From IMG/VR virus record IMGVR_UViG_3300043425_000477, positions 1 through 30,981 of that record: DNA of 30,981 bases; one strand, given 5' to 3'. Source of the DNA: a virus. Below, in pieces: positions 1 through 30,981 of this stretch. Under the pieces are notes generated by a model. That model was not told where the DNA came from. It worked only from the letters and a program-made list of their open reading frames with translations, and searched no databases. Positions within the stretch are counted from its first letter, which is position 1. Every line of letters starts with the position of its first letter. Position numbers and translations under genes: made by a program.

Positions 1-254
1 TGGCGAACCTAACACAGGCAGGGATAGCTAACCCTACAGCATGGGTATTAGAGGGTAGCTTCGGTACCATCACATGGGTAAGGATAGCACAGGGGCAGTA
101 TTGGGGATACCTTGAGCAGTATGACCCATTGGTTCCACTGACTGAGCTATCGGTTATGATTAGCAGTAACATCTTTGACGGGTTGATTACTGCACAATAC
201 CTACCTGCTAACCAGGTGATAGAGGTATTCACCACACAGATAGGGGTAGGCTTA
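1..254. repeat. Terminal overlap, left copy (circular join)
   Basis: Bases 1-254 match 30728-30981 at 252 of 254 positions. The differences are at 116 (G here, C at 30843) and 127 (C here, A at 30854). The repeat lies wholly inside one coding sequence and reading frame. This fits an assembly overlap of a circular or circularly permuted genome better than a true terminal repeat. Confidence 0.9.
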
Positions 255-308
255 GTAGATGGCTACCTCAATAGTACAAGTATAATGATATATTACTTCC
301 CACAATAA
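1..308 (+). CDS. C-terminal end of large tail protein (rest at 28177-30981)
   Basis: This is the last 101 codons of the tail protein that begins at 28177; the reading frame enters at base 3 and stops at TAA 306-308. Joining base 30727 to base 1 keeps the frame exactly and gives one protein of about 952 residues. The stop overlaps the tape-measure ATG by one base (TAATG), which suggests translational coupling. The encoded part is rich in beta-forming and aromatic residues, as in tail-tip or baseplate components. It is split only because the circular sequence was opened here. Confidence 0.85.
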   Translation, partial: ANLTQAGIANPTAWVLEGSFGTITWVRIAQGQYWGYLEQYDPLVPLTELSVMISSNIFDGLITAQYLPANQVIEVFTTQIGVGLVDGYLNSTSIMIYYFPQ

Positions 309-2506
309 TGAATAGCGTAGAGATTCCATTAAAGGTCCAAGGTATTGGGCAAATAAGAGCAGAACTAAAAGCCTTAAAGAGTGAGTTAGCCAATGCTACC
401 GACCCTCAAGAGATGGCTAGACTTGCTGCGGAAGCAGGTAAATTATCTGACCAATTAAAAGATGCCAATGAGAAGGCGGCAGTCTTTGCCACAGGCTCCA
501 AGTATCAGCAGTCCAGGAATGCATTTAGATCCATGAAGGATGACCTCATGGAGCTTGATTTCGAGGGAGCACAGGAGAAGGCTAAGATATTCTCAAGTAC
601 TTTAGCAAGCATTAACCCTAAAGAGCTCGGTAAGGGTTTTGGTCAGTTGATGGGTACGATGAAAACCTTGGGAGGGGCCTTCATGAGATTAGGGATGCAG
701 ATTATGGTTAACCCTATCTTCCTCATTGTGGCTGCGGTAGCTGCTATCATTGCCATCATTGTGATACTCATGAAAAAGTTTGGAGTCTTAGAGAAAACTC
801 TTGAGGCTACCATGAAGCCACTGAACCTACTTATCTCAGGACTTGAGGCATTGACTGATTGGTTGGGATTAACTACTGCTGCACTCGATAGAAATGCTGC
901 TCAAGCTAAGAAAAATAATGAGACAGTAGCAGAGAGCAGTAAGGAAAGAGCTGAGCTTGTATCTGAGAGCTTTGAGCATGAGATTGCCATGGCTAAATTA
1001 GCAGGTAAGGATACCACTAAGATGGAGCTTGAAAAGAGTAAGATGCTCAGCCGAGAAGCTAACAAGAGGAAGGAGGCAGCCAAGGCTGAACTTGATGCAC
1101 TTGCATACGATAGGAGTAAGGATGGGATGAAGCGGAAGAAAGAGTTACAGGACCAAATCAATGCAGAGAACAAGATACTCCGACAAGGTGCCAATGAGCG
1201 ACAAATCATCGAGGCTACCGATGCCAAAGAAGCAGAGGATAAAGCAAGAGAGGCGGCAGCTAAAGCTAAGGAGGCAGCAGAAAAAGCCAAGGCAAAACGG
1301 GAGAAGGATGCACAGGATAGATTGAAAGCAGGTAGAGAGCTCCGTGACTTTGAACTATCACAGATAGAGGATGCAGGTAAGAGAGAGGAAGCCATCACCA
1401 GGGAGAAGTATGCACGTCTACTCAATGACCTTAAGAAGGATGAGAGCAAGAACGCTGCTGAAAAGATAGCCTTCCAAAAGATGTATGAGACTCAGCTACA
1501 GAATGAGCTTGATAAGCAGGGTGAGGCACAGAAGCAAAAGCTACTTGACAATGAAAAGAAGGCTAATGATGCTATCCTTCAAATCAAGATTGCACTCATG
1601 CCTGAAGGTGAAGCTAAGGAGTTGGCTATGCAGAATGATAAGTACAACAAACTCCGTGAGGCTGCCATTGCTGATACTACACTTACCGAAGAAAAGAGAA
1701 AAGAGATACTTGACCTCTATGACCAACAGCGTGCAATGGAGGACCAAAAGAAAGAAGAGGACAGGGCTAAGAAACAGGCAGAGCTTCAGCTATCAATGGC
1801 TGACCAAGAGATCCGTGAACTTGAAGCATTGAGGGTTAAGTATGAGGAAGAGCGTAAACTTGCAGAAGGAAATGCTGCTCTATTGCTTGAACTACAGAAT
1901 AAGTACCTGGATGACCAAGAGAAGATACAACAGGCGGCGGATGCGAGACAGATTGAGGAGGCTAAAAAGAAAAGGGATGCCCTCATCCAAGCAAGCTCCG
2001 ATATATTCAATGGGGTGAGTAACCTTGCAGGCATGATGATAAAGGACCAAAAGAAACTTGAGAAGTTCAACAAGGCATCGGCATTGGTACAGATAGGTAT
2101 TGATACAGCCAAGGCTATCTCTGCATTGGTTGCTGCATCATCAGCTAATCCTGCCAATGCTGCCACGTTCGGTGCTGCAGGTGTGGCTCAATTTGCTACC
2201 GGTATCATTCAGATTGCAACCAACATAGCTAAGGCAAAGCAGATACTATCTTCAGGAGGTACACCTTCTGCAGGTGGTGGCGGAGGTGGCGGAGGTGGCG
2301 GTGGTGCTGAAGCAAGTGGGTCCACTGCCCAGGTAATACCTCAAGCGGCACAGCTCTTCGGTCAAGGTAACACATCCGGAACAATGAGTGCAGGAGGTAC
2401 ATCCACAGAGAGCTCAGCCATGACAGTCACAGCGGTGGTGAGTGAGACAGCCATGACAACGGTACAGAATAGAATTAACAGAATTAACAAGAATGCAGAA
2501 CTATGA
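308..2506 (+). CDS. Tail tape measure protein
   Basis: Tape-measure proteins set tail length and are ejected with the DNA; they are long, helical and carry membrane segments. This 732-residue protein fits. Its N-terminus is helical, a strong hydrophobic segment lies at about residues 136-155, and a long Lys/Glu/Ala-rich coiled coil runs from about 195 to 570. A second Ala-rich hydrophobic stretch lies at about 590-650, followed by an 11-glycine run (about 656-666) and a low-complexity tail. ATG overlaps the upstream stop by one base, and its own stop overlaps the next start in ATGA. It lies between large tail proteins and small connector-type genes. The length is modest and would imply a fairly short siphovirus tail (inference). 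Confidence 0.85.
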   Translation: MNSVEIPLKVQGIGQIRAELKALKSELANATDPQEMARLAAEAGKLSDQLKDANEKAAVFATGSKYQQSRNAFRSMKDDLMELDFEGAQEKAKIFSSTLASINPKELGKGFGQLMGTMKTLGGAFMRLGMQIMVNPIFLIVAAVAAIIAIIVILMKKFGVLEKTLEATMKPLNLLISGLEALTDWLGLTTAALDRNAAQAKKNNETVAESSKERAELVSESFEHEIAMAKLAGKDTTKMELEKSKMLSREANKRKEAAKAELDALAYDRSKDGMKRKKELQDQINAENKILRQGANERQIIEATDAKEAEDKAREAAAKAKEAAEKAKAKREKDAQDRLKAGRELRDFELSQIEDAGKREEAITREKYARLLNDLKKDESKNAAEKIAFQKMYETQLQNELDKQGEAQKQKLLDNEKKANDAILQIKIALMPEGEAKELAMQNDKYNKLREAAIADTTLTEEKRKEILDLYDQQRAMEDQKKEEDRAKKQAELQLSMADQEIRELEALRVKYEEERKLAEGNAALLLELQNKYLDDQEKIQQAADARQIEEAKKKRDALIQASSDIFNGVSNLAGMMIKDQKKLEKFNKASALVQIGIDTAKAISALVAASSANPANAATFGAAGVAQFATGIIQIATNIAKAKQILSSGGTPSAGGGGGGGGGGGAEASGSTAQVIPQAAQLFGQGNTSGTMSAGGTSTESSAMTVTAVVSETAMTTVQNRINRINKNAEL

Positions 2507-2940
2507 TAAGTCTACAGTCCACCATCAATAAGATAGAAGCCTTCTACAACTCTCACCTTCAGGTTAAGAAGGTGGGGGCTGACTTTAAGGAGCAGATGAC
2601 TAACTTCGCTACTAAGGATGAGAAGTATCCTATCGTGTTCATTGTGCCGGTATCAGTTAGCAACACTGAGAACACCAACATATTCACCCTTGACATCTAT
2701 TGCTTTGACATCATCCAAAAGGATAGGGCTAACATCATAACCATCCTGAGTGATACGCATCAGATACTGATGGACCTGTATAACTATTTTACGTTTAGCA
2801 ATGACCTCAGCATGGATGTATCAGGCATACCTTCATTCACTGCTTTGAACAATGATCTACTTGACTATGCGGCAGGGTACGTGATGACCATTACCTTGGA
2901 GGTAGACAACTGGACTGACTGTGATGTGCCACTACAATAA
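2503..2940 (+). CDS. Probable tail terminator/completion protein
   Basis: This 145-residue protein starts in an ATGA overlap with the tape measure gene. It has an N-terminal helix, then alternating strands and helices, and ends with a strand-rich segment near EVDNWTDCD. Size, predicted alpha/beta fold and position next to the tape measure are typical of tail terminator or minor tail proteins that cap the tube and join it to the head. I see no catalytic motif. The assignment rests on context; it could be another small structural protein. Its TAA stop lies inside the -35 element of the next late promoter. Confidence 0.4.
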   Translation: MISLQSTINKIEAFYNSHLQVKKVGADFKEQMTNFATKDEKYPIVFIVPVSVSNTENTNIFTLDIYCFDIIQKDRANIITILSDTHQILMDLYNYFTFSNDLSMDVSGIPSFTALNNDLLDYAAGYVMTITLEVDNWTDCDVPLQ

Positions 2941-2966
2941 ACATTTAGCGGAGCTTTGACAATATA
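2938..2966 (+). promoter_or_regulatory. Phage late promoter, copy 1
   Basis: TAAAC (2938-2942), a 16-nt spacer and ACAATATA (2959-2966) are followed by AGT and the ATG at 2970. The same layout with the same 16-nt spacer precedes 24194 and 26703, and variants precede 5420 and 7952. It differs from the host-type TTG/TAnnTTTG promoters found here. The start codon is so close that the transcript would have almost no leader. Confidence 0.65.
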
Positions 2967-2969
2967 AGT

Positions 2970-3602
2970 ATGAGCATACCTAATTGGTGGGGTGATTGGA
3001 GGCAGGGGTTAACCCCTCACACTGGCAACCTACAGAGCACAGACCTTATCGAATGTACACAGATAGTAGCAGGGCAACCTGTTAACACTGTTATCACGGG
3101 TCAGCAGATAATTGATGCAGCCTCAGGTGGTAGTAGTAACCCCTCTACCATTGGTAATGGTTATGGCTTAGGTGTGAATGGATTGGCTAACACCATCAGT
3201 GCAACTGTATTGATACCTGCCAATACTATTGCTACAACTAACACCATCTACATTAAGGCCTTTATAGACAGGACCAATGTCAGTGGTGCAGGTTCAACAA
3301 CATTCCGCTTTTACATCAACACCACCAACAGCTTAACAGGTGCAACATTTCTCGGTTCAGCAGGTATAATGAGTACAAGTGTAAGGTTCCAACGGTTTGA
3401 AAGAAACATATATGTGTACCTTACTAACATGAATTGTTTTAATACAGGTACCAGTTCACCAACGGATTACACTACAAGTGCCATTAGCTTAATACCTTTC
3501 AATAAGACCGTAGATAATTACCTCATCTTTACCGTGCAGCATTCATCCTCAGCCACCGATATAGCAGCATGGAAAAGAATAACAGTACAGAAGTATGCAT
3601 AG
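2970..3602 (+). CDS. Putative tail appendage / fibre-like structural protein
   Basis: A 210-residue protein read directly from a late promoter. A short N-terminal region (about residues 20-50) has the look of an attachment segment seen on Bacteroidota phage fibre-like proteins. A Gly/Ser linker follows at about 52-60, then a beta-rich C-terminal domain full of Thr, Asn and Ser, as in receptor-binding jelly-roll heads. It may decorate the tail or bind the host surface. No enzyme motif is visible. The function is inferred from composition and position among tail genes. Confidence 0.45.
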   Translation: MSIPNWWGDWRQGLTPHTGNLQSTDLIECTQIVAGQPVNTVITGQQIIDAASGGSSNPSTIGNGYGLGVNGLANTISATVLIPANTIATTNTIYIKAFIDRTNVSGAGSTTFRFYINTTNSLTGATFLGSAGIMSTSVRFQRFERNIYVYLTNMNCFNTGTSSPTDYTTSAISLIPFNKTVDNYLIFTVQHSSSATDIAAWKRITVQKYA

Positions 3603-3732
3603 CGTAACAGTCAACGATATTACCTACACCTTCACCGAATGGGAGGAGATTGATGAGATATACATTCACATATTCACAACTGAGGGTACTACTATATGTA
3701 TCCCAAAAGATTTGTTAGATGGCACGATATAA
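3595..3732 (+). CDS. Small conserved-looking ORF (45 aa) in the connector block
   Basis: A 45-codon ORF from ATG 3595 to TAA 3730-3732. It fills the only gap between two neighbours and overlaps both, by 8 nt upstream and 14 nt downstream. The product is acidic and beta-rich (VTVNDITYTF followed by EEIDEIYIHI), which looks like a compact strand-turn-strand peptide. Close overlaps on both sides support translation. The function is unknown; a small neck or tail accessory protein is likely from context. Confidence 0.5.
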   Translation: MHSVTVNDITYTFTEWEEIDEIYIHIFTTEGTTICIPKDLLDGTI

Positions 3733-4171
3733 AAAGGACGGTAACTTCTACGTCAAGTATCCTACCAGGAGAAAGATGGCAGCACTACTCAAGAGAATTA
3801 TCATGAGCAAGGGGCTATATCAGGAGGGCACATTGGTTGACTCGGTGAGAATCAATGCAAGAGTCACAGGATTTGCTAAGCTTGAGATAGAGATAATTGC
3901 CATGTATTACTTTATATTTCTGAACAACGGAGCCTATCTGTGGAATGGTGGGGTAATACCTCCCTATGATATTGTCAGTGATTTCACCGACCAAATGAGT
4001 AGCAGTGGACTCACATCCGAAATATATTCTCAATACACTGAATGGATAACACAAACCTACCCCATGGTTGAAGCGGTTGAGGTATTGGCTAAGGATCAAA
4101 AAATTGTATACAACTTCGTGCCTATTGACCCTCCTGCAGGATTCACCACAGGTACTCCATTAGATGTCTAG
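3719..4171 (+). CDS. Putative HK97 gp10-like head-tail joining protein
   Basis: A 150-residue protein with a basic N-terminus (ARYKKDGNFYVKYPTRR), a middle segment ending in a strand (LEIEIIAMYYFIFLNNGAY), and a helical then loose C-terminus. A strand followed by an aromatic YYxxFLNNGA segment is reminiscent of HK97 gp10-type tail-completion proteins, which carry a similar Y-x-x-F-L-E-x-G-T motif. This is a weak resemblance by eye. It overlaps the small ORF before it, and its 3' end overlaps that of the convergent minus-strand gene by 12 nt. Confidence 0.35.
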   Translation: MARYKKDGNFYVKYPTRRKMAALLKRIIMSKGLYQEGTLVDSVRINARVTGFAKLEIEIIAMYYFIFLNNGAYLWNGGVIPPYDIVSDFTDQMSSSGLTSEIYSQYTEWITQTYPMVEAVEVLAKDQKIVYNFVPIDPPAGFTTGTPLDV

Positions 4172-4894
4172 CTCTTTCTTCATTCCGAGCATATTAAAAA
4201 CATAGTAAAGGGGCAACCCTCCTATGGCATCGGACTTGGATAGATCACCATTGCACAGGTTGTAGATGAGTAGCTCCCATGACCACTTTGCTGTGTTCTT
4301 TTCGGGTTCTGTATCAGGCTCATCGTCCTCATCATCATAGCCCTCCTCAGGTTCAGGTGGTAGTGGGTCCTCGAATAGGTTGATATAGGTGTTAAGAAAC
4401 TGCTCACGAAACTTAAGGAAGTCCTTGATAACACCATACACATCAGTGATAGGTAGATCAAGTAGCTTCTCAGCTCTTTCTTTGCAGTCATATTCATAAG
4501 GCTCCCACACTACCTCACCCCATTCATTCTCTTTGGTTTGCCGGTACAGGATAGCTAAGATGTAGGGTAGGTTGATTAGGTATCCTTGTATGCAGAAATA
4601 GTCCAGGTCAATGTACTCATAGAGCGTTAGCTTGTTGAAAGCCTTGAGCCTCATCCCATCTACCTCATGCTTGTAGTTTTTTGAAGGCTCGGAGGTGGAC
4701 CACTTACAGCTATCCACCAACTCCTGCAGCTCTTCTATGTCAAGCTCATCTACATCTATATCGGTGAGGATACTAATGACCTCACTATTGTAGTGGATGG
4801 CTCCCTGCTCTTTATCAATCTTGGCTATCTCCGTCCACTCCTCCAGAGTTACCTCCTTCCAACTGCTTGGGAGCTTGTTGTTTAATTTTTTCAC
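4160..4894 (-). CDS. Hypothetical protein, second of a paralogous minus-strand pair
   Basis: 244 residues with a GTG start at 4894-4892; a TAA in the same frame lies directly upstream and the first internal Met is about 80 codons in. The N-terminal half reads like a diverged copy of the upstream gene: an LP..W.EVTLEEWTEI opening, then two helical acidic segments, then a helical domain. An acidic linker (about residues 178-200, Glu/Asp/Pro) leads to a C-terminal helical part. It starts 80 nt inside its partner in another frame. A tail-assembly chaperone pair (G/GT-like) is an attractive but unproven reading. The 3' end converges with the gp10-like gene. Confidence 0.5.
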   Translation of the reverse strand: MKKLNNKLPSSWKEVTLEEWTEIAKIDKEQGAIHYNSEVISILTDIDVDELDIEELQELVDSCKWSTSEPSKNYKHEVDGMRLKAFNKLTLYEYIDLDYFCIQGYLINLPYILAILYRQTKENEWGEVVWEPYEYDCKERAEKLLDLPITDVYGVIKDFLKFREQFLNTYINLFEDPLPPEPEEGYDDEDDEPDTEPEKNTAKWSWELLIYNLCNGDLSKSDAIGGLPLYYVFNMLGMKKELDI

Positions 4895-5378
4895 TTATGA
4901 ATGTTATGTATGGAATAGCAAGCCCTGCAGGTTGTTTAGCCAAAAACTTAGCCTTATGCTTCAGGTGTGCATCAGTGTAATGCTCCACAGGTCCAAGGTC
5001 CTCACGTTTGAAAAACACAGCCAATATCTTAGATACGTATCCCTTCTCCTTAGCTAATGAATACTTCTCAATGAGCTTTGTATCCCTCACGGTCATCTTC
5101 ATCTCAGCCTTGTAGGTGTATCCTTCATGCTCAAGGGTATCAATGGTAGGGTATTCAAGATGCGGATGGCTATTAAACTCCTGCACAATCTTAATGAAGT
5201 CCTCAACCTCCATGTCATTAAAGTCCTTCTCAGGTATCCCAAGGTACTCAAATATCTTGAGGTGTTTTTCAATGGGGTCAAGGTTACTGTCACTGCCTAA
5301 ATCAGTGATGTTCTCAAATTGTTCCACCGTGAGCTCGGTGATTAGGTTGGGAATTTCCCGGTCAAGTATTTTAATCAT
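4815..5378 (-). CDS. Hypothetical protein, first of a paralogous minus-strand pair
   Basis: 187 residues using ATG 5378; the open frame extends 19 codons further upstream, but that stretch overlaps the promoter and does not look like protein. An opening ELTVEQFENI segment aligns by eye with EVTLEEWTEI of the next gene, followed by acidic helices (IPEKDFNDMEVEDFIKI) and a helical core, then a Gly/Asp-rich flexible tail. With 4160-4894 it forms the only minus-strand operon. A host-type -7 box lies 15 nt upstream. The function is unknown; a chaperone or scaffold role in tail or head assembly is a guess from its neighbours. Confidence 0.55.
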   Translation of the reverse strand: MIKILDREIPNLITELTVEQFENITDLGSDSNLDPIEKHLKIFEYLGIPEKDFNDMEVEDFIKIVQEFNSHPHLEYPTIDTLEHEGYTYKAEMKMTVRDTKLIEKYSLAKEKGYVSKILAVFFKREDLGPVEHYTDAHLKHKAKFLAKQPAGLAIPYITFISEKIKQQAPKQLEGGNSGGVDGDSQD

Positions 5379-5387
5379 ATGCAAATT

Positions 5388-5416
5388 TTGAACAAATATA
5401 GAAAAAAAACAATATA
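5388..5416 (+). promoter_or_regulatory. Phage late promoter, copy 2 (protease/capsid operon)
   Basis: TTGAAC (5388-5393), a 15-nt A-rich spacer and ACAATATA (5409-5416) lie just upstream of the GTG at 5420. It matches the other late promoters. It overlaps the minus-strand -7 box at 5393-5400, so the two promoters should exclude each other. Confidence 0.55.
5393..5400 (-). promoter_or_regulatory. Host-type -7 box for the minus-strand pair
   Basis: Read on the minus strand the bases are TATATTTG, an exact match to the Bacteroidota -7 element TAnnTTTG. They lie 15 nt before ATG 5378. I see no clear TTG at the expected -33 distance, so it may be a weak promoter or need an activator. Confidence 0.5.
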
Positions 5417-5419
5417 AAC

Positions 5420-6376
5420 GTGACCGAGTTACCAATCTACACCATTACCATTGACCCTGAGTACGCAGAGGGTGGTGAGGACTTAGGCATTGAGGCTATT
5501 GCCTTCACGTCTAAGCCTGCTATCAAAGTAAAAGGGATGGCCTTCAACCAACAGACCAAAGCATTGGCTTTCAAAGATGGCTTGAAGTATCGTATCACTG
5601 CACCTGCCATGATACCTATGGAGATCTATCGTAGAGATGATGAGACTGATGAGGAGTACATGGTTAAGTTCACGGTTGAGGAGATAGATGCAATGCATTC
5701 TAAGTTCATGCAGCAGTTAGTTAACTCTGCTAAGTTTAACCTTGAGCACAACGAAGAGAAAAAAGTACCTGCCTACATTCTTGAGGCATGGTTGGTAGAT
5801 AAGCCCGAGCTTGACAAAGCATACACTACCTATGGCATCGAGGTGCCTGCAGGTACGTTGATGCTAACAGCTCAAATAACTGATATTGACTACTACAATA
5901 AACTGGTTGAAGAGGACCAGGTGGGATTCAGCATTGAGGGCTTCATGGGTATGAAACTAAAATCTAAATATAATATGCAATTACCGGATGGAGAGCACCT
6001 CATTGAGGGCAAAATCTACGTTGTCAAGGATGGCAGTGTAGTTGAAATTAAAGAAGAGGAAAAAGTCGAAGAGACCATGGAAGAGAAAGAGGAAGTGGCA
6101 ATGGCTGAAACTGTAGTGGAAGAGGAGGAAGAAGTGAAGGAAGAAGTTGAGGCTGCTGTTGACCCTGCCATGGATGCTGAGGCTATCCTTGCAATCGTTC
6201 AGCCTATGATCGCTGAGCAAATTAATTCAGTATTAGCTATAGTAGCTGAGCTTAAAAGTCAATTAGAGGAGGCTCTTGGAGCTGAGACTGAGGTGGAAGA
6301 GGAGACTGTTGCCATTGATGCTAAGACTATGCTCGCTGAAAATCTAAGAAAGTTTAACCAATTTAATTCTAAATAA
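5420..6376 (+). CDS. XkdF-like prohead serine protease with scaffold-like C-terminus
   Basis: 318 residues. Residues about 105-180 resemble XkdF-type phage proteases: His110 in NLEHNE, then EAWLVDKPELDKAY, EVPAGTLMLTAQITD and the serine motif GFSIEGF (Ser171). The C-terminal part is a Glu-rich linker (about 209-245) and a coiled coil (about 255-290). This suggests a protease fused to a scaffold that shapes the procapsid and is then cleaved. It starts at GTG 5420 behind a late promoter and ends 2 nt before the capsid gene, the usual protease-capsid pairing. The third catalytic residue is not evident by eye. Confidence 0.75.
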   Translation: MTELPIYTITIDPEYAEGGEDLGIEAIAFTSKPAIKVKGMAFNQQTKALAFKDGLKYRITAPAMIPMEIYRRDDETDEEYMVKFTVEEIDAMHSKFMQQLVNSAKFNLEHNEEKKVPAYILEAWLVDKPELDKAYTTYGIEVPAGTLMLTAQITDIDYYNKLVEEDQVGFSIEGFMGMKLKSKYNMQLPDGEHLIEGKIYVVKDGSVVEIKEEEKVEETMEEKEEVAMAETVVEEEEEVKEEVEAAVDPAMDAEAILAIVQPMIAEQINSVLAIVAELKSQLEEALGAETEVEEETVAIDAKTMLAENLRKFNQFNSK

Positions 6377-6378
6377 CA

Positions 6379-7311
6379 ATGCGTAAATTAAAATTCGACT
6401 TACAAGTCGACCCAACAGCTTTATTAGCTGCAAACCCTGAGGCATTCTACTCCGCTGCCTACTTAACGTCGGATGTACCTAACAACTTCCGTACTTTGCC
6501 TGGTGTTAAATACCAGACTAAACTTGGAACTGTAGTATTCGGTAACGTTTTACAAAGCTCCACTTGTGCATGGCCAACTCCAGGATCAACTGATGACTTG
6601 AGTGCAGTATTAATTGACGTATGTGCTGTATCTGCTATGGCTCAGATCTGTCAATTTGACCTTGAGCAGTCATTCGTTTCTTTGCAAATGACTAAAGGAT
6701 CTAACAGTGATTTCTCTGTTGCATCTTTCATGAATTTCTACTGGGAGACTATGGCTAAGACTGTAGCTCAAGATATCGAAAGCATCCGTTGGCAGGGTGA
6801 TACAACTTCATTAAACCCTACACTTGCTTTGTGTGATGGTTACGAGAAAAAGTTAACTGCTGCTGTAGGACCTGGTGGGGTGATCAACGGTGGTACCGGT
6901 AACATTACTAACTTCACAGCTCTTGAGGCTGCTATCTCTGCGGCATTCGCTTTATTGCCTGCATCTGTAGCTTCCAAGACTGAGGACCTACGCATCTACC
7001 TTCCTACTCAATTGGTTAACATATACCGATTAGGAGTAGCTTCAGGTAACACCAATGCATACATCACTCAAGATTTGTCTTTGACTTACTTAGGTATCAA
7101 AATCGTTCAGTGTCAAGGGATGTCTAACAATACATTTGTTATCACTTTGAAAGACAACCTTATCTATGCATTCGATGCTGAAGGAGATAGCTCTGATTTG
7201 CGTGCGGTTAACCTACGTGATACTGTTGCTGAGCCTTACATCCGTACACGTGCGGATATGAAGATCGGTTTCCACTTCGTGAACCCTACTGAAATCGTTT
7301 TCTATTCTTAA
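6379..7311 (+). CDS. Major capsid protein (HK97 fold likely)
   Basis: 310 residues, directly after the protease/scaffold gene and followed by a strong terminator, which is the standard place for a capsid gene. The N-terminus is short, without a long delta domain, which fits scaffolding being supplied by the upstream protein. The middle is alpha/beta (about 80-150), an A-domain-like segment contains LRIYLPTQLVNIYRL, and the last 40 residues are strand-rich and end in NPTEIVFYS. Codon choice differs from the neighbours, with more GCT, TCT, GGT, TTG and GTA, as expected for a very highly expressed gene. Identification rests on context and fold-like pattern. Confidence 0.8.
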   Translation: MRKLKFDLQVDPTALLAANPEAFYSAAYLTSDVPNNFRTLPGVKYQTKLGTVVFGNVLQSSTCAWPTPGSTDDLSAVLIDVCAVSAMAQICQFDLEQSFVSLQMTKGSNSDFSVASFMNFYWETMAKTVAQDIESIRWQGDTTSLNPTLALCDGYEKKLTAAVGPGGVINGGTGNITNFTALEAAISAAFALLPASVASKTEDLRIYLPTQLVNIYRLGVASGNTNAYITQDLSLTYLGIKIVQCQGMSNNTFVITLKDNLIYAFDAEGDSSDLRAVNLRDTVAEPYIRTRADMKIGFHFVNPTEIVFYS

Positions 7312-7321
7312 TAATAATCTT

Positions 7322-7346
7322 GAGCCCTCTGCAAAGGGGGCTCTTT
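7322..7346 (+). terminator. Intrinsic terminator after capsid gene
   Basis: GAGCCCTCT (7322-7330) pairs with AGGGGGCTC (7335-7343) around a GCAA tetraloop, followed by TTT and an AT-rich run. The 9-bp stem has one G-T pair. It lies 10 nt after the capsid stop and only 14 nt before the next ATG, so partial read-through could set capsid expression above that of the downstream genes. Confidence 0.8.
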
Positions 7347-7360
7347 AATACTCTTTAATC

Positions 7361-7912
7361 ATGCCAAATGTTTGCCAAGCTTTAGAAGCGGTTGCCAAGA
7401 GCTGTGAGAATAACTCAGGCGGCTTGCATGGGATTGCCTTAATCCCACAGGATGATGTAGTGAGTGTGACAGTTAACACCACTAACCCTGGTGATTGGGA
7501 AGTAACAGGTTTCACCTTAACAACGTTACCTTCTCCTGTCCTATTCACTGACTACTACATCCGTAGAAATACATCTAACTACACTGAGGAGCTTGCTTCC
7601 GACCTTGTAAATGGTAGCTCATTCGTGACTCAGACCATTAACTTAATGTTTCACCGACGTGAGATGGCTACATCACGAGCTATCAAAATCTTAGGTTCAG
7701 GACAGCAGTACCTATCTGCCATCGTTAAAGATGCTAATGGTAAGTATTGGTACTTCCCTTACTTGCAGTTATCTGCATCAGGTGAAGGCTCCGGCCAGGC
7801 CAGGGCTGATGGTAGTAAATATTCCGTTACACTGGTTGCGGAAAATGAATTCCTTGCATACGAGGTAACCATGAACACTACTGCTCTTCAAGCTATCGGG
7901 GTTAACTTCTAA
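7361..7912 (+). CDS. Putative major tail tube protein
   Basis: 183 residues, strongly beta-rich: strands alternate through DVVSVTVNTT, WEVTGFTL, YLSAIVKDANGKYWYFPYLQL, YSVTLVAENEFLAYEV. This pattern, the size and a place directly after the capsid gene suit a tail tube subunit, which stacks as rings around the tape measure. No sheath gene accompanies it, in line with a siphovirus. No promoter is obvious in the 14 nt after the terminator, so it is probably expressed by read-through. A capsid decoration or head-tail protein cannot be excluded. Confidence 0.5.
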   Translation: MPNVCQALEAVAKSCENNSGGLHGIALIPQDDVVSVTVNTTNPGDWEVTGFTLTTLPSPVLFTDYYIRRNTSNYTEELASDLVNGSSFVTQTINLMFHRREMATSRAIKILGSGQQYLSAIVKDANGKYWYFPYLQLSASGEGSGQARADGSKYSVTLVAENEFLAYEVTMNTTALQAIGVNF

Positions 7913-7914
7913 TT

Positions 7915-7945
7915 TTGAACATTCTACGGTAGGTCTGACAATATA
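7915..7945 (+). promoter_or_regulatory. Phage late promoter, copy 3
   Basis: TTGAAC (7915-7920), a 17-nt spacer and ACAATATA (7938-7945) precede ATG 7952 by 6 nt. It has the same elements as copies at 2938, 5388, 24162 and 26671. It would drive the 116-residue protein, portal and connector genes. Confidence 0.55.
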
Positions 7946-7951
7946 TTGTAG

Positions 7952-8302
7952 ATGATTTACGTAGCTCAAAATTCAGCAAATAAAATAGTCCTCACACTTA
8001 CAGAGGTAACAACGGTGACAAACCCGAGTTACCTCTTTGTGTTTACAAACGAATACAACACAACGAGCACACCCATCTTATTCACTGCTGCAGATACATC
8101 ATCTTATCCTGAGCGGTACAATTTATTTAATTTAGTAGAGCCCACTGACCTCAGCCTTGTTGTAGGCCAATACACCTATCAAATATATGAGAAGAGTGGA
8201 CCATTCACCACACCTTTGAGCATTGCTCAGACCACTGGAGTAGTCATTGAGGAGGGTAGGATGGTAGTTAGTGGACCTGCACCTTCATCAGTATACACAT
8301 AG
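7952..8302 (+). CDS. Hypothetical structural protein (beta-rich, 116 aa)
   Basis: 116 residues, mostly strands with conserved-looking aromatic and Asn positions (IVLTLTEV, YLFVFTNEY, RYNLFNL, QYTYQIYE). Proteins of this appearance are common in Bacteroidota phage structural modules, but I cannot name a function. It is directly behind a late promoter and 2 nt before the portal gene. A small immunoglobulin-like capsid or tail decoration protein would fit. Confidence 0.45.
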   Translation: MIYVAQNSANKIVLTLTEVTTVTNPSYLFVFTNEYNTTSTPILFTAADTSSYPERYNLFNLVEPTDLSLVVGQYTYQIYEKSGPFTTPLSIAQTTGVVIEEGRMVVSGPAPSSVYT

Positions 8303-8304
8303 AC

Positions 8305-9600
8305 ATGGCTTGGTACGATATATTTAGCAGAAAAAAAGAGCAGGGTCCTACCGTAGTGGAAGGATACCAGGCTTTTAGCACCCCATTCCTACCTGTTGGT
8401 AGAGGTAACTTAACTTTGCCCTACGTCAATGGTAGATGGACTGCAGGAAACTGGGTAGACTTCGGTGAGGGCAATATGTATCCGGAGGTGCTTAATCAAA
8501 TGTACTTCAGTTCACCACTTCATGGTGCCATTGTGGACTTCAAGACCAATGCAGTTATCGGTGGTGGCTATGCCTTAGATGCTGAGAAACTAACAGCACA
8601 GGAGAAGGTGGACCTTTACACCTGGGAGCGTAAGATAAAACTCAAGCATACCGTTGAGGCGGTTACTCAGCAGTTGATATTGCATAATAGGATCTATTTT
8701 AAGCTGGTATTTAATGAGAAAGGTAAGCTCGTTAAGGTGTACAATGTAAGCCCTGAGAAAGTAAGGGTATCACGATGCAAAAAAAAGTACTATCTAAGCA
8801 ATGACTGGAGTCAACGGCTTGATATTGTAGAGATAAAACACTACCACATGACCTGTAAGGATGAGGTACAGCTCTATTGCTTTGAGGTTCATTCTGTTGG
8901 TCAGGACCACTATCCAATACCTACATATAGTTCGGCACTTAATTTTGCATTTTTGAGTGGCGAGTTGTCATACTTTGCCAAGAGTAACATCCAAAACAGT
9001 ATTTTTCCAAGCTTTGCCATGATGTTCCCTAAAAGACCACAGTCTGAAGAGGAGAAGCACATGATCAAAGAGACCATTGACAGGCTTAAAGGAGCTCAGA
9101 ACGCCGGTAAAGCAGTGGCCTTCTTTGCTAATAGCCAAGATCAGCTACCAAAAATAGAAGCACTACCTACTAATGCTAATGATAAACTCTTTCACGAGGC
9201 TTCTGCCCTCAATACTGAGCAGATTTGCTTTGCTCACACTATCGACCCTATTCTTATGGGTGTTAGAACCACAGGCTCCTTGGGTAGTGGCTCGGATATT
9301 AAGCAGGCTTATGTGATATTTGAGAAAAATGTAGTCAAGAAAATCCGTGCACAGGTAGAGACCATCTTCAATGAGCTCCTTGGAATAGCTAAGTTGCCTG
9401 CAGAGTTTACTATCAACAACTACCAAATCATTGGTGATACTATTGTTGAGGTAGATGATGATACTACCCGGGTGAAAGAGGCACTAAACACCTTGAGTGA
9501 GCCATTACTCAACAAGGTCCTTGAAAAAATGACCACCAATGAGATACGAGCCTTGGCTCAATTACCTCCTATTGACGAACCAACTAACACAGCTCAGTAA
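8305..9600 (+). CDS. Portal protein
   Basis: 431 residues. The portal forms the dodecameric ring through which DNA enters and leaves the head. Visible hallmarks are an early helical region (LHGAIVDFKTNAVIGGGY), a wing-like beta segment (NRIYFKLVFNEKGKLVKVYNVSP), and a long stem-like helix region (SELSYF-like segment to about residue 290). A later segment reads LNTEQICFAHTIDPILMGV, typical of phage portals, and the C-terminus is helical (LNTLSEPLLNKVLEKMT). ATG lies 2 nt after the preceding stop, and its TAA overlaps the next ATG by one base. It lies downstream of the capsid gene rather than between terminase and protease, which is unusual. Confidence 0.8.
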   Translation: MAWYDIFSRKKEQGPTVVEGYQAFSTPFLPVGRGNLTLPYVNGRWTAGNWVDFGEGNMYPEVLNQMYFSSPLHGAIVDFKTNAVIGGGYALDAEKLTAQEKVDLYTWERKIKLKHTVEAVTQQLILHNRIYFKLVFNEKGKLVKVYNVSPEKVRVSRCKKKYYLSNDWSQRLDIVEIKHYHMTCKDEVQLYCFEVHSVGQDHYPIPTYSSALNFAFLSGELSYFAKSNIQNSIFPSFAMMFPKRPQSEEEKHMIKETIDRLKGAQNAGKAVAFFANSQDQLPKIEALPTNANDKLFHEASALNTEQICFAHTIDPILMGVRTTGSLGSGSDIKQAYVIFEKNVVKKIRAQVETIFNELLGIAKLPAEFTINNYQIIGDTIVEVDDDTTRVKEALNTLSEPLLNKVLEKMTTNEIRALAQLPPIDEPTNTAQ

Positions 9601-10166
9601 TGCTTTACTTCATAACTGAAAACTACCTCAAGACCAACACACCCATCACAGCCAATGTGGATGTAACGGATGTGACCCCATACATAGCTACTCAGTCAGC
9701 TCTACGGATACAGCCTATCCTTGGAACCACATTCTACAACCATCTACTGAATGCATATAATGCACAGACCTTGACCAATGACGAGATAAACCTGGTAGAG
9801 TTCATTCAGCCGGTCATTGCATGGAGGTCAGCAGAGGATGCTGTATTCGGGTTGAGCTATCAACTCAAGAACAAAGGACTTCAAACACAGAACGGTGACT
9901 ACTCAGCAAGCGTATCCCGTGGTGAGGTAGCCTTTGGCATGGAGCACTATGCACAGAAAGCTGCTTTCTTTGAGCAGAGGCTCATACGTTGGTTGTTAGC
10001 TAACAAAAACCTATTCCCTATCTTCATATCAGCTATGAATACGGATACAGATCTACGTCCTATGTTCGCAACGTGCCAGTGCATCACACCTTGGCAGTTG
10101 ACTTGCACAGGGATGTGCGGTAACTTCCGTGAGAATGGGTACAATAACAGCATATTGATCCTGTGA
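9600..10166 (+). CDS. Putative head-tail connector (adaptor) protein
   Basis: 188 residues coupled to the portal by a one-base TAATG overlap. It is largely helical with a typical adaptor-like N-terminal half (DVTPYIATQSALRIQPILGTTFY-type region followed by EFIQPVIAWRSAEDAV). Many phage adaptor proteins that bind beneath the portal look like this and follow the portal gene. The C-terminus has a cysteine-rich stretch (three Cys in about 12 residues), which is odd for a cytoplasmic virion protein. The call rests mostly on position. Confidence 0.5.
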   Translation: MLYFITENYLKTNTPITANVDVTDVTPYIATQSALRIQPILGTTFYNHLLNAYNAQTLTNDEINLVEFIQPVIAWRSAEDAVFGLSYQLKNKGLQTQNGDYSASVSRGEVAFGMEHYAQKAAFFEQRLIRWLLANKNLFPIFISAMNTDTDLRPMFATCQCITPWQLTCTGMCGNFRENGYNNSILIL

Positions 10167-10654
10167 GGCTACAGCTAACCATACTACTCACAGCGTTTCA
10201 ATCTAAATGGCCCATTTACCTCAGCATGGTTAGTGCATTCTTTATGCCTATTACAGGGCTAATGTTCCTGATTGGCTTTGCTATCTTCGTTGATACCATC
10301 ACAGGAGTATGGAAGGCCCGTAAACTCAAGCAACCAATCACCTCACGCAGGCTATCTTCTGTGATTAGTAAGATGTTGCTGTATGAGATAACGGTGATAC
10401 TATTCTATCTTATAGATTATTTTATCCTTAATGATATCATATTAACGTTTTTTTCAGTGCCTTTGATGCTAACAAAGATGCTATCTTTAGTGCTTGTATC
10501 CATCGAGGTGGTCAGTATCAATGAAAATTACAAGGCAGTGAAGGGCATTGACCTATGGGTCAGTGCTAAGAATTTAATAACCAGAGCAAAAGAGTTAAAG
10601 AAAGATGCCGACCAAATTAGACACGACAACGATATTACAGGTACGCCTATCTAA
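10163..10654 (+). CDS. Holin (Phage_holin_4 / toxin-secretion type)
   Basis: 163 residues with GTG start in a GTGA overlap with the connector stop. It has about three hydrophobic segments (roughly 15-45, 75-95 and 98-115), and the loop motif DTITGVWKARKLK with SSVISK further on. This matches the D-x-I-T-G-x-x-x-A pattern of the phage holin 4 family. The charged C-terminal helix is typical. It would form membrane lesions at the end of the cycle and release the amidase encoded next, which overlaps it by 50 nt. Confidence 0.8.
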   Translation: MRLQLTILLTAFQSKWPIYLSMVSAFFMPITGLMFLIGFAIFVDTITGVWKARKLKQPITSRRLSSVISKMLLYEITVILFYLIDYFILNDIILTFFSVPLMLTKMLSLVLVSIEVVSINENYKAVKGIDLWVSAKNLITRAKELKKDADQIRHDNDITGTPI

Positions 10655-11258
10655 TGATCAATACTTTCAAGAGGAGGCTCCAAAAAAGCAGATATATCTC
10701 CACCATACAGCAGGCAATGGTGATGCTGTAGCCGTATCACGATGGTGGCAAAGCAATGCTGAGAGGATAGCTACTGCTTTTGTCATAGGTAACAAGGGTA
10801 CAATAGTGCAGTGCTTCAGCTCCAAGCATTGGGCCTATCACCTTGGCATTGATGGTCAAGACTTTGCACCTCATGGACTTCGGTATCAAAACCTTAACAA
10901 GCTAAGTGTTGGTATTGAGGTCTGCAATTGGGGCCCATTGAAGCAGGTGAATGGTAAGTACATCAACTACGTCAAGAGTGTGGTAGATCCTTCGGAGGTT
11001 ACTGTCCTGGATAAGCCCTTCAAAGGTCATGTTCTATGGCATAAGTATACGGATGAGCAGATAGAAAGCACCCGTCAGTTATTGGTGTACCTCTGCGAAA
11101 CCTACAACATACCCAAGACCTATAGAAAAGAGATATTTGCCATTGATACGGAGGCCTTCAAAGGTACTCCAGGCATCTACACCCACAACTCAGTAAGGAA
11201 GGATAAGAGTGATATCTATCCATGTCCCCGAATGATTGCAATGCTTGAAAACCTTTAA
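10605..11258 (+). CDS. Endolysin: N-acetylmuramoyl-L-alanine amidase
   Basis: 217 residues of the Amidase_2 family (T7 lysozyme-like), which cuts the bond between muramic acid and the stem peptide. Visible motifs are LHHTAG (His33/34), ATAFVIGNKGTIVQ, HWAYHLG, SVGIEVCNWG with Glu105, and THNSVRKDKSDIYPCP with His194 as the probable second zinc ligand. No signal peptide is seen, so export depends on the holin. No other Met precedes the catalytic core, which supports ATG 10605 despite the 50-nt overlap with the holin gene. There is no separate wall-binding domain. Confidence 0.85.
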   Translation: MPTKLDTTTILQVRLSNDQYFQEEAPKKQIYLHHTAGNGDAVAVSRWWQSNAERIATAFVIGNKGTIVQCFSSKHWAYHLGIDGQDFAPHGLRYQNLNKLSVGIEVCNWGPLKQVNGKYINYVKSVVDPSEVTVLDKPFKGHVLWHKYTDEQIESTRQLLVYLCETYNIPKTYRKEIFAIDTEAFKGTPGIYTHNSVRKDKSDIYPCPRMIAMLENL

Positions 11259-11268
11259 TACACCCGAT

Positions 11269-11718
11269 ATGCTTAATAGATTAACATCACGCACACTTAT
11301 CGGGTTTTCTCTACTCTGTGTGTTACTATCATGCTCAGCTCCTAAGAGAGCTCAATGGCACTACAAGAGAGCTCTTGCTAATGGGCTTAAGGTAGAGCAG
11401 GATAGTGATACCATCCGGATTGCTACCATTGACAGCATCCCTGTTATTAACAATGACACCATAGTGTGGGAAAAATTTATTGCATATCGCGATACGGTAA
11501 TACAGTACCGCACAGTGACCCTTCCAAAGACCAGGTGGCAAACAAGATTAGAATATAAGTACCTTACCAAGATAGAGAAGATTAAAGGTGATGTAATTAC
11601 CAAACAGCATGAGGTGGTGAGATATAAGGTAAGATGGTGGCCGTTTTGGTTAGGGCTTGCTATCCCTTTTGTTCTTAGATTGGCATGGAGTGCTATACTC
11701 AGTAAACTCAACAGATGA
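11269..11718 (+). CDS. Probable unimolecular spanin (u-spanin lipoprotein)
   Basis: 149 residues with ATG 11269 chosen over a TTG at 11236 because it places a proper lipoprotein signal at the N-terminus: basic residues, a hydrophobic stretch and lipobox LLSC with Cys22. The middle is a hydrophilic, helix/strand periplasmic region. The C-terminus has a membrane segment (about residues 122-142, starting RWWPFWLGLAIPF). An outer-membrane lipid anchor plus an inner-membrane C-terminal helix is the u-spanin design of phage T1 gp11, which fuses the two membranes in lysis. Position after holin and amidase agrees. Confidence 0.7.
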   Translation: MLNRLTSRTLIGFSLLCVLLSCSAPKRAQWHYKRALANGLKVEQDSDTIRIATIDSIPVINNDTIVWEKFIAYRDTVIQYRTVTLPKTRWQTRLEYKYLTKIEKIKGDVITKQHEVVRYKVRWWPFWLGLAIPFVLRLAWSAILSKLNR

Positions 11719-12491
11719 GGAAACGCTTATTTTATGACATTGAGACATCTTTCAATGTCGGTATATTCTGGAGAACAGGATATAACCTAACAATCAACCC
11801 GGGTGACATCATCCATGAGCGTGCTATTATCTGCATCTGCTACAAATGGGAGGGTGAGGATGATATTCACAGCCTAACATGGTCCAAGAGCCAATGTGAC
11901 AAGGCAATGCTCAAGCAGTTCATTAAGGTACTACATGAGGCCGATGAAATTGTAGCTCACAATGGTGATAGGTTTGACCTTAAATGGTTACGTACAAGGG
12001 CTTTATTCCATGGTATTGGTGTTATGCCATCACCTAAGACTATTGACACCCTTAAATGGGCTAAAAAGTACTTCAATTTTAACAGCAACAAGCTTGACTA
12101 TATAGCTAAATTACTCAAGGTAGGGGCTAAGATGGATACAGGAGGGCTTGACTTGTGGAAGGACATCGTATTTAGGAAGGACCAAGAGGCTCTGGATAAG
12201 ATGGTAGCCTATTGCAAGATGGATGTGAAGGTCCTTGAGGCGGTATTCAATAAGCTCAACAGCTATGCAACCCCTCAGCACAACTATGCGGTGCAACATG
12301 GAGGTGAGAAGTATGAATGTCCTGAGTGTGGTAGCACTAATCTAAGACATAACAAGAAGGTAGTAACTGCAGCAGGAACCGTACACCATTGGCTAAAGTG
12401 CAAAGAGTGTAAAAAACACAATAAAATAAACCACTTGGTATTCACTAAGTACCAGGAGTACATATACAAGCGTAAGAAAAATATCTCTTAA
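11715..12491 (+). CDS. DEDDy 3'-5' exonuclease (RNase H fold) with zinc ribbon
   Basis: 258 residues overlapping the spanin stop (ATGA). Exonuclease motifs of the DnaQ-like superfamily are present: YDIET (Asp8, Glu10), AHNGDRFDLKWL (Asp88) and YCKMDVKVL (Tyr166, Asp170), giving the DEDDy set. The C-terminus (about 200-235) carries CPEC and, about 24 residues later, CKEC, a zinc-ribbon-like four-cysteine pattern. It probably trims DNA or RNA 3' ends during replication or recombination. There is no polymerase domain. It marks the change from lysis to nucleic-acid genes. Confidence 0.75.
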   Translation: MRKRLFYDIETSFNVGIFWRTGYNLTINPGDIIHERAIICICYKWEGEDDIHSLTWSKSQCDKAMLKQFIKVLHEADEIVAHNGDRFDLKWLRTRALFHGIGVMPSPKTIDTLKWAKKYFNFNSNKLDYIAKLLKVGAKMDTGGLDLWKDIVFRKDQEALDKMVAYCKMDVKVLEAVFNKLNSYATPQHNYAVQHGGEKYECPECGSTNLRHNKKVVTAAGTVHHWLKCKECKKHNKINHLVFTKYQEYIYKRKKNIS

Positions 12492-12576
12492 GTTAAATAT
12501 CTAAGTATTTTTCACCACTTTTAAGTTAATTACTCGGATTTCTACCGATTGCACCACCCTATTTTTACATTTCCTT

Positions 12577-12595
12577 ATTTAGAATCATTCTAAAT
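12577..12595. promoter_or_regulatory. Perfect 19-bp palindrome, operator candidate
   Basis: ATTTAGAATCATTCTAAAT is a perfect palindrome with 9-bp arms and one central base. It ends 12 nt before the -35-region TTG of the early promoter. The shape recalls Fur/PerR-family boxes (TTAGAAT-N-ATTCTAA style). The intergenic stretch 12492-12666 holds this, the promoter and otherwise only AT-rich sequence. Confidence 0.5.
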
Positions 12596-12607
12596 TTTAC
12601 TAATAAC

Positions 12608-12637
12608 TTGTTAATAACGAAACTATTTGTATATTTG
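12608..12637 (+). promoter_or_regulatory. Early promoter, host consensus
   Basis: TTG (12608-12610), exactly 19 nt, then TATATTTG (12630-12637) match the Bacteroidota housekeeping promoter consensus. The first start codon is at 12667. It should drive the 12.7-15.0 kb early operon, which ends at the terminator at 15006. Confidence 0.8.
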
Positions 12638-12666
12638 TCAAGTATTAACAATTAAAACTTTTATTT

Positions 12667-12873
12667 ATGACAACAGAAAATGTAAGAATTGAGAGAACAA
12701 AGAGCTACGGTAACTACCGAGTAACAGGCACCGTTGATGGTGTAGAGGTATCATGCATCACTACAGATAGCGAGGCATTTGACTACCTTAATGATGAAGA
12801 TTATCCTGAGAAGCAAGCTGCTGCACAGGCTCATTGTGAGATGATTTTACAATTAACCTTTGAAAACCTTTAA
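12667..12873 (+). CDS. Small early protein, unknown (68 aa)
   Basis: First gene behind the early promoter, 68 residues. The N-terminal half alternates strands (VRIERTKSYGNYRVTGTVDGVEVSC) and the C-terminal half is one or two helices rich in Ala and Glu. No recognised domain. The AT-rich, A-ending leader without Shine-Dalgarno is typical for these hosts. Its first position in the operon suggests an early host-takeover or accessory role, which is only inference. Confidence 0.6.
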   Translation: MTTENVRIERTKSYGNYRVTGTVDGVEVSCITTDSEAFDYLNDEDYPEKQAAAQAHCEMILQLTFENL

Positions 12874-12875
12874 TC

Positions 12876-13058
12876 ATGACACGAGAATTTGAAATGGAAA
12901 TGATCATCCTTGACATGGAGCAAGAGCTTCGGGATGAAATGCAGGAAATGCTTGATGCATTCGGTCCACACGACAGTGGCACTAACCATGCAGCAACAAG
13001 ATGGGCTGTGATTGACGAATTATTAACCCGATTAAACTTAACCCCAAATGAAAAATAA
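12876..13058 (+). CDS. Small early protein, unknown (60 aa)
   Basis: 60 residues, starting 2 nt after the previous stop. The N-terminal half is a strongly acidic, Met-rich helix (EFEMEMIILDMEQELRDEM); the remainder is helical. No recognised domain. A small DNA-mimic or protein-binding helix bundle is possible but unsupported. Confidence 0.55.
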   Translation: MTREFEMEMIILDMEQELRDEMQEMLDAFGPHDSGTNHAATRWAVIDELLTRLNLTPNEK

Positions 13059-13146
13059 AGTACTTGACGATGTATTGGCTGCCCTTGTAGTGGTAGCTGT
13101 ACCGGTAGCTATGTATCACCTCTTAATATTTATGCTATGCAGATAA
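13048..13146 (+). CDS. Tiny membrane peptide (32 aa)
   Basis: ATG 13048 to TAA 13144-13146, 32 residues. A short charged N-terminus (MKNKVLDDV) is followed by one transmembrane helix covering most of the rest. It overlaps the previous gene by 11 nt and the next by 10 nt, and fills the only gap between them, supporting translation. The function is unknown. Confidence 0.45.
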   Translation: MKNKVLDDVLAALVVVAVPVAMYHLLIFMLCR

Positions 13147-13421
13147 CTTGGATGGAATTTAAGAGCTACAACGATGTAGATGTGAGCTTCACAAGAGATA
13201 CAGGTACCGAGATGCATGGTATTGTAAGGATAATGCAATTTTTTAATCGTCCTGCATTTATATTTCACCAGGATATTACCCTAGCAGATGACCATAACAC
13301 AAGCTACGTGCTAACACTACCCGAGCTCAAGGCCATTGAGCAGTTAATCAATGAGGCACTCAAGCACCCTGATGGACCCAATGCTCACACAATGAAACTC
13401 TTTTACGAAGATACGCTATGA
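13137..13421 (+). CDS. Hypothetical protein (94 aa)
   Basis: 94 residues: a strand-rich N-terminal half (ITWMEFKSYNDVDVSFTRD, then RIMQFF and FIFHQDITL) and a helical C-terminal half (LPELKAIEQLINEALKH). No family recognised. It overlaps genes on both sides, so it belongs to the early operon. Confidence 0.55.
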   Translation: MQITWMEFKSYNDVDVSFTRDTGTEMHGIVRIMQFFNRPAFIFHQDITLADDHNTSYVLTLPELKAIEQLINEALKHPDGPNAHTMKLFYEDTL

Positions 13422-13684
13422 AAGGAAAAACACTATACGAATGTGCACGGTGGTGGAGGTCTCAGTCCTTCAGCCATGACATAGGAGGTAGCTTCAACAC
13501 TGAGCTATATTACGAATACTTAAAATGCAAATCAAAATGTTCAGACTTCAATACTACATCCACACCCAACTCATCCGAGAATGGGTATTTAACAGCAGAG
13601 GACTCTGCAAGTGGAAACAAAAAGAGCTCCTACTTTCAGGGGATTGTCAAATGGGTAACTTCAAAATTGTCAAGGCATGAATAA
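13418..13684 (+). CDS. Hypothetical protein (88 aa), frame uncertain in 3' half
   Basis: 88 residues beginning in an ATGA overlap. The first 40 residues (YECARWWRSQSF, ELYYEYLKCK) look like protein. The second half is a low-complexity Ser/Asn/Thr stretch. From 13525 a second frame opens on ATG and runs 51 codons to TGA 13678-13680, with a more protein-like, Trp/Leu-rich sequence. Either two overlapping genes exist or one frame is degenerate; I cannot decide. Confidence 0.45.
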   Translation: MKGKTLYECARWWRSQSFSHDIGGSFNTELYYEYLKCKSKCSDFNTTSTPNSSENGYLTAEDSASGNKKSSYFQGIVKWVTSKLSRHE

Positions 13685-14300
13685 GGAGCAGTTAATTAGA
13701 ATACTTTATCCTACTGTACCCAGCAGGGCACTATGTGACTACCTTGGATACACCACCTCACAGCTCTACAACAGAGTCTTTAACATGGGGATAAAGAAAA
13801 ACCAACGTATCAAGTACCTGCAGAATAAAAAACTATCCCTCAAAGCAGGTACTAAGAGCAGATGGCAACCTGGTCACGTACCTCACAACAAGGGTAAAAA
13901 GATGAGCAGTGAGCTCTATGCTAAGGTGGAAGGTACCATGTACAAACCTGGTAACAAGCCCTTCAACACCAGGGAGCCTAATGCAACAACCATCCGGTAT
14001 GATAAGACAGGCAGGCCCTACTCCTACACTAAGGTAAAGGATAGCCTGTGGGTGCTTACTCATCGGTTGATATGGGAGTCCATCTACGGACCAATACCCA
14101 AGGGTCATGTGGTTAGATTTAAGGATGGCAACAACCTCAACCTTGACATTGAGAACCTTGAATGTATCCCGATGCGGGAGAATGCAATACGGAACAGCAT
14201 ACAACGGTTCCCAGGTGAATTGCAGAGCGTGATAAGATTAAAGAGTAAATTAAATAAACAACTAAAACAAAAACAAAATGGCAAGAAACGGAATGAATGA
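13677..14300 (+). CDS. HNH-type homing-like endonuclease
   Basis: 207 residues. The C-terminal half carries the HNH_3-type pattern: THRLIWESIYGPIPKGHVV, then DGNNLNLDIENLECI and a trailing ENAIRNS helix. The N-terminal half has a helix-turn-helix-like opening (PSRALCDYLGYTTSQLYNRV) and a basic W-x-P-G-H-x-P-H-N-K-G segment seen in many phage HNH nucleases, probably DNA-binding. The usual His before the DGN segment is replaced by Arg-Phe (VVRFKDGN), so activity may be altered. It may be a free-standing mobile endonuclease in the early operon. Confidence 0.75.
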   Translation: MNKEQLIRILYPTVPSRALCDYLGYTTSQLYNRVFNMGIKKNQRIKYLQNKKLSLKAGTKSRWQPGHVPHNKGKKMSSELYAKVEGTMYKPGNKPFNTREPNATTIRYDKTGRPYSYTKVKDSLWVLTHRLIWESIYGPIPKGHVVRFKDGNNLNLDIENLECIPMRENAIRNSIQRFPGELQSVIRLKSKLNKQLKQKQNGKKRNE

Positions 14301-14535
14301 TCTAAGAGACCACCTCTTTGCAGCACTCGAAAGATTAAATGATGATGAATTAACACCTGAGCAATTGTCTACTGAGGTAGAAAAGGCACAGGCAATATCT
14401 AACCTGTCAAACTCTATAATTAACAGCGCTAAGGCTGAGGTTGATTTCATGAAAGCTACCGGAATGATAGCTACCACATCGAACCTATTCAAAGGAGTTA
14501 ATGACCCTAAAAGACTTGGAGATGCTACTAATTGA
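14278..14535 (+). CDS. Small helical phage protein (85 aa)
   Basis: 85 residues overlapping the HNH gene by 23 nt. It reads as three helices with the pattern RNGMNDLRDHLFAALERL, then TPEQLSTEVEKAQAISNLS, then INSAKAEVDFMKATG. Proteins of this make-up are common beside HNH and replication genes in phages of many hosts, but no function is known to me. It overlaps the DnaA-like gene by 35 nt. Confidence 0.55.
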   Translation: MARNGMNDLRDHLFAALERLNDDELTPEQLSTEVEKAQAISNLSNSIINSAKAEVDFMKATGMIATTSNLFKGVNDPKRLGDATN

Positions 14536-14986
14536 TGAAATATACCACCTTTCAAAGGTGCAGAATGATGACATTGTTAACATCATTGAATTATTCAACC
14601 TTCGCAAGAGGTGCCGCAAACAGGAGTATGTATACAAGCGTTATTTCTTAGCTCAGTACCTGGTCCGCAGAAGGCACATGACAGTGCAGATGGCAGGGTA
14701 TTACCTCAACATTGACCACAGCACGGTAAGCTATGGCATTAAGATGCATGACTTGTGGTGGAAATGGAATGATCACAAGTACCTTGCAGCCATTAACCCC
14801 ATCCCAAAGATGCTGAGCGTGACAACCTATGACAACCCCGTGACAACTTACACGGTAAAATACAACGAGGTTGACACGGAGAATGTGGAGGTAACCATCA
14901 ATGGAAATTTTCCGCCAAAGTTATTAACCAGTTTCGAGAAACCCTTGACAGGTAAGCAATTAAGCGAGATATTTGCACTGTCATAG
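14501..14986 (+). CDS. DnaA domain IV-like DNA-binding protein, candidate replication initiator
   Basis: 161 residues. Residues about 45-90 resemble DnaA domain IV: a helix (KRYFLAQYLVRRRHMT), a second helix (VQMAGYYLNI) and the signature-like DHSTVSYGIKMHDL, close to the D-H-[ST]-T-V motif that reads DnaA boxes. No ATPase domain is present. The tail (about 105-161) is not recognised and includes a repeated VTTY that is encoded by two iterons lying inside the gene. Next to it are the iteron cluster and the primase-helicase, so it probably binds the iterons and opens the origin or recruits helicase. ATG 14522 is an alternative start. Confidence 0.65.
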   Translation: MTLKDLEMLLIDEIYHLSKVQNDDIVNIIELFNLRKRCRKQEYVYKRYFLAQYLVRRRHMTVQMAGYYLNIDHSTVSYGIKMHDLWWKWNDHKYLAAINPIPKMLSVTTYDNPVTTYTVKYNEVDTENVEVTINGNFPPKLLTSFEKPLTGKQLSEIFALS

Positions 14987-15232
14987 GATAAGGGTTAATA
15001 CGTTAGGGGGCTTCGGCTCCCTTTCTTTTTGCCCATCCGTGACGACGTGACAACCCAAATGCATATGAGCCATATATTTAATACAGTGATATTCACCCCC
15101 CAAAAAGTTGACTTTGAGTTGTCACGTTGTCACGGAAACACAAGAAAGCCAATACAGACGTGGTTTATAGGCGTGACAACTACCCCCTTTGAGTTGTCAC
15201 GGAGTTGTCACGGTTGTCACGGAGTTGTCACG
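14818..15232. repeat. Iteron cluster, candidate replication origin
   Basis: Ten perfect copies of GTTGTCACG occur in 415 bp. Six are direct (starts 15118, 15126, 15193, 15204, 15213, 15224) and four inverted as CGTGACAAC (starts 14818, 14839, 15046, 15172). Near copies lie at 14828, 14870 and 15038. Spacing in the last four is 11, 9 and 11 nt, about one helical turn. AT-rich DNA follows at 15232-15260 and could be the unwinding region. The cluster lies between a DnaA-IV-like gene and the primase-helicase. Confidence 0.8.
15006..15030 (+). terminator. Intrinsic terminator of the early operon
   Basis: GGGGGC (15006-15011), loop TTCG, GCTCCC (15016-15021), then TTTCTTTTT. The 6-bp stem has one G-T pair and a stable UUCG tetraloop with a U tract. 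It lies 20 nt after the DnaA-like gene and separates the early operon from the origin and primase unit. Confidence 0.85.
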
Positions 15233-15256
15233 AATTAGAATTATTTAATATATTTG
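15225..15256 (+). promoter_or_regulatory. Host-type promoter of primase-helicase, overlapped by last iteron
   Basis: TATATTTG at 15249-15256 matches the -7 consensus; TTG at 15225-15227 lies 21 nt upstream, slightly far. That TTG is part of the last iteron (15224-15232). An initiator bound to the iterons should therefore cover the promoter and repress it. Confidence 0.6.
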
Positions 15257-15261
15257 TAACC

Positions 15262-17586
15262 ATGTATAACCCTTATATATCAATTTTCAAATCTCTCTAC
15301 AATAGTAAAGAGACACCATTCTCTATCAAGGCAATAGAGGTGCATAACAGGATACAGGTAGGCACACCTGATTTGATTGCCAAGATAAATGCCATCCGAA
15401 AGGGCAATAATGAGCTCAAGAATACCCTCATGGCTATCATGTTCAATGGGACCTTCAGTGAACGGAAGGATGATGGCCTTGTTGAGCACTCAGGGCTGTG
15501 CATCCTGGACTTCGACAAGTACCCCGATGCTGATACTATGGCAGCAGAACGCAAAAGGCTTATTGACGATAAGTACACATATATGCTTTTTACGTCACCA
15601 AGTGGTAAGGGCCTCAAGGTAGTAATTAGGATACCTCAGTGCGATAAGGTAGAGCACCGGAGGAGGTTCAGCCATTATGAGCAGTACATAAAGAGTGAGT
15701 ACTTTGATACATCCAATAAGAATATCAGCAGGGTATGCTTTGAGTCCTATGACCCTGATGCCTATCTCAATGAATTTGCAGCCATCTACACTGGCATTGT
15801 GGAGGATACAGGCTACCACCGCAGTGAATACACCCCCAAGGTGATTGTAACCAATGAGAACCGCATCATTGAGAAGGTACTCAAGTTTAACCATGGTGAA
15901 TTTAAGGAAGGTAACCGAGCCAATTACATCTACAAGGTAGCCTGTTGCCTATGTGAGTATTCTATACCCCTTACTACTGCGGAGAATACACTACTACAAT
16001 TCACGCAGGATGGATTCGGAGCTACGGAAATAACCAACACGGTCCGAAATGCATACAAGCAGGCTCAGTTCGGTCTTAAAGTATTCGAGGATGTGGAGGC
16101 TATTCAAGGTATTAAGAATAAACTGAAGCAAGGAATACCCCCCGAGGACATTAGCAAGCAACTGAGTGTATCTAAGGAGGATATTAAGGCCATCCAAAAG
16201 GAGGAGGATATCTTTTGGGAGGTAAAAAAAAACACCGTTAACATCATACCGAACAAATATGCTCAGTGGTTGCACAAGCAGGGCTTTGCTAAGTACTACC
16301 CTGAGAGGTCAAATAACCCTATTTTCGTATACATAACCGAGAATAAGGTCCAAGAGAGCTCTGTGGAGAAGATTAAAGACCACGTGCTAACCTATCTTAT
16401 GGACAGGGAGCTGATGGATGTGTACAACCATTGTGCTAAGAGCTCACAGTTATTCACACCAGGGCACCTTAATATGCTTGACTCCATTGATATGCGTATC
16501 CTGCAGGACTCAAAGACCGAATGTTACCTACCATTTACCAATGGTGTGGCAGTGATCACCAAAAACAAGGTAAAGCTACTGAGCTACATTGATATTGATG
16601 GGTACATATGGAGGGACCAAATAATCCCGAGGGAGTTTAAGGTGGAGGATACCTATGAGAACAACTTCCAAGACTTCGTTAACAAGATTGCAGCACAGGA
16701 CCCCAACCGAATCAAGTCCATGAGGACCACCATAGGGTACCTGTTGCACACCTACAAGGATAAGGCAGACCAAAAGGCTGTTATCTTCAATGATGAGGAG
16801 ATAGATGATAACCCCAACGGAGGGAGTGGTAAATCACTCATGCTCACTGCCCTTGGTCACATCCGGAAGATAGTCAAGATTGATGGTAAGCTCTTCAACC
16901 CAGGTAAGAATGATTTTGCCTATTCACGGGTCAACCCTGATACTCAAGTCTTGGCCTTTGATGATGTCAAAAAGCACTTTAATTTTGAGCAGTTGTTCTC
17001 ACTGATCACTGAGGGTATCCCTGTCAACCGCAAAAACAAGGATGAGTACTATATTCCATATGAGCGAAGCCCTAAAATAGTGATAACGACCAACTATGTG
17101 ATAGCAGGAGCAGGGGGGAGTCATGACCGCAGAAGACATGAGGTTGAGTTTAACCAATACTTCAATGCTAACCATAGCCCCATTGATGAGTATGGGTGCA
17201 AGCTATTCGACCAATGGACACAGGAGGAGTGGAGCTACTTCGATAACTACATGATTGATAATATCAAGTACTACCTTGAGCATGGGCTGTACCAAACCAC
17301 AGGAATCAACAGCGACATCAAGAAATTTATTCAAAACACCTGCAAGGAGTTCTATGACTTCGTGGAGGATACACCCCTCACTGCGGATGGTTCCCACTTG
17401 CACCGGTACAAAGGACTCATGCAACAATTCCAGGAAGAGACTAATGGCTTCAAGGACCTCAAGCCTCAAGTCTTTGCTCGATGGATTGATTGCTATGCAA
17501 CTCACATGAAATATAAACTCACTAAACACCGAAACCATGAAGGCCGCCACTTTTACCTTACTCCTACTCAGCCTGCTAAGCTGTAA
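15262..17586 (+). CDS. Primase-helicase: BT4734/VirE-N-type primase plus SF3 helicase
   Basis: 774 residues from ATG 15262, 6 nt after the -7 box; an ATG at 15205 inside the iterons is rejected because it precedes the promoter. The N-terminal third resembles BT4734-like/VirE-N primase domains common in Bacteroidota elements: LCILDFDKYPD, then FTSPSGKGLKVVIRIP. The C-terminal third is a superfamily 3 helicase: Walker A PNGGSGKS (about 518-525, Lys524), Walker B VLAFDDV (563-569) and sensor KIVITTNY with Asn611. It would unwind and prime DNA at the adjacent origin. No DNA polymerase is seen in the window, so the host enzyme is probably recruited. Confidence 0.9.
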   Translation: MYNPYISIFKSLYNSKETPFSIKAIEVHNRIQVGTPDLIAKINAIRKGNNELKNTLMAIMFNGTFSERKDDGLVEHSGLCILDFDKYPDADTMAAERKRLIDDKYTYMLFTSPSGKGLKVVIRIPQCDKVEHRRRFSHYEQYIKSEYFDTSNKNISRVCFESYDPDAYLNEFAAIYTGIVEDTGYHRSEYTPKVIVTNENRIIEKVLKFNHGEFKEGNRANYIYKVACCLCEYSIPLTTAENTLLQFTQDGFGATEITNTVRNAYKQAQFGLKVFEDVEAIQGIKNKLKQGIPPEDISKQLSVSKEDIKAIQKEEDIFWEVKKNTVNIIPNKYAQWLHKQGFAKYYPERSNNPIFVYITENKVQESSVEKIKDHVLTYLMDRELMDVYNHCAKSSQLFTPGHLNMLDSIDMRILQDSKTECYLPFTNGVAVITKNKVKLLSYIDIDGYIWRDQIIPREFKVEDTYENNFQDFVNKIAAQDPNRIKSMRTTIGYLLHTYKDKADQKAVIFNDEEIDDNPNGGSGKSLMLTALGHIRKIVKIDGKLFNPGKNDFAYSRVNPDTQVLAFDDVKKHFNFEQLFSLITEGIPVNRKNKDEYYIPYERSPKIVITTNYVIAGAGGSHDRRRHEVEFNQYFNANHSPIDEYGCKLFDQWTQEEWSYFDNYMIDNIKYYLEHGLYQTTGINSDIKKFIQNTCKEFYDFVEDTPLTADGSHLHRYKGLMQQFQEETNGFKDLKPQVFARWIDCYATHMKYKLTKHRNHEGRHFYLTPTQPAKL

Positions 17587-17770
17587 GAGTACCCAAAAAT
17601 GTGATGCATACAGCATCCGAGGGTATGACTATATTCAAGTGATTGGATATACTGATACCGTTCCTACCCTTGGAGAGGAGGAGCTACACCTTCCACCTGG
17701 AGAGTACATCATTAAGGCATGGAAAGGGGAGGAGATAACATATATACGCTATGAAAAAAGAACACAGTAA
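17537..17770 (+). CDS. Small lipoprotein (77 aa)
   Basis: 77 residues with a clear lipoprotein signal: MKAATFTLLLLSLLSC with lipobox LLSC and Cys16, followed by Lys-Ser, compatible with outer-membrane sorting. The mature part of about 60 residues is strand-rich (SIRGYDYIQVIGYTD, PPGEYIIKAWKGEEITYIRYE). It overlaps the primase gene by 50 nt and the nuclease gene by 20 nt. A surface lipoprotein made with replication genes may block superinfection (inference); lysis seems less likely because the spanin is elsewhere. Confidence 0.65.
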   Translation: MKAATFTLLLLSLLSCKSTQKCDAYSIRGYDYIQVIGYTDTVPTLGEEELHLPPGEYIIKAWKGEEITYIRYEKRTQ

Positions 17771-18203
17771 GACACTACACGATCTCAAAGTTTGTAAGGT
17801 GCTCAGTAAGTGCCCTACCTATCCTGTTAACTATATTCCTAAAACTATGTACAAAGACTCTACCGCCAACGGCCTAACCAAAGCCATCTGCGACTGGATT
17901 AACCTGCATGGATATCAGGCTGAACGTATCAACACCATGGGTGTGGCACGTACTAAGTACCGCACGGATGGATCAGTGGCAGGCATCCAATGGACCAAGG
18001 GCACCTCTACTGCAGGGAGTGCTGATATATCTGCTACCATTAAAGGGCGTAGTGTTAAGATAGAGGTGAAGATTGGTAAGGATAGGCAATCAGAGGCACA
18101 GAAGAGATACCAGGAGATGATTGAGAGGGCAGGGGGTGTGTATATTATCGCAAAAAATTTTGATGAATTTGTTGAATGGTACAATAATTTTGTATCTTTG
18201 TAA
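17751..18203 (+). CDS. VRR-NUC-type nuclease (PD-(D/E)XK)
   Basis: 150 residues. The nuclease core is at about 85-120: TAGSADI (Asp92), KIEVKIGK (Glu105, Lys107) and QSEAQKRYQ, the pattern of VRR-NUC domains, which often cut branched DNA. The final strand-helix GGVYIIAKNFDEFVEWY is typical of the family. It probably resolves replication or recombination intermediates. It overlaps the lipoprotein gene, and the promoter of the recombination operon begins within its last codons. Confidence 0.8.
   Translation: MKKEHSKTLHDLKVCKVLSKCPTYPVNYIPKTMYKDSTANGLTKAICDWINLHGYQAERINTMGVARTKYRTDGSVAGIQWTKGTSTAGSADISATIKGRSVKIEVKIGKDRQSEAQKRYQEMIERAGGVYIIAKNFDEFVEWYNNFVSL
18172..18200 (+). promoter_or_regulatory. 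Host-type promoter of recombination genes
   Basis: TTG (18172-18174), 18 nt, then TATCTTTG (18193-18200) fit the Bacteroidota consensus. ATG 18222 follows after a 21-nt A-rich leader. The elements overlap the 3' end of the nuclease gene. Confidence 0.75.
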
Positions 18204-18221
18204 AAATTAAACCCTTTTAAT

Positions 18222-18758
18222 ATGACAACAAGAGTAAAAAAAGAGGAGGTAGTACCTCAGGAAGAAAGCCTAAACATCTACCAAAAGCTACACCTGGCTA
18301 AGCAGTCAATGGGTAAGGTCATTAAGAATGCTACCAACCCCCATCTGAAGCGTAACTATGCCGACATTAACAGCATTATTGATACGGTTGAGCCTATTCT
18401 CCTGGATCATGGTCTGCTGTTGATACAGCCAGTTAAGGAGGACAAGGTATACACCATAGTGGTGGACATTGAAAATGGTGATAGGTTTGAGTCCTTCATG
18501 CAGTTGCCTGTCATTACCGATGCACAGAAGCTCGGTGGTGCCATTACTTACTTCCGTAGGTATACACTTGTATCTCTCTTATCTCTGCAAGCTGTGGATG
18601 ACGATGGGCATGAGGCTTCAAGAGCTCCCAAGGCTAAGCCTACCCTAACACCTGACAGGTTCAATAGTGCACTTCAAGCTATCCAAGAGGGTAGATACAC
18701 CGTTGAGGACCTAAGAGCTACCTATTCTCTAACCAAAGAGCAGGAGGCACAGCTATGA
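18222..18758 (+). CDS. ERF family single-strand annealing protein
   Basis: 178 residues. The ERF core is visible: LKRNYADINSIIDTVEPIL, LDHGLLLIQPV, then a strand pair and QKLGGAITYFRRYTLVSLL followed by DDDG. ERF proteins anneal complementary single strands in phage recombination. The C-terminal 50 residues form a small helical extension. ATGA overlap with the next gene, a YqaJ-like exonuclease, gives the classic exonuclease-annealase pair, the functional equivalent of lambda exo/bet. It has its own promoter. Confidence 0.85.
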   Translation: MTTRVKKEEVVPQEESLNIYQKLHLAKQSMGKVIKNATNPHLKRNYADINSIIDTVEPILLDHGLLLIQPVKEDKVYTIVVDIENGDRFESFMQLPVITDAQKLGGAITYFRRYTLVSLLSLQAVDDDGHEASRAPKAKPTLTPDRFNSALQAIQEGRYTVEDLRATYSLTKEQEAQL

Positions 18759-19378
18759 AATTCAGGGCATCACAATTAGGCAAAATAATGACCTCCTCCA
18801 GGACTAAGGGGGAGGCATTAGGCCAAACTGCTAAGACGTACATCATTGAACAAGCTAAACAGGACTTTTATGGATACCGCACTCAGCTCATGAATAAGTA
18901 CGTTCTTAAGGGCATAGAGCAGGAACAGGACTCTATTGACCTTCTCAATGGGGTAAGGTTCCAAAACTACGTTAAAAACGAGCAGAGGGAAGAAAATGAG
19001 TATTTGACAGGATGCTGTGATATAATTACGGAGGATAGCATCATTGACATCAAGAGTTCCTGGTCCTTGGAGACCTTTCCGGCTACCACATTTGAGCTGA
19101 AGGATCTATCTGATTATGAGTGGCAGGGCAGGGCATATATGTGGCTATATGATAGGCCTATCTTTGAGCTATGCTATGTGATGGTATCAACCCATCCCGA
19201 GCTCCTTAGTCAGTATGACCCCATTGATATCCATGAAGTGGACCATATTGACCCTGCCAAGAGAATTACCTCCATTACTTTTGAGAGGGATGCAGAGATA
19301 GAGATAAGGATGCAGGAGCAACTACTGGCTGCGAGCCTGTTCTATGAGCAAGTATTAACCCAATTACAGAATAAATGA
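18755..19378 (+). CDS. YqaJ-like recombination exonuclease
   Basis: 207 residues of the lambda-exonuclease/YqaJ PD-(D/E)XK group. It opens with MKFRASQLGKIM, has KGIEQEQDSIDLL (Glu55), LTGCCDII (Asp89), SIIDIKSSWS (Asp98, Lys100) and YEWQGRAYMWL (Gln124, Tyr128). It would resect double-strand ends so that the ERF protein can anneal them. ATG overlaps the annealase stop. It ends at the left edge of the AT-rich accessory island. Confidence 0.85.
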   Translation: MKFRASQLGKIMTSSRTKGEALGQTAKTYIIEQAKQDFYGYRTQLMNKYVLKGIEQEQDSIDLLNGVRFQNYVKNEQREENEYLTGCCDIITEDSIIDIKSSWSLETFPATTFELKDLSDYEWQGRAYMWLYDRPIFELCYVMVSTHPELLSQYDPIDIHEVDHIDPAKRITSITFERDAEIEIRMQEQLLAASLFYEQVLTQLQNK

Positions 19379-19473
19379 AGTGCTTTAAGATGCACTATTT
19401 GATTAAAGTAAATAAGAAAAACCAACGTATGTATAATATAGTGCTATTTACTGCACGAACGGTATTCGGCTAA
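19375..19473 (+). CDS. Possible small basic ORF (32 aa)
   Basis: ATG 19375 overlaps the exonuclease stop in ATGA and runs 32 codons to TAA 19471-19473. The product is basic (KVNKKNQRMYN) with a hydrophobic end. The close overlap is suggestive, but length and composition give little support; it may be chance. The rest of the gap to 19522 is AT-rich leader. Confidence 0.25.
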   Translation: MKCFKMHYLIKVNKKNQRMYNIVLFTARTVFG

Positions 19474-19521
19474 ACGAGGTGGCTGATTGACACCTTGAAA
19501 CTTAATTAAAATAACGAAATT

Positions 19522-19761
19522 ATGAATACAGAAAAAACTTCATTAGAAAAAGAAAGTCAGACATCTTGTTTAGGTGCTGTTATAGGCTGTAAATTTTTTC
19601 TCATAATGGCTTTACAAAGAGGCTATAATGCAGATATACCACACAGACTATATTTAACAGAAGAAGATGCAAAAAAAGTCGCAGATGAACACAATAGGAA
19701 TTACGATGTAAAATGGGTTGTAAAAGAGGTGAAGTTCGATGAAAAAATTTATTGCCTATAA
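19522..19761 (+). CDS. Hypothetical protein (79 aa)
   Basis: 79 residues, first gene of the AT-rich island. After a polar start there is a hydrophobic segment (CKFFLIMALQRG), then a helix with TEEDAKKVADEHN and strands (DVKWVVKEVKF). The layout suggests a small alpha/beta protein; no family is recognised. The leader is A-rich (AATAACGAAATT). Confidence 0.5.
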   Translation: MNTEKTSLEKESQTSCLGAVIGCKFFLIMALQRGYNADIPHRLYLTEEDAKKVADEHNRNYDVKWVVKEVKFDEKIYCL

Positions 19762-19777
19762 CTAAATAACAAATAAA

Positions 19778-19987
19778 ATGACACAAGAAGAATTCTACAG
19801 AGAGGCCTGCCTAAGAGCAATGCAGGGCCTACTTTCTGCCGCAGGACATTACAGGGATGAGCTGATTGCTAACCCATGCGAATATGTTGCTACTGCTGCC
19901 CGTCACTATGCCACTGAATTAACTGAGCAGGTGTATGGTGGTGGGGTGCAATGGAATGAGATAACCCACACACCTGATAAGCCATGA
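19778..19987 (+). CDS. Hypothetical protein (69 aa)
   Basis: 69 residues, largely helical (EEFYREACLRAMQGLLS, ATAARHYATELTEQVYG). Helical proteins with a terminal A..YA..LTE pattern are frequent accessory genes in Bacteroidota phages. Its stop overlaps the next start in ATGA. Codon use is closer to the main genome than to the paralogs that follow. Confidence 0.5.
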   Translation: MTQEEFYREACLRAMQGLLSAAGHYRDELIANPCEYVATAARHYATELTEQVYGGGVQWNEITHTPDKP

Positions 19988-20193
19988 AACAACAAACAGC
20001 AGTTGAGTGGTTGGCACTTTACATTAAAGGAATTACATCTTTGAATTGTGATGAAGTTATTGAAAAAGCCAAAGCAATGGAGAAAGAGAAAATGTGCAAG
20101 TTTGCCTACAAATGTCATAACCACTATAAAGTATATGGCGATTTTAAAATTGAAGAATACTACAACGAAACCTTTAAACAACAAGAACTATGA
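19984..20193 (+). CDS. Tandem paralog 1 of the T-A-[VI]-E-W-L family (69 aa)
   Basis: 69 residues. It opens MKQQTAVEWLALY, has EKAKAMEKE in the middle and EEYYNETFKQQEL at the end. The same three blocks recur in the next genes at 20190, 20395 and 20725. I recall this as a widespread small-protein family in Bacteroidota phages, function unknown. ATGA overlaps on both sides make the array a tight operon. Confidence 0.65.
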   Translation: MKQQTAVEWLALYIKGITSLNCDEVIEKAKAMEKEKMCKFAYKCHNHYKVYGDFKIEEYYNETFKQQEL

Positions 20194-20393
20194 AACAAAC
20201 AGCAATAGAATGGTTAGTTGATGAATTAATACTAGAGGGTTTTAATGTTCCTAAAGTTTTTTATGACAAAGCCAAAGCAATGGAGAAAGAGCAGAGAGGT
20301 TATAGTGAGGAAGATGTAATTAAAATTGTAGAAAAAAGTAGAGAAACGGGATTGACTGCGGAGTATTTACTATTAACTTTTAAATCAGAATAA
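20190..20393 (+). CDS. Tandem paralog 2 of the T-A-[VI]-E-W-L family (67 aa)
   Basis: 67 residues, opening MKQTAIEWLVDEL and with DKAKAMEKEQRGY, but the C-terminal YYNETF block is replaced by LLLTFKSE after a helix EEDVIKIVEKSRE. This looks like family blocks shuffled onto a different C-terminal half. It starts in an overlap with paralog 1. Confidence 0.6.
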   Translation: MKQTAIEWLVDELILEGFNVPKVFYDKAKAMEKEQRGYSEEDVIKIVEKSRETGLTAEYLLLTFKSE

Positions 20394-20394
20394 G

Positions 20395-20592
20395 ATGAAA
20401 CAGACAGCAGTAGAGTGGTTAGTTGAGCAATGGCCTATCCTTGAATCACAGTTACCTGATTGGTTGATTGAACAAGCCAAAGCAATGGAGAAGGAGCAGA
20501 TAATTGATGCCTATTATCAAGGAGATGCAGATTCGGATAACATACACGTAGATGCAGAACAATACTACAACGAAACCTTTAAATCAGAATAA
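20395..20592 (+). CDS. Tandem paralog 3 of the T-A-[VI]-E-W-L family (65 aa)
   Basis: 65 residues with all three blocks: MKQTAVEWLVEQW, EQAKAMEKEQIIDAYYQG and AEQYYNETFKSE. It is the member closest to what seems the complete family pattern. The start is 1 nt after the previous stop, and the 3' end repeats the AACCTTTAAATCAGAATAAG junction. Confidence 0.65.
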   Translation: MKQTAVEWLVEQWPILESQLPDWLIEQAKAMEKEQIIDAYYQGDADSDNIHVDAEQYYNETFKSE

Positions 20593-20593
20593 G

Positions 20594-20713
20594 ATGAGCA
20601 GTGAAGATATTGGATTTTGTATTGTTTATGGAGCATTTAGTGTTTCAGGATTTTGTATAGCAATTCACTATTGGTATTACCAATTATTTAAAAAAAGAAA
20701 AAGAAACCTTTAA
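20594..20713 (+). CDS. Small membrane protein inserted in the paralog array (39 aa)
   Basis: 39 residues from ATG 20594, 1 nt after the previous stop. It has a single hydrophobic, aromatic-rich helix (about 7-31) and a basic KKRKRNL tail, so it is probably a membrane protein with a cytoplasmic C-terminus. Its end is followed by the same AAATCAGAATAG junction seen after paralogs 2 and 3, as if it was slotted into the array. Confidence 0.45.
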   Translation: MSSEDIGFCIVYGAFSVSGFCIAIHYWYYQLFKKRKRNL

Positions 20714-20724
20714 ATCAGAATAGA

Positions 20725-20904
20725 ATGAAAACAAAAAAACAACTTACAGCAGTTGAGTGGTTAAAATTTCAAATAAATTCAATTCAATTTCAAGACCCTG
20801 CAGCAGAAGAATTGTATTTAGAAATACAACCGTTAATTGAACAAGCCAAAGAAAATGTAAAACCTTTAAACAACAAGAACAATGAAAGTAAGAGTAAAGT
20901 TTAG
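20725..20904 (+). CDS. Tandem paralog 4 of the T-A-[VI]-E-W-L family, diverged (59 aa)
   Basis: 59 residues from ATG 20725. The LTAVEWLKFQI block is kept and the second block is reduced to IEQAKENVK; the YYNETF block is lost in favour of a Lys/Asn-rich tail. The tail DNA is the ACCTTTAAACAACAAGAAC junction also found after paralog 1, read in a shifted context. It looks like a decayed or fused member. Confidence 0.5.
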   Translation: MKTKKQLTAVEWLKFQINSIQFQDPAAEELYLEIQPLIEQAKENVKPLNNKNNESKSKV

Positions 20905-20943
20905 AAAAAAATAATTATATTTATAACTTATATAAATATAAAT

Positions 20944-21279
20944 ATGAATGTTACTTGTGGAATATATGGTATAGTCTCCCCATCTAATAAATTTTATATA
21001 GGGCAGTCTATTAAAATTGAAGTTAGATGGTTACATTATTTTTCTTTAGATTGTATTGACCAACCAAAGCTTTATAATTCATTACTTAAACATGGTGTTG
21101 ATAACCATAAGTTTCTAATAATAGAAGAGTGTTGTATTGAAGTATTAAATGAGAGAGAAAGATATTGGCAGGAATTTTACAATGCTGTTGAAAGTGGTTT
21201 AAACTGCAAGTATGTCTCTACTACTGAGAAGTTGAACCAGAAATTTACGAAAGATGAAAACACCAATAGAAATACTTGA
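20944..21279 (+). CDS. GIY-YIG endonuclease (small)
   Basis: 111 residues. The GIY-YIG core is clear: CGIYGIVSPSNKFYIGQS, a downstream Arg in VRWLHYF, then LLKHGVDNHKFLIIEEC and EVLNERERYWQEFY with the catalytic-type Glu. There is almost no DNA-binding domain, so it is a minimal free-standing enzyme. It is much more AT-rich than the phage core, with a TATA-rich leader, which points to recent arrival as a mobile nuclease. It overlaps the next gene by 26 nt. Confidence 0.85.
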   Translation: MNVTCGIYGIVSPSNKFYIGQSIKIEVRWLHYFSLDCIDQPKLYNSLLKHGVDNHKFLIIEECCIEVLNERERYWQEFYNAVESGLNCKYVSTTEKLNQKFTKDENTNRNT

Positions 21280-21520
21280 ACGGCACTTTCAGGAGGCCGT
21301 TAAAAAGTACCCTGAAGAAAACTGGGTTAAGGATTTTAAAATGGCCGGGGATCCGACCATTGAATTTGTAACTGCCGCAATGGAAGAGTATGCAGAACAA
21401 TTTCGGCAGGCCGCTGTTAGCGGTTCGGTTTGCCAGCATGAATTTACAGAACCGAGGTATGGAAGGGAAAGTGAGTTTTTGCATTATGAATGTCATAAGT
21501 GTGGGCAAACTGACAGCTAA
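21254..21520 (+). CDS. Hypothetical protein with C-terminal zinc-binding motif (88 aa)
   Basis: 88 residues. The N-terminal half is helical (PIEILERHFQEAVKKYP, FVTAAMEEYAEQF). The C-terminal half has C-x-H (VCQHEF) and C-x-x-C (YECHKCGQ), a possible zinc ribbon. The C-terminal half is bracketed by an imperfect inverted repeat, GTTAGC-N6-GTTTGCC at 21416-21434 and GGCAAAC-N5-GCTAAC at 21504-21521, and the TAA stop is inside GCTAAC. Base composition differs from the GIY-YIG gene it overlaps. Confidence 0.55.
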   Translation: MKTPIEILERHFQEAVKKYPEENWVKDFKMAGDPTIEFVTAAMEEYAEQFRQAAVSGSVCQHEFTEPRYGRESEFLHYECHKCGQTDS

Positions 21521-21645
21521 CGGTACTTGTGTAAATTTCAGTGCCGTAAAATTAGTATAAACTTTAAATTAAAAATAAAATGAAAAATCAAGTAGAAAAT
21601 TATCAACAAAGCACTGCACAGGCATTGAATTTACACAATGTTAGC
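21516..21645. repeat. Inverted repeat with GCTAAC/GTTAGC ends
   Basis: The left arm is GCTAAC (21516-21521), 5 nt, then a 19-nt block at 21527-21545. The right arm is an 18-nt block at 21621-21638, 1 nt, then GTTAGC (21640-21645). The inner blocks pair at 17 positions with one bulge. The stop codon of one ORF lies in the left end and the start codon of the next in the loop. The layout resembles an attC-type recombination hairpin or a large translational regulator. Confidence 0.6.
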
Positions 21646-21813
21646 AGTAGTGCCAAAGGTGGACTTCGTAAAATTAAAGATGCAGAGCAACCTTGCCTAC
21701 ATCCTGACCATAACCCACCGATGCACATTTATTTAACAGCAGGAACTTATGAATATACCTGCCCTTCTTGTGGCAAGGTTACGACATTTACAGTACCATT
21801 GATTACGTTTTGA
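21580..21813 (+). CDS. Hypothetical protein with Cys/His motif (77 aa)
   Basis: 77 residues. The N-terminal 30 are polar; the C-terminal part has CLHPDHNPP and, after a strand pair, YTCPSCGKV, suggesting a small zinc-binding fold. The second two thirds of the gene is enclosed by the inverted repeat 21639-21655/21814-21830. The leader is A-rich without Shine-Dalgarno. The function is unknown. Confidence 0.5.
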   Translation: MKNQVENYQQSTAQALNLHNVSSSAKGGLRKIKDAEQPCLHPDHNPPMHIYLTAGTYEYTCPSCGKVTTFTVPLITF

Positions 21814-21830
21814 TGGCATTACTGCTAACA
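21639..21830. repeat. Inverted repeat bracketing the 77-aa gene
   Basis: TGTTAGCAGTAGTGCCA (21639-21655) and TGGCATTACTGCTAACA (21814-21830) are inverted copies matching at 16 of 17 positions. The right arm begins at the gene's stop. Its end shares GCTAAC with the next hairpin (21824 onward). Confidence 0.65.
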
Positions 21831-21968
21831 CAAAAGCAGGTGCAGTTTCAATTGCACTTGCACTTGCTAACTGTTAACCGCCGTTTTAATGGCGTAAATC
21901 ATTAAAATTAAATAAAAATAATATGAAAGCAACGATTGAATTTAACCTACCCGAAGACGAACACGAAT
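21826..21968. repeat. 143-bp direct repeat, copy 1
   Basis: It matches 22375-22517 at 138 of 143 positions; the first 108 bp are identical. It holds two hairpins (GCAGGTGCA..TTGCACTTGC, and CGCC..GGCG), the A-rich leader and the first 15 codons of the downstream gene. The repeat has given two different genes the same leader and N-terminus. Confidence 0.9.
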
Positions 21969-22126
21969 TTTACTGCGTAACAAGTAAAACAAAAAGAAAA
22001 GAGTATATGAAAAAACTAAATTACGGAATTGAACCGTACCCGAAAGGAGAAAATAAAAAATACGAATTAGGGACTTTTATTGAGCCGATTATAATTGACA
22101 CCAATGTTGCTCAAAATAGCCACTAA
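21923..22126 (+). CDS. Chimeric small protein sharing its N-terminus with 22472 (67 aa)
   Basis: 67 residues. The first 15 (MKATIEFNLPEDEHE) are nearly those of the 74-residue protein at 22472 because of the 143-bp repeat. The remainder (Lys/Tyr-rich, KKLNYGIEPYPKGENKKYELG) is unrelated to it. It looks like a new gene formed by fusing a copied leader and N-terminus to another coding segment. The TAA stop forms TAAC at the start of the next inverted repeat. Confidence 0.5.
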   Translation: MKATIEFNLPEDEHEFYCVTSKTKRKEYMKKLNYGIEPYPKGENKKYELGTFIEPIIIDTNVAQNSH

Positions 22127-22132
22127 CGTATT

Positions 22133-22338
22133 GCAAATAGGCTTAGTTTTTAGGCGAGTAGATAATGAAAAATTAGAATTATGCAAACACTTGTAAAAAT
22201 AGAAGATAAAAAATGGGGATTTACTTTTAGGACATTTTATGGAAGATGGCAAAAAAGAAAAGCTGAAAAACTTATTGAACTATTGGCAAAAGATGGTATT
22301 AAGGCTGAAATATTAGCCTAAAAATTGAGCCTATTTGC
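22133..22338. repeat. Inverted repeat bracketing the 46-aa ORF
   Basis: The 23-nt arms at 22133-22155 and 22316-22338 match at 21 of 23 positions as inverted copies (GCAAATAGGCT... and ...AGCCTATTTGC). TAAC lies 5 nt outside the left arm and, inverted, GTTA lies 1 nt outside the right arm, the same asymmetry as at 21516-21645. Confidence 0.7.
22181..22321 (+). CDS. Small ORF enclosed by inverted repeats (46 aa)
   Basis: ATG 22181 to TAA 22319-22321, 46 residues. A strand-like start (QTLVKIEDKKWGFTFRTFYG) is followed by a basic helix (QKRKAEKLIELLAKDGIKAEI). This is a plausible small alpha/beta protein with protein-like codon use. The whole ORF lies between the arms of a 23-nt inverted repeat and its stop is in the right arm. 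The function is unknown. Confidence 0.5.
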   Translation: MQTLVKIEDKKWGFTFRTFYGRWQKRKAEKLIELLAKDGIKAEILA

Positions 22339-22339
22339 T

Positions 22340-22378
22340 GTTATAGCCACCTCGAATGTGTACGTAATTGGCTATAAC
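22340..22378. repeat. Perfect 10-bp hairpin before repeat copy 2
   Basis: GTTATAGCCA (22340-22349) and TGGCTATAAC (22369-22378) pair perfectly around a 19-nt loop. The right arm runs into copy 2 of the 143-bp repeat. There is no T tract, so it is not a typical terminator; it may be another recombination-type or RNA structure. Confidence 0.6.
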
Positions 22379-22517
22379 ACAAAAGCAGGTGCAGTTTCAA
22401 TTGCACTTGCACTTGCTAACTGTTAACCGCCGTTTTAATGGCGTAAATCATTAAAATTAAATAAAAATAATATGAAAGCAACACTTGAATTTAACCTACC
22501 CGAGGACAAGCACGAAT
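22375..22517. repeat. 143-bp direct repeat, copy 2
   Basis: Second copy of the repeat at 21826-21968, ending at codon 15 of the 74-residue gene. From about 22518 base composition returns to that of the phage core, so this copy marks the right edge of the AT-rich island. Confidence 0.9.
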
Positions 22518-22696
22518 GGAACAACGCCGTTCAGGCCGACGCAATGTTCGCGTGTTTGTGGGATCTATCTCAAGAGCTCCGTACTATGTGGAAATATCAA
22601 CAGTACCAAACCGAGGAGGAGTATGCCATTGTGGAGTCCATACGTGACAAGATCTATGAGATACTGAACGAGCACAACATAAACCTAGACAAATGA
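22472..22696 (+). CDS. Small conserved phage protein (74 aa), probable original of the chimera
   Basis: 74 residues: an N-terminal strand MKATLEFNLPED, then three helices (LWDLSQELRTMWKY, EEEYAIVESIRDKIYEILNE). Proteins with this opening and helical ending recur in phages of varied hosts, function unknown to me. Because the helices continue naturally from the shared N-terminus, this is probably the intact gene and 21923 the derived one. Confidence 0.6.
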   Translation: MKATLEFNLPEDKHEWNNAVQADAMFACLWDLSQELRTMWKYQQYQTEEEYAIVESIRDKIYEILNEHNINLDK

Positions 22697-22788
22697 TTAT
22701 CTTAGCATCAATTTTATTAGCCCCTGCCATAGTGTGGGGATGGATAAGTACTATTAATTACATAATATATCTAAACAAACATGAGTGA
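22693..22788 (+). CDS. Tiny membrane peptide (31 aa)
   Basis: ATG 22693 in an ATGA overlap with the previous stop; 31 residues to TGA 22786-22788, overlapping the SSB-like gene by 8 nt. Almost the whole peptide is one hydrophobic helix with Trp and Tyr at its end (PAIVWGWISTINYIIYL). Overlaps on both sides support translation. Confidence 0.5.
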   Translation: MIILASILLAPAIVWGWISTINYIIYLNKHE

Positions 22789-23116
22789 TTTCAAAGGAGA
22801 GGTGGTATTCATTACCCCAACAACAACAGTGAGCGACAAGTTCAAAAAGAGAGATATAACCCTCAAGTCAGATGGTGACTATCCTCAGTACGTTACCTTC
22901 CAATTAACCCAGGACAAGTGTGACCTGGCTAATCATGTGAAGCCAGGTGATGTGGTGGAGGTGAAGTATAACCTTCGAGGCCGTAGATGGGAGGCACAGG
23001 ATGGCACCATCAAGTATTTCAATACCATCGAAGCATGGACCATGAGCCTCAGCTCTGCACCTATTGTTGAAAATAAGTTGAAAAAAAATGAAGACTCTGA
23101 CGATCTACCTTTCTGA
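22781..23116 (+). CDS. DUF3127-like single-stranded DNA-binding protein
   Basis: 111 residues with an OB-fold-like strand pattern: GEVVFITPTTTVSDKFKKRDITL, YPQYVTFQLTQDK, KPGDVVEVKYNLRGRRWEA, IKYFNTIEAW. An acidic tail ends DSDDLPF, like the SSB C-terminal tip that recruits partner proteins. This matches DUF3127 SSB-like proteins of Bacteroidota phages. It would protect single strands made by the helicase and exonuclease. The next gene starts 29 nt inside its tail. Confidence 0.8.
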   Translation: MSDFKGEVVFITPTTTVSDKFKKRDITLKSDGDYPQYVTFQLTQDKCDLANHVKPGDVVEVKYNLRGRRWEAQDGTIKYFNTIEAWTMSLSSAPIVENKLKKNEDSDDLPF

Positions 23117-23348
23117 GGGTGAAACATTCAGCCAATGGGCTGTGAAAACCGCTAACAGTATGCTCAGTGACAGGTATCGGCTTGTTCACTTGGCACTTGA
23201 CATGAAGGCTCCTTACCATACGGTGAGGAGGTTCGTAGCAGGGGAGAACGTAGCCCTTGAGATTGTGGATAAGTTTATTGTGTTATATTTGAAGCATGTA
23301 TACGCTACTCACTCTCATCCCCATAGCATGGTGGATAACAGAATTTGA
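23088..23348 (+). CDS. Putative helix-turn-helix protein (86 aa)
   Basis: 86 residues. The centre (about 28-70) reads like a small HTH: YRLVHLALDMKAPYHTVRRFVAGE, then VALEIVDKFIVLYLK. The pattern R..H.AL...APY.TVRRF..G..VA resembles phage regulators with a recognition helix around PYHTVRRFV. The C-terminal 18 residues overlap the next gene, and a host-type promoter lies within its coding region. It may regulate that promoter (inference). Confidence 0.5.
   Translation: MKTLTIYLSEGETFSQWAVKTANSMLSDRYRLVHLALDMKAPYHTVRRFVAGENVALEIVDKFIVLYLKHVYATHSHPHSMVDNRI
23263..23291 (+). promoter_or_regulatory. Host-type promoter ahead of the sigma-like gene cluster
   Basis: TTG (23263-23265), 18 nt, TATATTTG (23284-23291) fit the host consensus though they lie inside the HTH gene. 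ATG 23296 follows after 4 nt. It would read the membrane protein, the 83-residue protein and the sigma-like gene. Confidence 0.5.
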
Positions 23349-23523
23349 GCCTCTCCAGGCAACTATTGACCGCATCCCTATGTCTGCATGGCTACGGGAT
23401 GCTTTCAGTTGTGTGAAGTGTGTCTCGTTTTGGCTTACCCTTATTGTTTCATTTGATTTCATATTAGCATGTCAAGCAGCTATATTGGCCTACCTATTGA
23501 ACCGACTGATTGCCAGGTTGTAG
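23296..23523 (+). CDS. Small membrane protein with C-x-x-C motif (75 aa)
   Basis: 75 residues. Hydrophobic segments lie at about 2-15 and 44-72, separated by a polar part, with CVKCVSFW at about 39-46. Small membrane proteins with a Cys-x-x-Cys-x-x-Phe-Trp segment recur in Bacteroidota phages; the role is unknown. It overlaps the HTH gene by 53 nt and the next by 55 nt. Confidence 0.55.
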   Translation: MYTLLTLIPIAWWITEFEPLQATIDRIPMSAWLRDAFSCVKCVSFWLTLIVSFDFILACQAAILAYLLNRLIARL

Positions 23524-23720
23524 ATAGGGTGCTCAGTTATCCGGACCCACAGCTCTACTCCAAGGTATCCCTGATTGAGCTGTTGAAGATACGTATCAAA
23601 TATCAAGGGCCACAGCCACAGGAGTGCTTCTGTGCTTCTGTACGTAGAAGGGTTTGGTTAAAGGAATTTACTATTTGGTATGAAGAGTATCTTAGACAGG
23701 TTGGTGTCGCAGCAGTATGA
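23469..23720 (+). CDS. Hypothetical protein (83 aa)
   Basis: 83 residues, helical in the second half (SLIELLKIRIKYQG, SVRRRVWLKEFTIWYEEYL), with ECFCASVRRRVW in the centre. No family is recognised. It overlaps both neighbours, the sigma-like gene by 41 nt, so expression of the two is probably linked. Confidence 0.5.
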   Translation: MSSSYIGLPIEPTDCQVVDRVLSYPDPQLYSKVSLIELLKIRIKYQGPQPQECFCASVRRRVWLKEFTIWYEEYLRQVGVAAV

Positions 23721-24204
23721 GGAGCTTGAATCCTATACTAACTACCTACTTTCTAAGCTGGGCAGTCAGTTAGATGCTACAACAGTGATTTCCAACAGCT
23801 ATCTGCATTGTGTCAAGATAGAATGCCATGACATAGATACCATGAAGAGCTGTATGCTCAATACCATCAAGAAGCAGATCATGTGGTCAGGCTCTCAAAG
23901 CAATCGTGAGGAGCGTATTAACAGCTCTGATGAGGTAGTCAATGAGATGGATGACACCACGGACCTTGATAGTAAGATAGAACAGGAGAAAGTATACAAC
24001 CGGAACAAGGCCTATATCGAGATATATCGGTCCAGGTGTGAAGATAGGGTATCACAGATAGTGTTGAGTGCCTACATTGACAAAGGATATAACACAGCAC
24101 GGTCAATGGCTAAGTATTTTGATATCCCTGTTACCTCAGCTCACTACTTGATAGCTGATATTAAACAAAAACTTCGTGAGATACAATATAAGTATGACAA
24201 TTAG
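23680..24204 (+). CDS. Sigma-70-like factor, candidate late transcription activator
   Basis: 174 residues. The N-terminal half (about 15-80) is helical with TTVISNSYLHCVKIE and CMLNTIKKQIMWSGSQSNRE, as in a reduced sigma region 2 with a short charged linker after it. The C-terminal part (about 120-172) has an HTH like region 4: RVSQIVLSAYIDKGYNTARSMAKYFDIP, then VTSAHYLIADIKQKLREI. It lies just before the packaging and structural genes and upstream of the first of five identical-type promoters unlike the host consensus. It probably directs RNA polymerase to them. Resemblance is by eye; another HTH activator is possible. Confidence 0.6.
   Translation: MKSILDRLVSQQYEELESYTNYLLSKLGSQLDATTVISNSYLHCVKIECHDIDTMKSCMLNTIKKQIMWSGSQSNREERINSSDEVVNEMDDTTDLDSKIEQEKVYNRNKAYIEIYRSRCEDRVSQIVLSAYIDKGYNTARSMAKYFDIPVTSAHYLIADIKQKLREIQYKYDN
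24162..24190 (+). promoter_or_regulatory. Phage late promoter, copy 4 (packaging operon)
   Basis: TAAAC (24162-24166), 16 nt, ACAATATA (24183-24190), then AGT and ATG 24194. It lies in the last codons of the sigma-like gene. The element order, the spacer and the AGTATG end are identical to copies 1 and 5. Confidence 0.65.
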
Positions 24205-24373
24205 CCAAGCCATAGCCTCATGCTGTAGCCTTTTAGGTATCTTTACAGGCATTTCTCTGCTATTTCATAACTATGATTTAGCAGCGTATGGTGCAGGAGG
24301 GTGGATAGTTGGGTATTATACGTTTCTAATTACATCAGAATATGAGCAAAAAGAAGATAACACCGAAAATTAA
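24194..24373 (+). CDS. Small membrane protein (59 aa)
   Basis: 59 residues from ATG 24194, chosen over GTG 24176 because the late promoter ends 3 nt before it. Two hydrophobic segments (about 5-26 and 30-47) and a charged tail (YEQKEDNTEN) suggest a two-helix membrane protein. It is the first late gene. The function is unknown; a small holin-like or exclusion role could be imagined but is not supported. Confidence 0.55.
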   Translation: MTISQAIASCCSLLGIFTGISLLFHNYDLAAYGAGGWIVGYYTFLITSEYEQKEDNTEN

Positions 24374-24527
24374 CCCTGAATACCTGGGTAAAACTATTGA
24401 GATAACAGGACCTAACAGCGTAACTAAGCTTGAAGTGACTGAAGCATTGGCTGTAGAGCATGCTTTCTACACTGCAATTGGTTTGGGTCATTTATTTATC
24501 ATTGAAGATGCCAAGGCCGAGGATTAA
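24342..24527 (+). CDS. Hypothetical protein (61 aa)
   Basis: 61 residues: basic N-terminus (SKKKITPKINPEYLGKTIEI), strands, then a helix (TEALAVEHAFYTAIGLG) and a strand LFIIED. It looks like a compact alpha/beta fold, as do several small proteins encoded before phage terminases. It overlaps the previous gene by 32 nt and the next by 20 nt. Confidence 0.55.
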   Translation: MSKKKITPKINPEYLGKTIEITGPNSVTKLEVTEALAVEHAFYTAIGLGHLFIIEDAKAED

Positions 24528-24972
24528 TGAGACGGCTGAGCAGTACATCTCACGGTGTATGGCTGACCCCGAGACCCAAGAGAAGTATCCGGACCAGGCA
24601 CAACGCTATGCTGTGTGTGGTAGTATGTATGATACACCCCTTGGGAACTACAAGAATGTGTTTGCTCAGTCCTATGATGACTATCCCAAGGCTGCCTCAG
24701 AGAATGCTAAGATAGCACTCAAGTGGGCTGATGAGAATGGATGGGGTAAGTGTGGTACAGGAGTAGGCAAAGCCAGAGCTAATCAGTTAGCCAAGGGTGA
24801 GCCACTCACTGAGAGCACCATTGCACGCATGGCAGGGTTTGCAAGGCACCGGCAGAACTCACAGCGAGAGCTCGGTGATGGATGCGGTAGGCTCATGTGG
24901 TTAGCCTGGGGAGGTGATGAAGGTATTGAATGGGCACAAAGAAAATTAAAACAGATTAGAGGTGAAAAGTAA
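24508..24972 (+). CDS. Conserved phage protein with CGT-x-VG/WGGD-type domain
   Basis: 154 residues from ATG 24508; an ATG at 24460 would add 16 unconvincing residues. The first third has YISRCMADPETQEKYPDQ and AQRYAVC, as in proteins near Mu-F/portal-type genes. The remainder (about 60-150) is a domain I recognise from many phage proteins. It runs AALKWADENGW-like helix, CGTGVGKARANQLAKGEPL, RMAGFARHRQN, LMWLAWGGDEGIEWAQRKL. Its function is unknown; it often travels with head-assembly genes. It overlaps the TerS gene by 11 nt. Confidence 0.6.
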   Translation: MPRPRINETAEQYISRCMADPETQEKYPDQAQRYAVCGSMYDTPLGNYKNVFAQSYDDYPKAASENAKIALKWADENGWGKCGTGVGKARANQLAKGEPLTESTIARMAGFARHRQNSQRELGDGCGRLMWLAWGGDEGIEWAQRKLKQIRGEK

Positions 24973-25384
24973 GTACATTGAAACTCCTGAGAAAATGTGG
25001 GAGCTCTTTGAGTCCTACAGAGAATGGTGCAAACAGAACCCGAGATATAGCTACTCACTATCCACTAAGACAGGAGAGGCTACTGCTATCCCTCTTGAAA
25101 GACCACTTACTCAGGTTGGATTTAGATCCTATGCTGCAGATAAAGGGAGTACTGTAACTGATTACTTTAGCAACAAGGATGGGAGATATTCTGAGTATGC
25201 CACAATCTGTTCACGCATAGAGGAGGCAATCCGAATGGACCAAATCGAGGGAGGCATGGTAGGGCAGTACAACCCATCCATAACTCAAAGATTGAACAAC
25301 CTAACTGAGAGGGTGGATGCTACCACCAACGGTGAGAAGATAGATAGCATCAAGGTCACGATAGTAATGCCTGACAGTGAGTGA
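24962..25384 (+). CDS. terS: Terminase small subunit
   Basis: 140 residues, GTG start at 24962. The family pattern is visible: ETPEKMWELFESYREWCK, then PLTQVGFRSYAADKG with a following YFSNKDGRYSEYATICSRI (HTH-like region), and EGGMVGQYNPSITQRLNNL, which is the oligomerisation/C-terminal signature of small terminase proteins. It recognises the packaging site and loads TerL. One small gene lies between it and TerL. Confidence 0.8.
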   Translation: MKSKYIETPEKMWELFESYREWCKQNPRYSYSLSTKTGEATAIPLERPLTQVGFRSYAADKGSTVTDYFSNKDGRYSEYATICSRIEEAIRMDQIEGGMVGQYNPSITQRLNNLTERVDATTNGEKIDSIKVTIVMPDSE

Positions 25385-25583
25385 TCAGATAGACTACATG
25401 GCATCGGTGGTGGAGGACTACATCCTTAAGACAAAGGGTGAGAAGGTCCGCATCAACAGGAGGCTTGTGGCAATGGATGGGAGGCAGTTGGTCATGCTGT
25501 TCAATGCCTACCAAAAGATAGTAAATGGAGCTGAAGAGCACGATAATATTTCAAAAGAACCACCAAGCCCTACAGGGTCCTGA
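25377..25583 (+). CDS. Hypothetical protein between TerS and TerL (68 aa)
   Basis: 68 residues from GTG 25377, or 61 from ATG 25398; the ATG keeps the helical core ASVVEDYILKTKG and INRRLVAMDGRQLVMLFNAYQKI. It overlaps TerS by 8 nt and TerL by 59 nt. No family is recognised. It may be a terminase accessory protein, given its place. Confidence 0.45.
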   Translation: MSDQIDYMASVVEDYILKTKGEKVRINRRLVAMDGRQLVMLFNAYQKIVNGAEEHDNISKEPPSPTGS

Positions 25584-26673
25584 GCGGTTCATAGTTAACG
25601 AGGGAGGGAGTAGGAGTTCAAAGACCTACAGCCTGTGTCAGTTGGTGATAGTATACTGCCTGCAGAACAAGGGCAAGGTAGTATCTATTATTCGTAAGAC
25701 TTTCCCTGCATTAAGGGCAACAGTATTAAGAGACTTTACGGAGATACTCAAAGACCTTGGTATATACTCACTGGAAGCCCACAACAAGAGCGAGCAGATA
25801 TACACCTTCCCCAATGGATCCATGGTGGAGTTCTTCAGTGTGGATGATGAGCAGAAGATTAGAGGTAGGAAGCGTGACATAGCCTGGTGCAACGAAGCCA
25901 ATGAGCTGTACTTCGATGACTTCACTCAGCTCAACATGAGGACAGAGCACAAGCTGATATTTGACTACAACCCATCGGATAACAGTTCGTGGCTGTATGA
26001 GCTACCTGCTGATGACACGGTGCTAATACGGTCCACCTACAAGGATAACCCTTTCTTGCCTCAGTCTATCCGTAATCAAATCGAGGACCTCAAGAGAACG
26101 GATGAGGCCCTGTACCAAATCTATGCCTTGGGGCAGAAGGCAGTGAGCAAGAGTAACATCTACTCCAACTGGACCTTCATGACTCACAGGCCTGCAAGGT
26201 TCACCTCCTATGTGTACGGCCTTGACTTCGGGTACAATCACCCCACTGCACTCATGAGGGTGTATTGGCATGAGCGTGACATCTTCATTGAGCCTGTCAT
26301 CTATGAAAGCTACCTGACCACCACCATGCTGATTGAGAAGATGCGACAGCTCAACATTGAGAAGGAGGTCACTATCCTGGCAGACTATGCACGTCCCGAG
26401 ATCATTGCCGAGATGGTCAACAGTGGGTACGATGTCATCAACGCTAACAAGGTGGTGAAGAAAGGCATCGACTACGTTAAGACCTTCGGGGTGTACTGCA
26501 TGGAGAACAAGGAGATAAAGAGGGAGTATGACAACTACAAGTGGAAGAAGATAGGCGACCACATCACGGATGAACCTGTCAAGCTCTTCGATGATGCCAT
26601 GGATGCCGTGAGGTATGCGGTGACCTACATCAAGGATGAGTACTTCACGGACAGTGCGTACGTCTCCTTCTAA
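25525..26673 (+). CDS. terL: Terminase large subunit (Terminase_3 type)
   Basis: 382 residues. The ATPase half has Walker A GGSRSSKT (27-34) and Walker B DIAWCNEAN (118-126, Glu124), plus the coupling-like RSTYKDNPFL. The nuclease half (RNase H fold) has LDFGYNHP (Asp234), ILADYARPE (Asp287) and FDDAMDAVRYA (Asp356/357). It pumps DNA into the procapsid and cuts the concatemer. The length is slightly short for the family but all motifs are present. Its TAA stop is the first part of the next late promoter. Confidence 0.92.
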   Translation: MELKSTIIFQKNHQALQGPERFIVNEGGSRSSKTYSLCQLVIVYCLQNKGKVVSIIRKTFPALRATVLRDFTEILKDLGIYSLEAHNKSEQIYTFPNGSMVEFFSVDDEQKIRGRKRDIAWCNEANELYFDDFTQLNMRTEHKLIFDYNPSDNSSWLYELPADDTVLIRSTYKDNPFLPQSIRNQIEDLKRTDEALYQIYALGQKAVSKSNIYSNWTFMTHRPARFTSYVYGLDFGYNHPTALMRVYWHERDIFIEPVIYESYLTTTMLIEKMRQLNIEKEVTILADYARPEIIAEMVNSGYDVINANKVVKKGIDYVKTFGVYCMENKEIKREYDNYKWKKIGDHITDEPVKLFDDAMDAVRYAVTYIKDEYFTDSAYVSF

Positions 26674-26699
26674 ACAGATGAGAACCTTAAGACAATATA
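26671..26699 (+). promoter_or_regulatory. Phage late promoter, copy 5 (tail operon)
   Basis: TAAAC (26671-26675), 16 nt, ACAATATA (26692-26699), then AGT and ATG 26703. The TerL stop codon TAA is inside the -35 element, as the upstream stop is at copy 1. It should drive the two large tail proteins and the tape measure. Confidence 0.65.
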
Positions 26700-26702
26700 A
26701 GT

Positions 26703-28184
26703 ATGGCAGTATCTCTAATAGCTAAACCCTACACCCTTACCCCTGCATATAACGAGGTGAAGTTCATCCATGACTCCACCAACAAGAACCTGCAGGGCTT
26801 CAAGTATATCTATGACATTTATCAGAGCGGTACCACTAACAAGATAGCTGAGTACCGGGTGCTACCTGTGTACAGCACTGGCTATGGTGAGGTGGACCTA
26901 TCGAAGCTCTTGCAGTCATATGTGAGCTATGACTTGAACCTGACCAACACAACGGTATACAACGCAACCAACAGTCACTACAAGTATGATGTGAAGGTAG
27001 GTGAGGAGTATCTGACCACCACTACCTACACTGCTGCACTCACTCAGTACCTGGTAGCTCCATACGTTGGAAGGGTACAGATTAACGTGGCTAACACCTT
27101 TGCTGTTGGTGATCAGATTAACATCACACAGATAGGTGTGGGTGTAACGAACCCGAGCATGGAGGGGCTGTTCACTGTGGTGGTAGCTAATCCTGCCTTC
27201 ATTGTGGTCAATGTCCTATGGTCAACCATTGTGAACCCTAACAAGGACGGAGCCATCACCTATGCAGATGGCAGGAGAACAGTGACCCGAGACTTGCACC
27301 TTGACCTCAACCAATATGTGTTCAATGGTGCCATCCGTTGGGTAGATATGCCTGCATACAATTGGCAGGACTTCATGCTGAACAACGTAACAGATAAGCT
27401 ACTGACCAACCAACCTGAGGGCACTACCCGACTACCATACTTCAACGCTACACTTGCACAGGATGTATGGCTCAACGCTGTAGCCAATAGCAGTCCAGGT
27501 GGTGCTGACTTCATGTACTTCTTCAATGACTCGGCTGAGGTATTCAGGAAGTCGGTCAATGCTGTGGACCATGTGAGTGGTATCTCGGTAGGTCCTAACA
27601 ACCATGGTACCCTCATCCCTGTGGTAGGGGCACTTCCATTGATTAAGCCTACCACTGAGTATTACTATGTGTTCTACTTCCGAGGTGGGCAGGTATCAAG
27701 ACCTTACTACATCGGCATAGATAGGAGGGTCAGGGACATTGAGTATAACATCCTGTTCCTTGACCGCATGGGATCATGGAGTAGCTTCGCCTTTACAGGT
27801 AGGTCATACGAAAAAGGCAACATCACACGCACACAGTACAACAAGGATGTGCAGGGATACATTGCTACCGGTCCTCGATGGACCTACAACCTACAAGACC
27901 GAGGCTTCCTCAACACCCACATCACAACGGATACAACGCTTGACCTCAACACTAACTGGATGACGGAGCAGATGGCTGAGTACTTCGTGGAGCTGTTGAG
28001 TTCACCCGAGACCTACATAAAGGTAGCTGACTACAGCAATGCCTGTGATGCACCCATCAGCACGGAGTACGTGAGCTGTAACATAGTGACCTCAAGCTAT
28101 GAGGTATATCAACAACGCAACAAGAATTTAATTAAGCAGAGCATTCAAGTGAAGCTCGCTAACAACAACATAGTCAATGGTTAG
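26703..28184 (+). CDS. Large tail structural protein (493 aa), baseplate/tail-tip candidate
   Basis: 493 residues, beta-rich throughout. Residues about 110-185 form what seems an inserted beta domain (VGRVQINVANTFAVGDQINITQ and following). The C-terminal half contains YYYVFYFRGGQVSRPYYIGID and FLDRMGSWSSFAFTG, a segment I have seen in structural proteins of Bacteroidota phages. The last 100 residues resemble a hub or Dit-like sandwich. Being upstream of another large tail protein and the tape measure, it may form the tail tip. No enzyme motif is visible. Confidence 0.55.
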   Translation: MAVSLIAKPYTLTPAYNEVKFIHDSTNKNLQGFKYIYDIYQSGTTNKIAEYRVLPVYSTGYGEVDLSKLLQSYVSYDLNLTNTTVYNATNSHYKYDVKVGEEYLTTTTYTAALTQYLVAPYVGRVQINVANTFAVGDQINITQIGVGVTNPSMEGLFTVVVANPAFIVVNVLWSTIVNPNKDGAITYADGRRTVTRDLHLDLNQYVFNGAIRWVDMPAYNWQDFMLNNVTDKLLTNQPEGTTRLPYFNATLAQDVWLNAVANSSPGGADFMYFFNDSAEVFRKSVNAVDHVSGISVGPNNHGTLIPVVGALPLIKPTTEYYYVFYFRGGQVSRPYYIGIDRRVRDIEYNILFLDRMGSWSSFAFTGRSYEKGNITRTQYNKDVQGYIATGPRWTYNLQDRGFLNTHITTDTTLDLNTNWMTEQMAEYFVELLSSPETYIKVADYSNACDAPISTEYVSCNIVTSSYEVYQQRNKNLIKQSIQVKLANNNIVNG

Positions 28185-30981
28185 GATACAACTACCTACA
28201 GGCTACCTTGACGTGAAGGAGGGCACTGCCTTCCCTTTGAACTTCCAGGTAGGGGACATCAGAGATATATCACAGCGGAAGGGTAACTTCTCCAAGACCA
28301 TCAAGCTCATTGGTAGCAAGAATAACAACAAGCTACTCAATCAGTACTATGATGTGAACATCCAAGCGGGGACCTTCAACATCAACACATTGACTACATG
28401 CTCGGTCATTCAGGATGGTATCCCCATCATGGAGAACGTATCCATGCAGTTGACTAGCGTGGTCAAGGTACAGGATACCTCAGGCTATGAGGAGAGCGTT
28501 GAGTATGAGGTCCTAGTCAAGGAGAGTAAGGGTGACTTCTTTACAGCCATCAATAACCTTGAGCTGACTGACATAGACTTCAGTGACCTCAACCATACGT
28601 ATGATGCATTCAATGTGGTGAACAGATTCACCAACACTGTAGTGGATGGCTTCAAGTATTTCCTACCTGCTAGTGGTGATGCCTTCTACATTACCAATGA
28701 ATTCAAGCCTGCCATCTTTGCCAAGACTTACCTTGACCGTATCTTCGCTAATGCAGGCTTTCAGTACAATTGGGCAGGGCTAACTGCTGCAAGGTTTGAC
28801 AAGCTCATCATTCCATACAACGGTGATGTAGATAACTTTGACTACAATGACTACATGGTCAAGGCTGAAAAGACTACACCCTTCACAATAACGGGTAACA
28901 CATCGGTGCCTGGTTATACTAACATCCCCTTTGTACCTGGTACCCCCATTACAGGATGGACTGAGACCGAGGACCCTCAGAACATATACAACCCTGTGAC
29001 GGGTGTGTATAGTACTCCCTTCAACATAAGCAGTAACAACGCACAAGAGTACACCTACACGGTACAGATTAGATACAGGCTTGACCTCATCAATCCAACC
29101 GGTGCAACCATCTTCAGTGCCAAGCCTAATAACGCAGGTATCCAAAATCCTAACCCTGTTTTCTACAGACCTGGTGTTATTGTTCAAGGTCTAGGTGGAG
29201 GTAGCTCTGCATTCGTAGGTCAAAATCTATACACTAACCCAAGCCCTCCAAGTGCTGCTGTAAATACTGCCGTTCAATGTCCTAACAGTGTGGCACCAGG
29301 TACTACTACCTTACTGAGTCAAACGGTTGTAGTAACATTACCCGTGACATCGGTAAACTTCCAACAGCTAAGTAGCTGCAGGCTTTATGCTATAGTTAAC
29401 CAACCCTTCTATATTCCACCTGGGCAGTCAGCATCAGGTACAGCTTGGAGGGTAGGAAGTATCACAGGAGCAGTAGCTAATGGTGTGAGGGTTGACATGG
29501 TTATTGACTCTATCTACTTGACCATTGTGCCTAACAATAACATCGTAGCCATTGGTGGTATCTTGGAGGTCAATGACTATGTGCCTAAGAAGATAAAGCA
29601 GAGTGACTTCGTGAAGGGTATCTTCAACATGTTCAACCTATACGCAGATGTCGATAAGGTACAGCCTAACACCATCAACCTCATCCATCGTGATGACTAC
29701 TATGATTCAGGTGCCGAGGTAGACTGGACCTACAAGCTAGCCAAGGACCAAGAGCAGGAGCTGTCATTCCTGCCTGAGCTAACAAGCAAGAAGCTCATCC
29801 TCACGTATGCACCGGATAAGGATAACCCTAACGAGACCTACACCAATGCTACGAACCAAATCTATGGACAGGCTGAGGTAGTCTTTGATAATGAGTATGT
29901 GAAGGAGGTGACCACTAAGACCGTACTCTTCAGCCCTACCCCTGTGATACGTACACCATTCAACGCATACGTTCCAATGATTGCAGGGCAAACACCTAAG
30001 AATAACATCCGCATCCTGTATGACAGTGGTGTTATGAAGTCATGCAATGCGTACAACATCTATGACTATGGTTTGGTTGGTCAGAGCAACGTTATTACCT
30101 ATCCATATGTAGGTCACTTCGATGACCCATTGCTCCCTACCTTTGACATTAACTTTGCGACCTGTTCATTCTACTACTACAACCCTACAAGTCTAACGGA
30201 GAACAACCTCTACAACAGATATTGGAGGCGGACCATGGGGCAGATTAACAACGGTAAGATGTTGACTGCTATGTTCAACCTCACTGAGAGTGACATCCAA
30301 AAGATGAAGCTCAATGATAAGATTAGGATTGATAACTCATGGTGGAACATCAACAAGGTCATTGACTATGATGCCAATGCTACCAAGCTCACGAAGGTAG
30401 AGCTCATCAGCATAGATACAGAGATTGACTTCATGCCATTCAGTGCAGGATTCAATGAGCCCGGTATTGGATTACCTAACGTTGGACCTATCCAACAGGT
30501 AGCCAATGATACTATCATCAAGCAGAAGAGTGCCTATGCCAATGTAACAGGTGAGGGAGGCATGGAAGGTAGCATCATAGGTAAGGGTAACATAGTGCCT
30601 CCAGGATTCAAGACATTGATAGTAGGTGATGGGTACGATGTTACAGACAATGGTATAGTGGTGGACAACCTAGTTGTGCGTAACAGCTACAACGGTGTAC
30701 CGATTGACAATACACCCAAGAGATACATGGCGAACCTAACACAGGCAGGGATAGCTAACCCTACAGCATGGGTATTAGAGGGTAGCTTCGGTACCATCAC
30801 ATGGGTAAGGATAGCACAGGGGCAGTATTGGGGATACCTTGACCAGTATGACCAATTGGTTCCACTGACTGAGCTATCGGTTATGATTAGCAGTAACATC
30901 TTTGACGGGTTGATTACTGCACAATACCTACCTGCTAACCAGGTGATAGAGGTATTCACCACACAGATAGGGGTAGGCTTA
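28177..30981 (+). CDS. Large tail protein (about 952 aa when joined to 1-308), tail hub/fibre-base candidate
   Basis: ATG 28177 overlaps the previous stop by 8 nt and the frame stays open to the window edge. It continues at base 1 to TAA 306-308, for about 952 residues. The start VRIQLPTGYLDVKEGTAFPL and QRKGNFSKTIKLIGSKNNN resemble the N-termini of Bacteroidota phage tail proteins. The middle is beta-rich with Thr/Asn/Pro-rich segments; about 470-760 has alpha/beta character (KKIKQSDFVKGIFNMFNLYADV); the end is strand-rich. Size and place before the tape measure suit a tail-tip hub or fibre-bearing protein. No catalytic motif was recognised. Confidence 0.65.
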   Translation, partial: MVRIQLPTGYLDVKEGTAFPLNFQVGDIRDISQRKGNFSKTIKLIGSKNNNKLLNQYYDVNIQAGTFNINTLTTCSVIQDGIPIMENVSMQLTSVVKVQDTSGYEESVEYEVLVKESKGDFFTAINNLELTDIDFSDLNHTYDAFNVVNRFTNTVVDGFKYFLPASGDAFYITNEFKPAIFAKTYLDRIFANAGFQYNWAGLTAARFDKLIIPYNGDVDNFDYNDYMVKAEKTTPFTITGNTSVPGYTNIPFVPGTPITGWTETEDPQNIYNPVTGVYSTPFNISSNNAQEYTYTVQIRYRLDLINPTGATIFSAKPNNAGIQNPNPVFYRPGVIVQGLGGGSSAFVGQNLYTNPSPPSAAVNTAVQCPNSVAPGTTTLLSQTVVVTLPVTSVNFQQLSSCRLYAIVNQPFYIPPGQSASGTAWRVGSITGAVANGVRVDMVIDSIYLTIVPNNNIVAIGGILEVNDYVPKKIKQSDFVKGIFNMFNLYADVDKVQPNTINLIHRDDYYDSGAEVDWTYKLAKDQEQELSFLPELTSKKLILTYAPDKDNPNETYTNATNQIYGQAEVVFDNEYVKEVTTKTVLFSPTPVIRTPFNAYVPMIAGQTPKNNIRILYDSGVMKSCNAYNIYDYGLVGQSNVITYPYVGHFDDPLLPTFDINFATCSFYYYNPTSLTENNLYNRYWRRTMGQINNGKMLTAMFNLTESDIQKMKLNDKIRIDNSWWNINKVIDYDANATKLTKVELISIDTEIDFMPFSAGFNEPGIGLPNVGPIQQVANDTIIKQKSAYANVTGEGGMEGSIIGKGNIVPPGFKTLIVGDGYDVTDNGIVVDNLVVRNSYNGVPIDNTPKRYMANLTQAGIANPTAWVLEGSFGTITWVRIAQGQYWGYLDQYDQLVPLTELSVMISSNIFDGLITAQYLPANQVIEVFTTQIGVGL
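30728..30981. repeat. Terminal overlap, right copy (circular join)
   Basis: Copy of bases 1-254 with C at 30843 and A at 30854 instead of G and C. Both changes alter the protein (Glu to Asp and Pro to Gln, reading left copy to right copy), so they may be real strain variation rather than random error. Confidence 0.9.

What the first reader, a model, noticed from the sequence alone, without database searches (positions are those of the whole stretch)
14818..15256. Iteron origin next to a stand-alone DnaA domain IV-like protein
Ten perfect GTTGTCACG copies, six direct and four inverted, with several near copies, lie between a DnaA-IV-like protein and the primase-helicase. The densest four are spaced about one helical turn apart and are followed by AT-rich DNA. 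A DNA-binding DnaA domain without its ATPase module, with its own box sequence, may be a simplified initiator. The box differs from the usual TTATCCACA DnaA box.
Basis: partly seen in the sequence, partly recalled or inferred. Interest (0 to 1): 0.78.

Follow-up and report, generated by a model that had tools for sequence, protein, structure and literature searches.

The report
Phage origin with DnaA-like iteron binder
A Bacteroidota-type phage carries a conserved array of short DNA repeats between a gene for a small protein that looks like the DNA-reading end of the bacterial starter protein DnaA and the gene for a primase-helicase, most likely a replication origin whose initiator has kept only DnaA's DNA-binding part.

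Summary
In detail: exactly ten perfect GTTGTCACG copies (6+/4-), all at 14818-15232 and none elsewhere in the window. Two lie inside the 3' end of the small gene; eight lie between it and the primase-helicase. The small protein (154 aa, probable start 14522) has a DnaA domain IV fold over residues ~10-100: profile search of the PDB returns DnaA chains first, and a predicted model matches 3pvp and 1j1v at Z 9.2 and 9.1. It has no AAA+ part. The gene is directly upstream of this primase in 72 of 73 relatives. The region between them keeps the same site layout while the site sequence changes at all sites together, from GTTGTCAC here to (TT)ATCGTCA in a sister group; the sister site matches the DnaA box at 7 of 9 positions. 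In two cultured phages with a related primase the same slot holds a lambda O-like/DnaD-like initiator. Best reading: a phage theta origin with a DnaA-domain-IV-derived iteron binder that recruits the phage primase-helicase, which supplies the ATPase. Who binds the iterons is not settled: site changes track the primase as well as the DnaA-like protein, and GC skew does not turn at the array. New variant of a known kind.

The parts
14522..14986 (+). Gene for the 154-aa DnaA-domain-IV-like protein (first-stage ORF 14501-14986); N-terminal ~100 residues DnaA-IV fold, C-terminal ~50 residues conserved but unassigned
   Evidence: start chosen from relatives
14818..14826 (-). iteron GTTGTCACG, inside the DnaA-IV-like gene
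14829..14837 (-). near iteron GTTGTCATA, inside the gene
14839..14847 (-). iteron GTTGTCACG, inside the gene
14870..14878 (+). near iteron GTTGACACG; a perfect GTTGTCACG in several relatives
15005..15030 (+). intrinsic terminator closing the DnaA-IV-like gene (stem GGGGGC/GCTCCC, loop TTCG, T-rich tail)
   Evidence: conserved in relatives
15038..15054 (-). iteron pair: GTCGTCACG (15038, 1 mismatch) and GTTGTCACG (15046)
15055..15117 (.). A+T-rich stretch (65% A+T) between inverted iteron pairs; candidate melting region
15118..15134 (+). two iterons 8 bp apart (15118, 15126)
   Evidence: same position in the sister group
15135..15171 (.). conserved ~37-bp spacer (GCCAATAC...TTTATAGGC) between site pair and single inverted site
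15172..15180 (-). iteron GTTGTCACG
15193..15232 (+). four iterons at 15193, 15204, 15213, 15224 (spacing 11, 9, 11)
15224..15256 (+). Bacteroidota-type promoter-like pair: GTTG (15224, within the last iteron), 21-nt spacer, TATATTTG (15249-15256); A+T-rich
   Evidence: sequence; consensus from general knowledge
15262..17586 (+). Primase (BT4734-like N-terminal domain) fused to an SF3-like helicase (GGSGKS, FDDV, TTN motifs), 774 aa

Best explanation
The region 14818-15261 is most likely the phage's replication origin. Several copies of the 154-aa DnaA-domain-IV-like protein bind the iterons, which lie on both flanks of an A+T-rich, conserved segment and next to a second A+T-rich stretch. This bends and loads the region, and the bound protein recruits the primase-SF3 helicase encoded next door, which opens the DNA and lays the first primers. 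The initiator therefore supplies only the address, and the ATP-driven work that DnaA's own AAA+ part does at oriC is done by the separate primase-helicase. Because the last iteron covers the upstream element of the primase's own promoter, binding should also repress or pace primase expression. Shown here: iterons, conservation and layout, the DnaA-IV fold, absence of an ATPase domain, synteny. Inferred: that this protein binds the iterons, that the region is an origin, recruitment of the primase-helicase, and promoter control.
For: DnaA-IV fold: A4 profile against the PDB returns five DnaA chains first (best E 8.8e-4); 18 of 19 family members match Pfam Bac_DnaA_C at E<0.1 (best 1e-10; L123, L139 and L151 exceed the curated cut-off; the window's protein itself scores only 20 bits). 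The AF2 model with 19 sequences (pLDDT >90 over much of residues 20-90) matches 3pvp Z 9.2 (89 residues, 3.3 A) and 1j1v Z 9.1 (86 residues, 2.9 A); the six best rows are all DnaA and the next unrelated row is Z 6.4. Synteny: 72 of 73 primase loci have the gene directly upstream on the same strand. Site layout kept while the motif changes in concert at all sites (GTGACAAC to GTGACGAT/ATGACGAT), as expected for a trans-acting binder. Array is the single dense cluster in the window and six whole relative contigs (>=2 in 300 bp nowhere else; in one of them, G010, the cluster is only 2). Sister-group site consensus TTATCGTCA matches DnaA box TTATCCACA at 7/9 (0.5% of random 10-mers do). The sister group keeps DnaA's R-D/N-H-x-x-V-x-H recognition-helix pattern, while the window group has I/L and Y at the R and outer H positions and has lost the TTA half. 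Related primases of Flavobacterium phage elemoF and Maribacter phage Panino have a lambda O-like/DnaD-like initiator gene in the same slot.
Against: Distance comparison of 77 loci does not favour the DnaA-IV-like protein over the primase as the binder (partial correlations 0.14 against 0.51 overall, 0.18 against 0.18 within the sister group). Within the window clade the primase is 96-99% identical and the DnaA-like protein 79-100%, yet the iteron does not change. GC skew has no turn at the array. E. coli Arg399's exact position is Tyr/Ser/Phe here, though the neighbouring R40 is nearly invariant. The DnaA-box likeness was noticed after the fact and holds for the sister group only.
Confidence: 0.6

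Rival explanations
1. The region is the origin, but the primase-helicase itself binds the iterons, as the alpha protein of satellite phage P4 does (origin recognition, helicase and primase in one chain). The DnaA-IV-like protein is an accessory or copy-number regulator, as Orf56 is beside the primase-helicase Orf904 of plasmid pRN1.
For: Site changes track primase divergence at least as well as that of the DnaA-like protein. In the window clade both iteron and primase are nearly invariant while the DnaA-like protein drifts. pRN1's small DNA-binding protein is a repressor/copy-number protein beside a primase-helicase (PMC4234260); P4 alpha as a single-chain precedent (cited in PMC8965321). The primase C-terminus looks by eye like a winged-helix tail.
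Against: No Pfam or PDB domain that reads DNA was found in the primase's C-terminal part.
Confidence: 0.22
2. The array is only a regulatory operator: the DnaA-IV-like protein binds it to repress or activate the primase promoter (and, through the sites in its own gene, itself), and replication starts elsewhere.
For: The last iteron covers the -33-like element of the primase promoter, and in the sister group a site sits between the two promoter elements. DnaA itself is also a transcription regulator (general knowledge). GC skew gives no support for an origin here.
Against: About 13 sites over 420 bp in both orientations, a conserved non-promoter spacer and a site-flanked A+T-rich segment are more than an operator needs. 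The position between initiator and primase genes is typical of phage origins (general knowledge).
Confidence: 0.13
3. The sites are bound by a host factor, such as host DnaA or a nucleoid protein, and the phage protein is unrelated to them.
For: None specific.
Against: No DnaA box within 1 mismatch lies in 14400-15400. The motif changes between phage lineages that keep the same gene order, which a fixed host factor would not drive.
Confidence: 0.05

Closest known systems
Lambda O / SPP1 G38P / TP901-1 ORF13 type phage initiators (iteron binders without ATPase)
   Same: A phage-encoded, ATPase-free DNA-binding protein encoded beside its iteron origin and next to the helicase/primase module; iterons partly inside a coding gene (lambda O, lactococcal Rep2009/ORF13; see PMC8965321).
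   Different: The DNA-binding fold here is DnaA domain IV, not the O/DnaD-type winged helix; the partner is a BT4734-type primase fused to an SF3-like helicase instead of a loader for host DnaB.
Bacterial DnaA (domain IV) and oriC
   Same: Domain IV fold with the H-S/T-S/T recognition helix; clustered 9-mer sites beside A+T-rich DNA; sister-group site TTATCGTCA like TTATCCACA.
   Different: No AAA+ domain III and no domain I; window site GTTGTCACG; no true DnaA boxes in the array.
Phage P4 alpha / plasmid pRN1 Orf904 primase-helicases
   Same: Primase fused to an SF3-type helicase next to its origin.
   Different: There, origin recognition is in the same chain (P4), or the neighbouring small protein is a repressor (pRN1, PMC4234260); here a separate DnaA-IV-like protein is always linked.
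Stand-alone 'dnaA'/'chromosomal replication initiation protein' of Caudoviricetes sp. ctfjg026 (MW202828)
   Same: A phage with a 39%-identical primase and two short Bac_DnaA_C proteins without ATPase.
   Different: Genes are not directly upstream of the primase and there is no iteron array; instead dispersed GTGTCGTTAACGACAC palindromes.

Membership tests
Bacterial DnaA protein | DNA-binding domain IV (Bac_DnaA_C helix-turn-helix) | tested here: met
   Fold Z 9.2/9.1 to 3pvp/1j1v, six best rows all DnaA; profile hits to DnaA chains. By Pfam the window's own protein is below the curated cut-off (20.1 against 31.5 bits), but L123, L139 and L151 exceed it.
Bacterial DnaA protein | AAA+ ATPase domain III | tested here: not met
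   154-aa protein with no P-loop; Pfam and NCBIfam match domain IV only.
Bacterial DnaA protein | Binding sites matching TTATnCACA | tested here: not met
   None within 1 mismatch in 14400-15400; only at 16450 and 23264. The sister-group site TTATCGTCA matches TTATCCACA at 7/9.
Iteron origin with phage-encoded, ATPase-free initiator (lambda O kind) | Cluster of direct repeats, about one turn apart, beside A+T-rich DNA, unique in the genome | tested here: met
Iteron origin with phage-encoded, ATPase-free initiator (lambda O kind) | Initiator gene adjacent to the array and to helicase/primase genes | tested here: met
   72 of 73 relatives.
Iteron origin with phage-encoded, ATPase-free initiator (lambda O kind) | Homology of the protein to O-type/DnaD-type initiators | tested here: inconclusive
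   No initiator family hit in PHROGs for the window protein or for L123, L139, L135; its fold is DnaA-IV. O-like proteins occupy the same slot in two other phages.
Iteron origin with phage-encoded, ATPase-free initiator (lambda O kind) | Protein binds the iterons and the fragment replicates autonomously | not testable with these tools
   Needs gel shift/footprint and a replicon assay.
P4 alpha-type single-chain initiator | Primase fused to SF3 helicase | tested here: met
   BT4734-like_N E 1.1e-22; GGSGKS, FDDV, TTN motifs; DUF5906 in the relative MW202828.
P4 alpha-type single-chain initiator | Origin-binding domain in the same chain | tested here: inconclusive
   No recognised DNA-binding domain in the C-terminal third; no PDB relative found.

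The most novel reading that the evidence does not exclude
A phage lineage uses DnaA domain IV, cut loose from its ATPase and re-tuned to new boxes, as its sole origin-recognition protein, handing melting and helicase loading to a primase-SF3 helicase. The family's boxes range from near-DnaA boxes (TTATCGTCA) to GTTGTCACG, giving a natural series of how DnaA-box specificity changes.
Probability: 0.5. Interest if true: 0.65.

Novelty: new variant of a known kind. Interest (0 to 1): 0.52.

Why it matters
Phage initiators without ATPase are known, but those known to me use other DNA-binding folds. A domain-IV-only initiator would show that the DnaA address reader can work apart from its AAA+ motor, and would tell where some of the many unannotated or mis-annotated short 'dnaA' proteins in phage genomes act. 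The >70 aligned origins with differing boxes and recognition helices make DnaA-box specificity directly testable.

Tried and rejected
GC skew as an origin marker: no turn at the array in the window or in six relative contigs; the genomes are almost wholly coded on one strand, so I treat this as uninformative to mildly negative. Site/protein co-variation to decide which protein binds: not decisive. First AF2 model from 11 close relatives: too weak (pLDDT 49.9), replaced by the 19-sequence model; Foldseek alone gave no match at E<=0.001 for either model. Search of annotated phages with the 161-aa protein: no match. Search of bacterial/archaeal genomes: one MAG contig only. Literature: no paper found that reports this 9-mer or a domain-IV-only phage initiator; the library covers open-licence papers only. 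Packaging (pac/cos) site considered and set aside: the terminase lies ~10 kb away at 25.5 kb. The C-terminal ~50 residues of the small protein remain unassigned.

Full report
Observation. The ten perfect GTTGTCACG copies exist as described, six on + and four on -, all within 14818-15232. No other 9-mer in the window is as frequent, and shuffles never exceed four copies in such a region. Two copies, plus near copies at 14829 and 14870, are inside the 3' end of the small gene; the others are between it and the primase-helicase. The last four are 11, 9 and 11 bp apart and are followed by 30 bp of 87% A+T. The window's ends repeat 254 bases (252 identical), so the record is terminally redundant.

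The small protein. Relatives diverge upstream of Met 14522, so the protein is probably 154 aa. Single-sequence Pfam gives Bac_DnaA_C below the curated cut-off (20 bits). The family is clearer: 18 of 19 members match at E<0.1, and of those scored singly L123, L139 and L151 exceed the cut-off. A profile of the family against all PDB sequences returns five DnaA chains first. A model built from 19 sequences has pLDDT above 90 over much of residues 20-90. It matches M. tuberculosis DnaA-DBD with DNA (3pvp, Z 9.2, 3.3 A, 89 residues) and E. coli domain IV with a DnaA box (1j1v, Z 9.1, 2.9 A, 86 residues); the six best rows are all DnaA and the best other row is 6.4. There is no ATPase domain. A C-terminal ~50-residue part is conserved in most members and unassigned.

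The neighbour. The 774-aa protein at 15262-17586 has a BT4734-like primase N-terminus (related to a CRISPR primase-polymerase model) and SF3-like helicase motifs. An intrinsic terminator (15005-15030) separates the two genes, so the primase needs its own promoter. The Bacteroidota-type TATATTTG at 15249-15256, with GTTG of the last iteron 21 nt upstream, fits (general knowledge of that promoter type).

Relatives. 23 IMG/VR contigs carry close relatives and keep the array. The site at 14870, imperfect here, is perfect in several relatives. A wider search found many phages of about 29 kb with a primase ~62% identical, and others at 46-60%. Of 73 primase loci with at least 700 bp upstream, 72 have the DnaA-IV-like gene directly upstream. 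The intergenic region keeps its plan: terminator; one or two sites; ~75 bp; two sites 8 bp apart; a 46-bp spacer with a conserved block; one inverted site; ~20 bp; further site(s); promoter; ATG. The site sequence differs between lineages but all sites in one genome change together: GTGACAAC (window group), GTGACGAT or ATGACGAT (sister group), GTTACAAA (L139). In whole contigs the array is the only cluster; in one contig (G010) it holds just two copies of the exact motif counted.

Link to the DnaA box. The sister consensus TTATCGTCA matches TTATCCACA at 7 of 9 positions; 0.5% of random 10-mers do so. In E. coli DnaA the recognition helix reads the 3' part of the box and Arg399 the TTA (PMC5742627). 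The sister proteins keep R-D/N-H-x-x-V-x-H as in DnaA, whereas the window group has I/L and Y at the R and outer H positions and its sites have lost TTA. This is suggestive, with few independent events.

Function by position. In Flavobacterium phage elemoF and Maribacter phage Panino, whose primases are distant relatives, the gene directly upstream of the primase is a lambda O-like/DnaD-like initiator by PHROGs. The DnaA-IV-like gene thus fills the initiator slot.

What is not settled. A distance comparison over 77 loci does not show that sites follow the DnaA-like protein rather than the primase. In the window clade the primase and the iteron are nearly constant while the DnaA-like protein varies up to 20%. 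A P4 alpha-like arrangement, with origin recognition in the primase-helicase, therefore remains open, and so does a repressor role as for Orf56 of pRN1 (PMC4234260). GC skew gives no support for an origin here.

Verdict. Most likely a phage replication origin with a DnaA-domain-IV-derived, ATPase-free iteron binder that works with a primase-SF3 helicase (0.6). It works like lambda O; it is not a DnaA protein (no AAA+, other boxes), and not shown to be an O homologue. New variant of a known kind.

Noticed in passing
window 1-254 and 30728-30981: Terminal repeat of 254 bases (252 identical): the record is circular or terminally redundant, genome ~30,727 bp.
   Followed up: yes
window 15135-15171 (and equivalent in relatives): Conserved non-site block between iterons, consensus about tgaAAcc.aatAC.GcatTg.TTTATAGcc; possible contact site of another replication protein.
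   Followed up: partly
window 15249-15264: Promoter element TATATTTG ends 5 bases before the primase ATG, and similarly close in most relatives: the primase message may be leaderless.
   Followed up: no
L032, L049, L053, L060, L064, L066, L068, L072: GTGACAAC/TTGTCACG-type clusters also occur in unrelated phage contigs; in L032, L049 and L068 beside genes that look by eye like prim-pol/primase (no family search was run on them).
   Followed up: partly
L075 (MW202828.1) 186, 1131, 1997, 2528, 3025, 6411, 9330: Dispersed palindrome GTGTCGTTAACGACAC, seven copies (some imperfect), in a phage with two stand-alone DnaA-IV-like proteins; half-site TTAACGACAC resembles a DnaA-type box.
   Followed up: partly
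L023: Primase and DnaA-IV-like genes broken into several frames: a decayed or poorly sequenced copy.
   Followed up: no
L093/L098 against L095: Near-identical origin DNA next to different DnaA-IV-like protein types: origin modules appear to have recombined between lineages.
   Followed up: partly
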